A stretch of DNA of 64,000 bases from Gemmatimonadota bacterium (GTDB lineage: Bacteria; Latescibacterota; UBA2968; UBA8231), in NCBI GenBank assembly GCA_009841115.1, contig VXML01000002.1, positions 1-64,000 on the forward strand, written 5' to 3'. Of this stretch, positions 1 to 64,000 are shown piece after piece (the stretch's first letter is position 1; each line of letters begins with the position of its first letter). The notes under the pieces were generated by a model that was not told the origin of the DNA, ran no database searches, and saw only the letters and a list, made by a program, of their open reading frames with translations. The translations under genes and the position numbers were made by a program.

Positions 1-75
1 TATCTCTATCGGCTCGCCATCGACTTGGACAACGTCTCTACGGAGCGCTCGGGCACCCTATCGCTGGCCTATTGA
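1..75 (+). CDS. C-terminal end of a FlgD/CHU_C-like surface protein (partial)
   Basis: Frame 1 is open from the window edge to TGA at 73-75 and encodes 24 residues beginning YLYRLAID and ending TLSLAY. The YLYRL start resembles the last strands of FlgD Ig-like C-terminal domains (pattern PPGLYLYR). The ending in -AY matches the last residues of the two large surface proteins at 14312-17647 (VHVAY) and 17684-20164 (ISVAY). I infer the end of a third protein of that family; the rest lies outside the window. The fragment is short, so the family call is tentative. Confidence 0.5.
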   Translation, partial: YLYRLAIDLDNVSTERSGTLSLAY

Positions 76-82
76 CCCAAAT

Positions 83-124
83 GCGCGACGCTGCCCGGTT
101 TTGCAGGAATAGGCAATGTCGCGC
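83..124 (+). terminator. Possible hairpin after the partial surface gene
   Basis: Arms GCGCGAC (83-89) and GTCGCGC (118-124) are perfectly complementary, and a few further pairs are possible inside (GCC with GGC). It starts 8 bases after the stop codon of the partial gene. No T-tract follows, so intrinsic termination is uncertain. Confidence 0.3.
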
Positions 125-171
125 CGTAAAACGCTTACAGAATTTCCCTTCCTCGTCACCATTCTAACGCC

Positions 172-2271
172 ATGGCGCGCAGCACCTGTTTCTTTTTGGG
201 CGCGCTCCTGCTAGCCGCTCTTGCACTGCGGCTGGGCTATCTGTGGGAACACCGTGCCAGTCCCTTCTTCGACGCGCCCGTAGTTGACGCCCAGACCTTT
301 CTCAAACAGGCACAGGCCCTTCTTGCCAGCGGTCCATTCTGGGGAGGGGACGAACCGTATTGGCAACCCCCCCTCTACATCTACCTGCTGACACTCGTTT
401 GCTGGCTCCTGCCAGCCTCGTACTTCGTCGGCATCCGACTCGTACACGTGGGCCTCGGCGTTCTTTCCTGCCTCTTGGTGTATGCATTGGCCCGGCACGC
501 CTTTGGCGAGCAGATCGGCCGCATCGCTGGCGTCATGGCAGCCTTATGCGGTTCCTTGCTCTACTTTGAGGGCGAGCTTTTGGCCGTGCCGGTGGAAGTC
601 TTTCTCAATCTCCTCCTCCTATACGGCCTATTGATCGCTTGGAGACGCGATCATGGGCGCTATTGGGTGCTAACCGGCCTCCTCGCGGGCCTTGCGGCCC
701 TCACTCGCCCCAATATCTTGCTCTTTATCGCGGCCTTTTGCGCCTGGACACTATGGCACCGACGCACATCTGCCTATGGTTCCCTGTTCTCTTTTATCAT
801 TCCCATAGCCTTGGTTATCCTGCCCGTTACCTACCGTAACTGGACCATTGAGTCGGATCTCGTCTTTATCTCATCCAATGCCGGGGTCAATTTCTACATT
901 GGTAACAACGCCGACTACGAGCGCACGGTCTCGCTGCGTCCGGGTGTGCAGTGGGAGACCATGATCGCCGAGGCGAAAAACTCTGGGCATAAGACCGCAG
1001 CCGCCCAATCGACCTTTTTCTTGGGCAAATCCCTCAATTATATAACCACGCAGCCCTTCGATTATCTCGATCTGCTCGGCAAAAAGGTATTCCACTTTTG
1101 GAGTGGCCCGGAGACCAAGCGCAATCAAGACATCTACTACGCCCGCCAACACTCGCGAATTTTAAGTCTCTTGCTCTGGGATTGGCACGTGTCGATACCC
1201 TTCGGCCTGATCGGCCCACTGAGTTTGCTCGGCTTGGGGCTGAGCATGAGGGGAAAGTGGACGCCGCCGATTGCCCTGCTGCGGCTCTACGCTTTCGTGT
1301 ACATGGCTTCAGTCGTACTCTTTTTTCCGGCAGCCCGCTACCGCACGCCAGTCGTGCCGGTGCTGATCGCCTTTGCTGCTTTTGCCACTTTTCAGCTCTA
1401 TCTAGGTGTGCGCCGCAGAGCCTATATCCGCACCACAGTGCTTGCCCTACCTCTCGGGGGCCTATTAGTCCTGTGCAATCTCGCCGAGGCCGCGCCGACT
1501 GAAGAAGACGCTCAGCTCTACTTCGACCTTGGCGAGGTGCATCTGCGCAAGCAAGACTACGCCCTGTCTGCGCGTTACTCGCACCGGGCACTGGAATTGG
1601 ACCCAGAGTACAATTACGCCCGTCATAATCTAGCCGTGTCGTACTTTCACCAAGAGCGCTATGGGGAAAGCGAACGCGAGGCCCTCCAGACCCTAGCGGA
1701 AAATCCCCAGCGCACCGACACTCGCGTCCTCCTAGGCCGGATTTACCTAGCGACCAATAAACCACAGCAAGCCGCAGCACATTTGCGTCACGTCCTCGAA
1801 CGAGATCCAGAGTCAGGCATGGCCCACTACTACTACGGTCGCCTGCTCTACCGCCAAGGGCAATACGCCACGGCAGCAACTCACTTGCAGAGGGCGCTTG
1901 CTTGGCAGCCACGGGATTTCTGGCTGCACTACGAGTTGGGAAGGGCCTTGCAGCAGGCCGGGCAAGCCGAGGCTGCGCTGGGCCAGTACCACCAAGCCCT
2001 ATCTCTCGCAAGACGGCCCGAGGCCCTAAATGCCATCGGTGCCCTGCATTTAATCGCTGGGCGCACACAGGAGGCGCAAATGCATTTTCTTCAAGCTCTA
2101 GAACTGGCTCCAGACAATCCAGATGTCCACGTCAACCTCGCGCTTATCGAACTTGAAAATGGAAACCATGCCGCGGCCATTGACCGGCTGCGGCAAGTAC
2201 TGGCGCGAGGTCCTTCCCCCCATGCGCAGCGCCTGCTCGACGAAGCCTATCGCCGCCTCGAATCACAATAG
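172..2271 (+). CDS. GT39-type membrane glycosyltransferase fused to TPR domain
   Basis: The 699-residue protein has an N-terminal signal-anchor-like helix and then many hydrophobic segments up to about residue 440, in the pattern of the ArnT/PMT (GT39) polyprenyl-phosphate sugar transferases: an acidic motif in the first periplasmic loop (FFDAPVVDA, residues 32-40) and QPPLYIYLL at about 65-73. From about residue 445 to the end there are roughly seven tetratricopeptide repeats with the usual W/L-G-Y-A-P spacing. GT39 enzymes move sugars from lipid carriers to protein or lipid A on the periplasmic side; the TPRs would lie outside the membrane and may bind a partner. The next genes on the strand are TPR lipoproteins and a CRTAC1-like protein, suggesting one functional unit. 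A second GT39 without TPRs lies at 23327-24937. The donor and acceptor cannot be read from the sequence. Confidence 0.75.
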   Translation: MARSTCFFLGALLLAALALRLGYLWEHRASPFFDAPVVDAQTFLKQAQALLASGPFWGGDEPYWQPPLYIYLLTLVCWLLPASYFVGIRLVHVGLGVLSCLLVYALARHAFGEQIGRIAGVMAALCGSLLYFEGELLAVPVEVFLNLLLLYGLLIAWRRDHGRYWVLTGLLAGLAALTRPNILLFIAAFCAWTLWHRRTSAYGSLFSFIIPIALVILPVTYRNWTIESDLVFISSNAGVNFYIGNNADYERTVSLRPGVQWETMIAEAKNSGHKTAAAQSTFFLGKSLNYITTQPFDYLDLLGKKVFHFWSGPETKRNQDIYYARQHSRILSLLLWDWHVSIPFGLIGPLSLLGLGLSMRGKWTPPIALLRLYAFVYMASVVLFFPAARYRTPVVPVLIAFAAFATFQLYLGVRRRAYIRTTVLALPLGGLLVLCNLAEAAPTEEDAQLYFDLGEVHLRKQDYALSARYSHRALELDPEYNYARHNLAVSYFHQERYGESEREALQTLAENPQRTDTRVLLGRIYLATNKPQQAAAHLRHVLERDPESGMAHYYYGRLLYRQGQYATAATHLQRALAWQPRDFWLHYELGRALQQAGQAEAALGQYHQALSLARRPEALNAIGALHLIAGRTQEAQMHFLQALELAPDNPDVHVNLALIELENGNHAAAIDRLRQVLARGPSPHAQRLLDEAYRRLESQ

Positions 2272-2442
2272 GAGGTTCCTTGTGCCCAGAACGATACGCG
2301 TTTGCACTTCGGCTTGGGGTCAGCCACTACAGTCAACACTGAAATTACTTGGCCAAGTGGCGAGCGTCAGGTTTTCCGCGCCGTGCTGACCAACCATCAT
2401 TACGTCATTCATCGAGGCGTCAATCGCCTCATATCGGAGTAG
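2272..2442 (+). pseudogene. Relic of an ASPIC/UnbV-type (CRTAC1-like) gene, C-terminus only
   Basis: Directly after the TAG of the GT39-TPR gene, in the same frame, 56 codons are open to TAG at 2440-2442. The translation contains RLHFGLGSATTVNTEITWPS followed by GERQVF. This is the hallmark end of an ASPIC/UnbV domain and aligns with LRICLGL...LEVRWPSGHVEQF in the intact gene at 5282-7003. No start codon with a good ribosome site serves this frame, and the FG-GAP repeats that should precede it are absent. I read it as the tail of a deleted gene. Its last bases carry the GGAG ribosome site of the next gene. Confidence 0.7.
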
Positions 2443-2446
2443 AACC

Positions 2447-3781
2447 ATGCGCTTTGTCCTACTTTTCTTGTTTATATTTGCTGCCTGTGCCCGCGAAACA
2501 CCCGATCCACCACAAGCTCTCGCCCCACTTGCCGACTCGGCGGCTCAGACCTTTGCCGCTGGTCGCGCACTCCAAGCCCGCGGCCTCTTCTCCCAAGCCG
2601 AGCAAGCCTATCGCCAGGCACTGCAACAAGCCCCGGATAACCCCCAATACCATTACTATCTCGGCGTTGTATTGCACGCCCAGAGTCGTTTTGCCGAAGC
2701 GCGGACTCAGTTTGAGAAAGCACTTGAACTAAAACCTGACTACGCCGGTCCCCGCATCGCCTTGGGCAAAATGTTCTATGATGTACACGGAAAAGTAAAG
2801 GAGGCTCGCCAACTCCTCACCGAGGCACTGGAACTAGCCCCCAACGCTGTCGAAGCACGGTATATCCTAGGCGTGATCCACCAACGCGAAGGCCAGCTGC
2901 AAGAAGCCCGCGAGGTTTTCGCCGCCATCGCCTCTGCCGACTCCACCCACCTCCAAGCTCGGCTACAGCTAGGTCTAGCAGACCTAAAGTTGGGCAACTA
3001 CCAAGAGGCCGAGCGCCAGCTACGCCAAATCGCGCACCTCAGCCCGCACGAGCCGGCCGCGTTTCTCGGAATCGGGCAAGCTCTGTTGCGCATGGGTCGC
3101 GCCGCAGAGGGGCAGCGTGCCCTTGAGCGCGCTCGCGTCTTGGACGAACAAAACACTCAACTCAAACCCCACCAAGACGCGGTGCGCCAGTACCCCGATC
3201 AACCCCAAGCCCACTCCAATCTCGCCGCCCTCTACAGTCGCTTTGGGCGTCTCAAATTGGCCGTCGAGCACTACCGCCAGTCCATCCTCATCGATTCGAC
3301 CTATGGCCTAGGGTACCAAGGATTGGGTACCCTGCTCCAGCGCCGGGGCAAGGACGATTTGGCAGCGCGCTACTACCTCGAAGCCCTGAGTCACGACTCG
3401 ACCTTGGCCGAAAGCCACAACAATCTGGGCTTGATCTTGCACAAGCGAGGGGAACTAGAAAAGGCCCTCAAACAATACGAGCGGGCCGTGCGGTTTGCCC
3501 CATCTACGGGTTTTTACCACTCCAATATCGGCAATGCCTACCTCGAAATGGATCAACTCGACCAAGCGCAGGCCGCCGTCGAGCAGGCCATCAAATTAGA
3601 TGCAAAACTCTATAGTGCTCACATACTGCTCGGTGATATTCACGCCCGCCGCGGCGAATTTGCTCAGGCCATTGCGCTCTGGGAGAACATTCCGTCTGGT
3701 GGAACGGCAGGTGAATCTTTACAGGCCAAAATCGCCAAGGCCCGACGGCAGCTATCCGCGCAAGAGCACGCACCGCGATGA
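2447..3781 (+). CDS. TPR lipoprotein
   Basis: The 444-residue product has a short hydrophobic signal with lipobox FAAC (Cys14), so it is probably a lipid-anchored envelope protein. The remainder is almost entirely tetratricopeptide repeats, with a slightly irregular stretch around residues 230-245. ATG at 2447 follows GGAG by 7 bases. The stop overlaps the start of the next TPR lipoprotein (ATGA, 3778-3781), which indicates translational coupling. TPR proteins act as protein-binding scaffolds; the partner is unknown, but candidates are the GT39-TPR protein upstream and the CRTAC1-like protein downstream. Confidence 0.8.
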   Translation: MRFVLLFLFIFAACARETPDPPQALAPLADSAAQTFAAGRALQARGLFSQAEQAYRQALQQAPDNPQYHYYLGVVLHAQSRFAEARTQFEKALELKPDYAGPRIALGKMFYDVHGKVKEARQLLTEALELAPNAVEARYILGVIHQREGQLQEAREVFAAIASADSTHLQARLQLGLADLKLGNYQEAERQLRQIAHLSPHEPAAFLGIGQALLRMGRAAEGQRALERARVLDEQNTQLKPHQDAVRQYPDQPQAHSNLAALYSRFGRLKLAVEHYRQSILIDSTYGLGYQGLGTLLQRRGKDDLAARYYLEALSHDSTLAESHNNLGLILHKRGELEKALKQYERAVRFAPSTGFYHSNIGNAYLEMDQLDQAQAAVEQAIKLDAKLYSAHILLGDIHARRGEFAQAIALWENIPSGGTAGESLQAKIAKARRQLSAQEHAPR

Positions 3782-5280
3782 GCTTGGCTGTCCCGCTCGC
3801 CGCACTATGGGCAATTTTGAGTGGTTGCGGGGTAGATTCTGGCCCGGAAGAAGAAGGCGACCGCTTGGTGCAGACCGGGCGCAACTTCGCCGAGGAACAC
3901 CGTTACGCCGAGGCGCGCCACACCTTTGAAAAAGCTATAGCCCTAGACTCACTCAACGCCGCAGCGCACTGTGCATTGGGCGACCTCGACGCTCGGCTCG
4001 GACACGTAGAGCGGGCCGTCCAAGCCTACAAAGCCGCGCTCGCAGCCGACTCCACCTATCATCGCGCTCGGCACAATCTAGCGGTAATCGAGGCTGACCG
4101 AGGGCACCTGCCGCTGGCTATCGAGTTGCTCGAACGCATTCCAACCTACGTCCCTGCCCTCCGCACCTTACCTCTCTTCTACGCCAAACAGGGGCGCTAT
4201 GACCTAGCCGAAAAAGGACTGCACACGGCACTAGCGGTGGGCGGGGAAGACCTTGACGTGCGGCAGCAACTCGGTCGGCTCTACCTGCGTCAAGGCCGTT
4301 ATGACGAGGCCCGAGCCGCGCTCGACCTAGCCCTCGCCCAAGACTCGACCCAAGCCGAAAGCCACCGTCTGTTGGGCTTGCTGCACCTAGCCGAGCGGCG
4401 TTACCCAGAAGCGTTGGCCGCCTTTCGCCATGCGCTCGCACTCGAACCACACCTGATCGAGGCACACTACAACCTTTCTTCGGCGTTTTTGGGACTGGGG
4501 CAGCCAACCCAAGCGCAGGCAGCACTGGCGCGCTTTGAGACCCTCGCTGCTGATGCAGCCCAAGTCGCACATTTGCGCCGTCAGCTCGACGCCAACCCCG
4601 ACGATCGCGAGACTCGTTTGCAGCTAGCCCATCACTATCGGCAACTGGGTCGAGACGACGACGCCCTCACCCACTATCGGGCCATACTGCTGGCTGACTC
4701 AGACGACTTAGAGGCCCTAATTTCGCTAAGCGGGCTTTTGTTGACGCGAAGAGACGACCAAGAAGTGCTCGAATTGTGCCGCCGAGGCATTTCCCAGCAC
4801 CCAGAGGATGTACGCACCAGCAAGCTCCATTTCGCCCGTGGCTATGTCCATATGCGGCGCAGCCAGTATCAAGAAGCCCGTACGGCCTTCGAGCATGCTC
4901 TTGCGCTGGATTCGTCTTCGGCCACAGCTTGGAATAATCTCGGCCACGTACAACTAAGTTTAGGCGAGGAAGCTGCGGCGCAACGGGCGCTGGAATCGGC
5001 CATTGCCGCCGATTCAACGCTGGCCGATGCCCACTATAATCTCGGTAGCCTATTCTTGCAAAAAGGGCAGCTAGCTCAAGCGCAACGAGCCTATCGGGCG
5101 GCCATTGTCGCCGATTCGACTTTTGCGCGGACTTATTACGCGCTAGCAACCGTGTATCAAGCCCAAGGTGCGATCTCGGAGGCACGCCGTTGCTACCAAA
5201 CTTTTATCGACAAGTGGCAAGGCGATCCGGACTTCCTGCTCCAAGCCCGCGAACGGCTCGCCCAACTGCCGAGTCCCTGA
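3778..5280 (+). CDS. TPR lipoprotein
   Basis: The 500-residue product has signal peptide and lipobox LSGC (Cys17), followed by continuous TPR repeats from about residue 28 to the end. It overlaps the preceding TPR lipoprotein by four bases (ATGA). The repeats often end in the phrase A(L/I)AxDST, as they do in the upstream gene, so the two look like paralogues from duplication. It is followed after one base by the CRTAC1-like lipoprotein gene, implying one transcript. Specific function unknown. Confidence 0.8.
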   Translation: MSLAVPLAALWAILSGCGVDSGPEEEGDRLVQTGRNFAEEHRYAEARHTFEKAIALDSLNAAAHCALGDLDARLGHVERAVQAYKAALAADSTYHRARHNLAVIEADRGHLPLAIELLERIPTYVPALRTLPLFYAKQGRYDLAEKGLHTALAVGGEDLDVRQQLGRLYLRQGRYDEARAALDLALAQDSTQAESHRLLGLLHLAERRYPEALAAFRHALALEPHLIEAHYNLSSAFLGLGQPTQAQAALARFETLAADAAQVAHLRRQLDANPDDRETRLQLAHHYRQLGRDDDALTHYRAILLADSDDLEALISLSGLLLTRRDDQEVLELCRRGISQHPEDVRTSKLHFARGYVHMRRSQYQEARTAFEHALALDSSSATAWNNLGHVQLSLGEEAAAQRALESAIAADSTLADAHYNLGSLFLQKGQLAQAQRAYRAAIVADSTFARTYYALATVYQAQGAISEARRCYQTFIDKWQGDPDFLLQARERLAQLPSP

Positions 5281-5281
5281 T

Positions 5282-7003
5282 ATGTCCATGCTAGTTTTTT
5301 TCATCTGCTTGCTCTGTCTAGCCTGTAGCGCCACCGAAGATACCACACCACCTGCACCGTTGCAGCACGCCGCACCCACAACTTCGTCTCTCCACTTTGT
5401 CGAAGTAGCATCTACCGTCGGCCTGACATGGCAGCACGAAAACGGCCGCAGCCCCCAGCGTTACTTCCCCGAGACTATGGGCGGCGGGGGTGCCTTCTTC
5501 GACTACGACGGTGATGGCGATCTGGATGTTTACGCCGTAAACGGCACTTTTATCGCTGCCGATCCGCAGGAGGCGACCCCAGTCAATCAGCTCTTTCGCA
5601 ACGATGGCCAGCGTTTTGTCCCGGTCTCGGCTGGGGTTGCCCACCCAGGCGTTGGCATGGGGGTTGCCATAGCTGACTACGACCGCGACGGCGACCGCGA
5701 CCTCTATCTAACCAACTTTGGCCCCAACGTACTCTTTCGCAACGACGACGGACACTTTGCCGAAATCGGACGGCAGACCGGCGTCGCCGATGCGCGCTGG
5801 GGCACCAGTTGCGCTTTTGCCGATTACGACCGCGACGGCGACTGCGACCTCTATGTCGCCAATTACGTGGCCTACGATCCGGCCGCAGCTCGCGCCGACC
5901 AAGTGCCCTATATGGCCGGCTACGAAAGCTATAGCGACCAAGCACCTTTCGGCTATCCGCATCCAGACAACTTCCAAGGCCAAGCCGATCTGCTCTACCG
6001 CAACGATGGCGCGGGACACTTTGTTGATGTCTCGGCAGAGGCCGGCATCGCCGATGCGAGCGGCAAGGGGCTGGGGGTAGTTTTTGGCGACTACGACAGC
6101 GACGGTTGGCTCGACATCTACGTGGCCAACGACGCCGTGCGCAACTTCCTCTACCACAACAACCAAGACGGGACCTTTATCGAAAGGGCAGGACTAGCGG
6201 GCGTGGCTTATGGCCAAGACGGACAAATGGAAGCGGGCATGGGGGTAGATTGGGGGGACTACAACGGCGACGGCGTACTCGATTTGACGGTGACCAACTT
6301 CCAGGCCGAACCCAACGCGCTCTATCGAGGCGAAGGCGACTTCTTCTCGGTTGCGACCTTTGCCGCCGGGGTGGGCTTGCCGTCGCTGCCCTTTCTCGGG
6401 TTTGGTACCCAGTTTTTCGACCCCGATCTCGATGGTGATCTCGACCTGTTTGCCGTCAACGGCCACGTCCTCGACAACATCCGCGACATCGACCAATCCA
6501 CCAGCTATGGACAGCGCAATTTGCTCTTCCGCAATGACAGCGGCCGCTTCGCCGAGGTTTCCGCGACAGCCGGCCCCGGCTTCGCCTTAGAGCGCGTCAG
6601 CCGCGGCAGTGCCACCGGCGACTACGACAGCGACGGCGATCCCGATCTACTAGTTTTCAATTCAGGACAACCGCTCAGCTTGCTGCGCAACGACCTCGGC
6701 GACGCCAATCACTGGATCACCATTCAGCTAGCGGGAGTCAACGGCAACCCAAACGGCATCGGCGCTCGACTGACGGCAACTAGCGGCGACTTGGTCCAGA
6801 CTAGGGAGCTGCGCGGCAGCCGCTCGTACCTATCGCAGAGCCAACTCCGCATCTGCTTGGGACTGGGCAAACGGCCGCAACTTGACGCGTTAGAAGTGCG
6901 CTGGCCTTCGGGCCACGTGGAGCAATTCGGCCCCTTTGCAGCCAACCAAGCCATCGCGCTCGTCGAAGGCGAGGGCATCAGCGCGGCTTCTGACTCGCCC
7001 TGA
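5282..7003 (+). CDS. CRTAC1-like lipoprotein: FG-GAP/VCBS repeats plus ASPIC/UnbV domain
   Basis: ATG at 5282 gives 573 residues with a signal and lipobox LACS (Cys15); longer readings upstream run back into the TPR gene. Acidic FG-GAP/VCBS repeats of the type FDYDGDGDLDVY recur about seven times between residues 75 and 470 and would bind calcium in a beta-propeller. The C-terminus carries an ASPIC/UnbV domain with GLG and RWPSG motifs (about residues 495-560). Family members are usually secreted or surface-bound and often sit beside TPR proteins, as here. The 3' end overlaps the convergent SGNH hydrolase gene by 26 bases. The biochemical role of this family in bacteria is poorly known. Confidence 0.85.
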   Translation: MSMLVFFICLLCLACSATEDTTPPAPLQHAAPTTSSLHFVEVASTVGLTWQHENGRSPQRYFPETMGGGGAFFDYDGDGDLDVYAVNGTFIAADPQEATPVNQLFRNDGQRFVPVSAGVAHPGVGMGVAIADYDRDGDRDLYLTNFGPNVLFRNDDGHFAEIGRQTGVADARWGTSCAFADYDRDGDCDLYVANYVAYDPAAARADQVPYMAGYESYSDQAPFGYPHPDNFQGQADLLYRNDGAGHFVDVSAEAGIADASGKGLGVVFGDYDSDGWLDIYVANDAVRNFLYHNNQDGTFIERAGLAGVAYGQDGQMEAGMGVDWGDYNGDGVLDLTVTNFQAEPNALYRGEGDFFSVATFAAGVGLPSLPFLGFGTQFFDPDLDGDLDLFAVNGHVLDNIRDIDQSTSYGQRNLLFRNDSGRFAEVSATAGPGFALERVSRGSATGDYDSDGDPDLLVFNSGQPLSLLRNDLGDANHWITIQLAGVNGNPNGIGARLTATSGDLVQTRELRGSRSYLSQSQLRICLGLGKRPQLDALEVRWPSGHVEQFGPFAANQAIALVEGEGISAASDSP

Positions 7004-8996
7004 TCTGCTCGACGAGGGCACGACCGAACACCTCTTGGCCCTGTTCAGCGGCTATTTCTACCGCATATTGCTCAGCGTCGGCTAAGCGGCCCGAAATTAT
7101 CAACTCGGCGACGATCAGCTCTAGCAAGTCCGTTGTGAACATCTTGCGGATATTCGCGTCTTGCACCGCCTGCTCTAGTGCTGTCAACGCCTTGTCATGC
7201 TCTCCGAGCAAATGGTAGGCATAGCCGCGAATAAAGTCCTGTAACCCCGGGGAAAAGTCCGGAGCTTCGCTCAAGAAGCGCAAGCGGTCTAGCAGGGCAG
7301 AAAGCTCGACATGCTCGGTTGACCCAATAGGAGCCCCCACGAGTTGTCCGCAACGGATATAGCGCAACGTGCTCCACAAATCGCCCCATATCGTATAAGG
7401 CTCCTCCAAACGGGCTGCGCGATAATAATCCTGTGCGTGCTCGTACTCCCGGGCGGCATAACACGCGTCCGCGACATTCAGCGCCAATAGCTCCGGCCCT
7501 GCTCCCGTTCGCCAGCGCTCGACGCCGTTCTGCTCTCCAGCACTCAGTTCGTCCCACAGGGCCGCAGCCTGCTGGCGCAAGGTCTGCACCTGCCCCTCGT
7601 TCCCCGCATCCAAGGGAGGAGCGGCCAAGAGCACGGCCATGGCCCGCAACACGGCCAGCCGCTCAACGGGCAAGTCGCCGAGCCTACGGCGGTATTCATC
7701 GACTGTCGCCAACTGATCCGCAGCGCCGGACGCGATCTGCCAAGGGGCTGGTGCTCCTTCCAACGCAGCGACAATAGCCCGCGCCAAGAGCACCTGGCCG
7801 GTCCCTGCCGGGTGCAAGTGATCAACCATCAGTTCCCAACCCACGCCTTCTTCTGGGCTATGAGCGAGGAAGCGCGCCTCCACATCGGCTAACAACACTC
7901 CTTCTTCCGCCGCGACTCGGCGCACGACCTCGTTTAGATCTGCCGTCGCCCGCCAAGGCCGCGGATCCAGCTCGCGCGCCTGCACATAAGCCGCTCGTGC
8001 CCCAGCCCCACGACCCAACTGCTCTAAGTGATAACCGCGTAAGAAGTGCAAATAGGCGTCGTCCGCATAGAGTTCCTCGGCCTGCTCCAAAGCCGCGAGC
8101 GCTGCCGGCGACGCTTGCTCCTTATGGCCCTGCGCCAAAAAATCCACATAGCGTGCGCGCTCCTCATCCGGCAAAGGCGGCTCAATGCGCGCAGGCGCGA
8201 AACCGCGTTCGTTACTGGTCACCGAACAGAGCACCAAGGGAATACGTCGCGCTCGGCAAAAGGCCGCTACGTCGCGGAGATTGGTCTCCAAGTTGGCCGC
8301 TGCCTGCGCTCGTCGCGGATCGGACGCTGGGATCGCGCCAGCCTTAGACATTACCTCGATTAAGGGACCATCCTCCGACTCTCTGCCCAACGGTCCTATC
8401 AGCTTGCCGACCAAGGGTCTCAGCCGCCACTGCACCAGCGAGTAGTGAACCCGCTTCATCCACACCGCTTGCCCCCCTTGGGCCAATGAAGCCGCCCCAT
8501 AAACCCCGTATAGTTCGTTGTGTCCGGTATAGACTACGACCAAATTCGCCCCGAGAGCGGCTATACCGTCTTCTACGGCGCGGGCCACGGCAAAGCTCGA
8601 AGCAGCAGTGATCCCGGCGTTAAAAACCTCGATCTGGCGCTCTGGAAAGAGGTCGCCGAGCATTTCTTGGAGATAAGAAGGAGCCGATAAACGCTTGGGG
8701 TGGGGGTAGCCCTGTACTGTCGAACCCCCGGCAAAAAGCACGCGCAACGCACCCTCGGGCGAAGGTTCGATATAGGGTCGCGGGGTCATGCGGATGCCGC
8801 GCCGGATAGGCTCGGCCATGTCGGCGAAAAAGCGACGGGCATAGTCCGGGTTTACCGCGTGGAGCGCTCGGCCTTCGATGTGCGCTAGTTGGAGGGCAAA
8901 CGCCGGCGGATCCAACGCCGGAATCAGCCGCAACCCCCCTTCAATGAGCGCGACTAAAACTAAGCCGAGCAGCAGCGCCGCGAGCCGACCGCGCAT
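6978..8996 (-). CDS. SGNH/GDSL-type hydrolase with helical/TPR-like insert and C-terminal helical region
   Basis: The 672-residue product starts with an N-terminal membrane anchor or signal (residues 4-24). SGNH signatures follow: block I FAGGSTVQG with nucleophile Ser92, block II FNAGIT near Gly129, block III YTGHNELYG with Asn160, and the acid/base pair in VDHLHPAG (Asp392, His395). Between blocks III and V, residues of about 280-345 form a TPR-like helical insert (DDAYLHFLRGYHLEQLGRGA). The C-terminal 270 residues are also mostly helical. Relatives act as esterases or O-deacetylases of envelope glycans; the substrate here is unknown. It lies 3 bases downstream of the PPIase lipoprotein gene, so the two are likely co-transcribed. 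Confidence 0.8.
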   Translation of the reverse strand: MRGRLAALLLGLVLVALIEGGLRLIPALDPPAFALQLAHIEGRALHAVNPDYARRFFADMAEPIRRGIRMTPRPYIEPSPEGALRVLFAGGSTVQGYPHPKRLSAPSYLQEMLGDLFPERQIEVFNAGITAASSFAVARAVEDGIAALGANLVVVYTGHNELYGVYGAASLAQGGQAVWMKRVHYSLVQWRLRPLVGKLIGPLGRESEDGPLIEVMSKAGAIPASDPRRAQAAANLETNLRDVAAFCRARRIPLVLCSVTSNERGFAPARIEPPLPDEERARYVDFLAQGHKEQASPAALAALEQAEELYADDAYLHFLRGYHLEQLGRGAGARAAYVQARELDPRPWRATADLNEVVRRVAAEEGVLLADVEARFLAHSPEEGVGWELMVDHLHPAGTGQVLLARAIVAALEGAPAPWQIASGAADQLATVDEYRRRLGDLPVERLAVLRAMAVLLAAPPLDAGNEGQVQTLRQQAAALWDELSAGEQNGVERWRTGAGPELLALNVADACYAAREYEHAQDYYRAARLEEPYTIWGDLWSTLRYIRCGQLVGAPIGSTEHVELSALLDRLRFLSEAPDFSPGLQDFIRGYAYHLLGEHDKALTALEQAVQDANIRKMFTTDLLELIVAELIISGRLADAEQYAVEIAAEQGQEVFGRALVEQIRASQKPR

Positions 8997-8999
8997 TTT

Positions 9000-10661
9000 T
9001 TAAAAGGCGGTTGTGTAGCGGGAGAGGGCGTCTTGGCTGATGTGCACCTCACCCGCGTACGCTTGGCGTAGCGAGTCGAGGAGCGCGTCGAAGAGCACCC
9101 CTTCGCGACGCTTGCGGATATTGACTCGAATGGGCCGCTGCACCTGCTTAAAAGGCAGCAACGCCATCTCATAAGGCTGGTCGAGGAGAAACACGCTGTA
9201 TTTCTCCTGGATCTCCATCGGACCTTGTAGAACTCCGACGTCTTTGGAATTGCTGTCGCCAAAGAAAGTGCGGTACGGCGACTGATAGAGCGACTCGATA
9301 GTAACCCGGCCACTATCGGCAAAAGTGTGCCCCCCCACCGGCTTCATGCTGGGCCGTACAGAGTGGCGCTGAGCCAATTCTGCCAGCCGCTCCCCGGCAC
9401 GCGCTCGTGCGAGAATTTCTTCGGCCTCGGCGCGCGTATCGACCAACACCTCGGTCATTTCGATGACGCCGGGCAGAGAGCGATAGGTCTCCAAGTGTTG
9501 CTCGTAGTAATCCCGAACCTCTGCTTCCGTTACTGAAACCTTCCCTGCCACTACGTCTAAGCGCAATTGCGACACGAGTAGCGACTGCTTCTGGCCCTCG
9601 GCCCACGCTACCATAGCGGGCCGTTGGTGTCGTCCCTGCATACGGGCTTCGAGCGCCAACAGGGAATCCGGCAGAATCCATCGCTCAATAGCCAAAACCG
9701 CGGCTGCACTGTCGGGCGGCAGCGCCCCCTTCTTAAGCGAGCGAAGCCTCCGCACAGCATCGCTGACACCTATCTTCCCCCCTTCATATTCAATCAGCAG
9801 TGCATGGGGCTGGTCCAGCGCACGCCCCTGCAACGCGGCGAGTACGGCGTGAATGCGGTCGCGGTGATAGCGCAAACCGCGCGCCTCCTTGAGCGAGTCA
9901 ATTACCACTCGTCGCCGCTGGGCCCACTTGCGTTGGCCAACCTGTTCGGCGATGTCAGCGCGCAATTTCTCAAAGGGGATGCGTCGTTTTTTGAGGACCT
10001 TGACGACCTCGTATCCGTCAATCGTGCGAATCGGTTTGCTAACTTGGCCTTCCTCTAAGTGAAAGGTGCCATCGCGCAGACTGGGCACAGCACCAGTTTG
10101 GTCGAAAAACGCACCAAGATTGCCTCCTTTGTCAGCATCGTCAGCGAGAGAATGCTGGCGCGCCAATTCGGAGAAGTTGGCCCCGGCTTCCAATTGGCCA
10201 ATGATGGCCCAAGCGTCTTCTTCGGTAGCAGAGAGAATGTGCGCTGGCCAGATTTCCCAACCAAGCAAATGCTCCTCGTACGCGGCGCGCAGTTCCTCCT
10301 CGGTCACCTTGAGCCGGACGTCGATCCACTCGCGCGATAGTTCCTCGGCCAAGCGCTTGTTGACCATGTCGGACAGCGTATGGGAAAGTCCAGACAACTG
10401 GTCCAATCCCCGCTTGTAGGCCTCGCGCAGCATGAGTTCCTTGTCGACTAGGGTCTGTAGGTTTTCGCCGCGGGCGGCTACTCCTTCTTTTTTTGAGCGC
10501 AGATAGTCGGGCAGTGTTTGTTCGTAGCGGTGGAGGTCCAAGGCCGTGATCACCTCACCACCCACCGTGGCTAAGACCGTCTCCGCAGTGGCCGGTTCGT
10601 TCTCTGACGTGCAACCTGCAACAGCTAAGAAAATGTTGCAGACAAAAAATCGCCAAGACAT
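9000..10661 (-). CDS. SurA/PrsA-like peptidyl-prolyl cis-trans isomerase lipoprotein with two parvulin domains
   Basis: The 553-residue protein has lipobox AVAGC (Cys17) and a SurA N-terminal-like helical segment (VGGEVITALDLHRYEQTLPD, about 33-52). The first parvulin-type domain spans about 135-230 (AHIL, then FSELARQHS, GGNLGAFF and GYEVVKVL). A second, less canonical one is at about 395-490 (EMTEVLVDT, then LAELAQRHS and GGHTF). Such lipoproteins fold and escort secreted and outer-membrane proteins in the periplasm. The position just downstream of a barrel gene and large surface proteins fits a dedicated chaperone. The ATG follows a weak GGGTG site. Confidence 0.85.
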   Translation of the reverse strand: MSWRFFVCNIFLAVAGCTSENEPATAETVLATVGGEVITALDLHRYEQTLPDYLRSKKEGVAARGENLQTLVDKELMLREAYKRGLDQLSGLSHTLSDMVNKRLAEELSREWIDVRLKVTEEELRAAYEEHLLGWEIWPAHILSATEEDAWAIIGQLEAGANFSELARQHSLADDADKGGNLGAFFDQTGAVPSLRDGTFHLEEGQVSKPIRTIDGYEVVKVLKKRRIPFEKLRADIAEQVGQRKWAQRRRVVIDSLKEARGLRYHRDRIHAVLAALQGRALDQPHALLIEYEGGKIGVSDAVRRLRSLKKGALPPDSAAAVLAIERWILPDSLLALEARMQGRHQRPAMVAWAEGQKQSLLVSQLRLDVVAGKVSVTEAEVRDYYEQHLETYRSLPGVIEMTEVLVDTRAEAEEILARARAGERLAELAQRHSVRPSMKPVGGHTFADSGRVTIESLYQSPYRTFFGDSNSKDVGVLQGPMEIQEKYSVFLLDQPYEMALLPFKQVQRPIRVNIRKRREGVLFDALLDSLRQAYAGEVHISQDALSRYTTAF

Positions 10662-10679
10662 AATTTTTCACCCATTACA

Positions 10680-10716
10680 AAACTGCGCGGTACCACTTAG
10701 GCACCGCGCAGCTAGT
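10680..10716 (-). terminator. Rho-independent terminator of the 10746-11504 gene
   Basis: Perfect 9-bp arms CTGCGCGGT (10683-10691) and ACCGCGCAG (10703-10711) enclose an 11-base loop. On the minus strand the hairpin is followed by TTTTG. It lies 35 bases after the stop codon of the lipoprotein gene and before the PPIase gene, which therefore probably has its own promoter or depends on readthrough. Confidence 0.75.
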
Positions 10717-10745
10717 TTAAATTCAATTGTGAGTTCTGTGCTGCG

Positions 10746-11504
10746 CTATTGGCTGGTCGCCACTTTGCGCCCATCGGGATAGATGCGGCCAATCTCGCGC
10801 TCAAAGTACATTGCGACGTCTACATCCTCTATAGGATCGCCCTTGTAATCGAAGCGCACCACCACATCGGGAATATGGATGGTCAACTCCTCCACATCGG
10901 GGGCCAGCGGCTTGAAGACGACGTACCCTTCGTTCTCCTGAGCACTGAACACCTCCTCGTCAGGGAACATCGTGCGCCGCAAGATGCCGTCGCGCTCTTT
11001 CCAAGTGCTCATGGCATTGCCAGTCATCCCAGGATCATTGCCGCCGTTTCCACTACCGACATAGCGACGATAGTATATTGAGAGTTGTTCGCGTTGCAGC
11101 GCGTAGTACTTGCGCCCGTTGGAGGTGGTTATATAGACCTTTTTGGGATCGAGATAGACCTTGGGATATTCGTAATTGGAAACATATATGCGAAAAACAG
11201 TGAATCGCTGTGGGGTGTCCCCAGTGCGAAAGTACGTCGAGTTGCCAAACGTGTAAGGATTGCGCGAGTTAGGACCCTCGTTGGAGTACGCGCCGAACTG
11301 ACGGTTTAACTCCTCGTCGGTCATCGGTCGCAGGCTGATCTCAAGACGAGCCTGTATATAGGACACGGTTCCATCGTCGGCCACCGTCTTGTTAGCTCCT
11401 TGCTCGGCCTCACTCATCGGCTTGAGGTCTTCGGCATAGTAGCGATAGGAGCAGCCGAGAAAAAGTAGCCCAACCAAAAGCAGTGGTGTGAAACATTTCA
11501 GCAT
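10746..11504 (-). CDS. Lipoprotein of unknown function, linked to the barrel gene
   Basis: ATG at 11504 has AGGAGG six bases upstream and gives 252 residues; an earlier TTG at 11522 is less likely because it would precede that ribosome site. The signal ends in lipobox LFLGC (Cys18). The mature protein is mixed alpha/beta and Tyr-rich, with no domain I recognise. The ribosome site overlaps the stop codon of the 916-residue barrel gene, so the two are translationally coupled, suggesting an accessory lipoprotein of the barrel. A terminator follows. Confidence 0.7.
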   Translation of the reverse strand: MLKCFTPLLLVGLLFLGCSYRYYAEDLKPMSEAEQGANKTVADDGTVSYIQARLEISLRPMTDEELNRQFGAYSNEGPNSRNPYTFGNSTYFRTGDTPQRFTVFRIYVSNYEYPKVYLDPKKVYITTSNGRKYYALQREQLSIYYRRYVGSGNGGNDPGMTGNAMSTWKERDGILRRTMFPDEEVFSAQENEGYVVFKPLAPDVEELTIHIPDVVVRFDYKGDPIEDVDVAMYFEREIGRIYPDGRKVATSQ

Positions 11505-11514
11505 GGGAAACCTC

Positions 11515-14265
11515 CTACTCAAGACCGGCGTACACGGTGACGAATATGGCCGTTTCAGTGCGCGCCTTTTCCGCTGAAGCGCGATCGATTCGCGACACGC
11601 GGAATCCAGTCTGGGTCCACAGGTTGTAGCCTAGGTATTCAGCGTTGTTGGTAAACTGCAAGGCATAGACCATCTCGTTGCGATCCGAGCGCAGTAAGTG
11701 GGTTTCCAACTCCTCGCGAAACTGTTCGACGAGCAGGTATTCTATACCGGTCTGTAATTGGGTGCGCGACAGAATTGGCACGTGCACAACCAGCGACCAC
11801 AACTCGCGCAACTCAGTAGTCGCCACCCGCACCTGCGTATCTTGGCGACGCGATGGCCGCTGGCGCTGAAACTCGCTCTTCCAGCGCGGCTGGAACTTGA
11901 CGACTCCGAGGTTGAAAGTGTAATCAATCTTGTTGAGAACACCGAAGAAGGAAGCCGTCTCGCGGATGTCCTGTTCATCAAGCGGTCGCTCGTCGAAATT
12001 GACCTGTTTGAAAACCTCCCACTTAAGGCGGTTCTTAAACTGGATATGATCGCTCTGGTACTGATAGCCCAAATACAACGTATTGGCCCAGCCATCGCGC
12101 AGGGGCAGCGGGTCGGTATAGGGCACTAAGTCACCGCGCGACCCCTCGCGCACAACCCATTCTATTACGTTGTCGCGGATATCGTCGCGGACCTGTCGAT
12201 AGTTATTGTATACTTGCACGCGCCCCTTGCTGGCGTAGTCTTTGTCAAAGGTCAGCAAGGTATAATTGGTAGCGTTCTCGCGGGCGTCGGCTAGCTGACG
12301 CTCGTCGAGGCGACCGACGGTCAGCCGCGCCTCCGGCCCCAAATGGGACCCCACGTAAACGTTGTACCCACGCCGATCTCGCTTGTACAGGTAGTCGGGC
12401 AACACATCGTTTTCAAAGCGATCGATAATGCCGTTGTTGTTCATATCGACGCCAAAGAGAAACTCGGGACGATCGGATGCGTAGCGCAAGAACGGCTCCT
12501 CGTAGTCCGGCACAGTGTTCGAGCGCAATTCGGAGTCATTCTGATTAAAGTCATTGATGAAGTCGTTGTTTTCGTCGAACCCTGGGAAAACCTCCCTATC
12601 CAGCGAGAAATTGGCCCGCTGCCAGTCGGGATTGCGGTCTTGGTCGTCGTTGTCGTCGACAAATTCGTACACGAAACGGAGATCGTCGTCGTAGTTGATG
12701 TCCGCTGCATCGTTTTGGGTCCCGGCTAAAAAAGAACTGGTGCTGTAGCTGGGATCGACGTTATAGACTTCGCCAAAGCCATAGTAGGGATAAGTGCGCT
12801 TATACACATTGACAAACCATGCGTCGGCCGAGGTGTTGTGCGCTGTGTGCTGGGTCACGTCGGTTTCCGATCGCCGTGGATAGCGAAAGTGTTGGCGGTT
12901 GCGGTCGTATTCCCCCGATAAGTAAAACCCACTGACATCCGTAATATCGAGCGTAAAGCCGAATATCTCATTGGCCACCGGCAACCCGTATTTGACGCTC
13001 ACAAATCCCTGGTTCGAGCCATCCTGCACGTTGCCGTCAGCGCGCATCGTACGCTCGGGAATGCCCTCGGAGAGCAAGACCGGCTGGCCGTTGGCGTTGA
13101 GTTGGCGGTTAGAGGTAACGTCGATCCGGTAGTCGTTGGCCAAGAGCAACAAAAACTCAATGCTCTTGATCTGCTCGGGCTGAGGGCCGAAGGAGTTGCG
13201 GTACTGAGGGCCTTCTAGATCGTACACGAGCGTGATGACCTCGTTGCCGTCGGCCGCAAGGAACCCTTCGCGGCGGAAACCGCCCTGTACCGATGGGGCG
13301 AAGGCAAGGATGTTGCTATTGCCGATGCGGCGACGGTTGCTGATGCGGTCGCCATCGATGGTCGTAATGATCATCTCCTCCTGAAAGAAGGCCGCGCCCG
13401 CCCTACCGTCCTCGGGCGAATCGTCGCTCAAGCGCACTTCAATACGCGAAACGTCGGCGTTGTTCTGGCCCTCGGTGAGTGTGCCCTTGAAGGGGTTACC
13501 CTGAAATGCCTGCCCCTTGGTTGAGGAGTTGAAAGCATTGATGTAAGTCGCACCTAACTTGACAAAGTCGCCAACCTGCATGGTACCACGGCCACCGATC
13601 AAGTTGGTGTCATTCGAGCGGAAACGACCGGTACTAGCCGTTGCTGAGGTTTCGACACGACCAGGCGAACTAGGACGCGAGGCGAGAAAGGTCGCCTCGT
13701 ATTTATCCGTGGCTAGGTCGAATTGAATACCGGCAAAGGTCGGCTTGGAAAAGGTCATCGGCGTCAGCGTCGTGCGGATGCGGTCGCCAATGGTCAGGGC
13801 ATAGGCGTATTGACCCTTTTGGTCCGAGGCGACGACCAAATTTGAAAACCAAGAAGCGAAGTTGGGAGTCTTAAACAGGCTGCTGCCCGATGTCTGCGGT
13901 GCCGCAATACTCCAGTCGTAAACGAGTGAACCCCGAGTGATGTAATTCCCGTAGAGATCATAAAAATAATCGCCTTCTTGGCTGGTGTTCACATAGCGCG
14001 AATAGTGCCGACGAGCATAATTGGTATAGTCCTGTTGTCGCCATTGGTACTCGTTGAAGAGTTCCTGCGGCACGTACCACTTCTTCACCGCTGGATCTAG
14101 CGCGTCGAAAAGTACCCCTGGCCCGGTAGGATCGTAAAAAACCTCCCCGCCACGGCGCACGCCCAGACGCGAGCCGAAATCTTCCTGTGCGGGGAGGTTT
14201 TCCACCATCGCTCCTAACATCAGGATTGCCACCGCACCGGTGCGGAAACTCCTAACTATATACAC
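11515..14265 (-). CDS. Large predicted outer-membrane beta-barrel protein
   Basis: GTG at 14263-14265 with GGGAGGG upstream starts a 916-residue protein with a cleavable signal (cut near AQEDFG, about residue 27). The sequence is rich in alternating aromatic and polar strands with Asp/Asn turns, typical of outer-membrane barrels. Two acidic calcium-type stretches are visible: about 530-575 (DDNDDQDRN and FDENNDFINDFN) and about 605-625 (DMNNNGIIDRFEND). The last strands end in TETAIFVTVYAGLE. I recognise no named family. It sits between two FlgD-domain surface proteins and a lipoprotein plus parvulin chaperone, so a role in exporting or anchoring those proteins is possible but unproven. It could also be a porin or receptor. 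Confidence 0.65.
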   Translation of the reverse strand: MYIVRSFRTGAVAILMLGAMVENLPAQEDFGSRLGVRRGGEVFYDPTGPGVLFDALDPAVKKWYVPQELFNEYQWRQQDYTNYARRHYSRYVNTSQEGDYFYDLYGNYITRGSLVYDWSIAAPQTSGSSLFKTPNFASWFSNLVVASDQKGQYAYALTIGDRIRTTLTPMTFSKPTFAGIQFDLATDKYEATFLASRPSSPGRVETSATASTGRFRSNDTNLIGGRGTMQVGDFVKLGATYINAFNSSTKGQAFQGNPFKGTLTEGQNNADVSRIEVRLSDDSPEDGRAGAAFFQEEMIITTIDGDRISNRRRIGNSNILAFAPSVQGGFRREGFLAADGNEVITLVYDLEGPQYRNSFGPQPEQIKSIEFLLLLANDYRIDVTSNRQLNANGQPVLLSEGIPERTMRADGNVQDGSNQGFVSVKYGLPVANEIFGFTLDITDVSGFYLSGEYDRNRQHFRYPRRSETDVTQHTAHNTSADAWFVNVYKRTYPYYGFGEVYNVDPSYSTSSFLAGTQNDAADINYDDDLRFVYEFVDDNDDQDRNPDWQRANFSLDREVFPGFDENNDFINDFNQNDSELRSNTVPDYEEPFLRYASDRPEFLFGVDMNNNGIIDRFENDVLPDYLYKRDRRGYNVYVGSHLGPEARLTVGRLDERQLADARENATNYTLLTFDKDYASKGRVQVYNNYRQVRDDIRDNVIEWVVREGSRGDLVPYTDPLPLRDGWANTLYLGYQYQSDHIQFKNRLKWEVFKQVNFDERPLDEQDIRETASFFGVLNKIDYTFNLGVVKFQPRWKSEFQRQRPSRRQDTQVRVATTELRELWSLVVHVPILSRTQLQTGIEYLLVEQFREELETHLLRSDRNEMVYALQFTNNAEYLGYNLWTQTGFRVSRIDRASAEKARTETAIFVTVYAGLE

Positions 14266-14311
14266 AAATCCCTCCCTTGTTGTCGAATTCCGGTCCGAAT
14301 TGCTGCTTTAT

Positions 14312-17300
14312 TCAATAAGCCACGTGCACAAGGCGCGTCAATTTGTTGGCTTGCTCATCGGCTTCCACCTTGATCTGACAGAGATAGATCCCCGGCGGCA
14401 CAATCTGACCACCCATATCCCGCCCGTCCCACACAAACGCCTGCGTCCCTACCTTGCCACCAACCGCTGAACTCTGCCCTTGACCTACCAAGCGCCCGCC
14501 CAAATCGTAAAATGCAACGTCTAACGGACGCTCCTCCTGTACCTTCAACAAAACAAAATGCACCAAGAGTTCGTCGTTGATCCCATCGCCGTTGGGCGTA
14601 AAAACCGGTGATAGCACTACGTCTTGGATCAAAGACCCCGGCAGCGCCATCAAGCTGACCTGCGCCGTCGAAGAATCTACCAACTCGGTCGCATCCTTAT
14701 CGGCGGTATCTACCCGTTGAAATACGCCCTCCTCCGAGTCTGAAGACCGCACAAACGAAGTGAATTCAATGCCCTCGCGGAAGCTCTGAGACTCAAATTG
14801 CACCTCAATGAGGGTATGTTGGCCAGCCGACAGATCGGTATTAAGCGAAAAGGGGAACCGCACCCAGATCGAATCCGCCCCGGTCGCCATGCGTTCCAAT
14901 ATCTCGCCATCTGCATCGCGCAAGACTCCGTCGTCGCCGAGGACAAAGGCGCGATCAAACTCCGTGGTCGTCGCCGAGGTCCGCGTTTCCTCTGGGTTGA
15001 GCAGTGAAGGCGTCTGGGCGATGGCGACTTGCCCCAAGCGCACCCCCATCAAGCGCGCATCGCGCGGCGCGACGACCAGCACCTCGTTAAAGCCGTCGCG
15101 CACGGTCGCATCGGTCGGGTCGGGTGCGGCAGCGCGGATGAAATAAGCAAATTCCTGCGGCGCGAGCGGGTCGATATTGCGCGGCGGCGTGTAGTCCGAG
15201 GCCTGCACACCCAAATCGGTCGGAACGCGTGCTGTTCCCTCGTCGGTGAGGATCGCCAACTCGCCAGCCAGTTCCAGCGATAGCGGTGGTGCCAACTCAA
15301 TGCGCAAACTACGGATGCGCGCCGTCTTGGAGGGATCCTCGGAGGAAATATTAACTCGTACCTGAACGAACTTGCGCGGGTTAGGTGAGGTGATCGTCGC
15401 CTCGTTGACGCCATTGGTGGGCAGATAGCTCTCGCTCCATTCGCTCCAGCCGACAAACGCCAGTTCGCCGTCTTTGGCAAAGCTGGAGCGCGGTGCCCGG
15501 CGCAGCTTCCTGCCGTCCTCGTCCACCTTACCGTCGCCATCGTTGTCAATCAGGTCAATCGGATCCTCATCGGTGACCCCGTCGCCATCGTCGTCCGTGC
15601 GCGAGGCGTGTTTCTGGCTAGCGGGTAAGGTTTGCCAGATCTCCCAAGCCGTCCACTCCAAGGCGATCTCGTCGTAGACCTCTTTCGTCACTTCCTCGCG
15701 CTCTTCGTTGCCAGCAACAGTAACGACCTGATAGTACGTGAAGTTGGTGTCGGTCTGATCGGAGGTGCGGGTCTGTACCTGTAAGCGAACATCCGGATGG
15801 AGATCCAACGGCTCGATACGCTCGCTAGCCTGACCGGTGAGCGGATCGGTCTCGCGGACGATGACATCGCCTTCCCAAGCAATGCGCGGCAGGGTCTTGC
15901 GGATGAAGTTGCCGCGCGAATCCGTCAGCGTGATCGGCGGCGAGTACGCCCACACGCTCACCGGATACCCCTCGCCGTAAAGCTGGATCTCAGCTAAAGT
16001 CGCCAGTGCACCATAGCGACCGGATTGATTCCCGGTGACGTCGATGTCGCGGATTTGCAAAAAGCGTATCTTGCGATAGGGAAAAGTCTCGCGGAAAATG
16101 CGCACTACCGGACCGTGGTTATCGACGTGCTCCTCGCTGATGATGTTATCCCACTTGAGCGATTCTTCGAGCTGAGGAAAATCCTCGCGGTCTTCCATGC
16201 TCACGGGTTTGAGCAGCGTGCCGTCGGAAACCAAGATATCCGGCCCCAAGAAGGCACCTTGGTGGCTCTGGTTGATGCGCTTGTTGACTACTGAGACATT
16301 ATCGACCCAAAACACAGCCCCTAAGTCGTACCAAGCCGTGCCCTTGAGGTACACGGGCGACCACGTATTGGCCACCCACTCCGAGTCGTATAGCCCATCC
16401 GTGGACAAATTGGGCGCACCTAAGCCGCCGTTTTCAAACGAGGCACCGCCGCGCTTTTCGGGTTGTAGCGCGTAGTTGTCGCCCTTAGCCCAGACCTGAA
16501 CCTCGGCAATCCGGGGAACCTCCTTGCTATAATAGAGGATCGGACCGCGTTTCTCCTCGGGTAGGGCTTGATACTTTTCTGCGGCCGTCAGATTGTCGTC
16601 GTTTTGGAGTTCCACGAGTAGGCCACCGGCTGTCTGGCGCTGATAGATGATCGCACCGCGCTGTTCTTGGGGCAATGCTTCATAGGCGAGGCGTGCCTCT
16701 TCGCCCGTGCCCAAAAAGGCGTCGCGCCAGAGGTCTGAATCCGTAATTTTAATGCGGACGTAATGGATGAAAGCGCCATTAATATCGGGCCGCCCATCCA
16801 AGTCCCAGTCGGCTCGATCCAGCGGCAAGAGCGGGAAGGTCATCTGTACGTAGCGCCCCTCAGTCCCAGGCATAGGAACCAGCGTCACTTCACCGGTCTC
16901 ACCTCCTCCCCCACCTTCACAGCGGGTTTCGCCGGCGTAGCCCGCGCTTTCATCGCGTACACACTGGGCCAATTTACCGGCGACGAAGCCGGTAGAGACT
17001 TGACCTATGACGGAAAACTTGAGGTTGTTACCCAGGGGAAATGGGAAGCGCTCGCCCATCGAGGCAAAAAGCACAAAGGCCTTAACCGGCTCGCCGAGGA
17101 ACTCGTCCTCGAACTGGCCAGCGGGAAAGATGATCGTTAGGCTATCGGCGAAGACCAGCCGCCCCAGATCGACTTCAATTTCCCAGTCGCGCAGACCGTC
17201 GAGATGGAAATCTCCAGGGCGAGTCAGGCGGCTCCCAAAATCGGCTGGCGTGTCCGGTTCCCAGAAGGTGCTCAAATCGCCATCGATGATATTATTGGCC

Positions 17301-17647
17301 AAGGCGTCATTGGATTTGGCCGTCGCCCCCCCAGAGACGAGATCGCCGTTAGCGCGGACCAAATCAGGATAGGTGAAATCGACAGCCGTCGGAGCCACGT
17401 TGATATTGCGGCGAAAGAAAGTCGGCCGCAGCCCATCGGCATCAACTCGGAAAATGTCCGCATCGCGGATTGGCACATTCAATTGGGAGACCAAGTCATT
17501 CTGATAAATCCAGTTTTCCCAGTGCGAAGCCCGATCCACGCGGATCGAGCTGCCAAAAAGCCGATAGGCATTAGTTTGAGCCAGACAGAAACTAGGCAGA
17601 AATAGTACTGCGAAGAGAGCCATCTTCCGCTTTAGCAGCCGTTTCAT
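14312..17647 (-). CDS. Large secreted surface protein: discoidin-like domains and FlgD/CHU_C-like C-terminus
   Basis: The 1111-residue protein has a signal peptide (cleavage near CLAQTNA, about residue 24). F5/8 type C-like (discoidin) segments are visible around residues 95-190 (IIDGDLSTFWEP, WEIEVDLG) and 395-560 (STDGLYDSEWV, WYDLGAVFWVDNVSVVNKR). Acidic calcium-type repeats occur at about 682-710 (DDDGDGVTDEDP, DNDGDGKVDEDG). The C-terminus from about 1005 has FTPNGDGIND and later WDGRD and PPGIYLCQIKV, the combination found in CHU_C/FlgD Ig-like sorting domains, ending VHVAY. A short motif LPxxxRG appears twice near 320 and 360. It is probably exported to the cell surface, where discoidin folds bind glycans. 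The ATG has AAGGAAA upstream. Confidence 0.75.
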   Translation of the reverse strand: MKRLLKRKMALFAVLFLPSFCLAQTNAYRLFGSSIRVDRASHWENWIYQNDLVSQLNVPIRDADIFRVDADGLRPTFFRRNINVAPTAVDFTYPDLVRANGDLVSGGATAKSNDALANNIIDGDLSTFWEPDTPADFGSRLTRPGDFHLDGLRDWEIEVDLGRLVFADSLTIIFPAGQFEDEFLGEPVKAFVLFASMGERFPFPLGNNLKFSVIGQVSTGFVAGKLAQCVRDESAGYAGETRCEGGGGGETGEVTLVPMPGTEGRYVQMTFPLLPLDRADWDLDGRPDINGAFIHYVRIKITDSDLWRDAFLGTGEEARLAYEALPQEQRGAIIYQRQTAGGLLVELQNDDNLTAAEKYQALPEEKRGPILYYSKEVPRIAEVQVWAKGDNYALQPEKRGGASFENGGLGAPNLSTDGLYDSEWVANTWSPVYLKGTAWYDLGAVFWVDNVSVVNKRINQSHQGAFLGPDILVSDGTLLKPVSMEDREDFPQLEESLKWDNIISEEHVDNHGPVVRIFRETFPYRKIRFLQIRDIDVTGNQSGRYGALATLAEIQLYGEGYPVSVWAYSPPITLTDSRGNFIRKTLPRIAWEGDVIVRETDPLTGQASERIEPLDLHPDVRLQVQTRTSDQTDTNFTYYQVVTVAGNEEREEVTKEVYDEIALEWTAWEIWQTLPASQKHASRTDDDGDGVTDEDPIDLIDNDGDGKVDEDGRKLRRAPRSSFAKDGELAFVGWSEWSESYLPTNGVNEATITSPNPRKFVQVRVNISSEDPSKTARIRSLRIELAPPLSLELAGELAILTDEGTARVPTDLGVQASDYTPPRNIDPLAPQEFAYFIRAAAPDPTDATVRDGFNEVLVVAPRDARLMGVRLGQVAIAQTPSLLNPEETRTSATTTEFDRAFVLGDDGVLRDADGEILERMATGADSIWVRFPFSLNTDLSAGQHTLIEVQFESQSFREGIEFTSFVRSSDSEEGVFQRVDTADKDATELVDSSTAQVSLMALPGSLIQDVVLSPVFTPNGDGINDELLVHFVLLKVQEERPLDVAFYDLGGRLVGQGQSSAVGGKVGTQAFVWDGRDMGGQIVPPGIYLCQIKVEADEQANKLTRLVHVAY

Positions 17648-17683
17648 AGCATTTCCTTTCTTTCCGCGCTTTATAGCCTAAAG

Positions 17684-20164
17684 CTAATACGCTACGGAAA
17701 TGATGCGCGTCTGGGCCTCACCTGCATGATCAGCGTCGGTCGAAATGCGCAATAGGTATAGCCCCGGAGGCACGACCTGTCCAGCATCGTCGCGGCCATC
17801 CCACTGCTGCGAATATCCCCCCGACGATAGCTGGCGCTCAATGAGACGCCTGCGCCGACCGTTCAAATCGAATATCTCCAGATATACTGGCTTCGGCGTT
17901 AGCAATCGCTGGACGTCAAAAGTCACGACTACTTCGTCGTTGACGTCGTCGCCATTGGGCGTAAAAGGATTGGGCACGACCTTGAAATTGGTCACTAGGT
18001 TCTCGCTCTGCGCTGAAATATCGGCGATCACCGCTAGAGAATTGCGATCTGAGAGCTGGTCCGTCGCTGCGAAATCCACTACGTCATTGTCCTCCACCCG
18101 CTGTGGCAAGAAAATGGCCAGCGTATCGAGCGCACTCTCATTACCCCCAAGCGCCAAAATGCCGCTACTGGTAAAGCGTCGCTCTGTTTCTGCACCTAAA
18201 GTGTCTAAGAATACATTGGCAGCGAAGTTGGTGCGGAAATCGATGACCCGGCCCTGAAAGCGGACCTTTACCAATGCGTTGCGGACTTGGTCTTCCTCAG
18301 CTGGGCCTATGGTTGGAAAACCAACGACGAACTGATCATCGGCAACGTACAATTCTCGAAACTGTCCCTCGCCTATCTCGCCTCCGTCATCAACTCGTTC
18401 CAAGTTCAGGAACTCTCCGTCGCCTAGATCCACTTCCACCCCCTCAATGGCTTCCGCACGAGCCGGCGTAAAAACCTGCAAGCGGTTGAACCCATTGTTC
18501 TCAGCCCCTAGTCCAGCGTTGAGGACCAGCACAAAGGAGGTATCGCGGCCAGCAATCACATCCACGGCCGGAGCAATCTCGCCGAAGACCTGATCCGTGA
18601 TCTGTGGAGCAGAGTATTCAAAACGCAAATTGCTAATAATCGTAGCCGCCGCAGGATCTTCGCTCAGAAACTCAACCTCAATCTGAATGAAGGGCCGACC
18701 ACTCGGCGCATTGATCAACTGGCCATTGTTGGCCAACTGAACACCACTCCAGAACTCGAGATCGGGCTCAACATGGCGCCGCTCATTGCCCGGCAGGGAC
18801 TTGTACTCGGCGCGAGTCAGGCGGACTCGCGCTCGGTCTTCAGGCAAAGCAGCACTGAAGATCTCACGGGCTTCTAGATTGAAAGCCTCATCGTTTAGGT
18901 CCACTTCCTGGCCGAAGGTCTTGGAACCAAGCCGTTGGTCGGTGATACTCGCCCCTTCCTCTTTCCACTCCACCGAACGCTCGAATTTGTTGACGCGAAA
19001 AAGCACATCTGGCTCGGGATTGACGCCAGTCTGTACGCGCACGATAGCGCGCGACCCGTTGGGATCGCCAATTTTTCGCTCGTCCCAGAAAATCCTCCCC
19101 AAGGTCGCTGGGGGCAGCGGTAGTGCATTGGAAGTATAAACCGCTTCAGGCACAAAGCCGTCGGCTAAAAACTCCATTTCAGCTAAATCGTAATCCAGCG
19201 GAGTCTGAAAATCAAAGCGAGCATAGCGCATGTAAGCCTGCGGCTCAAAGGCCACAGCAATGGTGTCTTCCAGATTGACTGGTGCGCTCGCCTCGGGAAC
19301 GAAGGTCGGAAAAGTCGAGGCTATCTTAGTAAACCTAGGGAACGCCAACTGCCCAACACTCGGATCGTCGAGACTAAGACCGGCGATCACTTTCTCAGTC
19401 CCAGGCAGGCCCCTATAAAAGGTATAAGCGGAAACGCGCGAAGGCTCTTCAAGACTGGGATAGAGGCGGAACAAGCGGATTGGAAAGTAGCGTCCTAAGT
19501 CGATATAGAGAATCCATTGCTGTTTGACGTCCTGCCCAACTCGGTCAATGCGCTCAAAATGGGTCAATGGATCGCCATCGAAAACGTACCATAGGCCCTC
19601 TTGGAGTCGCTGGTCAGTCAAAGCTCTTTCAAAAATACCGAGAGGCGTGAGGTTTAGTCCCTTATTGTACTTGTCGCCGCTGGGAGGGCGGGGAAAGGAT
19701 TCGGCCACGTTGATCATGGCCTCAATCTCGGTAATGCCAGCCCGACGCAATAACTGGACGGCCTCTAAGCTACGCGGAAAGGAATTCCAACGAGGAACCA
19801 AGACCGTGCCCGCCTTTACGGTCGTACCATCTTCGAGTTCGATATCAGTCGATGCTACTACATCAGCTCTGGTTACATTAAGCGAGAAGGCGAAGAGACT
19901 GGAATCGGTCGCTGCATCCACTTCGGCGGCGGTTAACGCGAGAGGAACTTCGGGAACGGGAACTACACGCGATGGGGTAATAGGCCCAATGCCATTTTCA
20001 TAGCTTTCAAGGTCTATTACTTCAATGAAGCGATTTTCTGAAAGCGGCCCCTGCTTGGCATCAATCCAAGTTGTATTGCCCGGAATAGCGAACAGCCGCA
20101 ACTCCGCAGCAGCATTTACCCAACCGCCCAAAACCAACGCGGCGACACAAATCCCAATTCTCAT
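17684..20164 (-). CDS. Large secreted surface protein with FlgD/CHU_C-like C-terminus (paralogue of the 14312-17647 protein)
   Basis: The 826-residue protein has a signal peptide (cut near NAAAE, about residue 20). Its middle shares style and motifs with the downstream 1111-residue neighbour: a discoidin-like region with YIDLGRYFPIRLFRLYPS (about 220-240), the motif AEYKSLPGNERR (about 446-460), and sentences of the type FEYSAPQITDQVFGEIAP. The C-terminal domain from about 725 has PNPFTPNGDDVNDEVVVTF, then WDGRDDAGQVVPPGLYLLRI, and ends ISVAY. Export and surface display are likely by analogy with CHU_C/FlgD-terminated proteins. The gene is followed closely by the 1111-residue protein, the barrel and the lipoprotein, all on one strand. 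Confidence 0.75.
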   Translation of the reverse strand: MRIGICVAALVLGGWVNAAAELRLFAIPGNTTWIDAKQGPLSENRFIEVIDLESYENGIGPITPSRVVPVPEVPLALTAAEVDAATDSSLFAFSLNVTRADVVASTDIELEDGTTVKAGTVLVPRWNSFPRSLEAVQLLRRAGITEIEAMINVAESFPRPPSGDKYNKGLNLTPLGIFERALTDQRLQEGLWYVFDGDPLTHFERIDRVGQDVKQQWILYIDLGRYFPIRLFRLYPSLEEPSRVSAYTFYRGLPGTEKVIAGLSLDDPSVGQLAFPRFTKIASTFPTFVPEASAPVNLEDTIAVAFEPQAYMRYARFDFQTPLDYDLAEMEFLADGFVPEAVYTSNALPLPPATLGRIFWDERKIGDPNGSRAIVRVQTGVNPEPDVLFRVNKFERSVEWKEEGASITDQRLGSKTFGQEVDLNDEAFNLEAREIFSAALPEDRARVRLTRAEYKSLPGNERRHVEPDLEFWSGVQLANNGQLINAPSGRPFIQIEVEFLSEDPAAATIISNLRFEYSAPQITDQVFGEIAPAVDVIAGRDTSFVLVLNAGLGAENNGFNRLQVFTPARAEAIEGVEVDLGDGEFLNLERVDDGGEIGEGQFRELYVADDQFVVGFPTIGPAEEDQVRNALVKVRFQGRVIDFRTNFAANVFLDTLGAETERRFTSSGILALGGNESALDTLAIFLPQRVEDNDVVDFAATDQLSDRNSLAVIADISAQSENLVTNFKVVPNPFTPNGDDVNDEVVVTFDVQRLLTPKPVYLEIFDLNGRRRRLIERQLSSGGYSQQWDGRDDAGQVVPPGLYLLRISTDADHAGEAQTRIISVAY

Positions 20165-20304
20165 TCCGTTACTCCCCGGTAGAATTTGCGCTGCCTAGGT
20201 CTTAGCATGGCAAACCAAAAGCGAGGTATTATGACGCGAGGAAGGTGGCTACCTAATGTTATGCGATAGCCATAAGATTAAGAGATATGTACGAGTAAGA
20301 TAAT

Positions 20305-20343
20305 TGTTAAGGAGAGGAGGAAGTATTCCCCCTCTCCTTAACA
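20305..20343 (-). terminator. Strong hairpin downstream of the CBM9-like gene
   Basis: Perfect 13-bp arms TGTTAAGGAGAGG (20305-20317) and CCTCTCCTTAACA (20331-20343) with a 13-base loop start 27 bases after the stop codon of the minus-strand gene ending at 20370. Only a weak run of T and A follows on the minus strand, so it may be a terminator or an mRNA 3'-end stabiliser. The 140 bases between it and the next gene (20164) are AT-rich and could hold that gene's promoter; I see no clear one. Confidence 0.6.
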
Positions 20344-20369
20344 TTAGGAAAACAGCAGGACGCTACTGT

Positions 20370-21272
20370 TTACTTAAGCGAGGCCTTGATGCGCCCCCAA
20401 GAGTCTTCTTCGACCGCCGTGCCATCGCCACCGGCACCGACCAAGCGACCATCGACGAAGCGCTCGGCAAAGCGCCAAGTCGCAGCCTGACCAGACAAGG
20501 TGTGAAAAGCGCGGTAATCGCTCGGACCTTCATCCATGTCCTGAGCCGAAATCTGGAAACCAATGATCTTGCCATCGAACAAGGGCGAAGCTACGCTGTC
20601 GTCTGGGCTGTTCCAGATTAGGTCGTCGAAAGGCGTGACGAAGAACTCAATGATTGTGGTCGTCGGCCCGTCGCCGGTCGAACCGCCGCCGCCATCAGCG
20701 TAGGGCAGCGCGTTGACCCACTCGGTGCCTTTGCCCAGATAGCCGACGTGGCGGCCGTCAGGAGTATCACCGATAGCCACGTACTGCTGAGCCGTGCGGT
20801 TGTTATTCAGGTCCTTCTCTTCGTCGGTCCAGTTCTCATCGGCCGAACCAGTGTAATCGCCACCAGTGTGGTCGCCATCAAGCATGAACTCAATGGCATC
20901 TTGTCTCCACAAGCTACCCAAGTCACCGCCAGCGTACTCATTGATGTAGATGTTGTCGATGCGCTCCATGCCCATCCAGATGGTACCGGCATTGCCATTC
21001 CAAGCCAGCCAAATGCGATAGTCTAGGTCCGCCGGATCGTACTGGGCACCGTCGCCCACAGTCGGGTCCTGAAAGAAATCAGTGGTGACCAACTGTGCAT
21101 CACCAACTACATCTTCCCAGTCGGCTATGCTGGCGTCGCGCAGATCGATATCGGCCAGATCAGCTTCGGGGAGCTCAAAGAGCAGGTAAACCTGTTCGCC
21201 AATATGCGCACTGGCACCGCTCGTCAGGCCTAAAATCAGGCCCATAGCCAAAAGGCCATATAGACGTTTCAT
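20370..21272 (-). CDS. Secreted CBM9/DOMON-like domain protein
   Basis: ATG at 21272 (GGAAGGAG nine bases upstream) gives 300 residues with signal peptide MKRLYGLLAMGLILGLTSGA, cut near SAHIG. The body has the pattern of family 9 carbohydrate-binding / DOMON-like beta-sandwiches: DYRIWLAWNGNAGTIWMGMER followed by WRQDAIEFMLDGDHTGGDY and later IIGFQISAQDMDEG. It is likely a periplasmic or surface sugar- or ligand-binding protein. It is preceded by a promoter and a 200-base structured leader, and followed by a hairpin, so it may form its own transcript. The family call rests on pattern only. Confidence 0.6.
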   Translation of the reverse strand: MKRLYGLLAMGLILGLTSGASAHIGEQVYLLFELPEADLADIDLRDASIADWEDVVGDAQLVTTDFFQDPTVGDGAQYDPADLDYRIWLAWNGNAGTIWMGMERIDNIYINEYAGGDLGSLWRQDAIEFMLDGDHTGGDYTGSADENWTDEEKDLNNNRTAQQYVAIGDTPDGRHVGYLGKGTEWVNALPYADGGGGSTGDGPTTTIIEFFVTPFDDLIWNSPDDSVASPLFDGKIIGFQISAQDMDEGPSDYRAFHTLSGQAATWRFAERFVDGRLVGAGGDGTAVEEDSWGRIKASLK

Positions 21273-21473
21273 AAGCTGCAACTCCTTCCCTCTTTCGGGA
21301 GTGTGGTGTTTTGGGTAGAGACCTTTTCGGCTCGATCTCCATCGTAGCCACGGACTATAGCTTGTTGCCTCCGTAGGTCTGCTTTCCCCGCGTAGAAAAT
21401 TATGCCCACTAACAATCGACATCCGATCTGATCTTTCCTGACCAATCGGAAGCCGCTGTAGAGGGCTTTTAAT
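21273..21473 (-). ncRNA. Structured 5' leader of the CBM9-like gene (possible cis-regulatory RNA)
   Basis: The leader between the predicted start site and the ATG contains several helices. TCCGAT/ATCGGA (21422-21427/21445-21450) is extended inwards by a second 5-bp stem. AAGCC/GGCTT lies at 21450-21454/21464-21468. A three-way junction has outer stem AGACC/GGTCT (21319-21323/21376-21380), hairpin GGCTCGAT/ATCGtAGCC (21329-21336/21341-21349, one bulge) and hairpin ACGGA/TCCGT (21350-21354/21370-21374). Next to the gene, ACTCC/GGAGT (21281-21285/21298-21302) would pair the Shine-Dalgarno GGAG. The layout resembles an aptamer plus expression platform. I could not match it to a known riboswitch class; function is inferred. 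Confidence 0.4.
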
Positions 21474-21479
21474 CGGTGC

Positions 21480-21508
21480 AATATAGGGAATTTTTCTCTA
21501 TGCTGCAA
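21480..21508 (-). promoter_or_regulatory. Sigma-70-type promoter of the CBM9-like gene
   Basis: On the minus strand, TTGCAG (21508-21503), a 17-base spacer and TATATT (21485-21480) match the -35/-10 pattern well. The predicted start near 21473 leaves a leader of about 200 bases before the ATG at 21272. The 306-base gap 21273-21578 therefore holds this promoter, the leader and the 3' hairpin of the next gene. Confidence 0.6.
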
Positions 21509-21543
21509 GTGTTTATTACAGTGTCTAGCCCATCGCCATACCT

Positions 21544-21561
21544 CCGATGAGAAATCATCGG
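21544..21561 (-). terminator. Hairpin 18 bases after the duplicated-domain gene
   Basis: Perfect 7-bp arms CCGATGA (21544-21550) and TCATCGG (21555-21561) with a 4-base loop follow the stop codon of the gene ending at 21579. There is no T-tract on the minus strand, so it may stabilise the mRNA end instead of terminating. Confidence 0.45.
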
Positions 21562-21578
21562 TCTGTAGCAAGGCACAC

Positions 21579-22499
21579 TTATTGAGAATCTCCTGCATCA
21601 GCAGCATCGTCAGCGCTATCGCTGGCGCTATCGGCAGTGTCGCCAGCACTGCCTTCAGTGCTTTCTTCGTCCTTATCTTGCCGAAAGCGAATATGCTTCA
21701 CATCGTGCATACCAATCGCAAATGGACTCGAACCCACGACGCCCGTAAAGGCCCGGTTGACGCGCTCGAAATAGCTCCTGTCGGTCTCGCCCGAAAGGCG
21801 TACTAGGCTCGCCTCGACCGTACCCATAACGGTTTTTCCCGACCAATAGGTCGCCGTTATCGGCCTGAACTCATCACCCGTTCCGCCATCTTCAAAGTCA
21901 ATTCGCGCCACCTTGTCTAGAGGAATAAAGCGCTTGTTGCGGCCCCTGAAAAAGTCGAGCCGCTGCTTGCCATGATAGCGCAAATTTTCCACCTCAAAGC
22001 GCCTGCCGTCCATCGTAATGATCGTGGCCTTGAGAATTTTTTCCTCGGGTGGCTCCTCGCCGACGGGATGGCGCAAGACAATCTCTTGTACATCGCTGGC
22101 GAGAATGAAAAACGGCCCCAGTTCGGTCACCCCAGAGAAGCGACGCCCACTACTCCCACCGCCAACCGCATCTTGGTGAGGCGAAGTAGAGCCACCCGTC
22201 ACCATCAAGCCCGCTTCTTGAACACCGTTCCGGAACACAAGCACGACGCGCTGTTCCTCGTCGCTGCGTTCCCCTTCAAAGCGCAACCGATCCACCTTAA
22301 CCAGTTCCACCAATCGACGCTGCCCTTGGACGTAGATTTCCAAATCCTGACGCCCCTGAAAGGTGAACTTATCTACTTGGTGCTGATTTCCGTAGCGATC
22401 TATGACGGTCGCCTTGAGAGCGGAAGTAGCAGCTCCACTGGCCGATACCCATAGCGCGGCCAAGAGTGCAATTCCACCCCACAGTACTTTGCGCTTCAT
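21579..22499 (-). CDS. Secreted protein with two tandem copies of an unknown domain and an acidic tail
   Basis: The 306-residue product has a signal peptide (cut near ASGAA, about residue 24). A domain of about 115 residues is present twice, at about 28-144 and 157-272: ATVIDRYGN...RRLVELVKVDRLRFEG and FILASDVQEIVLRH align with ATIITMDGR...KRFIPLDKVARIDFED and FAIGMHDVKHIRFR. The last 35 residues are Asp/Ser/Ala-rich. I do not recognise the domain. It follows the lipoprotein gene at 22527-23219 by 27 bases, so the two are probably co-expressed. Confidence 0.65.
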   Translation of the reverse strand: MKRKVLWGGIALLAALWVSASGAATSALKATVIDRYGNQHQVDKFTFQGRQDLEIYVQGQRRLVELVKVDRLRFEGERSDEEQRVVLVFRNGVQEAGLMVTGGSTSPHQDAVGGGSSGRRFSGVTELGPFFILASDVQEIVLRHPVGEEPPEEKILKATIITMDGRRFEVENLRYHGKQRLDFFRGRNKRFIPLDKVARIDFEDGGTGDEFRPITATYWSGKTVMGTVEASLVRLSGETDRSYFERVNRAFTGVVGSSPFAIGMHDVKHIRFRQDKDEESTEGSAGDTADSASDSADDAADAGDSQ

Positions 22500-22526
22500 G
22501 GCATTACTCCACGATAAGCGATCAGC

Positions 22527-23219
22527 CTAAGGCTGTGCGTCCCCTTCGCCCCCGCTTTCGCCCGGTTGTGCCGGCGAGGGAGGCGGTCCGATGAGAATGT
22601 TCTGGGTCTGTCCCATGCTGATCTGTACGGGCCTGATTTCGTCCAAACCAGTGGGAGAATTTTCAATCCGCACTTTGTACTCGCCCACTGGCATGATAAA
22701 GTAGCGCACTTCTGTTGAGGTCATGCCCCGGCCCAGCATAGTCCGCAAATTGTAGTCAAAAATTAGGAAAGGTACCTGACTGCGGCCCTGCGCATCGGAA
22801 AAAATGACCTGAAAGCGGCCGATGGGTATGGTCGCGTACATTTCCTGTCCCATCAGGACTTCGATTTCCTTCTCAACGCTGTCGTCGATATCTGTATTGA
22901 CCACAACTGTGTATCTGCCAGGATCCAGATCGACAAATTGCGGTAGAGAGCGGTAGCCGGTCTCGTATCCTATGGGCGAACTCGCAGCCATGCGCGGCGA
23001 TTCCGAGTGAACTTCCTCGCCACTCTCTCCGTCGAGGACATAGTAATTGACCTCGTTGATCCCGCCCGTCTCCAACATGAGCCGACCCTTGCCCTCGGGA
23101 ATGGGCGGCAGACCATAACCGCCTCCGCTGCCTCCGGTGGTGGCACAGCCAGCCACGACGACTGCTGTACCGACCAGAAACCACTTTCTCACCTGTGTGT
23201 ATTCTACTTTCGACGCCAT
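22527..23219 (-). CDS. PEGA-like lipoprotein of unknown function
   Basis: ATG at 23219 has AAGGAGGG six bases upstream and gives 230 residues; a reading from 23282 would begin upstream of that site. Lipobox VVAGC (Cys25). The mature part has PEGA-like beta segments (LDPGRYTVVVNTDID, MPVGEYKVRIENSP, about 115-205) and a Pro/Gly-rich tail. PEGA-type domains are common in surface-associated lipoproteins, with no defined reaction. A consensus -35 box and a 9-bp inverted repeat lie upstream. Confidence 0.65.
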   Translation of the reverse strand: MASKVEYTQVRKWFLVGTAVVVAGCATTGGSGGGYGLPPIPEGKGRLMLETGGINEVNYYVLDGESGEEVHSESPRMAASSPIGYETGYRSLPQFVDLDPGRYTVVVNTDIDDSVEKEIEVLMGQEMYATIPIGRFQVIFSDAQGRSQVPFLIFDYNLRTMLGRGMTSTEVRYFIMPVGEYKVRIENSPTGLDEIRPVQISMGQTQNILIGPPPSPAQPGESGGEGDAQP

Positions 23220-23260
23220 CTTTCCCTCCTTGGGACGAGCTGTAGGAAACGGACAACTAC

Positions 23261-23326
23261 CTAAGAGCCAAGATTTAAACATTTTATAATTATTATATAG
23301 ATATATAGGCTCTTAGCCGCTGTCAA
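23261..23326 (-). promoter_or_regulatory. Promoter with flanking 9-bp inverted repeat upstream of the PEGA-like lipoprotein
   Basis: On the minus strand TTGACA (23326-23321) is a perfect -35 box, followed by an AT-rich -10 region (TATCTA at 23303-23298 with a 17-base spacer, or the overlapping TATATC). The perfect arms CTAAGAGCC (23261-23269) and GGCTCTTAG (23308-23316) place one half-site between -35 and -10 and the other after the start site, a layout typical of an operator. Alternatively the arms form a long-loop hairpin behind the GT39 gene that ends at 23327. Confidence 0.5.
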
Positions 23327-24937
23327 CTACTCGCCGCGACTCGCGAGAGATACGAGTATGAAGTGCCGATCCTGTCTTGGCTGCCGGGTGACGAAGCGCC
23401 TGAACCCTGCTTCGTCGTGCCACTGGCGCGGGTGTGCCGAAGGGATCGTCACGCCTCGGCGCAATAAATCTTGCCAAAAAGACTCGTTTTCCACAACAAA
23501 ACCAGCCGCTACGAGGAAATAGTCTGCGCCCTCGGCCGCGAGGCTGTCGAGCCGATCGGGCGCAAATTCGTCCGGGGTTATTTGCCATCCCTTGCGATGG
23601 CAGTAATAGAGCAAGGTTGGGCTTTGCGACCGGTGCGGTACCCCGGTATTTTCGTCCTCGTCGCCGATGACCAACAGCGCATCCTGCGGCAACTTGGCGT
23701 CGAGTATCCGACCCACCAAATGGCAGCTTTGGTAGTAGTTGTGCCAATTGTTGGGCTGCGCGTAATACGGCCTGACCGCCCAAGCACTGTAGGCGGCGAC
23801 CCCGACGATCAGGGTACATACTAACACGACGCGCCAGTAGTGCGCCCAGTTCCGTGCGAATCGACACCAGCCCGCCGCTGCGGCATCTGCCCCAATAATG
23901 GCCTCGAGCACCCGTCCAGCTAGAAGGGCCCCGACCGGAGCAAAGGGTAGTTGGTAGTAATGTAGCCTGCGATTGCCCTCAGGGACGACAAATACGTAGA
24001 GCACCAGCCCTCCCATCCACACCCAGAGCGTCCACTCGCGCCGTTGACTAGGCGCTAGGGCGAGTCCAGCCAAAACTAGGATCGCCCCCGCAGGCGTATA
24101 GACGCTGTGCCAGAAGCGCTCCAAGAGCGTCACGTAAAAATCAGCCGTAAAGAGCAGACTGCGATCCCACTTGTCATAGCCGTAGCGATTCCATATACCA
24201 AATGTCAGGCCGGTCTCCTCAAAGAGCAGGCTGGCGTGCCAGTACCAGAGCACGGCGGGTGCCAAGGCTAGCACGAGATAGAGCCAAAGCACAGGCTTGA
24301 AGGCGAAGCGCCACCCCCAGCGCAGCCAAGCTAAGGCGACCAGCGGGAAACCGAGATAGAGGGTAGGTATTTTGACGAGAAAACACAGGGCGGCCAACAG
24401 GACAGCCAGCGCGAAGTCCCATCGGCGACCGCTGTCAATCCACCGCGCGAAAGCCCAAAGCGACCCCACGCTCAAAAGGATCATCAGCGCTTCGGGCATA
24501 AAGGTGCGCCCGTAGTAGATGCTCATGGGAAAAAGCAAATAGATCAGTGCCGCTAGTAGCGCGCCCAACCACCCTAGTCCCAATCGCAAGCCCAGCCAAT
24601 AGAGCAGCGCCGCCGCCGCCGTCGAGCACAACGCCGCCACGAGCCGCCCGAGCCACTCATAGGGACCTTCGGCAGCTGCGTAAAGTAGGGCAACGACGAA
24701 GGGATATAGCGGAAAATTCGTCTCTACGTACCCAGGGGTGGTGCCGCGCCAATCGACGCGTGGATAGAAGAGCGAATATCCTTCTTCGTAAAAATTGCGG
24801 GCTATAGCGGCCGTATCCGTCTGACGCCAAGCCTGCTTGTCGATCAGGGGATCTTGCAGGTTTACAAGCCGTAGGGCTAGCCCTAGGGCGAGGACGATAT
24901 AGAGATAAAAAGCGCCCTTAGCCCCCTTCGTTTGCAT
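23327..24937 (-). CDS. GT39-type membrane glycosyltransferase
   Basis: The 536-residue protein has about ten to twelve hydrophobic segments and the GT39/ArnT-like first-loop motif KQAWRQTDTAAIARNF (about 34-49), where the Asp is the likely catalytic base, followed by ETNFPLYPFVVALLY. The C-terminal 130 residues are soluble (CHLVGRILDAKLPQDALLVIGDED) and probably periplasmic. It would use a polyprenyl-phosphate sugar donor. It is the last gene of the operon that starts with galU, six bases after the TolB-like lipoprotein gene, which suggests a role in glycan or glycolipid decoration of the envelope. Confidence 0.75.
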   Translation of the reverse strand: MQTKGAKGAFYLYIVLALGLALRLVNLQDPLIDKQAWRQTDTAAIARNFYEEGYSLFYPRVDWRGTTPGYVETNFPLYPFVVALLYAAAEGPYEWLGRLVAALCSTAAAALLYWLGLRLGLGWLGALLAALIYLLFPMSIYYGRTFMPEALMILLSVGSLWAFARWIDSGRRWDFALAVLLAALCFLVKIPTLYLGFPLVALAWLRWGWRFAFKPVLWLYLVLALAPAVLWYWHASLLFEETGLTFGIWNRYGYDKWDRSLLFTADFYVTLLERFWHSVYTPAGAILVLAGLALAPSQRREWTLWVWMGGLVLYVFVVPEGNRRLHYYQLPFAPVGALLAGRVLEAIIGADAAAAGWCRFARNWAHYWRVVLVCTLIVGVAAYSAWAVRPYYAQPNNWHNYYQSCHLVGRILDAKLPQDALLVIGDEDENTGVPHRSQSPTLLYYCHRKGWQITPDEFAPDRLDSLAAEGADYFLVAAGFVVENESFWQDLLRRGVTIPSAHPRQWHDEAGFRRFVTRQPRQDRHFILVSLASRGE

Positions 24938-24943
24938 GTCGAA

Positions 24944-26119
24944 TCAGTAGGGACGCCAGCTCGGCGACATATCGTCGCGGTCGTCGTTATCGGTCAGGTT
25001 GATAGGCATCAGCGGCGGCGCGTCCATCTCGTCCAAGTCGAACCCAGCCGTGCCGACCAAGTAAATGTCGTATTCGTCGTCGCCCATCTTACCCGCATAT
25101 GCTAGTCCCTTGCCATCGGGCGACCAAACCGGCTCTTGCTCATAGGTCTTCTCGGCAATGGAGATGCGGGTCTGTCCTTGCCCGTCGGCCCGCATGAGCA
25201 TCAGCTCCTGGCCGCCAAATTCCTCCGAGTTGTAAACCAAGCGGTCGCCTTTTGGAGAAAACGACGCAAACCAGTCGATCTTGCGCCGATTCTCGGTGAG
25301 GCGAGTCCGATTCGACCCGTCGAGATCAATGAGGTAAATCTCGTCGTTGTCGTCGAAGGCTGAAGAAGTAAAGGCAATGCGGCGGCCATCGGGCGAAAAC
25401 GAAGGCTGGCTGCCTTGAACCAACTTGCGCGGGTTGGCTCCGTCGGCGTCCATGAGCCAGACGGCTACATCGCCGTCGCGCTGACTGACGAAGGCAATCA
25501 TCTCGCCGTCGGGCGAAAAAACGCCGCGCTGGTCGCGCTCGGGATGTTCGGTTAAGCGCACGACATTAGAGCTGTCGGCATCCATGACGTAGAGGTCAAT
25601 GTTACTCATCACGTCGCCGCGAGTGAAAAGGATCTTCTTGCCGTTGGGCGACCAAGAGGGATGCTGCTCGGGTTCAGGAGTGTGGGTTAGTTGCTGGCGA
25701 TCGCTGCCATCGGCCCTGATGGTAAATAAGTCCCAGTTGCGGACGTTTTTCTTAGTCGAGGCGTAGAGGATCGTGCCCTCGCGTTTGAAAGGAGCATTGC
25801 TGCTAGCGGGAATATCGAATATCGCCTCGTAGGTCCGCACGCCCCATAGTGGCGGCGATTCCACTTGCAAAACCTCGTTTCCCAGATAATCCCCCGCGGC
25901 GACATTGACTGCGTAAGAGCCGCCGCCCAATTCGATTTTGCTATCCGGCTCGGGCAGGATGTAGGTTCCGGCTTTGACCAAGTGATTGAATTTGTATTGG
26001 ACGTCATTGGCGTCTAAGCGCACGAGTTGGCCGTCCCCGCCCTTGATTTCGATTTTAACTTGATTCGAGCCGCATCCTGCGATCGCGACAGCTAAAACCA
26101 ATACAAAAAGTTTGAACAT
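24944..26119 (-). CDS. TolB-like beta-propeller (PD40) lipoprotein
   Basis: The 391-residue product has lipobox AIAGC (Cys16). An N-terminal beta domain (to about 105) precedes a propeller of PD40/WD40-like blades. Repeats of the type HPSWSPNGKKILFTR, GVFSPDGEMIAFVS, PSFSPDGRRIAFTS and PVWSPDGKGLAYAG each alternate with LYVMDADSSNVVRLT-like strands, as in TolB. No pal, tolQ, tolR or tolA lies nearby, so it is a TolB-type propeller and not necessarily TolB itself. Envelope location is likely. Confidence 0.75.
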   Translation of the reverse strand: MFKLFVLVLAVAIAGCGSNQVKIEIKGGDGQLVRLDANDVQYKFNHLVKAGTYILPEPDSKIELGGGSYAVNVAAGDYLGNEVLQVESPPLWGVRTYEAIFDIPASSNAPFKREGTILYASTKKNVRNWDLFTIRADGSDRQQLTHTPEPEQHPSWSPNGKKILFTRGDVMSNIDLYVMDADSSNVVRLTEHPERDQRGVFSPDGEMIAFVSQRDGDVAVWLMDADGANPRKLVQGSQPSFSPDGRRIAFTSSAFDDNDEIYLIDLDGSNRTRLTENRRKIDWFASFSPKGDRLVYNSEEFGGQELMLMRADGQGQTRISIAEKTYEQEPVWSPDGKGLAYAGKMGDDEYDIYLVGTAGFDLDEMDAPPLMPINLTDNDDRDDMSPSWRPY

Positions 26120-26155
26120 GTAGTCTCCTTGCTGAGTTATTGCACACCCGGCCCA

Positions 26156-26839
26156 TCAGACTAAACCGCTGAGGTCTCGCAAGCGATTGCCGAGATGATC
26201 CATTAGTTCGTTGATATTGGCGAAGGAATCCGAGTAGAGCGGTTCGTCAACCCGAAAGTACACCCGCGCCCCAGGCCGAGCGTAGCTATCGTACTCCAGT
26301 CCAATGGGAATCAACGGCACGCGCATCCCCAACCGCTCTTCGGCCTGTATCAGATGTTCGACTACCTCCTTTTGCAGCGGCCCCAACTTGTCCTGATAAC
26401 GCATGCCTTCCGGGTGCGAGATGACCAATTCTCCACTCTGGTATAGCCCATCTAGATAGGCTTGCATCTGTTGGTTGGCCGCGCGGGCGCGCCGAATCTC
26501 AGCGCGGCGTTGCTCCCGATCTGCGATCCGCCTGATATCTTTCGGTCGCACCACTTTGACCCCCCCCATCAACTCTAGGAACCCCCATAGACCAACCTTC
26601 ATAATGTAGTTGGCATAGCGCCGGGTGAACCTGTACAACAAGACTCCTTCGAGCAGAATGTCGCGGTATGCGCAATGCTTGGGTAAAATCAGGGCCGGCC
26701 CCTCGCGCGGCAGATTGCTACCGCCCTCGACCGCCAAGCGGTGATAGCGCATGGCTCCTGCCGCGAGCAAGCGAGCACCGCAGGCAAAGGCATCAATGCG
26801 CTTGAGGGAAAAGTCTCTGTGCTCAGGCGCTGCGGACAT
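26156..26839 (-). CDS. PlsC-like lysophospholipid acyltransferase
   Basis: The 227-residue protein has the acyltransferase motif HCAYRD (HX4D, about residues 56-61) in ALILPKHCAYRDI, and motif III SHPEGMRY (about 140-147), a variant of the usual F/P-E-G-T-R. Members acylate lysophosphatidic acid or related lipids at the inner membrane. Here the gene sits in an envelope operon with a glycosyltransferase and a lipoprotein, so the acceptor could be a glycolipid. Length fits the family. Confidence 0.75.
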   Translation of the reverse strand: MSAAPEHRDFSLKRIDAFACGARLLAAGAMRYHRLAVEGGSNLPREGPALILPKHCAYRDILLEGVLLYRFTRRYANYIMKVGLWGFLELMGGVKVVRPKDIRRIADREQRRAEIRRARAANQQMQAYLDGLYQSGELVISHPEGMRYQDKLGPLQKEVVEHLIQAEERLGMRVPLIPIGLEYDSYARPGARVYFRVDEPLYSDSFANINELMDHLGNRLRDLSGLV

Positions 26840-26843
26840 AGTC

Positions 26844-27299
26844 CTATTTGAACAAGTCCTTTACCTTGCCCCAAGTGCTTTCGTCCACTTCCGTAGACAA
26901 GGGTTGCAGCAGGTCCTGACCCGGACCAGCCAAATGCAAAGTGCCCTCGGAATCTACGGTTGCGAAATAATCCCCGTCGGCGTCCAGCCGCGCTTTGATG
27001 TACGCGGGAACCTCCGGCGACTGCGCAGCCATAGCGGCCGACCACAAGATCAGGCCCTCGGCTATCGCTAGCACTTGCCCGTCGCGAGATATGGCGATAA
27101 ACCGCTGCTCAGCATCTTGGGTACTAAACTGCTGCCATAGCTGCAAGACCCGCTGGCGCTGCGGGGCTCTATCGGGCGAGAAGACGTAGAATACGCGACT
27201 GTCTTCCGGCAGGATCTGAATATCACCGCTGCTAGCTCCACTTGTTGCGACCAGCAACAGGGCCAAGCCCATCGTCCATGTCGTTCTTAGTGCGCTCAT
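26844..27299 (-). CDS. Small secreted protein of unknown function
   Basis: The 151-residue product has a signal peptide (MSALRTTWTMGLALLLVATSGASSG). The rest is mixed alpha/beta with no motif I recognise; LAGPGQDLLQPL and WGKVKDLF lie near the end. It is four bases upstream of plsC and seven bases downstream of the FlgT-like gene, so it is part of the same operon. Confidence 0.55.
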   Translation of the reverse strand: MSALRTTWTMGLALLLVATSGASSGDIQILPEDSRVFYVFSPDRAPQRQRVLQLWQQFSTQDAEQRFIAISRDGQVLAIAEGLILWSAAMAAQSPEVPAYIKARLDADGDYFATVDSEGTLHLAGPGQDLLQPLSTEVDESTWGKVKDLFK

Positions 27300-27306
27300 A
27301 TCGACC

Positions 27307-28392
27307 TTATTCGGCGCGAATTCCGTAATCCTTTTGTACGGCGTCTTCCCCTTGGAGAATCCTCACCAGCGACAGGTGTTGGCTGAGCACCTGTTCGACT
27401 TGCACGACGCCGACCCGACGGGGTAGGGACATTCCCAATACCTCGCCGGTATCCGGGTCTTTCAATTCCCGCCCCTTGTCCCACACGCCGTACTTGTTGC
27501 CTTTCTGCACTGAATCGGCTAATCCCACGTTAATATAAGCACTCAACCGCACTAGCACAGATGATTGGCCGTTCTCCCCTGTATCAGTATGCACAGTATC
27601 AGCTACCACCTCGATGATTTTCGGCTCGGAAACCTTGAGTGCGGCCGGGGGTTGGATAAGGCTGTCTAACCCAGCGGCCAAGTGGTCCAGACATCGGCTC
27701 ACCGACTTGCCCAGCAAGGTGTTGTGGAATTCCTCGCTGCCCCACTCCATCTGGCCTAGAAGGAAGTATTCCTTTTCCAGCGGCACGTACGCCGCCGGGT
27801 TGGTAATCCCATAGCGCTTGCTATCCTCAGCTATTTCTCGTATCACCTCGCCGGCTGCTTCCCCATCGATGACCTTATAGGGATACAGTCGCACCGTGGT
27901 CAGGCCCTGATAGCTGCGGTAGCCGCCGATGGGCACGGTGGCGCGGAAGCGCTTCATGCTCATCTCGTCGATCTGTCCCAAGACGACGTAGTCGGCATCT
28001 ACCTCGCGACCAATGGCCAAGGCGCGCTCGACATCGAGCTTGCCTTGCAACTCTTTCTTTTTTAGCCGTACGAGTGCCGAGTCAATAGACACGGTGCTGA
28101 AAAAGGCACTGCCGCGCAGCGAATCAGTCAAGCCACGAGGGACGGCTGAGTATATGTCCCACTCGCCTTTATATTTCGACTTGTCGCGAAAGGGCATGAA
28201 GAGCAGCCGCTGCTTCAAACCCTCCGAGATGGTGCTGTCGCTAACCACCGAATCCCTTGGAGCTTCCTCCTCTTCATTTTGATCGCCCAACCCCATAATC
28301 GGCACCACAGCCGCCCCTCCGTCTGCCCCCCAGTACAGCGCGGCCAGCAAAGCAAGTCCTCCTCGCGAAAACCACCTGTGTCTAGCGGACAT
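27307..28392 (-). CDS. FlgT/CsgG-like secreted protein
   Basis: The 361-residue product has a signal or anchor at residues 8-28. The middle part has the TolB-N/FlgT-M/CsgG style (RLLFMPFRDKSKYKGEWD, then ALAIGREVDADYVVLGQID, about 62-145). The C-terminus (about 275-350) looks like the FlgT C-terminal domain: VRLSAYINVGLADSVQKGNK followed by DPDTGEVLG and VGVVQVEQVLSQHLSLVRI. FlgT belongs to flagellar H-ring proteins and CsgG forms secretion pores, but no flagellar or curli gene is in the window. Its ATG overlaps the TGA of the larA-like gene by one base. Confidence 0.6.
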   Translation of the reverse strand: MSARHRWFSRGGLALLAALYWGADGGAAVVPIMGLGDQNEEEEAPRDSVVSDSTISEGLKQRLLFMPFRDKSKYKGEWDIYSAVPRGLTDSLRGSAFFSTVSIDSALVRLKKKELQGKLDVERALAIGREVDADYVVLGQIDEMSMKRFRATVPIGGYRSYQGLTTVRLYPYKVIDGEAAGEVIREIAEDSKRYGITNPAAYVPLEKEYFLLGQMEWGSEEFHNTLLGKSVSRCLDHLAAGLDSLIQPPAALKVSEPKIIEVVADTVHTDTGENGQSSVLVRLSAYINVGLADSVQKGNKYGVWDKGRELKDPDTGEVLGMSLPRRVGVVQVEQVLSQHLSLVRILQGEDAVQKDYGIRAE

Positions 28393-29666
28393 CAGTGTCC
28401 TCCTTTGGTTTGCGTGAGTACGTAAGGGCCTTGGGGCACGACCGCTATGCGCGCCCCGGCACCGTGCCGCGCCAGCGCCTCAGCTAGCCCTTGCTCCACA
28501 GAGGGAATAACCTCGACCCACACCTCGTCGCGGTACTGAGGATCAATGCCCTCCGAGTAGAACATAACCTCCGCCTTGTCGAGCACCTTGCACAGCTCCT
28601 GTAATTGCCATTGGTCGATGGCGAAGAAATCGGGGTCCGCGAGACGGACCGAGAATTCGGCGGCACCAGATGAGCCGAGCAACATCTCGACAAATTCCGC
28701 ACTGCCCAAACCCTCGGCGCAGCGAGCGGCAATGAGGATCGTCCCACCCTCTTTGACAATGGGCAACACCGCCGTCAGGCCCTTGACGGCTTGGTAAAAC
28801 GTCAGGTCGAGCGGCCAGCCAGCACTGCTAGTAATGGCAATGTCAACAGGCTCGTCAACCAAAACACCGTTCTGCTGTTCGACAAAGCGAGCCCCTTCGG
28901 CATGGGCCTTCTCTAGGTCGCCGCAGAACAGGCCGGTGATTTGCCGCTGGTCGTTCATAGCTACATTAAATGTAAAATCAACGCCAGCGCGCTGCGCCAC
29001 TTCGAGAGCTTGGCGGTGGAAGGGATTGCCCTCAATGGAACCTTCGCACGCCCAGGGATGGCTCAACAGTTCGGGGCCGTGCAGGACGCGCATCGTCTCA
29101 ATGCCCATCAATCCTGGGCAGATGGCCTTGCGGCCACCCGAGTATCCGGCCATTAAGTGTGGCTCGATTAGCGAGGTAGCGATTTTTAGGTCAGCCTCCA
29201 CGTAGAGCGCGGCGATCCATATCGGAGCACCGCCCGAGGTTTCCCCCAAATACGTCAGGGTTTCGCGGCGGCGGGCGATATGGTTGACGATGCGATAGTC
29301 GCGCGCGATGTCGGCCCCGACGAGCTGCACCAATTCCTCGCCTTCGTTGGGCCGGTGCAGGCCAGTGCCGACCAACAGGGTGATATCCTCGCGAGCGATG
29401 CCTTCCTCTTCGAGAATCCGCAGCATTGGTGGCAAAATAATAGAGTTGGGGACCGGGCGGGTAATATCGGCAATGACTACGCAGGCATTTTTGCGCCCTC
29501 GCGCCAGCCGTCGCAAGGCCGGAGTCCCTATCGGGTAGGCCAGCGCGTGATCGATCCGCTCCTCGATCCGGTCGAGCCCCTCACTCGGATCCATCTGTAA
29601 CACCTCGGCCGAGTCGGGCACTTCGATTTCGAGGCCGTCGCGGCCATAGTCGAGCTTTACTTTCAT
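28392..29666 (-). CDS. larA: LarA-family nickel-pincer-dependent racemase/epimerase
   Basis: The 424-residue protein matches lactate racemase LarA in length and motifs: IADITRPVPN (about 68-77), GTGLHRPNEGEE with the first catalytic His (about 106), EPHLMAGYSGGRKAICPG with the second His and the cofactor-bound Lys (about 172-188), and LHGPELLSHP (about 196-205). LarA enzymes use the nickel pincer nucleotide to racemise or epimerise 2-hydroxyacids; many homologues act on substrates other than lactate. It is nine bases after galU and coupled to the FlgT-like gene. A larB lies far away at 51404-52168; larC and larE are not in the window. The substrate is undetermined. Confidence 0.8.
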   Translation of the reverse strand: MKVKLDYGRDGLEIEVPDSAEVLQMDPSEGLDRIEERIDHALAYPIGTPALRRLARGRKNACVVIADITRPVPNSIILPPMLRILEEEGIAREDITLLVGTGLHRPNEGEELVQLVGADIARDYRIVNHIARRRETLTYLGETSGGAPIWIAALYVEADLKIATSLIEPHLMAGYSGGRKAICPGLMGIETMRVLHGPELLSHPWACEGSIEGNPFHRQALEVAQRAGVDFTFNVAMNDQRQITGLFCGDLEKAHAEGARFVEQQNGVLVDEPVDIAITSSAGWPLDLTFYQAVKGLTAVLPIVKEGGTILIAARCAEGLGSAEFVEMLLGSSGAAEFSVRLADPDFFAIDQWQLQELCKVLDKAEVMFYSEGIDPQYRDEVWVEVIPSVEQGLAEALARHGAGARIAVVPQGPYVLTQTKGGH

Positions 29667-29675
29667 TGCGTATGC

Positions 29676-30545
29676 CTAGGCCAATTTATCCTCAAGATAG
29701 GCGCGGAACGCTGTGCCGAACTCTCGGTCGGCCAAGGCGAAATCCGCGAAGGCCCGATAGTACGTCAGCGGCGTTCCTATGTCGTAGCGCGTCTCGTCGC
29801 TCGCAAGGCGTATGCAGCGAACCTCAGCCCCGCGCTGGATCAGCACGCGGATGGCATCGGTCAACCACAACTCGCCGCCAACCCCAGGCTCAATCTCATC
29901 AATGGCGGCGAAAATCTCCGGCGAAAAAATATAGCGGGCCGCAACCGCCAGACAACTCGGCGCGGCTTCCACCGCCGGCTTTTCAACGACGTCGGAGATG
30001 GCAAAGTCGTCATCGGCCTCGCCTTGCGGTGTGACGACCCCGTATTTGTAGGTCTCTTCGCGCGGCACTTCCCATACGGCAATAGTGGCGGCCGCACCTC
30101 GCTGGACATGCGACTGCATCATCCGGCCGACCACACCTGGCACCCGCGGCGAGGTGACGATCGTGTCGCCGAATCCCACTGCGAACGACTCGTCGCCGAC
30201 GAATTCCCGCGCCTGACGCACAGCATCGGCATTGCCGGAAGGACGCCGCTGCCGCACGTAGTAGAATTCAACGCCCTCGGCCGCGTAGTCAACCTCGCCG
30301 ATCTCGCTATCGCCCAAGCGCGCCGCAAGCTCTGGATCGTCGTCGAAGTGATCCTCAATCGAGCGCTTTTTGCGTCCCGTTACAAAGAGGAACTTGTCTA
30401 ACCCCTGCTCGATCATCTCCTCGACCACGTATTGCACAACCGGCTTGCAACCAACGGGCAGCATCTCCTTGGGCTGGGACTTGGTCGCCGGCAGCAGGCG
30501 AGTACCCAAACCTGCCACGGGGAATACGGCTTTGCGAATCGGCAC
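29676..30545 (-). CDS. galU: UTP-glucose-1-phosphate uridylyltransferase
   Basis: The 289-residue protein carries the nucleotidyltransferase signature GLGTRLLPATKSQPKEMLPV (about 12-31) and FVTGRKKRSIEDHFD (about 54-68), both typical of bacterial GalU. It makes UDP-glucose for glycans and lipids. The start codon is GTG at 30543-30545. It is the first gene of a seven-gene minus-strand operon that ends with a GT39 glycosyltransferase, and it is divergent from the heptose-kinase-like gene. Confidence 0.9.
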   Translation of the reverse strand: MPIRKAVFPVAGLGTRLLPATKSQPKEMLPVGCKPVVQYVVEEMIEQGLDKFLFVTGRKKRSIEDHFDDDPELAARLGDSEIGEVDYAAEGVEFYYVRQRRPSGNADAVRQAREFVGDESFAVGFGDTIVTSPRVPGVVGRMMQSHVQRGAAATIAVWEVPREETYKYGVVTPQGEADDDFAISDVVEKPAVEAAPSCLAVAARYIFSPEIFAAIDEIEPGVGGELWLTDAIRVLIQRGAEVRCIRLASDETRYDIGTPLTYYRAFADFALADREFGTAFRAYLEDKLA

Positions 30546-30593
30546 GGTTTCTTTTTATTTTAAGTTTAAGAGAATCAAGGACATAACTAAAAA

Positions 30594-30628
30594 TAGCACC
30601 TAGTGAAAATAGGAAGCCATAGGTGCTA
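30594..30628. promoter_or_regulatory. 9-bp inverted repeat in the galU / heptose-kinase divergent promoter region
   Basis: Perfect arms TAGCACCTA (30594-30602) and TAGGTGCTA (30620-30628) are separated by 17 bases. A further TAGG at 30610-30613 inside the spacer is also complementary to the CCTA end of the left arm. The 123-base gap is AT-rich, as expected for back-to-back promoters, and the repeat is a candidate operator. I could not place the -10/-35 boxes reliably. Confidence 0.45.
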
Positions 30629-30668
30629 AATCAAGTCCGACTTACCTACCCTTTGCGCCGCCAATCCC

Positions 30669-31715
30669 ATGTTCGACTTGTCTCCAACTCGCCTGTGCGC
30701 CCTCTTGGAAGCGTTTCCCGCGCTGCGCATCGGCGTAGTCGGCGACTTTTTTCTCGACTCCTACCTCGAATGCGACCCGGCTCTCGACGAAAAGTCGCTG
30801 GAGACCGGCAAGACCTGCTATCAGGTGATCGGCTACCGCCGCCAACCTGGGGCTGCGGGCAATGTCGCCGCCAACTTGCGCGCCCTCGGCGTGGGTGCGG
30901 TCGAGGCCGTGGGCTATTGCGGCGACGACGGAGAAGGCTACGAGTTGCGGCGAGCCATGCGCCGGATGGGCCTAGATTTGGCGGGATTTCTCACCGCTTC
31001 GGGCCGCTTGACTCCGGCCTATGGCAAGCCCTGCTACGTCGATAGCAGCCAGCGCAGTCGGCCCGTCCTTGAGGAACTGGAGCGGCTCGATATTAAAAAC
31101 CGCCGTCCGACCCCTGCTAGCCTCCAGAACAATCTCATCGACCACGTCCGCCAGCGTCTGAACCAGTGGGATGGGCTCGTACTCATCGACCAAGTCGCCG
31201 AAGCCAATTGCGGCGTCCTCACCACGCACGTGCGCCGCGCCATTGCCGCCGCGCTCAGTCCTCAGCCCAAGCTCGTGATCCTCGCCGATTCGCGCACGCG
31301 CATTGGGCTCTTTAAGCGCGCCATCCTCAAACCCAACCAGCGCGAAGCTTGGGCCGCACTTGGCGGCCAAGGGCCCTTGTCGCTCAAGACCGCACGCCAC
31401 CACGCCCGCGTACTCAGCAACCATACTGGTCGCCCGGTATTTCTAACGCTTGGCAATAGGGGGATACTCATAGCCGACGGCAGCGCGGTCGAACACGTGC
31501 CAGCCGTGTGTCTCACTGCACCCGTTGACCCAGTCGGCACCGGAGACACTTGTGCGGCTGCCCTCACCGCGGCTTTGGCAGCGGGTGCCGAACTGACGGA
31601 AGCGGCCGCGGTAGCCTGCTTGGCCGCATCAATTACCGCTCAGCAGGTTGGCACGACCGGCACAGCCTCGCCAACCAAACTAAGCCGCCGCTTGCACCAG
31701 TTGCGGCGTAGCTAG
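30669..31715 (+). CDS. PfkB-family kinase, HldE/RfaE kinase-domain-like
   Basis: The 348-residue protein resembles the kinase domain of HldE (heptose-7-phosphate kinase): GVVGDFFLDSYLECDP (about 22-37), GAAGNVAANLRALG (about 60-73), and the PfkB signature DPVGTGDTCAAAL (about 287-299), where the Asp is the catalytic base. It has no nucleotidyltransferase domain. It would phosphorylate a sugar phosphate for LPS heptose or a related sugar. It overlaps the convergent acyl-CoA synthetase gene by four bases. No clear ribosome site precedes ATG 30669. Confidence 0.75.
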   Translation: MFDLSPTRLCALLEAFPALRIGVVGDFFLDSYLECDPALDEKSLETGKTCYQVIGYRRQPGAAGNVAANLRALGVGAVEAVGYCGDDGEGYELRRAMRRMGLDLAGFLTASGRLTPAYGKPCYVDSSQRSRPVLEELERLDIKNRRPTPASLQNNLIDHVRQRLNQWDGLVLIDQVAEANCGVLTTHVRRAIAAALSPQPKLVILADSRTRIGLFKRAILKPNQREAWAALGGQGPLSLKTARHHARVLSNHTGRPVFLTLGNRGILIADGSAVEHVPAVCLTAPVDPVGTGDTCAAALTAALAAGAELTEAAAVACLAASITAQQVGTTGTASPTKLSRRLHQLRRS

Positions 31716-33550
31716 GATGCGTAGGTCTCTTCAACGACCGTGCGATACCGCTCGACGATCACCTTGGGCACGATCTTCTTCAGCCCCTTGGTCAGGGTTC
31801 CAGCGTCCTCGCTCAGCGACTCGGGCAAGAGCGCGACGCGCTGCGGTCGCTGGTAGTTCGGCAGGCCGGCGGCCGTGGCCTCGGCGAGGAACCCTTCGCG
31901 GATCCGCTCGCCCAAGCTCGGATGCGTGCGTAGGGCGTCCTCGTCCTCTAGCGGCAACCCGTCAATGCCACTGTTTTTTGCCTCCTCCACATCCACCGTC
32001 ACCAACGGCAGCGGGTAGTCGCGCTGCTGGTCTCCGTACACGATCACGTGCTCGATTAGGGGCACTCGAGCAAAAATCCGCTCCAAGGCTTCGGGATTGA
32101 CAAACTCGCCATTGCGCAGCTTGAACTGTCGGCCAACCCGCCCTTGGAACGAAAGAAAGCCCTCGTCATCCATGCTGAACAAGTCGCCGGTCCGATACCA
32201 GATCTGGCCGCCTTCCTCCACTAGTACCTGCTCGGTCTGCTCGGGGTCGTGCAAATATCCGCGCATGACGTTGGGACCGCTGGTCCACAGCTCTCCGACC
32301 TGATCGCCGCTGGGTCGGAATTCGTCCTGCGCCGGATCGTTGTAGCCGATTTCCGACCCGTCTTCGGCCACGATCTTCACCGCCTGCAGCGGCCTTCCCA
32401 CCGTGCCGCTTTTGCGTCCTTCGAGATGGTTGGCGGCAATCAGCGGCGCGCACTCGGTCGTGCCGTAACCCTCGTACGTAGTGATGTCGAGCACTTCGTG
32501 AAAGAAGTCCAACGCCTTGGGATCGGCCTTAGCTGAGCCGACGATCAAAAGCTCTAGATGAGGCCCGACTCGCGTGGCGAGCTGAGCGCGAATTTTGCCG
32601 ACGATCGAACGGCCGATGGCAGCCAAAAAGAGCTTGTTGCCCAGCCCAGCTTGACCGCGCGCCAACCGCTCTTTGGCCGCAACCGAGCGCTGGATCAAGC
32701 CCCCCTTGAGGCCACCGGCGTCGATTTCTTTGCGCACATTGCCGTACACTTTGTCGAGTATCAGCGGCACGGTGAGGAAGCCCTCCGGCTCTGAGAGGCG
32801 AATGTCGCTGAGGACGCGGTCGGGCGAGCGCGCCAAGTCCAAAATCCACCCCTTAGCCAAGGGATAGTAGATATTGAGAATCCCCATGGAGTGATAGTCG
32901 GGCGCAGACTTGAACATGCGCAGAGGCTCGCGCTTGCTAATCACGTCCCAAACCTCTTCGACGTTGGCGACGATGTTGGCGTGGGTCTGGATCACGCCCT
33001 TGGGCAGGCCGGTTGAACCCGAGGTATAGAGAATTTTCGATTCATCTTCTGGCAGCACCTCGACCTCGGGCACGGCCGCGCTGCTTTCCGCCAGCTCTCG
33101 CCAAGGGATCGCGTCTTCAGCCTCTCCCTCGGTCAACGCAATCTGCGGCGTCTTATCCAGTCGCTCTCGGACGGCACCAAACCGCTCGTAGCCTTTGCGA
33201 TCTACGACTAGCAATTCAACCGCAGAGTGCGCGATGCTGTGGGCGAGCGCCTCGTCAGGCGACTGAATACACAGCGGCACCGCACTGACCCCAATGCAGT
33301 CGGTCGCCAGAAAGATCAAAAGCGGCTCGCTGCCGCCATCGGTGAGAATGCCCACGCGCTGACCCTTGGTCAAACCCTGCGCTGCAAGGCCCGCCGCGAG
33401 TTGGTCCCGGCGACTTTTGAGCTCGGCGTATGTCACGGGTTGGTAGCTCAATGTGCGGCTGCCCTCTACGGGCTTGAGCTCTCGAATGGCCGTCTGTTCG
33501 GCACAGGTCGCGAAGCTATGGTCGAGCAGTTCTCTCAGCGTTTGTCCCAT
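31712..33550 (-). CDS. Long-chain acyl-CoA synthetase (AMP-binding, FAA1-like)
   Basis: The 612-residue protein has the AMP-binding P-loop LYTSGSTGLPKGVIQTH (about 173-189), the A5 motif YEGYGTTECAPL (about 353-364), and the adenylate motifs WYRTGD and FQGRVGRQFKLRNGE (about 449-482). It would convert fatty acid, ATP and CoA to acyl-CoA at the inner membrane face. Length fits the FAA1/FadD15-like class. AAGGGG precedes the ATG. It is divergent from the outer-membrane protein at 33651. Confidence 0.85.
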   Translation of the reverse strand: MGQTLRELLDHSFATCAEQTAIRELKPVEGSRTLSYQPVTYAELKSRRDQLAAGLAAQGLTKGQRVGILTDGGSEPLLIFLATDCIGVSAVPLCIQSPDEALAHSIAHSAVELLVVDRKGYERFGAVRERLDKTPQIALTEGEAEDAIPWRELAESSAAVPEVEVLPEDESKILYTSGSTGLPKGVIQTHANIVANVEEVWDVISKREPLRMFKSAPDYHSMGILNIYYPLAKGWILDLARSPDRVLSDIRLSEPEGFLTVPLILDKVYGNVRKEIDAGGLKGGLIQRSVAAKERLARGQAGLGNKLFLAAIGRSIVGKIRAQLATRVGPHLELLIVGSAKADPKALDFFHEVLDITTYEGYGTTECAPLIAANHLEGRKSGTVGRPLQAVKIVAEDGSEIGYNDPAQDEFRPSGDQVGELWTSGPNVMRGYLHDPEQTEQVLVEEGGQIWYRTGDLFSMDDEGFLSFQGRVGRQFKLRNGEFVNPEALERIFARVPLIEHVIVYGDQQRDYPLPLVTVDVEEAKNSGIDGLPLEDEDALRTHPSLGERIREGFLAEATAAGLPNYQRPQRVALLPESLSEDAGTLTKGLKKIVPKVIVERYRTVVEETYAS

Positions 33551-33650
33551 CGCAAGCCCCTTTCTGATGAGTTATATCGTTGTCGTTTACGGCGCACAAA
33601 AAGGACCGTTTAGCATTGCACACGCAGCCCGACGACCGCATCTTCCCTTT

Positions 33651-35279
33651 ATGAATTTTCGCTACAACCGCGCCCTTATCTTGCTGCTATTGGCCTGCCC
33701 AGTCGCCTCCTTAGCGCAGCCCTCGGTAGCCATGTTCGGCTACTCGCTCAGCATGGGCAGCGTCACCGTCGATCAAGAGCAGCTATATCGCCTCAGCCTC
33801 CGGCCTGACTTCCCCCTAGGCCGCTTAGGCATTGGCCTCGACCTAGAGTTGTTTGTCGAGCGCAATGGCGACCTCGGGTCGCGCGGCTGGAAGGCCGGCT
33901 CGTCAACTCAAACTTTCGACTCGATCTTGCGCAAAATCTACTACGTGCGTTATGGCCGTCCCAACGACGCGGTTTACGTCAAAATCGGCGCGCTCGACAA
34001 CGTGACGCTGGGATACGGCCTCATCATGGACAACTACCGCAACACCCTGCACTATCCCGGCATCAAGAAAACCGGACTCCAGTTCCGCATCGCCAATTTC
34101 GCTGGCACTAATATCGGACTCGAAGGAGTGATCAACAACCTCCAAGACTTCCAAGAGGGCGGTGCCCTCATCGGGCTGCGGACCATCGGCTACGCCGCCG
34201 ATCTCGAGGTGGGCGTGACCTTTGTCGCCGATCTCGACCAGTACAGCGGCCTACGCGACAGCGATTCCGACGGCGTGCCCGACCCCATTGACGCCTTCCC
34301 AGACGATGGAAACTTCGCCCTCGACAACGACCACGACGGCGTGCCCGACCACATCGACAGCGACGACGACAACGACGGCATCATCGACGCCGACGCCGGC
34401 AGCGGCCTCTCCGCCGATATCGCCTCCGCCTTGTTGGGCCTCAACGCCAATTACGGCAACGCCTTCCCAATAGACCAAGACGTGGACCGCCACAAGCCCT
34501 TCAACAAAAACCACGTTGGCCAAGACTTCTTTTCGATCTTGGGTGTGGACCTAGCCTATCCGCTCATCCGCGACCTAGGCTTGGAGCTCAAGCTCTACGG
34601 CCAATTCGCCACGCTGATCGACGACGACGACGGACTTTCCAGTTTTGAGGCGCAACAGCAGGGCGTTTACCCCGGCAATCGCCAAGCGACCGGGTTCGGA
34701 ATCGCCGCCCCGGGCCTGTGGCTGTCTTTAGGCCCACTCAACGGCCAGCTCGATTTCCGCCACTTCCGCCGCGATTTCGACTCGCGCTACTTCGACGAAC
34801 TATACGAACTCGACCGCGCTCACCTCGACCTCACCACCGGACAGGCCCAGTCCAAGGATGCGCGGCTCGGCTACAGCAATGATCTCTCCGGCTTCTTCGG
34901 TCACTTGGGTACGGAACTCGGCTCGTACGCGTACGCCTCGATCTCCTATCAGTATTTGACGGGCACCGGCGACCCAAAACAGCAGATCATCGCCAGCGCA
35001 TCCCTGTCGCGCAAACTGCTCAAGTACTTCCCCCACCTCAAGCGCGCGTACGCTTATTTCCACAAGAACAACATCGGCCGGAATCCCAACGAGGATGGCT
35101 CCGGCCGGGACGACTTCTTCGAGCCGACCGAGGACACCTTCTACGGCTTTGACGTTGGACTCAACATAAAAGAAGGCGCATCCGTGCGCTGGGATACTCG
35201 CTTCTTTTTTGAACGCACCGCCAATCGGCGCTTGCAGCGCCACAAAGTCATGACCCTCGAAACCGTATTCGACTTTTAA
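33651..35279 (+). CDS. Outer-membrane-type protein with TSP3-like calcium repeats
   Basis: ATG at 33651 gives 542 residues beginning with a clear signal peptide (MNFRYNRALILLLLACPVAS, cut near LAQPS); the open frame upstream overlaps the divergent gene. Acidic thrombospondin type-3-like repeats lie at about 203-250 (DSDSDGVPDPIDAFPDD, DNDHDGVPDHIDSDDDNDG). The flanking regions have alternating beta strands (GLQFRIANFAGTNIGLEGVI) and the protein ends with LETVFDF, a terminal aromatic typical of outer-membrane barrels. The enolase-superfamily gene starts one base after its stop, so they are one transcript. It may be a porin for the substrate of the neighbouring enzymes; this is inference. Confidence 0.65.
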   Translation: MNFRYNRALILLLLACPVASLAQPSVAMFGYSLSMGSVTVDQEQLYRLSLRPDFPLGRLGIGLDLELFVERNGDLGSRGWKAGSSTQTFDSILRKIYYVRYGRPNDAVYVKIGALDNVTLGYGLIMDNYRNTLHYPGIKKTGLQFRIANFAGTNIGLEGVINNLQDFQEGGALIGLRTIGYAADLEVGVTFVADLDQYSGLRDSDSDGVPDPIDAFPDDGNFALDNDHDGVPDHIDSDDDNDGIIDADAGSGLSADIASALLGLNANYGNAFPIDQDVDRHKPFNKNHVGQDFFSILGVDLAYPLIRDLGLELKLYGQFATLIDDDDGLSSFEAQQQGVYPGNRQATGFGIAAPGLWLSLGPLNGQLDFRHFRRDFDSRYFDELYELDRAHLDLTTGQAQSKDARLGYSNDLSGFFGHLGTELGSYAYASISYQYLTGTGDPKQQIIASASLSRKLLKYFPHLKRAYAYFHKNNIGRNPNEDGSGRDDFFEPTEDTFYGFDVGLNIKEGASVRWDTRFFFERTANRRLQRHKVMTLETVFDF

Positions 35280-35280
35280 T

Positions 35281-36393
35281 ATGAAAATCACTCGCGTATC
35301 AGCCCATTATCTGCGCCTACCCGATGTCACCGCTCGCTGCGACGGCACGCAGGACACTTGTCTGATCCAAATAGAAACCGACGCCGGCATCACCGGCTGG
35401 GGCGAAGTTGATTCGGCCCCCACCGTGGTCAAGGCCGTCGTCGAAGCCCCGCTCTCCCACCAGATTAGCAACGGCCTTGCCAATGCGCTAGAGGGCCTAG
35501 ACCCGCTGGCCATCGACGTATGCGGAGATCGCATGATAGAAGCGGCCAACTACTACGGCCGCGTCGGCGTGGGCACGCACGCCATGGCCGGCGTCAACCT
35601 CGCGCTGTGGGACATTGCCGGCAAAGCACGCAGTTGCCCGGCCTACGAGTTGCTCGGCGGCCCTTATCAAACCAAGTTCCGCGCGTATTGCTCCATCCTC
35701 TTCGGCGACACGCCGCAAGAGACCGGCGAACTGGCCCGTCGCTTTGCCGACGAGGGGTTCACGGCCATCAAGTTCGGCTGGGGGCCGATGGGGCAGAGCG
35801 AGGCAAACGACATCGCCTTGGTGCGCGAAGCGAGGAAGGGGGCCGGGCCGGATGTGGACATCTTGGTGGACGCTGGGCAAGTGTGGGACTGGAAGACCGG
35901 TCTCAAGCGCGCCGAGCAGTTCGCCGAGTACGGCATATTCTGGCTCGAAGAACCCTTGCACCCCGAGGATGTCGCGGGCTATGCCCATCTGTGCGAGCGC
36001 AGCCCGGTGCCCATCGCCACGGGTGAGGCCGAATCGCGCTATCAGGACTTTGAGCGGCTACTCGTCAACGGCCGCATCGACTGGGTCCAGCCGGACCCGG
36101 GCCGCTGCGGGCTTTCGACCATGGTCGAGGTCGGCCGCCTCGCCCACCGCCTGCACCGCAAGGTAGTAAACCACTCGTTCAAAAGCGGCATCACCATCGC
36201 CGCCTCCCTGCACGGACTTGCGGCAGTTCCCCACGGCGAGGTATTCGAATACTGCATGGCCGACTCGCCCTTGCGCCACGACCTGACGCACGAAAAATTC
36301 ACAGTCGTCGATGGCTACGTTCACGTGCCGGAGGGACCGGGATTGGGTGTAACCATCAATGAAGAGATAGTAGAAAAATACTTAGCGAATTAA
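35281..36393 (+). CDS. Enolase-superfamily (mandelate racemase/muconate lactonizing group) enzyme
   Basis: The 370-residue protein has both enolase-superfamily domains. N-terminal capping domain: TDAGITGWGEVDSAP (about 38-52). Barrel motifs: IKFGWGP (about 163-169), metal ligands VDAGQ, EEPL and GEAE (about 199, 225, 247), and the catalytic His in NHSFKSGITIAASLHG (about 298-313). These match the mandelate racemase subgroup, which includes acid-sugar dehydratases. The gene lies between an outer-membrane protein and two M19 dipeptidases, so its real substrate may be peptide- or amino-acid-like. Substrate unassigned. Confidence 0.75.
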   Translation: MKITRVSAHYLRLPDVTARCDGTQDTCLIQIETDAGITGWGEVDSAPTVVKAVVEAPLSHQISNGLANALEGLDPLAIDVCGDRMIEAANYYGRVGVGTHAMAGVNLALWDIAGKARSCPAYELLGGPYQTKFRAYCSILFGDTPQETGELARRFADEGFTAIKFGWGPMGQSEANDIALVREARKGAGPDVDILVDAGQVWDWKTGLKRAEQFAEYGIFWLEEPLHPEDVAGYAHLCERSPVPIATGEAESRYQDFERLLVNGRIDWVQPDPGRCGLSTMVEVGRLAHRLHRKVVNHSFKSGITIAASLHGLAAVPHGEVFEYCMADSPLRHDLTHEKFTVVDGYVHVPEGPGLGVTINEEIVEKYLAN

Positions 36394-36410
36394 CCCAAAG
36401 GTTCCCCATT

Positions 36411-37547
36411 ATGCCCGAGCAACCCATGCTCATTATAGACGGCCACCTCGACTTGGCCTTCAATGCCCTGCACCACCGCCGCGATCTCACCCAAGACGTC
36501 CACGTCCTGCGCGAGCGCGAAGACCCCAAACCTCCAGGCCCTTCTCACCCCGACTCGCTGCGCGACAGAAAGCGCCCCGAAAGCACCTCGCGCGGCACTG
36601 CCACCGTATCCCTACCGCAGATGCGCCAAGGCTGCGTCGGCATCGCGCTCTCGACCATCATGTGCCGAGTGCAGATACCCACCGGCCTCCTCGACGACGG
36701 CATGAGAACCCAAGAAGCGGCCCACGCCATGGGCCAATCGCATCTTTACTATTACAAAGCGCTAGAGCGCGAGAGCCAACTGCGCTTCATCCGCGACACA
36801 AACGACCTCGACGAGACCATTGCCGCTTGGCAAAATCCCGACTCAACTACCCCAATCGGCCTAATCCTAAGCATGGAAAGCGCCGATCCCATCTTAGATC
36901 CCGAGCAAGTAAACTGGTGGTGGGAGCAGGGCCTGCGCTCGGTGGGGCTGACGCATTTTGGTGCCAATACCTGGGGTCATGGCACCGGCACTCGCGGCGG
37001 ACTGTACGCCGATGCCTATCCCCTGCTCGATGCGCTCGCCGCAACGAACATCGCCCTCGACCTAACCCACGCCTCGGACTTGGTCTTCTGGCAGCTTTTG
37101 GATTACTGGTCGGGGCCGATCCACGCCAGCCACTGCAACTGCCGCGCCCTCGTCCCCGGCCAACGCCACCTCAGCGACGAGATGATCCAAGCCATCGCCG
37201 AGCGCGGCGGCGTCATAGGCGCGGTCTTCGCCGAATTCATGCTCAATCCCGAGATCAACTTCGACGACCCGGCGACTTATCCGCAAACCGCCCGCCGCTC
37301 CATGTCGGCTGTCGTCGATCACATCGACCACATCTGCCAGCTCGTCGGCAACTGCGACCACGTCGCCATCGGCTCCGACCTCGACGGCGGCTTCGGGCGC
37401 GAAATGGCACCCATTGACTACGACACCATTGCCGACCTACAGCGCTTCCTCGACATCCTCGAGCGGCGGGGCTACTCGACCGACGACATTGCGGCCATAG
37501 CCCACGGCAACCTCGCACGCTTCTTCCGCCAAGCCTGGGAGCAATAA
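36411..37547 (+). CDS. M19-family dipeptidase (membrane/renal dipeptidase type), copy 1
   Basis: The 378-residue protein has all M19 zinc motifs: DGHLDLAF (HxD), LSMESADPIL with the bridging Glu, DLTHASD, ASHCNCRALVPGQRHLSDEMI, and SDLDGGFG near the end. The family hydrolyses dipeptides, including L-D forms, and some members act on other amide substrates. No signal peptide is visible, so a cytoplasmic location is likely. It is 17 bases after the enolase-superfamily gene and is followed by a clear paralogue. An alternative ATG is at 36426, immediately before the HxD motif. Confidence 0.85.
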   Translation: MPEQPMLIIDGHLDLAFNALHHRRDLTQDVHVLREREDPKPPGPSHPDSLRDRKRPESTSRGTATVSLPQMRQGCVGIALSTIMCRVQIPTGLLDDGMRTQEAAHAMGQSHLYYYKALERESQLRFIRDTNDLDETIAAWQNPDSTTPIGLILSMESADPILDPEQVNWWWEQGLRSVGLTHFGANTWGHGTGTRGGLYADAYPLLDALAATNIALDLTHASDLVFWQLLDYWSGPIHASHCNCRALVPGQRHLSDEMIQAIAERGGVIGAVFAEFMLNPEINFDDPATYPQTARRSMSAVVDHIDHICQLVGNCDHVAIGSDLDGGFGREMAPIDYDTIADLQRFLDILERRGYSTDDIAAIAHGNLARFFRQAWEQ

Positions 37548-37558
37548 CCTTGAACCAA

Positions 37559-37590
37559 TCCGCCCGTCTGCGTCCATCTGCGGAGAACTC
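37559..37590. repeat. Short TCTGCG phrase in the M19-M19 spacer
   Basis: The 70-base spacer between the paralogous dipeptidase genes contains GTCTGCG and ATCTGCG ten bases apart (37566-37572 and 37576-37582). No role can be read from one copy. From general knowledge, similar TCTGCG-type phrases are interspersed in the spacers of several unrelated bacterial groups. Confidence 0.3.
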
Positions 37591-37617
37591 ACGCCCTACC
37601 AACAGGATTGCCATACA

Positions 37618-38706
37618 ATGACCGACGCGCACCCGCTGATCCTCGACAGCCACCTCGATCTATCCTTCTCCGCCCTGCAAATCAACCGCGACCTAACGCA
37701 AAAGGCGACCACCGTCCGCGTCCATGACTCCGTGCAGACTATGGAAGGTTTCGGCTCCTGCACGGTAACCTTTCCCGAACTGCGTCGCGGCAAGGTCGGC
37801 CTCTTCTGCGGCACGGTGATGTCGCGCCTAGACCTAGGCGACCGCTGGACCCGCACTGGCATGTACTGCCAAGCCCAATGCCACGGCGTCGGACGCGGAC
37901 ATTTGGCGTACTATCAAGCACTCGAACGCGCGGGTTTGCTCCGCTTCGTCAAAAGCATCGCGGATTTGGACGAAACCATCGCCGCTTGGCAAAATCCCGA
38001 CCCAGCGACCCCTTTCGGCCTAATCCTCGCCATGGAAAGCGCCGATCCCATCTTAGGCCCGGACCAAGTGCCCGAATGGCGCGAACTCGGCTTGCGCCTA
38101 GTGTCGATCTCGCATTACGGCACTAGCACCTATTCGCACGGCACCGGTACCGAAGGCGGACTGTTGCCACCGGCCAAACCCCTGCTCGATGCGCTCAAAG
38201 CGGCCGGCATCATCATCGACTTGACCCATTTGACCGACCAAGCCCACTGGGAGCTCTTGGAATTGTACGACGGCCCGGTCTGCGCTTCGCACCACAATTG
38301 CCGCACCTTGGTTCCCGGCCAGCGCCAACTCACCGACGAAATGATCCATTCCATCGCCGAGCGCGACGGCGTCATCGGCGCAGCCTTCGACGCCTGGATG
38401 CTCGACCCAGACTGGCAGCGCAAAATCCCCGCCTTTGAACAGCTTACCAATGCCACGTTGGAAACCGTCGCCGACCACATCGACCACATCTGTCAGCTTT
38501 TGGGCACCTCGCGCCACTGCGGCATTGGCACCGACCTCGATGGCGGCTTCGGCACCGAGCAAGCCCCACGCGATCTCAACACCATCGCCGATTTGCAAAA
38601 ACTCCAGCCCATCCTCGCCCACCGCGGTTATTCGCCAGCAGATATCGCAGGTATCTTCTCTGGCAACTGGATTCGGTTCTTCAAGGACGTGTGGAGCCGC
38701 TCTTAA
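37618..38706 (+). CDS. M19-family dipeptidase, copy 2
   Basis: The 362-residue paralogue of the preceding gene has the same zinc motifs: DSHLDLSF, LAMESADPIL, DLTHLTD, ASHHNCRTLVPGQRQLTDEMI, TDLDGGFG. The central and C-terminal parts are strongly similar to copy 1, whereas the region around residues 30-90 is shorter and divergent, which probably reflects a different substrate pocket. The tandem layout indicates local duplication followed by specialisation. No signal peptide. Confidence 0.85.
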   Translation: MTDAHPLILDSHLDLSFSALQINRDLTQKATTVRVHDSVQTMEGFGSCTVTFPELRRGKVGLFCGTVMSRLDLGDRWTRTGMYCQAQCHGVGRGHLAYYQALERAGLLRFVKSIADLDETIAAWQNPDPATPFGLILAMESADPILGPDQVPEWRELGLRLVSISHYGTSTYSHGTGTEGGLLPPAKPLLDALKAAGIIIDLTHLTDQAHWELLELYDGPVCASHHNCRTLVPGQRQLTDEMIHSIAERDGVIGAAFDAWMLDPDWQRKIPAFEQLTNATLETVADHIDHICQLLGTSRHCGIGTDLDGGFGTEQAPRDLNTIADLQKLQPILAHRGYSPADIAGIFSGNWIRFFKDVWSRS

Positions 38707-38781
38707 TCTGTAATAATTTCTAAACCCACCTCTACATTCTCCCTTTTTTCGTTACAAATTGTTCAAAACTTTCTCTCCTTC

Positions 38782-38810
38782 TTGTTATTATCGCCATTTT
38801 TCCCTATACT
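38782..38810 (+). promoter_or_regulatory. Sigma-70-type promoter of ilvBN
   Basis: TTGTTA (38782-38787), a 17-base spacer and TATACT (38805-38810) are a good -35/-10 pair in the only AT-rich spacer of this area. The predicted transcript starts near 38817 and leaves about 50 bases before the ATG, with AAGGAG ten bases upstream of it. I see no leader peptide or attenuator. Confidence 0.65.
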
Positions 38811-38868
38811 TTGCTCAAGTTAATTACATAATAACTATCAAACTGTTCACTTTTAAGGAGAAATCAAC

Positions 38869-40587
38869 ATGGCGAGAGGAGCCGACAAAGTTATCGAAGC
38901 GCTCGACCGCTTCGGCGTCGAGTACGTCTTTGGCCATCCGGGCGGCGCGGCCATGCCCATCTTCGACGCACTGCTCAACTCCAAGCAAATCCGCTTCGTC
39001 CTCACCCGGCACGAGCAGGGTGCGACCCACATGGCCGACGGCTACGCCCGCGCCACCGGCAAGCCCGGCGTCGTCCTCGTAACCTCCGGCCCGGGCGCAA
39101 CCAACACCATCACCGGCCTGCTGACTGCGCTGATGGATTCCGCGCCCGTCATCGCCCTCACTGGCCAAACCGTCACCCCCATGCTCGGCAAAGACGCCTT
39201 TCAGGAGGCCGATGTCTTCGGCATCTCCATGCCCGTCGTCAAGCATTCTTATCTGGTCAGGGACCCCAACGACATCCCCCGCGTGATGACCGAGGCATTC
39301 CACATCGCCACCACCGGCCGACAGGGGCCAGTGCTCGTCGACCTGCCCAAGGACGTCACCCAAGGCGACCCCTTCCCCGAATGCACCACCGACTTTCCCG
39401 AGAAGGTGTACCTGCCTGGTTACACTTGGCAAACCAAGCCCGCTCCCGAGCTACTCGAAGCTGCAGCCACCCTCCTGCGCCGCAGCAAGCGCCCCCTGCT
39501 CTACTTGGGCGGCGGTTGCATCGCCTCGGGCGGCCACGAGGTGGCCAAGGCATTTGCCGAAAAGACGAGAATGCCAGTGACCAACACGTTACTCGGCAAG
39601 GGAGCGTTCCCCGAGCAGCACGCGCTCTCAGTGGGTATGCTCGGCATGCACGGCACGGCCTATGCCAATAAGGCCGTCGTCGGCTGCGACCTAATTATGT
39701 CGGTAGGCGGACGCTGGGACGACCGGATCACTGGCAAGCTCTCGGAATTCTGCCCAGACGCGAAAAAAATCCACATCGACATCGACCCAGCCGAATACGG
39801 CAAAGTGGTCATGCCCGACGTTTTTATCGAAGGCGATGCGCGCCAAGTGCTCGAAGAGCTAATCAACTACGTCGAGCCGATAGACACGGCAGCTTGGCTG
39901 GCCCAAATCGACGAGTGGAAGACGAAGTACCCGCTCAAATATGGCAAGCGCGGCGGCCTCAAGATGCAGGCTATCATCGACCGCCTGTACGAGCTGACCG
40001 CTGGCCGCGCCGTGGTGACCACTGACGTCGGCCAGCACCAGATGTGGGCGGCCCAGTTTTACAAAACAGCGCACCACCGCCAGTGGCTTTCCTCCGGTGG
40101 CGCTGGCACCATGGGCTTTGGTTTTCCCGCGGCCGTCGGTGCCCAGTTTGGTCGCCCCGAAGAGACCGTGGTCGCCATCTGCGGCGACGGCGGCTTCCAG
40201 ATGACCCTGTGCGAACTGGCCACCGCCGTCGTCCATCGGCTGCCGATTAAGATCGTAGTCCTCGACAACAAGTACTTGGGGATGGTTCGCCAGTGGCAGA
40301 ATCTGTTCTTCGACAATCGCCTCTCTGGCGTCGATCTAGAAGGCAATCCCGACTTCGTCAAACTGGCCGAAGCCTACGGGGCTAAGGGCTTCCGCATCCG
40401 GCGCACCGCCGACATTGACAAAGTCCTCAAGCAAGCCCTCGATCACGACGAAGGCCCTTGCGTCATCCACGCCGAGTGCGAAAAAGAAGACAACGTCTTC
40501 CCGATGATTCCCGCCGGAGCCGCGCTCACCGATATGCTGATCGAGGCTCCCAAGCAGAAACTAGCCCAACCCAAAGGAAGCACCTAA
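38869..40587 (+). CDS. ilvB: Acetolactate synthase, large (catalytic) subunit
   Basis: The 572-residue protein is of standard length for this ThDP enzyme. It has the catalytic Glu region RHEQGATHMADGYARATG (about 47-64), a central FAD-binding-type domain, and the ThDP motif GDGGFQMTLCELATA to VLDNKYLGMVRQWQ (about 442-480). It condenses two pyruvates to acetolactate, or pyruvate with 2-oxobutyrate, as the first common step of Val, Leu and Ile synthesis. The stop overlaps the start of ilvN by one base (TAATG). Confidence 0.92.
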   Translation: MARGADKVIEALDRFGVEYVFGHPGGAAMPIFDALLNSKQIRFVLTRHEQGATHMADGYARATGKPGVVLVTSGPGATNTITGLLTALMDSAPVIALTGQTVTPMLGKDAFQEADVFGISMPVVKHSYLVRDPNDIPRVMTEAFHIATTGRQGPVLVDLPKDVTQGDPFPECTTDFPEKVYLPGYTWQTKPAPELLEAAATLLRRSKRPLLYLGGGCIASGGHEVAKAFAEKTRMPVTNTLLGKGAFPEQHALSVGMLGMHGTAYANKAVVGCDLIMSVGGRWDDRITGKLSEFCPDAKKIHIDIDPAEYGKVVMPDVFIEGDARQVLEELINYVEPIDTAAWLAQIDEWKTKYPLKYGKRGGLKMQAIIDRLYELTAGRAVVTTDVGQHQMWAAQFYKTAHHRQWLSSGGAGTMGFGFPAAVGAQFGRPEETVVAICGDGGFQMTLCELATAVVHRLPIKIVVLDNKYLGMVRQWQNLFFDNRLSGVDLEGNPDFVKLAEAYGAKGFRIRRTADIDKVLKQALDHDEGPCVIHAECEKEDNVFPMIPAGAALTDMLIEAPKQKLAQPKGST

Positions 40588-41165
40588 TGTCTACAAGTGC
40601 TATTGACTTTGCCGCCGCTGACCTCAACGCCCGCCAAGAGGCGGTGGACGCGCCGCAACTCAGGCCGACCGAACCCCAGCAAAAGACCACCATCGGCCTG
40701 TTAGTCAACGACCGTCCCGGCGTCCTAGTGAGAATCGCCCAGTGTTTTGCCCGCCGGGCCTACAACATCGAGAACCTAGTCGTCTCGCCAGCCCACATCC
40801 CCCAGTGCTCGCGCATGACCATCACCACCATTGGCCCCGCCGCCGAGTTGCACCAGATCATTCTGCAGCTCAACAAGCTAGTCGATGTCATCCACGCCAA
40901 AGACCACTCGACCGACGATGCTATCACCCGCGAGTTAGCTCTCTTCAAGGTCGGCTGCTCGGTCGAAGAGCGCACTGAGGTTTTGCAGATTACCGAGGTT
41001 TTTCGCGGCAAGACGGTCGATATCTCAGAGGCCACCATCACCATCGAGGCCACTGGCACCACCGAGAAGATGGATGCGCTCGAATCGCTGTTGAGCAAAT
41101 TCGACCTCAAGGAAATGGTCCGCACTGGCAAAGTGGTCATGGCTCGCGGCAACGAGCCGACATAA
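40587..41165 (+). CDS. ilvN: Acetolactate synthase, small (regulatory) subunit
   Basis: ATG at 40587 overlaps the ilvB stop (TAATG) and gives 192 residues; readings further upstream lie inside ilvB. An ACT domain starts at about residue 34 (TTIGLLVNDRPGVLVRIAQC, then RRAYNIENL), and an ALS_ss C-terminal domain follows (ALFKVGC to the end). It binds valine for feedback control of IlvB. The first 30 residues are an Ala/Gln-rich extension that shorter family members of about 160-170 residues lack. Confidence 0.9.
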   Translation: MSTSAIDFAAADLNARQEAVDAPQLRPTEPQQKTTIGLLVNDRPGVLVRIAQCFARRAYNIENLVVSPAHIPQCSRMTITTIGPAAELHQIILQLNKLVDVIHAKDHSTDDAITRELALFKVGCSVEERTEVLQITEVFRGKTVDISEATITIEATGTTEKMDALESLLSKFDLKEMVRTGKVVMARGNEPT

Positions 41166-41167
41166 AA

Positions 41168-41196
41168 ACGGGGGACGGACATCGCCCGTCCCCCGT
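41168..41196. terminator. Hairpin terminator downstream of ilvN
   Basis: Perfect 11-bp arms ACGGGGGACGG (41168-41178) and CCGTCCCCCGT (41186-41196) with a 7-base loop begin 3 bases after the ilvN stop. It is very stable, but the T-tract is replaced by the heptamer repeat that follows. It lies between convergent genes and could act on both strands. Confidence 0.7.
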
Positions 41197-41293
41197 TAGT
41201 GGTTAGTGGTTAGTGGTTAGTGGTTAGTGGTTAGTGGTTAGTGGTCAGTGACCAGTGGTCCGTCCCTCCTCTAATCACTAACCACTAACCACT
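41195..41293. repeat. GTTAGTG heptamer tandem repeat with an inverted partner
   Basis: Seven perfect copies of GTTAGTG run from 41195 to 41243, followed by a one-mismatch copy GTCAGTG (41244-41250) and ACCAGTG. After a 20-base gap, the complementary phrase (two CACTAAC-type units with flanks) lies at 41271-41293, so the transcript could fold into a long imperfect hairpin. The seven-base unit does not keep the reading frame and the block is not coding. It sits exactly between the convergent ilvN and TonB-receptor genes. Confidence 0.85.
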
Positions 41294-41298
41294 GCTCC

Positions 41299-44280
41299 TT
41301 AAAACGCCACGCCCAATTGCCCAAAGACCAAGCGGCCGATCTCCGGTGCCCCGATAAAGGTCCGGTGCTTGTTATCGAGCGCGTTGGAAACATCCACCCC
41401 GAGCCGCAAGTTATCTCCGAACGGCAGCAAATAACTCGCGTTCAAATCGAGCAGCGAGTACGCGTCCACATCCCCGATGAACACCCCCGACTCCTGGCGA
41501 AACGCCCCCACGTAGCGCCACTGCGCCCCAATGGTTAATTGCTCTTGGTCGAACGTGTAGGACGTTCCCACCTTGAACTTGTTACCCGGCGCGTTGAGCG
41601 CTATGTCGGCGATGCCATCGACTTTCTCAAATAAAGTCTTATCGACATAAGAATAGCTGCCCGTTAGCGACCATTGATCGCTCGGAAAATAGGCCAAGTT
41701 CACATCCAAGCCGTTAAGGGAGATCTCGCCGAAATTGCGATAGGTCAGCATCACTGCCGTCGGATCGAAGGCTTGCTCCGGCGTAACCGTGCCAAACGGG
41801 ATGCCCGCGGCCCCACCGGCAAACAACGCGACAATTTCATCGGCTGGCGAGCCATTGCCGTTGCCAGACAAGAGGCCTGGAACCTGCATATTGTCGAGCG
41901 GGGCGACCGCCGCGGCCAACTCTGCATTTTCGGCCAGTGCCGCCCCAACGCTGGCACCTAGCGCCGCCCCGAGACTAGCCGGGTCGAGGAAGACATTGGG
42001 CGTCTGAACTTGAATCGGAGAGACAAAATCTTTTATCCGAGTGTGATACAAGTCGGCCGCCACCACCAGCTTCTCGCCGACCACCCCCTTGTAGCCCAGT
42101 TCAAAGGTCTCGGTAGTAGTAGAGCGAGTCAGCGGCACGTCGATCACATCGGCGACCGGATCAAAGGGGGCCGGATCGCCAGCCGCCACCTTCTCGAGGT
42201 TGAGCATGAGTAGGGCGTTGTCCAATCCCGTCAGTTGGGCGGGCACCAGCGCATCTAACCCGCCTAATAGCTGTTGGGCGGCCACCTCCCCCGCTGCTCG
42301 GTCCAGCCCTTGCAGTACTCCTATTTGGGTCGTCGCTAGCCCCAGAAAAAGCTCTGTATTAAGTGCACTCAACACCCCGCTGCGCCCCAAGCCCCACATC
42401 ACATTGGTAAAGACCGGATCCCCCAAGTCGATGTAGTCGGCCGGAGCCATGCCCGCCACCGGCGCAAAAGATGAGCGAAACTGCGGCCGGCCATTGCCCG
42501 AGCGAGCGAAAGTCCAGCCATCGGCAAACCCCTCGCGATAGGTCCCCTGCGCCCGGATATCTATCGCCGGCGCAAAACCCAGCACTGGCGCAAAAGCCGC
42601 GCCAATACCAAAGGGATCTTGGGACGAGCGGATGTCCAAATAGAGGTTGTTACTCGACGGAGTTGCAAAGGCGTGGTTGTACGTCAGTCGCAGAATCTGA
42701 GTCTCCTTCGGCTTAAAAACTAGCCCGGCGCGCGGCGAAATTTCGCCTTCGGGAATGCGGTTGTGGTCGTCGTAGCGCAGGGCCACCACCAAGTCGAGCA
42801 TTTCGCTCAGAGCCGTCTCGCTTTGCACATAGGCCCCGAATTCATTGGTCTGATCGTAGTCTTCGTTTCCGCCGGTGATAGTCCCTTCGGTATCCGGCCG
42901 CGTCAACAACACATCGGCCCCATAGGTAAAGCGCTGCCGTACTCCCAGCGCTGCGGAGTGCTGTACCTGGAACGCAGTCAGCTTAGATTTATCGACGATC
43001 GGATTCCCATCGCGCAGAGTAAAGGTGTCGCCGGCATCGCTCCCATTTTGAAATACCTGGGCGAACCAATCCTTGTACAACAGGCGCAGTTGGACGTAGT
43101 TATACGCCCAGTCCCGAGCTTGACCAGCTCCTAAGCCGGTCAATTCGATCTGGTCGCCCTTGTTGTATCCAGCCGCCAAAATAGCCGTCAGGTCGTCCGA
43201 GGCCTTGTAGTCCAAGCGCGCTTCGTAGCTCAGGCGCTCAATGTCAAAACTGCGCTCCAAAAGCGGCTCTAGCGCATCGTCTCCGGTCTTGATCGCCTGT
43301 AGCCTTTGCCAGCGAACCTTTACCTCTTCGCGGTCGATCGGGTCAATGCACTGCTGCCACAAGCGCTCCTCTGAGCCGATATTGGCAAGGTCTATGTCTG
43401 TGCATTGGTCCTGGTCCCCCCAGTCCACTCCCGTATAGTACTGGGCCGAGATCTTGTAGCCGAGGCGATCGCTAGCAGCTCCAGCGTGGCGCATACCGAC
43501 CTTGCGTACACTCCGCTCGCCCAAGCCCAAATTGACATTGGTCCCCGCCGAAGTAAACGGCGAGTGAGTGATGATGTGCATCACGCCGTTGGCGCTATTG
43601 GGGCCGTAGAGCGCCGACCCCGGGCCCAACACCACCTCAATGCGCTCAATGTCGTCGTTGGTCACCGGAATGAAGTTGTACGCATTCAACCGCAGAGAAG
43701 GGACGCGGGCAATGCGATTGTCGGTCAGCGTCAACAAGGCCCCCGAAAAGACATTATTGAAACCCCGCACGACCACATTGCTCTGCGCCAAGCCGGTTTG
43801 GGAAAAGTCCACCCCCGGCAGATCGCGGATGTGTTCGGCCACGCTGAGCGCCGGCCGATTGCGGATTTCCTCGGCCTCAACTATCGCCACCGAGGCCGGG
43901 GCTTCGAGGACTTTTTCCTGCCGCCGCGAAGCCGAAACTACGTTCTGGTCGAGGAAGATGATCCCCGTCTCCAGCGTCAACATCAGCTCCTGCTCACCGG
44001 CAACGATGCCGACTCCTTCTCGCGTTAGGTCCCGATAGCCAATATGCGTGACGCTGAGCTGATACTCGCCAATCGGCACCTCCTCCAAGCGGAAACGGCC
44101 ATCTTCGTCGGTAGCCGTGCCGATCTTGCCGCCCGGCAGCAGGTCGCTGATGAGGACGACGTTGGCACCCGGGATGGCTTCGCCTTCCGGCCCCATAACG
44201 ACGCCGGAAAGCGTTCCTTCTTCCGCGAAGGCGACGCCCGCCCACAGCACCAGAGCATATAAAAACAATCTGTACTTCAT
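41299..44280 (-). CDS. TonB-dependent outer-membrane receptor with carboxypeptidase-like N-terminal domain
   Basis: ATG at 44280 (AAGGAG upstream) gives 993 residues: signal peptide (cut near VAFAEEG, residue 20), a CarboxypepD_reg-like domain (about 22-95: GTLSGVVMGPEGEAIPGANVVL), plug domain (about 115-225: ASRRQEKVLEAPASVAIVEAEE to LGPGSALYGPNSANGVMHI), then a long barrel ending RLVFGQLGVAF with terminal Phe. It imports a ligand across the outer membrane with TonB-ExbBD energy. An unusually long loop region with Ala/Gly-rich helices lies around 700-850. The ligand cannot be inferred; the divergent oxidoreductase suggests a sugar-like compound. Confidence 0.88.
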   Translation of the reverse strand: MKYRLFLYALVLWAGVAFAEEGTLSGVVMGPEGEAIPGANVVLISDLLPGGKIGTATDEDGRFRLEEVPIGEYQLSVTHIGYRDLTREGVGIVAGEQELMLTLETGIIFLDQNVVSASRRQEKVLEAPASVAIVEAEEIRNRPALSVAEHIRDLPGVDFSQTGLAQSNVVVRGFNNVFSGALLTLTDNRIARVPSLRLNAYNFIPVTNDDIERIEVVLGPGSALYGPNSANGVMHIITHSPFTSAGTNVNLGLGERSVRKVGMRHAGAASDRLGYKISAQYYTGVDWGDQDQCTDIDLANIGSEERLWQQCIDPIDREEVKVRWQRLQAIKTGDDALEPLLERSFDIERLSYEARLDYKASDDLTAILAAGYNKGDQIELTGLGAGQARDWAYNYVQLRLLYKDWFAQVFQNGSDAGDTFTLRDGNPIVDKSKLTAFQVQHSAALGVRQRFTYGADVLLTRPDTEGTITGGNEDYDQTNEFGAYVQSETALSEMLDLVVALRYDDHNRIPEGEISPRAGLVFKPKETQILRLTYNHAFATPSSNNLYLDIRSSQDPFGIGAAFAPVLGFAPAIDIRAQGTYREGFADGWTFARSGNGRPQFRSSFAPVAGMAPADYIDLGDPVFTNVMWGLGRSGVLSALNTELFLGLATTQIGVLQGLDRAAGEVAAQQLLGGLDALVPAQLTGLDNALLMLNLEKVAAGDPAPFDPVADVIDVPLTRSTTTETFELGYKGVVGEKLVVAADLYHTRIKDFVSPIQVQTPNVFLDPASLGAALGASVGAALAENAELAAAVAPLDNMQVPGLLSGNGNGSPADEIVALFAGGAAGIPFGTVTPEQAFDPTAVMLTYRNFGEISLNGLDVNLAYFPSDQWSLTGSYSYVDKTLFEKVDGIADIALNAPGNKFKVGTSYTFDQEQLTIGAQWRYVGAFRQESGVFIGDVDAYSLLDLNASYLLPFGDNLRLGVDVSNALDNKHRTFIGAPEIGRLVFGQLGVAF

Positions 44281-44530
44281 AATTGACTCCTTATTTGGGA
44301 TTCCAAATCTACCCCCAAACATCCGACCCCGCTACCCTCACCACCTAATAAGTAATATCGCAGCACACCATCGAGCAAAAACAAATGGCTTCCGCGGGAA
44401 TCTCCTCACCTATCTATCTCCTCTTCCCAACCTTGCTCCGCTCCAAGTCTTGCCCGCTCTATTGATTTTCCGCGCCTCCATTGCGTATTTTCCCAACCCT
44501 AATTCACCTATGCTATCGGAGACTTATTTC

Positions 44531-45550
44531 ATGCCGGACAAACTCAAGCTCGCCTTTATTGGCTGCGGTGCCATCGCTCGCTTTCACCTCGACGGCATCA
44601 AGGGCCACGCTCCCCGCATCGACGTCACCACATTAGTCGATCTCGACGAATCCAAAGCCCAAACCTACGCCGCTGAAACCGGCGGGCAGGCCTTCACCTC
44701 GCTCGACGAAGCGCTCGCAAAAGGCGACTTCGATGCCGTCGATATCATGCTGCCCCACGACCTGCACGAGTCCATCGCCCTCCAGTGCTTCGCCGCCGGT
44801 AAACACGTGCTCTTGGAAAAGCCCATGGCCCCCACCCTCGACGCCTGCGACCGCATTCTCGCCGCAGCCAACGCGGCCCCAGGCGTCTTCATGGTCGCGG
44901 AAAACAGCCAGTATTGGCCCGAAATAGTCGAGGCCCAAAAGCACCTTGCCGCCGGAGCCATCGGCGAGATCATCACCGCCCGCGCGGCCTTTGTCTATCC
45001 TTTTGACTCCTACTGGTTCAAAGAAGAGCGGCCCTGGCGCTACGAAAAGGGACGCACCGGCGGCGGCATCGCCATCGACGGCGGCTCGCACTGGATCCGA
45101 CCCTTGCGCATGTGGATGGGCGAAATCAAAGAGGTGGTCGGCGTGTTGGGACATCCGCTCGCGCAAATGGAGGGCGAGTCCCTCGCCCGCGCGCTCTTCC
45201 GCTTTGACTCGGGCAAGACCGCCATCTTCGACGCCATGATGATCGACACGGTCTTTGCTCCAGACCCCTGGTGGCGGATTACCGGTACCAAGGGCGAGTT
45301 GACCATCAACGCCGCTCTCGACGGTGCCGAACTCTATCTGTGGGACGCAGACCATCCCGACGGCAAGCGGCTTTTTGCCAGTCCAGGGTACACCGAGTCC
45401 TTTGGACCAGAGTTAGCCGATTTCGCCGCCGCCGTCCTCGACGGCAAGGCCCCAGCCGCGCCAGCGGAATACGCTCTCGGCGAGTTGCGCACGGCCTTGG
45501 CCCTCTATCGCTCGGCCTCCAGCCAGCGCTGGGAACAGGTGTGGGTGTAA
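44531..45550 (+). CDS. Gfo/Idh/MocA-family oxidoreductase
   Basis: ATG at 44531, with GGAG ten bases upstream, gives 339 residues; earlier ATGs in the frame (for example 44510) lack a good site. It has a Rossmann fold with IGCGAIARFHLDG (about 9-21) and the family motif LLEKPMAPT (about 95-103), and the catalytic-domain stretch GGGIAIDGGSHWI (about 177-189). It is an NAD(P)-dependent sugar or cyclitol dehydrogenase type. It is divergent from the TonB receptor. The 250-base spacer 44281-44530 contains a small TTTGG/CCAAA hairpin near 44294 and no promoter I can assign with confidence. Confidence 0.85.
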   Translation: MPDKLKLAFIGCGAIARFHLDGIKGHAPRIDVTTLVDLDESKAQTYAAETGGQAFTSLDEALAKGDFDAVDIMLPHDLHESIALQCFAAGKHVLLEKPMAPTLDACDRILAAANAAPGVFMVAENSQYWPEIVEAQKHLAAGAIGEIITARAAFVYPFDSYWFKEERPWRYEKGRTGGGIAIDGGSHWIRPLRMWMGEIKEVVGVLGHPLAQMEGESLARALFRFDSGKTAIFDAMMIDTVFAPDPWWRITGTKGELTINAALDGAELYLWDADHPDGKRLFASPGYTESFGPELADFAAAVLDGKAPAAPAEYALGELRTALALYRSASSQRWEQVWV

Positions 45551-45732
45551 TGCTTGCACGAACCTCTCCTTTGGGATATATTCAGCCTCTTTAGCCCTGT
45601 GAGGCCGTTCCTCGAAGCACCGATCATGTTCCACCTCAATTCGCACCCTTTTCAAGCTCAGCGGCAAAGGCTGTCAAGGCCGAGATGCCCTCTCAATTCA
45701 AAACGCATCACTACTGGTAGAATAGGAAAGCA

Positions 45733-48363
<2,631 letters not shown>

Positions 48364-48372
48364 GATTCTTTC

Positions 48373-49140
48373 ATGGGCCGGGTCATCGCCATATCCAATC
48401 AAAAAGGAGGGGTCGGCAAGACCACCACGGCCGTCAACTTGGCGGCTAGTCTGGCTGTGGCCGAACAAAAGACCCTGCTCATCGACATGGATCCACAGGC
48501 CAATGCCACCTCTGGCTGCGGCTTTCAAAACAGCGAGGAAGTCGAAGCGGCCAATATTTACCACGCGCTAATCGGGCAAAAAGAAACCGCTGCCGTTACC
48601 TACGAGACCAATATACCCTTCCTGTCCTTGATTCCCTCGCACATCAACCTGACGGGTGCCGAGGTTGAGATGGTCAACATGATCGCTCGCGAGCAAAAGT
48701 TGGACGGACTGCTCAACCAAGTCCGCGACCAATACGCCTATATCATTCTCGATTGTCCGCCCTCTTTGGGGTTGCTGACTATCAACGCCCTGACCGCGGC
48801 CGACTCGGTGATGATACCCATTCAGTGCGAGTACTACGCCCTAGAGGGCCTTGGTCGGCTGCTCAACACCGTGCGCCAAATCCAACGCCATCTCAATCCC
48901 AAGCTCCAGATCGCAGGCGTCCTACTCACCATGTTCGACGGACGCCTGAACCTATCGCGCCAAGTATCTTCAGAGGTCAAATCCTATTTTGGCAACAAGG
49001 TTTACAAGACCTCCATCAGCCGCAACGTGCGTCTGGCCGAGGCCCCTAGCCACGGCCAACCCATCGTGCTCTACGACATCTTGTCGCAGGGATCTCAGGA
49101 TTACATGAGCCTTGCAGGAGAAGTGATCGACCATGGGTAA
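48373..49140 (+). CDS. parA: Chromosome partitioning ATPase ParA/Soj
   Basis: The 255-residue protein has the deviant Walker A motif [15 protein letters not shown] (about 9-23, Lys11 and Lys16), the A' motif [11 protein letters not shown] (about 38-48), and the Walker B region [13 protein letters not shown] (about 122-134). No N-terminal HTH is present, which is typical of the chromosomal Soj type. It works with ParB on parS DNA. It starts nine bases after ppdK and overlaps parB by eight bases. No parS palindrome was recognised in the window. Confidence 0.92.
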
Positions 49141-50008
49141 GAAGCCGGTCCTCGGCAAGGGCATCAGCGCCCTCATCCCCGAGTACGCCGAACCTAGCGG
49201 CCAAGGCGACGCCTCGCGCCAGATCTTCTATATCAACGTCGATGAGATCGAGCCTAATCCCTATCAAGCTCGCACTGAGTTCGGCGAAGAGAGCATCGAC
49301 GAGCTGATGCACTCAATCCAAGAGAAAGGCGTCATCCAGCCCATCACCGTCAACCGCATCGGCCAGAGCTACCAGATCATCGCTGGCGAGCGCCGTTGGC
49401 GGGCGACCAAGAAGGCGGGGATCCAAGAAATACCAGCGATCGTCCACGAAATCGAGTCGCAGCAAGACTTGATGGAACTATCGCTGATCGAGAACATCCA
49501 GCGCGAAAACCTGACCCCCATCGAAGAGGCCGAAGGCTACCGCTCGCTGACCGACAAGTGTTTCCTCACGCAAGAGGAAGTCGCCCGCAAAGTGGGAAAA
49601 AATCGCTCGACCGTGACCAATCTCCTCAGGCTGTTGCAATTGCCGCACGAAGTCCAAGACTTCTTGCGCCACGGTCAACTGCAGATGGGGCACGCCCGCG
49701 CCCTGCTCGGTCTCGAAGAGGATGAAGACCGGCTCGCGCTAGCCCGCCGCGCAGTCGAGGAAAAAATGGCCGTCCGCGAGGTCGAAAAGGCCGTTGCCAA
49801 TCAGCGCGTGGGCCGCAAAAAAAAGAAGGCTCCCAAAGAAATTTCCAACGACCCCCACATCCGCGACTACGAAGAGCGGTTGCAGCACCGCTTCGGCACC
49901 GCGGTCAACATCCGCCGCACCGCGGCGAACAAGGGGGCAATCCAGATCGAATTCTACAACGACGGAGATCTAGAGCGGCTACTCGACCTGATGATCGAAG
50001 GCGAATGA
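49133..50008 (+). CDS. parB: Chromosome partitioning protein ParB/Spo0J
   Basis: The 291-residue protein has N-terminal [15 protein letters not shown], then the ParB nuclease-like/CTPase domain (about 30-120: [27 protein letters not shown]). The HTH follows (about 140-180: [26 protein letters not shown]) and then a C-terminal dimerisation part. It binds parS and CTP and loads segregation complexes. The last bases overlap the start of a lipoprotein gene (ATGA), an unusual neighbour. Confidence 0.92.
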
Positions 50009-51387
50009 ACCTCGGTTGGTGTCTCGTAGCCCCGTTTCTCGCCCTCGGTGCCTGTAGCTTGCTCCACGACAACCTCCCCAACGATCCCCCGACCGTACAC
50101 TTGGCGCGGATGACCTGCCAGTCGCCGGGCGCAGCTTCCCTAGACACCCTGATCAACAGCGCGGATGCGGTCTGCCGGGTCCAACGCGGCGGCGAGGTTC
50201 GCTTTGAGATCCGCGCAACCGACGAGGACGACGACCCTGTGTTCTACGAGTGGCGAGCTCCAGCCGGAGGCAGCTTCCGCGATGCGCAGGCCCAAGAGAC
50301 CAACTCTTGGTTCGCCCCCCAAACCATCGTCGGCTCCAGCGAGCAATTTGTCGTGCAGGTCCTCGTAATCGACCGCAACTGCGATGTCGTGCCCGATCTA
50401 GCCGACCGCCAGCGCTGCGCCGAAGACGCACGAGTGCTGATCGAAAACTTCCTCGTAGAGGTCGTGCAGCGCGAACCTCTGTTGGAAGTAACCACCGACG
50501 TGACCAGCGCGTTTAGCGTACCACAAATAGTTATCGACGCCTTTGGCACTGATCCAGACGGCGATCAGCTTGAATACCACTGGGAGCCGATCGCCGAGGA
50601 CAGCCTTAGCATCTGGTCAGAGGAGGCCATCCGCGACGAGAAAACCGGTCGGCAAATCGGCTCGCACGCTACCGTCGTCGCCTTTTTTCCCGGCAGACAC
50701 AAACTCCGCGTTTCCGCGAGCGACGGCGCAGCGAACACAGAGCGCGAAATCGCCCTCCACGTCTCCATTGAGCCACCTCTGCCGGCCGGCGGCACAGTGC
50801 ATATAGTCCTGCCAACGGGTCAAGAATACGAGATAGACGCGTACGAGTATCCCAACTCCAGAGGAGAGCGGCCGCAGTCCGCTTCGTTTTTCCAAGCAGC
50901 ACGCCTGTGCGCGGCCGCAGGAAAGCGCCTGTGCAGCCCAGAAGAGTGGACCGCCGCTTGCCAAGCTGGCCAAACGCGGCACTTTTCTTCAATCGATGAT
51001 CTAGCTGCCTACGACAGCCGCGACCACTTTGGCGTGCGCTTCTGCAACGTGCCGGGTTCAGCCTTTTCCTACTTCAGCAGCGACCCAACCGACCAACTCG
51101 CACCCTCCGGCTCATTTCCCAACTGCGGCAGCGCGAGCGGCGTCTTTGATTTGACGGGCAACATAGACGAGTGGACCGCCGCGCTCGACGATGCCGGCGA
51201 CCTAGCGGTGTACGTGGCCGCAAGCAGCGTATCTGCGAGCGGTGCTTGCGACGGCGCAAGCCTCGTGAGCACCCTATCCATCGAAGGCCAAGACCCCTAT
51301 GATATAGAAGTCTTAGCGGAAATCATGGCCGACTCGCCCTTGCAAACCTACGAGCAGCCCCTCCTCGGCTTCCGCTGCTGTCGTTAA
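50005..51387 (+). CDS. Lipoprotein with Ig/cadherin-like segments and a C-terminal FGE-sulfatase-type (SUMF1-like) domain
   Basis: The 460-residue product has lipobox ALGAC (Cys17). Two beta-sandwich-like segments follow (about 50-170 and 170-255; DATDEDDDP-type and FGTDPDGDQLEYHW phrases typical of PKD/cadherin-like folds). The C-terminus (about 270-460) resembles the FGE/SUMF1 fold: IDAYEYPNSRGERPQSASFF, then CAAAGKRLCSPEEWTAAC, GVFDLTGNIDEWTA and the final GFRCCR. Active FGE needs specific cysteines that I cannot confirm here, so it may be a binding module. It is coupled to parB by an ATGA overlap but has no obvious link to partition. Confidence 0.7.
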   Translation: MNLGWCLVAPFLALGACSLLHDNLPNDPPTVHLARMTCQSPGAASLDTLINSADAVCRVQRGGEVRFEIRATDEDDDPVFYEWRAPAGGSFRDAQAQETNSWFAPQTIVGSSEQFVVQVLVIDRNCDVVPDLADRQRCAEDARVLIENFLVEVVQREPLLEVTTDVTSAFSVPQIVIDAFGTDPDGDQLEYHWEPIAEDSLSIWSEEAIRDEKTGRQIGSHATVVAFFPGRHKLRVSASDGAANTEREIALHVSIEPPLPAGGTVHIVLPTGQEYEIDAYEYPNSRGERPQSASFFQAARLCAAAGKRLCSPEEWTAACQAGQTRHFSSIDDLAAYDSRDHFGVRFCNVPGSAFSYFSSDPTDQLAPSGSFPNCGSASGVFDLTGNIDEWTAALDDAGDLAVYVAASSVSASGACDGASLVSTLSIEGQDPYDIEVLAEIMADSPLQTYEQPLLGFRCCR

Positions 51388-51403
51388 TCCCAGGTTTCCA
51401 GCC

Positions 51404-52168
51404 ATGAACCAAGAGCAACTCCGCCACCTGCTAGAACAAGTCGCCACTGGCAACCTCGCGCCGAGCGAAGCCTTAGAACGACTTAGAAATCTGCCTTTCG
51501 AAAACCTCGGGTTTGCCCACGTCGATCACCACCGCGCTCTGCGCACGGGATTCCCGGAAGTTATTTTCGGCCAAGGCAAGACCCGCGAGCAGGTGCTAGC
51601 CATTGCCGAGCGCATAACCGCGCATGGCGCACAGGTGCTGGCCACCCGCGTCGAAGCGGCCACAGCCCAAGCACTCGTCGAGCGCTTTGACCGCGCCGAG
51701 CACGATCCCCTCGCCCGCACGGTCCTAATACCAAGAGCCGAACAGCCCGTACCCGAAGGCCTAGTCGCCGTAGTCGCCGCCGGCACCTCGGACCTGCCCG
51801 TGGCCCGCGAAGCCGTCGTCACGGCCCGCGCCATGGGCGCGCATGTCGAGGAGGTTTGCGATGTCGGCGTCGCTGGCCTGCACCGGCTCCTAGCGTACCG
51901 CGAGCTCTTGCAGCAGGCGCGGGCCATCGTCGTAGTCGCCGGAATGGAGGGTGCGCTCGCCAGTGTCGTCGGCGGACTGGTGGATATTCCGGTCGTAGCC
52001 GTGCCGACTAGCGTGGGCTACGGCGCGAGTTTCCACGGCCTCGCCGCCCTCTTGGCCATGCTCAACTCCTGTGCGGCCGGCGTGGTTGTCGTCAATATCG
52101 ACAACGGCTTTGGCGCGGGGTACGCAGCCGCCCAGATCAACCGCCGTCCCAGCCAGCACTCCGAATGA
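51404..52168 (+). CDS. larB: Nickel-pincer cofactor biosynthesis protein LarB
   Basis: The 254-residue protein has the LarB pattern: an N-terminal helical part (LLEQVATGNLAPSEALERL), FAHVDHHRALRTGFPEVIFGQGK (about 38-60; the core is diagnostic), and the PurE-like domain with AAGTSDLPVAREA (about 126-138), DVGVAGLHRLL and TSVGYGASFHGLAALLAMLNSC. LarB carboxylates and hydrolyses nicotinic acid adenine dinucleotide to give the pincer precursor P2CMN. It lies 23 kb from the larA-like gene and overlaps mobA by four bases. larC and larE must be elsewhere. Confidence 0.88.
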   Translation: MNQEQLRHLLEQVATGNLAPSEALERLRNLPFENLGFAHVDHHRALRTGFPEVIFGQGKTREQVLAIAERITAHGAQVLATRVEAATAQALVERFDRAEHDPLARTVLIPRAEQPVPEGLVAVVAAGTSDLPVAREAVVTARAMGAHVEEVCDVGVAGLHRLLAYRELLQQARAIVVVAGMEGALASVVGGLVDIPVVAVPTSVGYGASFHGLAALLAMLNSCAAGVVVVNIDNGFGAGYAAAQINRRPSQHSE

Positions 52169-52773
52169 TCCACGTCGCCGTGCTAGCCGGCGGCCAGAGC
52201 CGCCGCATGGGCCGCGACAAGGCCCTCCTGCAATTAGGCGGCCAGACCCTAATTGAGCGCGTCCTCTCTGCGGCACACCTCCTCGGCTACCCCCGCCTCA
52301 TCATCGGCGACCCCGCCGCCTATGCTCATCTCGGACTACCCGTCCATCCCGACCGCCGTCCCGGACTTGGGCCGCTGGGCGGCCTGTACACCGCGCTCAG
52401 CACAATCGACTCGCCCGTGCTCCTCCTCGCCTGCGACTTGCCCTTTCTCACTCCAGACTTCCTCCGCCACCTCGTAAACCGGCGAGGCCCGCATCAAGCG
52501 ATCGTGCCCCACACGGCCACAGGACTGCAACCGCTCTGCGCGCTCTATGAGCCTTCCTGTATGGCGACCGTAGAAGCCGCCATACAGGCCGGTCAGCTCG
52601 GCATGCGCGACCTGCTGCACAATCTGAGTTTGGATTTAGTAAGGGAAAAGGACTGGAGGCCCTACGACGAGAACGGTCTGCTTTTTGCCAATCTCAACGC
52701 GCCCGCAGAATACGAGCGGGCGCAAGCCGCACTCCTAAAATCCGGCATCCACCACGCTCAGCACCAACAATAG
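52165..52773 (+). CDS. mobA: Molybdenum cofactor guanylyltransferase
   Basis: The 202-residue protein has the nucleotidyltransferase motif AVLAGGQSRRMGRDKALL (about 4-21) and LLACDLPFLTPD (about 89-100), diagnostic of MobA. It adds GMP to molybdopterin for DMSO-reductase-family enzymes. It is coupled to larB by an ATGA overlap, and its 3' end overlaps the convergent ctaB by 39 bases. Confidence 0.88.
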   Translation: MIHVAVLAGGQSRRMGRDKALLQLGGQTLIERVLSAAHLLGYPRLIIGDPAAYAHLGLPVHPDRRPGLGPLGGLYTALSTIDSPVLLLACDLPFLTPDFLRHLVNRRGPHQAIVPHTATGLQPLCALYEPSCMATVEAAIQAGQLGMRDLLHNLSLDLVREKDWRPYDENGLLFANLNAPAEYERAQAALLKSGIHHAQHQQ

Positions 52774-53595
52774 CGGTAGATAGAGAACTGAGGCCTTGAG
52801 CAGCCGCCGCGCACTAGTCATCGAGCGCGAGAAGCTAAGCGCGAGACCGGAGGCCAAAAACAGCGCACCCAACACCACCGCTCCGGCTAGATAGAACGGC
52901 CCGGTAAGCCCCATAAACGAAGGCAACACCGAAAAGATCAGCAGCAGGACCAAGTAGCCCATCACCTGCCAGCAGGTGCTGTTCCCATCCGGCTCGACGA
53001 CGGGCAACATCTTGAAACCGCCGCGCCGATAGTCCTCGCGGAAAATCCAAGCAATGGCGTAAAAGTGCGGGTGCTGCCAAGCAAAGAGAATGAGAAACAG
53101 GACCACGGCCCCCGGATCAATCGCGCCAGTCGCCGCCGTCCAGCCCCCTACGGGCGGCAGGGCACCTGGCACGGCCCCCAGCGAGGTATTGAGCCAATTT
53201 TGCCGCTTCATCGGAGTGTACACCACCACGTAGAGAAACGCGGAGAGAAGCGCCAAAAACGCCGTCAACAACCCAGCGGTAAACAACAGGAAAAACACGC
53301 CGCTCAACACCAGCACAAACCCCATCGACAGAGCCGTGCCCGGCTTGACGCGCCCGGCCGGCAAGGGCCGATTGCGCGTGCGCTTCATCAACCCATCGAC
53401 ATCGCGCTCCAGATAGTGGTTGAGCACCGACGAGCCGCATGTGGTCAGGCCCGTACCGACGAGCAGACAGCCAAAAAGCAGCGGCGCGTGAATTCCTTGC
53501 CCGCCCAAGAAAAATCCCAAGGCGGCCGTAACCAGCACCAAAAAGGCAATTCTCGGTTTAGTCAGTTCCCAGTAATCGCGCCAAGTAGCAGTCAT
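52735..53595 (-). CDS. ctaB: Protoheme IX farnesyltransferase (heme O synthase)
   Basis: ATG at 53595 (MTATWRDYWELTKPRIAFLV) gives 286 residues; a longer frame to 53721 runs into the ligA promoter area and lacks family similarity. Motifs NHYLERDVDGLMKRTRNRPL (about 65-84) with the Mg-prenyl-PP aspartates and YTPMKRQNWLN (about 123-133) are typical of the UbiA/CyoE family. About nine membrane helices. It makes heme O for heme-copper oxidases, which implies an aerobic or microaerobic respiratory chain. No oxidase subunits are in the window. Confidence 0.9.
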   Translation of the reverse strand: MTATWRDYWELTKPRIAFLVLVTAALGFFLGGQGIHAPLLFGCLLVGTGLTTCGSSVLNHYLERDVDGLMKRTRNRPLPAGRVKPGTALSMGFVLVLSGVFFLLFTAGLLTAFLALLSAFLYVVVYTPMKRQNWLNTSLGAVPGALPPVGGWTAATGAIDPGAVVLFLILFAWQHPHFYAIAWIFREDYRRGGFKMLPVVEPDGNSTCWQVMGYLVLLLIFSVLPSFMGLTGPFYLAGAVVLGALFLASGLALSFSRSMTSARRLLKASVLYLPLLLVLSVVDAGF

Positions 53596-53655
53596 ATCTA
53601 TCTCGTTCCGCGACAAAAATATAAGGCTGGATTCATAGACGGACAATAAGGATGA

Positions 53656-56012
<2,357 letters not shown>

Positions 56013-56026
56013 AGCCATCTCCTAGC

Positions 56027-57463
56027 TCAGGCCAACGACGCAAATTCCCATTCCTCCAATTCCACCATCTCATCCACAGCCACCGGCACGCCCACGCCCA
56101 AACCCGCCACTTGCAGCGACCCCACCTCGATTTTCCCTTCCCTCACATCTAAGGCCACCAACCCGCTGTCCACCTCCCGATAGAGCTTCCCGTGCGTGGC
56201 CAAGCAGGCCGCTTGCTCATCTGCGGTCAAGTGATCCAACCCCCGCACGTAGTGGTGCCCGTTGCGCTCGACGTGCCCGATCCCCAGCGCCGCCACGTGC
56301 GCCAAATCTTGGTGCAGAGGCACCACCGGCAGGTTCATCAGGTCCTCGCCCGAGAGAAAACAACCCTCCCGTCGCCGCGCCAACGACAGATTCGCCAGTG
56401 CCTTGACTAGCCCTTTGCACGCCTTAGACGAAACGCCCTCGTATCCCAGCGCCAAAGCCTGACGGAAGGTGTCCTGCGCATCGTCCGACTCGTCGATGAG
56501 CAAGGGACGATGCGCTGCGGCGGCTCGAATACCCGATTCTAGTGCAGCATCCAAAGCCACGCTCCGCTCTAGGGGCTGCTCGACATAGAGGATGCGCTCG
56601 TACAAACGCGGCTGTGCGGCTGCAAGGGCCTCGATCAAGCCAATAAGCGAGTCCATTTCCCGATATTGCTCGTTGCCGTCGAGCGTGATCTTGTACTCGG
56701 CATCGCGCCCGTCCAACAACTCGGCAATCGCGGCCAACCGCGCTAAATCAGCTTCCAAATCGCCGTTCACCTTGACCTTGAAGTACGTCAGCCCTTGGCG
56801 CTCGACGCAATCGGCCAGCGACTGCGGCAACCCATCGTCCAACCGCTCCTCGGGCTCAATATCGCTTGGGACAATCGGATCGGCCAATCCCACCGTGTGC
56901 CGCACGTGCAACTGCGCCAGCGGCGCAGCCCCGATCACTTGGCTGGGTTCCACCCCTTGCAGTTCGGGGTGAATCGCCCCCAGATCCAAGCCGAGGAGAT
57001 TGGCCTTGAGCAACTCGAAGTAACTCGCACCCACGCCGCATCCCACCGCGTCGATCAGCGCGCGTTCCATCAGCGTACTGCCGTGGACAGCCGTCAACCG
57101 ATTCAGGCCGTGCGCGTCACCAGCAGATACCGTCTGCGCATAACCGTCCTGCCATATGGCAAAGAACGACGCGGGCGACCGCGCCGCATCCAAGTACGCC
57201 GCACGCGCCGCACGCGCCGCCCACAGCAAGTCGGCGACATTGTCTTCGTAGCTTTTGGCCGGATCCTTATCGAACCATTTAGGTGGGAGAATGTCGGCTG
57301 CAACCCCTTGTATCGGAGTGTCGTTTTTTAGCGCACCATGAGCCACCACGTGAAGGATTGGCACAGCGGTCAGCACGGCCGCGCCGTATTTGAAGGGCAT
57401 GCGGGTATGCACATTTCGCATGTAAAACCGCACGTCCTCAAGCCTTATCTCTACGACACTCAC
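56027..57463 (-). CDS. Enolase-superfamily protein (MLE-like KxK type), tandem copy B
   Basis: The start codon is GTG at 57461-57463, overlapping the TGA of copy A (GTGA). The 478-residue protein is longer than usual enolase-superfamily enzymes (about 350-400). Barrel motifs: YFKVKVNG (KxK), KITLDGNEQY with the first metal Asp, YVEQPL with Glu, LLIDESDD with the third ligand, and GVSSKACKG with the opposite catalytic Lys. This arrangement is that of the muconate-lactonizing/dipeptide-epimerase/N-acylamino-acid-racemase subgroup. A long C-terminal part has the shared phrase NGHHYVRGLDHL. The reaction cannot be assigned from motifs alone. It sits in the arginine operon. Confidence 0.7.
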   Translation of the reverse strand: MSVVEIRLEDVRFYMRNVHTRMPFKYGAAVLTAVPILHVVAHGALKNDTPIQGVAADILPPKWFDKDPAKSYEDNVADLLWAARAARAAYLDAARSPASFFAIWQDGYAQTVSAGDAHGLNRLTAVHGSTLMERALIDAVGCGVGASYFELLKANLLGLDLGAIHPELQGVEPSQVIGAAPLAQLHVRHTVGLADPIVPSDIEPEERLDDGLPQSLADCVERQGLTYFKVKVNGDLEADLARLAAIAELLDGRDAEYKITLDGNEQYREMDSLIGLIEALAAAQPRLYERILYVEQPLERSVALDAALESGIRAAAAHRPLLIDESDDAQDTFRQALALGYEGVSSKACKGLVKALANLSLARRREGCFLSGEDLMNLPVVPLHQDLAHVAALGIGHVERNGHHYVRGLDHLTADEQAACLATHGKLYREVDSGLVALDVREGKIEVGSLQVAGLGVGVPVAVDEMVELEEWEFASLA

Positions 57464-58887
57464 GAGAGTTGAGCCTCCGCCAGCGGCTGCATGGCCGCGA
57501 TATCGACCGCGCTATCAACCCCAAGGCCAGGCCGTTGCAGGGAACCGACCGAAATCTGGCCTTCGCGAATGTCGAGAAAACCACTCTGACCCTCGGCGCG
57601 ATACAGATCGCCGTGCCGCTCAAAGCACCACGCCCGCTCAACAGCCGACAAGTGATCCAGCCCCCGCACGTAGTGGTGCCCATTGCGCTCGACGTGATCG
57701 ATCCCCAACGCCGCCACGTGTACCAAATCTTGGTGCAGCGACACCACCGGCACCACGGTCAAATCCTCGGCCGAGACAAAACAGGGATGGCCCGCGGTCG
57801 TGCGCTGCCAAGCGAGTGCGCTGTTGGCCAGCGCCTTGACCACCCCTTTACAAGACTTGGACGAGACGCCGCTGTATCCCAAGTCCAATGCTCGGCGAAA
57901 GGAATCCAAGGATTCGTCCGACTCATCAATCAGCAGCGGGCGCTTTGCCGCCAAAACCTCGAGGTCTTTCTTTAGCGCGGGATCGAGAGAAAGGGCGCGA
58001 TCCATGGGCTGCTCGACGTAAAGGATGCGATGGTAAAACGCCCCCAATTCCTTTTCAATCCGCTCCAACAAGGCCAGCAAATCGGCCGCGTCACCGTACT
58101 GTTCATTGCCGTCAAGCGTGATGTGGTACTCCGCACCGCTCTCGTCCAAGAGCGCGGAAATCTCCGCCAAGCGTTCGAAATCATCCGTGGGGTCGCCACC
58201 GATCTTGATCTTGAAATAGCGCAAGCCCTGACTCTGAATACATTCCTCCAAGGACTGCGGCAACCCGTCGTTCAACCGCTCTTCGGGCGCAATTGCAGCC
58301 GTGCGGATGGGATCGACCAAACCGACCGTATGGCGAATGTACAGCGAGCGCACTGGTACCGCCGGCAGCACCGCCGCAAGCTCCAACCCCTCTAGCTCCG
58401 CGTGAATCCTCCCCAGCGCCAACCCGAGAACATTGTCCTGCAACAACGCAAAATAGGGCTGCCCCAGCGCGATCCCCAAACCGTCGATGAGCGCCCGCTC
58501 CATCAGGGCCGCGCCGTTGGACGCCAGCAGGTCGTTGACGCCTCGCGCCCGACCCCACGCTCGACCCGCCTCGTAGCCTGCCTCCCATATTGCGAATGGA
58601 GTCGCGCCGCCTTGACTCGACTCTCGATAAGCGGTGGCAGCCGCCCGCGCTCCATCCACTAAGTCTCGGATGCCCTCGGCCATCGTCTTATTTGGATCCT
58701 TATCGAACCACCTAGGCGACAGCATATCCGCAGTCCAGCCCCGCGCCCGACGGCCATTGCTCAGTTCTAGATCCATGGCCACGTGCAGCGCAGTCAGGCT
58801 ATCAGCAACTACATTGCCGAACTTAAACGGCATCCGCATTCGCATCTCGCGCACGTAAAATTCGATGTCTTTAATCGTCACTAACAT
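57460..58887 (-). CDS. Enolase-superfamily protein (MLE-like KxK type), tandem copy A
   Basis: The 475-residue protein has YFKIKIGG (Lys226, Lys228), HITLDGNEQY (Asp259), YVEQPM (Glu292), LLIDESDE (Asp321/Glu322) and GVSSKSCKG (Lys344), the complete two-lysine catalytic set of the MLE-type subgroup that racemises or epimerises alpha-amino-acid derivatives. The N-terminal capping domain (1-200) is larger than normal. It begins four bases after the argH stop, so it is translated from the same mRNA as argRBDH, and overlaps copy B by four bases. Copies A and B are clearly similar throughout, indicating tandem duplication. Confidence 0.7.
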   Translation of the reverse strand: MLVTIKDIEFYVREMRMRMPFKFGNVVADSLTALHVAMDLELSNGRRARGWTADMLSPRWFDKDPNKTMAEGIRDLVDGARAAATAYRESSQGGATPFAIWEAGYEAGRAWGRARGVNDLLASNGAALMERALIDGLGIALGQPYFALLQDNVLGLALGRIHAELEGLELAAVLPAVPVRSLYIRHTVGLVDPIRTAAIAPEERLNDGLPQSLEECIQSQGLRYFKIKIGGDPTDDFERLAEISALLDESGAEYHITLDGNEQYGDAADLLALLERIEKELGAFYHRILYVEQPMDRALSLDPALKKDLEVLAAKRPLLIDESDESLDSFRRALDLGYSGVSSKSCKGVVKALANSALAWQRTTAGHPCFVSAEDLTVVPVVSLHQDLVHVAALGIDHVERNGHHYVRGLDHLSAVERAWCFERHGDLYRAEGQSGFLDIREGQISVGSLQRPGLGVDSAVDIAAMQPLAEAQLS

Positions 58888-58891
58888 TCTG

Positions 58892-60277
58892 TCAACTCCC
58901 GGCCCATACCTGCCGTGCTTTCTCCATCTGTTCGGCCACGGCCTGCGGACCGGTGCCTCCCTCTATATTACGGCGCGCCAAGCTGTGGCGCACGTCGAGC
59001 AGGCCGAGCGCGTCCTCGCCGAAATCCGCGCTGTGTGAACGCAGATCTTCCAAGCTAAGTTCGGTGAGGGCGCGGCCTTGCTCTAGCGAGTCCCGCACCA
59101 AGCGGCCAACGACGCGATGGGCCTCGCGGAAAGGCACGCCTTGGCCCACCAAATAATCGGCCAAATCCGTTGCCAAGGCCGTGGAATCCACCGCGGACTC
59201 CATCCGCTCGGCACGCACTTCCATGCTCTCCCAAACACCGGCGAAAACCTCTAGGCAAATAGCCGCCGTTTCCAACGCGTCAAAGAGCGGCTCCTTGTCT
59301 TCCTGCAGATCCTTGGCATACGTCAACGGCACGGCTTTCATCGTCGTCAGCAATGCCACCAAGCTGCCGTACACCCGGCCAGTCTTGCCGCGCACCAACT
59401 CCAGCGCATCTGGGTTTTTCTTTTGCGGCATCATACTAGATCCGGTCGCGAAGTGATCGTCGAGCTCGACAAAGCCAAACTCTGCCGACGACCAGAGGAT
59501 CAAATCCTCGCAGAAGCGGCTCAAGTGCATCATTAGAATCGCCAGTGCGGATAGGGTTTCGAGCAGAAAATCGCGGTCGCTGACCGCGTCGAGGCTGTTG
59601 GGGGTCACCTGTGAGAACCCGAGTTCGCGGGCGAGGAAGGCCCGGTCGAGCGGAAACGCGCTCCCGGCCAACGCCCCAGAACCCAATGGCAGAAAATCGG
59701 CTCGCTGCCAAGCGTCCCCTAACCGTCCACGGTCGCGCTCCAACATCCAGAACAGCGACAGCGCATAGTGGGGGAAAAGAATCGGTTGTGCCTGTTGTAA
59801 GTGCGTGTAGCCGGGCAGCACCACGCTGCTGTGCCGCTCACCCGACGCCAGCAGCACGCCTTGCAGGTGACGGATATGCACCTGAAGCGACGCAATCGCG
59901 TCCCGCAGGTAGAGCCGTTCGTCTAAGTTGACTTGGTCGTTGCGGCTGCGCCCGGTGTGCAGCTTGCCTCCGACCGGCCCGATCAGCTCGGTCAACCGCT
60001 GCTCCACCGCCATGTGGATGTCTTCAAGCGCGTCGGGGAGCGCGCAATCCGGGGCTGAAAATTCTTCCTGCACCTGCTTTAGCCCCGCTTCGACCTGCTC
60101 CAGTTCCCCAGCACTGAGAACGCCGGCCCGCTGCAGGGCGCGGGCGTAGGCCACGCTGCCCGCAATATCGGCCTCCAATAGCTTGCGATCGAAGCCAATA
60201 GAGGCGTTGAAGCGCTCCATCAGCTCGGCTGGCGCAGACTGAAACCGCCCGCCCCAAGGCGTTTGTACCGCGGCCAT
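58892..60277 (-). CDS. argH: Argininosuccinate lyase
   Basis: The 461-residue protein is of standard length, with TGRSRNDQVNLDERLYLRD (about 107-125) and the fumarase/ASL signature GSSMMPQKKNPDALELVRGK (about 278-297). It converts argininosuccinate to arginine and fumarate. The ATG overlaps the argD stop (TGATG). argC, argJ/argE, argF and argG are not in the window. Confidence 0.94.
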   Translation of the reverse strand: MAAVQTPWGGRFQSAPAELMERFNASIGFDRKLLEADIAGSVAYARALQRAGVLSAGELEQVEAGLKQVQEEFSAPDCALPDALEDIHMAVEQRLTELIGPVGGKLHTGRSRNDQVNLDERLYLRDAIASLQVHIRHLQGVLLASGERHSSVVLPGYTHLQQAQPILFPHYALSLFWMLERDRGRLGDAWQRADFLPLGSGALAGSAFPLDRAFLARELGFSQVTPNSLDAVSDRDFLLETLSALAILMMHLSRFCEDLILWSSAEFGFVELDDHFATGSSMMPQKKNPDALELVRGKTGRVYGSLVALLTTMKAVPLTYAKDLQEDKEPLFDALETAAICLEVFAGVWESMEVRAERMESAVDSTALATDLADYLVGQGVPFREAHRVVGRLVRDSLEQGRALTELSLEDLRSHSADFGEDALGLLDVRHSLARRNIEGGTGPQAVAEQMEKARQVWAGS

Positions 60278-61473
60278 CAGACGCCTTGGCGCAAAATCTC
60301 GTCGAATACATCTACTGCTTCGTCGATGCGATCCCGCTCGACGACCAGCGGCGGCAGGAAGCGCACCACATCGGCTCCGGCCGTGGCAACCAAGATGTCG
60401 CGCTGGCGGAAGGCAGCCAGATAGTCGGCGGCTGGCTGGCTGGTGACCGCGCCGACGATCAGCCCTTTGCCACGAACTTCGGTGATATGCTCAGGCCAGC
60501 GCTGTTGCAGCTTTTGCAAGCGGTCGATCAGGTGTTCGCCTTTTTCGCGCACTCCGTCAATAAAACCCGGCTCCAGCAACTTGTCTAAGACCGCGGTCGC
60601 CGCAGCGCAGGCCACGGGATTGGCACCAAATGTCGCGGCGTGGTCGCCGGCCTCAATGGCGTCGGCCACCTTCTGCCGCAAGAGCGCGACGCCAATCGGC
60701 AAGCCACCGCCGAGTGCCTTGGCCAAGGTCATAATATCCGGCTCAACCTCGTATTGTTGATAGGCCCACAGCGAGCCTAAGCGACCGCATCCCACTTGGA
60801 TCTCATCGAACACCAGCAGCATATCCCGCTTGTCGCACAGGCGTCTTAGCCCGGTGAGAAATTCCGCCGTCGCGGCGTGAATCCCCCCCTCGGCCTGCAA
60901 CGGCTCGACCAAAATCGCGCAGGTCTGATCCGAAACCAGCGCCTCCACCGAGGCCAAATCGTTGAAGCGGGCGAAGTCAATGCCCGGCAGCAGCGGCTCA
61001 AATCCCTTGTGATACTTGGGCTGGCCGGTCGTCGAGATGGATCCATACGTCCGCCCGTGAAAGGAATTTTCAAAGGCGATGAGGCGGTTTTTGGGCGAGT
61101 CGTGGGTGGTGTTGCCCCACTTGCGGCAAAACTTGAGCGACGCCTCCCACGCCTCGGTGCCACTGTTGCAGAAGAACACCCGATCGGCAAACGAGTGCTC
61201 GACTAGCCGCTGCGCTACTTGTACCGAAGGGATTGTATGGTAGAGGTTCGACACGTGCATCAACTTGGCAGCCTGCGCCTCAATGGCCTTGAGCACCTCG
61301 TAGTCGCCGTAGCCCAACGCATTGACCGCTAAGCCACTGACAAAATCGAGGTAGCGATTGCCGTCCGTATCGAAGAGATAGACCCCATTGCCTCGCTCTA
61401 GCACGAACTCGGGCCGACCGTAAGTCTGCAAAATGTATTGCGCCTCGCCCTTGATAATATCTTCGGTTTTCAT
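60277..61473 (-). CDS. argD: Acetylornithine aminotransferase (class III PLP enzyme)
   Basis: The 398-residue protein has FCNSGTEAWEASLKFCRK (about 100-117), FHGRTYGSISTTGQPKY (about 138-154), LVFDEIQVGCGRLGSLWAYQ (about 219-238) and the PLP Lys in TLAKALGGGLPIG (about 248-260). It makes N-acetylornithine from the semialdehyde and may also serve in lysine synthesis. It lies between argB (15-base gap) and argH (one-base overlap). Confidence 0.9.
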   Translation of the reverse strand: MKTEDIIKGEAQYILQTYGRPEFVLERGNGVYLFDTDGNRYLDFVSGLAVNALGYGDYEVLKAIEAQAAKLMHVSNLYHTIPSVQVAQRLVEHSFADRVFFCNSGTEAWEASLKFCRKWGNTTHDSPKNRLIAFENSFHGRTYGSISTTGQPKYHKGFEPLLPGIDFARFNDLASVEALVSDQTCAILVEPLQAEGGIHAATAEFLTGLRRLCDKRDMLLVFDEIQVGCGRLGSLWAYQQYEVEPDIMTLAKALGGGLPIGVALLRQKVADAIEAGDHAATFGANPVACAAATAVLDKLLEPGFIDGVREKGEHLIDRLQKLQQRWPEHITEVRGKGLIVGAVTSQPAADYLAAFRQRDILVATAGADVVRFLPPLVVERDRIDEAVDVFDEILRQGV

Positions 61474-61488
61474 GATTTCTCCGTCGTC

Positions 61489-62376
61489 CTACTGGACAAT
61501 TTGGGTGCCAATGCCCTGTCGGGTGTAAAACTCGAGCAACATCGCATGCGGCACGCGCCCGTCAATAACGTGGGTTTTGCGCACGCCAGCTTTGACGGAC
61601 TTGATACAGGCTTCGACTTTGGGAATCATCCCACCGCTGATCACGCCTTGGTCAATTAGCTTGCCCACCTCAGAGACGCGCACAGTTGACAGCAGAGACG
61701 CATCGTCTGCGAGATCGCGCATAATGCCCTGCACATCCGTCAAAAAGACCAACTTTTCAGCGTGCAGGGCCGCGGCGATTTCCCCGGCTGCCGTATCTGC
61801 ATTGACGTTGAAGCTCTCGCCTTCCGGGCCGCGGCCAATCGGCGCAACCACCGGGATCATGCCCTTGGCTATCAAGTCCAACAAAGGCGCGGTATCCACG
61901 TGCTGGACATCGCCGACATAGCCGATGTCCAAGGGAGCGCCATCGGTTTGGGCCCAATGCTTGCGCACCCGCATGATCCCAGCATCCTTGGCCGAGACGC
62001 CCACGGCCCGTCCGTCTAGCGCACCAATCTCGCGGACGATCCGTGCGTTGACCTCGCCAAAGAGCACATCTTCGACCACCTCCATCGTGGCTGCGTCTGT
62101 CACCCGCAACCCAGCTACGCGCTGGCTTTCAATGCCCAACTCTTGCAGGCGGCGGGTGATGGCCGGACCGCCGCCGTGGACCACGACCGGACAAATGCCG
62201 ACCGCCTGCATGAAGACGATGTCCTTATATACGGTGTCCCCGCTGCCCATAGTGCTGCCGCCGTATTTGACGACCATCACTTTGCCGCGAAATTCCTGTA
62301 GGTATGGCAGGGCCTCAATCAGGGTCTCGGCTTTGCTGATCTGGACCTGCAAGTCCTGCAAAACCTCGGCGTTCAT
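61489..62376 (-). CDS. argB: Acetylglutamate kinase
   Basis: ATG at 62376, overlapping the argR stop (TGATG) and with GGAGG upstream, gives 295 residues; a start at 62394 would lie before that ribosome site. Motifs: VVKYGGSTM (a variant of KYGGNAM, about 33-41), VHGGGPAITRRLQELGIESQ (about 68-87), NVNADTAAGEIA (about 192-203). It phosphorylates N-acetylglutamate, the usual feedback-controlled step. It lacks a clearly visible long N-terminal arginine-sensing helix beyond the first 25 residues. Confidence 0.92.
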   Translation of the reverse strand: MNAEVLQDLQVQISKAETLIEALPYLQEFRGKVMVVKYGGSTMGSGDTVYKDIVFMQAVGICPVVVHGGGPAITRRLQELGIESQRVAGLRVTDAATMEVVEDVLFGEVNARIVREIGALDGRAVGVSAKDAGIMRVRKHWAQTDGAPLDIGYVGDVQHVDTAPLLDLIAKGMIPVVAPIGRGPEGESFNVNADTAAGEIAAALHAEKLVFLTDVQGIMRDLADDASLLSTVRVSEVGKLIDQGVISGGMIPKVEACIKSVKAGVRKTHVIDGRVPHAMLLEFYTRQGIGTQIVQ

Positions 62377-62843
62377 CAATCCTCCTCGCCACACACTGCG
62401 TCGATCTTATCGACTAACTTCTCCGCATCTTGCTCGGAACGAGTGACGATAAAGATCGTGTTTTCGCCGGCCAGCGTGCCCGCGACCTCGGCCCAACTCA
62501 TGCGATCAATGGCCTCGCAGACACTTTGGGCGTGCCCCGACGCGGTCCGCACCAGCACCATGTTGATTACCTGTTCGGCTTGGACTAGGAAGTCCTGCAA
62601 CTCTCGCTCTAGAATGTGCAGGTCGCGCAACGTGGCTCCAGCTTCGGGCAGAGTATAGCGAAATCCCCCATCGGCCTGCGGCACTCGCACCACGCCTATT
62701 TCGCGCAAGTCTTTCGACAAGGTTGACTGGCTGACCTCGATGCCTTGTTGTTCGAGGACTTCGGCCAATTTTTCGTGCGTATCAATGGGACTTTTGTAGA
62801 GCAGTTCCCGTATGCGGGTCTGCCGCATCTGTTTATTTCTCAT
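62376..62843 (-). CDS. argR: Arginine repressor
   Basis: The 155-residue protein has a winged-HTH N-terminus (about 8-70: IDTHEKLAEVLEQQGIEVSQ, then STLSKDLREIGVVRV) and a C-terminal arginine-binding/hexamer domain with SGHAQSVCEAIDR and GTLAGENTIFIV. It represses arginine synthesis genes when arginine is bound. As first gene of argRBDH with an ARG box over its own promoter, it is probably autoregulated. Confidence 0.93.
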   Translation of the reverse strand: MRNKQMRQTRIRELLYKSPIDTHEKLAEVLEQQGIEVSQSTLSKDLREIGVVRVPQADGGFRYTLPEAGATLRDLHILERELQDFLVQAEQVINMVLVRTASGHAQSVCEAIDRMSWAEVAGTLAGENTIFIVTRSEQDAEKLVDKIDAVCGEED

Positions 62844-62859
62844 AATTTTTATTATTTAA

Positions 62860-62877
62860 TTGAAATAAAAATTTCAA
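62860..62877 (-). promoter_or_regulatory. ARG box (ArgR operator)
   Basis: The 18-bp site has perfect arms TTGAAAT (62860-62866) and ATTTCAA (62871-62877) around four A/T bases, close to the ArgR consensus WNTGAATWWWWATTCANW. It overlaps the -10 box of the argR promoter by two bases. A second, looser A/T inverted repeat (62844-62853 with 62864-62873) lies next to it and may be a weaker half of a double site. Confidence 0.75.
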
Positions 62878-62904
62878 AGTAGAGTACTGCCGAGACCGTG
62901 TCAA
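62876..62904 (-). promoter_or_regulatory. Promoter of the argRBDH operon
   Basis: On the minus strand TTGACA (62904-62899), a 17-base spacer and TACTTT (62881-62876) form a promoter with a perfect -35 box. The -10 box is partly covered by the ARG box, which predicts repression by blocking polymerase. Confidence 0.65.
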
Positions 62905-62926
62905 GCAAAACGCCGCCGCGCTACGC

Positions 62927-63703
62927 TCAGCCCGAGGCCATCTGTTCTTGTAGGCGCAGTTTGAGTTGCCGGCGGTCCAACCCCCGCCAAAAAACCCCAC
63001 CAACTGCCAGCGAAATAGTGCTGTTTTCCTCGGAGACGACGATAACTACCGCGTCTGATTCCTGCGATAGCCCCAAGGCGGCCCGATGGCGGGTTCCCAG
63101 CCGCTGGTCTTCGACCTCTTCAGCCAGCGGCAAGGTGCAGCGGGCCGCCACCAAGCGCTCGCCTTGGATGACGACGGCTCGGTCGTGCAGCGGAGCGCGC
63201 GGGCTGAAGATCGTGGTTAGCAAATCGTCCGACACCTCGGAATTCAGGGGCACTCCAGTCTCAATGACTGGTCTGATCTGGACTTGGCGCACCAGCACTA
63301 TCAGCGCCCCGTACCCCAAGTCGGCCAAGCGCCCGACTCCGCTGACGACCTCGTCGATGACCCGTGACGTCTCGGCTTTGTAAAACCAACGGAACGCCGG
63401 GGTCTGACCCAAGACTTGCAGGAGCCGCCGCAGTTCGGGCTGAAAGAGGATGACCAGTAGGATCAGCAGAATGGAGCGCGCCTGCTCTAAAAGCCAAGAC
63501 AGAGCGTTCATCTTGAGCCAAGGCGCGGCCAAGGCCACGATCACCATGAGCAGCAGCCCGGCGACCATGTGCGCGGCTCGGGTTTCTTTGATCAGGGAGA
63601 GCAAGCGAAAAAAGATAAAGCCCACCAGTAGGATATCCACCACAGAGGTCAGCGAGATCGGCAGAAAGCCAAACAGGTGGAACAGGACCGGGTCTTTCAG
63701 CAC
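62927..63703 (-). CDS. cdaA: Diadenylate cyclase, CdaA type
   Basis: The 258-residue protein has three N-terminal membrane helices (about 15-35, 45-60, 75-88) and a DisA-N domain. The GTRHRAAL motif (203-210) and VSEEN are standard, but the usual DGA motif reads DRA (Asp174-Arg175-Ala176) in PLHDRAVVI; the codon is CGA, one base from GGA. CdaA makes c-di-AMP from two ATP at the membrane. It overlaps the folP end by seven bases; a folP-cdaA pair is frequent in the FCB group. Activity is uncertain because of the substitution. Confidence 0.85.
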   Translation of the reverse strand: MLKDPVLFHLFGFLPISLTSVVDILLVGFIFFRLLSLIKETRAAHMVAGLLLMVIVALAAPWLKMNALSWLLEQARSILLILLVILFQPELRRLLQVLGQTPAFRWFYKAETSRVIDEVVSGVGRLADLGYGALIVLVRQVQIRPVIETGVPLNSEVSDDLLTTIFSPRAPLHDRAVVIQGERLVAARCTLPLAEEVEDQRLGTRHRAALGLSQESDAVVIVVSEENSTISLAVGGVFWRGLDRRQLKLRLQEQMASG

Positions 63704-64000
63704 GGCATCTGGCTCCGCACGGCCTCGACTAAGCGGACGGCCCGCAGCGTCGCGGCCACGTCGTGGACTCGCAGCACGTGGACGCCCGCCCTAGCCGCTA
63801 GAACTGCCGCCGCCAAGCTGCCCTCCAAGCTCTCGGCGGCCGAGAGCCCGAGTGTCTTCCAGATAAAGGATTTGCGCGAAGCACCCACTACCAATGGGCA
63901 CTCTAAGCCCAAGAAGCGCTCTAACATCCCCAACAAGGCGAGGTTGCCCTCCGGCGACTTGCCAAACCCCAAACCCGGATCCACGGCCACGCACTCGACG
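63697..64000 (-). CDS. folP: Dihydropteroate synthase (C-terminal part; runs off the window)
   Basis: The frame is open from the window edge to the stop at 63697 and reads VECVAVDPGLGFGKSPEGNL, then VVGASRKSFI and RVHDVAATL. These are the diagnostic second half of DHPS (DPGxGFGK, GxSRKxFI, RVHDV). The start and the first pterin-binding motifs lie upstream of the window. It condenses pterin pyrophosphate with p-aminobenzoate in folate synthesis. Confidence 0.9.
   Translation of the reverse strand, partial: VECVAVDPGLGFGKSPEGNLALLGMLERFLGLECPLVVGASRKSFIWKTLGLSAAESLEGSLAAAVLAARAGVHVLRVHDVAATLRAVRLVEAVRSQMPC

Follow-up and report, generated by a model that had tools for sequence, protein, structure and literature searches.

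A lineage-specific structured leader upstream of a secreted-protein gene in Latescibacterota

The window, the whole 64,000-nt stretch of DNA analysed here, belongs to a metagenome-assembled genome of 6.16 Mb whose relatives are labelled Latescibacterota and also Handelsmanbacteria or Gemmatimonadota. The locus lies on the minus strand and comprises, in order, a promoter (21508–21480), a leader of about 200 bases (about 21473 to 21273), a gene (20370–21272) and an intrinsic terminator (20343–20305). The gene encodes a 300-aa secreted protein with a signal-like N-terminal sequence, which is probably abundant at the surface. It is part of a large paralogous family with 13 matches within its own genome, and orthologs or paralogs were present in 24 of the 25 genomes of the taxonomic family. 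Searches of the protein against Pfam, NCBIfam and PDB returned no match; consequently, the label "CBM9-like", given to it in an earlier note on this DNA, remains unverified. The terminator scan placed the terminator directly 3′ of the gene, with an 18-bp stem, a loop of 3 and a T-containing tail. With its own promoter upstream and this strong terminator directly downstream, the gene constitutes a monocistronic unit. Two large secreted proteins carrying FlgD/CHU_C type IX secretion-like C-terminal domains adjoin the gene (window positions 14312–20164), and about ten secreted-protein paralogs stand in tandem on a single contig elsewhere (G022:C18:63337-72323).

The promoter consists of TTGCAG (21508–21503), a 17-nt spacer and TATATT (21485–21480). 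It had been described as a good promoter; both hexamers and their spacing are present as described, but the consensus quality is poorer than that wording implies, with 3/6 consensus matches in the −35 element and no report of the promoter in the standard scan output. The call is supported by conservation across homologs rather than by consensus match: all 8 same-genus homologs share TATATT and the 17-nt spacing without change, and the −35 element reads TTGC(A/T)G. The distance from promoter to gene is about 210 nt and is greater only in two species with hairpin insertions. In orthologs further removed, promoters of the TTGACA type occupy a comparable position. Judged from the promoter alone, the transcript would start near 21473.

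The minus-strand leader RNA had a predicted folding energy of −73.2 kcal/mol compared with −57.9 ± 4.1 kcal/mol for dinucleotide shuffles (z = −3.77, 0/200). On the sense strand, the RNAalifold consensus energy of the eight available leaders likewise surpassed every one of 200 column shuffles (z = −3.80). A plus-strand (antisense) RNA was considered and rejected on account of its weaker fold, both for the single sequence (z = −1.84) and for the consensus (z = −2.54). When species were folded individually, whole-leader z-scores ranged from −2.1 to −4.4 in six of the eight, while the complete leaders of the two most diverged species folded no better than shuffles (z = −1.0 and −0.6). The upstream regions of 41 other long open frames in the window served as a control and gave a mean z of −0.44 (sd 1.30); two of the 41 match the leader in stability, one of them overlapping the terminator. 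An unusually stable fold was also observed in the 200 nt upstream of window positions 9000–10661 on the minus strand (z = −3.41, 0/100 shuffles). Rfam searches with cmscan yielded no match at gathering thresholds for the whole window, nor at E ≤ 10 for the region. Membership of a known RNA class is thereby ruled out, as the earlier note had held, and a by-eye likeness to c-di-GMP-I is without support. The proposal of a structured cis-acting leader is borne out by the fold beyond shuffles, the homologs in the genus and the absence from Rfam. The leader is real and structured and lies outside Rfam: a familiar type of element in a new setting.

A DNA search of the 25 family genomes identified homologous leaders in 8 of the 11 species of the genus (the window and seven others), preceding the same gene each time; a DNA search of the window's own genome found no copy besides the orthologous locus. 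A covariance model of the multibranch element within the leader recovered the same eight loci only, one per genome, in 8 of 64 phylum genomes. One extra match with E = 0.36 (G043) precedes an unrelated fliM-like gene and was taken as chance. Because the 64-genome phylum search found no copy elsewhere, there is no regulon, and the leader belongs to one gene in one lineage. Across the family, too, a long leader separates a TTGACA-type promoter from the gene in most other orthologs, with a sequence unrelated to this one; the long leader is thus the constant feature and its sequence is not. MAFFT aligned the clade B leaders just loosely apart from the promoter and the Shine–Dalgarno (SD) site, and none of the clade B, g2, g4 or g7 leaders could be shown to be homologous to that of the window. 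A separate observation concerns two genus members. In G003 the protein is only ~75% identical to that of the window, compared with ~80% for the leader and 90% for the upstream gene; G011 shows the same low protein versus leader pattern, with the upstream gene cut off there. This suggests that in both genomes the coding part may have been diversified or replaced behind a retained leader.

According to the RNAalifold consensus of the eight leaders, the RNA is organized into a long 5′ hairpin, an unpaired U-/AU-rich linker, a multibranch element closed by GACCU/AGGUC and an SD-bearing tail. The 5′ hairpin (21404–21466, minus strand; GCCC...GGGC, ~21 pairs with internal bulges) starts ~7 nt past the inferred transcript start. 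Folded alone, it reached z-scores of −3.0 to −5.5 in 6/8 species and between about −1 and −1.7 in the two that carry insertions; its outer-pair probability was at least 0.7 in 7/8 species and 0.46 in G011. The two abutting hairpins formerly drawn at 21422–21468 are both absorbed into this one long hairpin in single-sequence and consensus folds alike. The U-rich linker AUAAUUUUCUACGCG (21389–21403, minus strand) follows, nearly invariant in the alignment and unpaired in the consensus.

The multibranch element (21313–21387, minus strand) was delineated by the consensus fold and pair counts. Its outer helix is formed by GGG/CCC and GACCU/AGGUC, its inner helices by ACGG/CYGU (with GGC/GCC and UAG/CUA as alternatives) and a GCUACGAU/AUCGAGC hairpin, and it contains a conserved loop, GGCAAYAAG. 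Folded alone, the element gave z-scores from −1.8 to −4.8 in 8/8 species, including −2.75 and −2.61 in the two most diverged. The three-way junction of the earlier note holds as regards its outer stem AGACC/GGTCT (21380–21376 with 21323–21319), which is conserved; its inner hairpins are only partly backed. The ACGG/CYGU helix is paired in 97% of alignment cells, and one of its pairs occurs as GC, GU and AU types. However, the earlier arrangement with ACGG/CYGU and the alifold arrangement with GGC/GCC and UAGY/GCUA fit the alignment nearly equally (93.8% and 96.0% of cells paired, respectively), and single-sequence folding favours other inner junction pairings in several species. The tail (21282–21302, minus strand) carries ACUCC (21302–21298), AGAGGG and the SD site AAGGAG (GGAG at 21285–21282), located 9 nt ahead of the ATG; alone, it folds no better than shuffles.

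Three pairs are changed on both sides in the alignment of the eight close sequences. Covariation was evaluated against a permutation null in which columns were shuffled among positions with the same reference base and the structure, taken from one sequence, was kept fixed. For the minimum-free-energy structure of the window, pair retention among the eight close sequences was 80.5% versus 78.0% expected (p = 0.12), with 6 double changes versus 4.1 expected (p = 0.25). Over four reference structures, retention p-values ranged from 0.01 to 0.27 (best p = 0.013) and double changes were non-significant in this same set of eight. Pair retention and the compensatory changes that the earlier note had looked to as a check stand just slightly above the permutation null, and with the little power that eight close sequences give, this speaks neither for nor against a conserved structure. 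The leader has diverged about as much as the fourfold-degenerate sites of the neighbouring gene, so there is no sign of strong sequence constraint on it.

These results bear on the possibility that the leader is transcribed and its structure non-regulatory: a chance-stable intergenic stretch, whose conservation would reflect short divergence together with the promoter and SD site. Such a reading agrees with the fourfold-like divergence, with pair retention inside the nulls and with the equal stability of some other upstream regions in the window. On the other hand, the fold exceeds shuffles in six species, both halves of the leader are significant separately, the multibranch element stays stable in the two most diverged species, and long leaders recur at orthologs throughout the family. 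We consider an incidental fold rather unlikely, while granting it some weight.

The earlier note had also described an SD-masking hairpin and, with it, the layout of a translational riboswitch. ACUCC/GGAGU complementarity is indeed found in 8/8 species, with one wobble change, and the RNAalifold consensus draws it as a possible pairing; the masking itself is not predicted. Partition-function folds of the leader extended by 30 nt into the coding sequence gave this helix a probability of 0.00–0.02 in every species and had the SD site pairing diffusely with other partners, while a UCCC/GGGA hairpin competes with ACUCC/GGAGU for overlapping bases. The terminator scan detected no intrinsic terminator inside the leader on its own strand.

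A translational riboswitch or protein-binding leader would use the multibranch element with its GGCAAYAAG loop to bind a ligand or protein, and a rearrangement of the tail, pairing ACUCC with the SD site or UCCC with GGGA, would close or open the SD site. Like known translational riboswitches, the leader has conserved loops in a multibranch element that precedes an SD site with a complementary ACUCC. The conserved unpaired loop and junction sequence, the stability of the element beyond shuffles in 8/8 species, the GC, GU and AU types at one ACGG/CYGU pair and the mutually exclusive tail pairings available in 8/8 species are all consistent with it. Unlike those systems, the leader shows no Rfam relative, no predicted SD masking (probability ≤0.02) and no significant covariation among the eight close sequences, and it serves a single gene per genome, being missing from 56 of the 64 phylum genomes, three of the genus among them. 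With SD masking unpredicted, covariation not above the nulls and no co-regulated gene set, the riboswitch reading is left unsupported. An SD switch can be imagined, but nothing favours such switching, and we regard a ligand- or protein-responsive leader as unlikely. Structured 5′ UTRs that stabilise or tune surface-protein mRNAs account for such an anatomy with no need of a ligand.

An upstream regulatory peptide of the attenuator type would begin at an AUG in the 3′ arm of the 5′ hairpin (AUGUCGAUU...), and in 5/8 leaders this AUG follows an AGG-containing stretch. The resulting frame, however, ranges in length between 5 codons and, where it stays open into the main gene, at least 51 codons, it is shifted or missing in three species, and variable columns are spread evenly over codon positions (7, 9 and 7 of 21). 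With frame and length unconserved and no codon-position bias, a leader-peptide attenuator was rejected as highly improbable.

We favour, at about an even chance, a constitutive role in stability and translation for the leader, which would be a lineage-specific structured 5′ UTR on the monocistronic mRNA of the secreted protein. The long hairpin a few bases past the transcript start would hide the 5′ end from 5′-end-dependent decay. The folded multibranch element and the U-rich linker would make the remainder of the leader compact and may offer the 30S subunit somewhere to land beside an ordinary strong SD site. The leader would thus act constitutively, setting mRNA lifetime and translation rate, with no ligand switch. 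Sensing of the 5′ end is known of the RNase E/G family, and a PF10150 (RNase E/G) hit was obtained in the window's own genome and in 11/11 genus genomes. Two RNase Y-like genes occur in most genus genomes, and RNase J (TIGR00649 above cut-off) was detected in 1 of the 25 family genomes and in none of the genus.

We counted in favour of a stability and translation leader the stable whole fold, with the 5′ hairpin and multibranch element each stable alone; the consensus energy past all column shuffles, the conserved promoter and its distance to the gene, steady in all but the two species with hairpin insertions; the monocistronic gene with its strong terminator, at one locus per genome and always the same gene; a genus that encodes RNase E/G and RNase Y and lacks RNase J; and the recurrence of long leaders at most other family orthologs. 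Counted against it were the non-significant pair-level selection with eight sequences, the lack of fold excess in the two most diverged species, the divergence close to that of fourfold sites and the 2 of 41 control upstream regions that are as stable.

Several described leaders offer parallels. In the slpA leader of Lactobacillus, a large stem-loop possibly protects the mRNA (PMC6482533), and work on 5′ stem-loop stabilisation of ompA and papA is among that cited in PMC3997798. As in ompA-type stabilisers and the slpA leader, a surface-protein mRNA here has a long untranslated leader with a stable hairpin, and RNase E/G is encoded in the host genome. The hairpin would lie close to the 5′ end, ~7 nt from a start placed by the promoter. 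In contrast to ompA and slpA, to which no sequence relation was shown, a second, multibranch element follows the hairpin. Long structured leaders also supply ribosome standby sites (PMC3936740); similarly, the structured leader described here has single-stranded stretches before its SD site and could load the 30S subunit, possibly through the linker. In the literature searched, we found no characterised RNA regulation in Latescibacterota. For this uncultured phylum, the leader provides a clean, testable case of a surface-protein gene with a structured 5′ UTR.

A different mode of stabilisation is known from cry3A of Bacillus thuringiensis, where an additional SD close to the 5′ end of the mRNA (STAB-SD) parks a 30S roadblock that blocks RNase J1 (PMC4113751). 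The case for a STAB-SD in the window leader comes from its relatives, since other orthologs and many paralogs carry GAAAGGAGG ~100 nt before the start. In the window leader itself the site is absent. The best pairing that this leader offers to the 16S tail reaches −9.5 kcal/mol, weaker than the real SD site (−12.8 kcal/mol) and the element of the relatives (−15.8 to −23.0 kcal/mol); the GGAGG core of this match is broken in 2/8 homologs and a third has a change just beside it. The genus also lacks RNase J, the enzyme that is held off in cry3A. With a weak 16S match, an unconserved core and no RNase J, a STAB-SD in the window leader was rejected, and we consider it very improbable.

In orthologs outside the window's subclade, most leaders carry GAAAGGAGG(TG) ~90–140 nt before the start codon. 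The GAAAGGAGG motif is the complement of the 16S rRNA 3′ end, as compared with the organism's own 16S end (L090). Among 66 non-redundant leaders of the protein family, AAAGGAGG was present between −160 and −50 in 17, at positions −70 to −141 and mostly −87 to −107, and in none of the 66 between −320 and −160. Dinucleotide shuffles of the 66 leaders gave an average of 0.20 expected occurrences and at most 1. In most cases inspected by eye, no suitable start codon follows the site.

The resemblance to cry3A thus lies in an SD-like GAAAGGAGG far upstream that directs no apparent reading frame; the differences are that the window leader is without the site and that RNase J is absent from 24 of the 25 family genomes. 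Since the classic STAB-SD explanation requires RNase J, which nearly all these genomes lack, the orphan SD poses a question of its own. A speculative scheme, which we think quite unlikely to hold as a whole, is that in secreted-protein mRNAs of Latescibacterota 30S subunits dock at GAAAGGAGG ~100 nt upstream, with no reading frame and no RNase J, and that in the window's subclade, at one gene, a compact structured RNA took over the same job, be it ribosome loading or parking or mRNA protection. The orphan SD of the relatives is perhaps more interesting than the window leader, and the sharper question is what role a 16S-complementary site 100 nt upstream plays in bacteria without RNase J.

Exact matches to GAAAGGAGGTG in a small phylum sample include several located 86–160 nt before signal-peptide proteins (L125, L128, L135, L136 and L138), together with ordinary SD cases at 16 nt. 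As GAAAGGAGGTG thus also lies upstream of signal-peptide proteins elsewhere in the phylum, the pattern may be phylum-wide and extend beyond this protein family. Orphan sites of the form (G)AAAGGAGG(T), ~70–141 nt ahead of the start codons of secreted-protein genes, were recorded at loci L038, L039, L040, L042, L043, L046, L047, L049, L085, L086, L087, L095, L096, L099, L103, L105, L111, L112, L162, L164, L165, L171, L174, L175, L177, L178 and L180.
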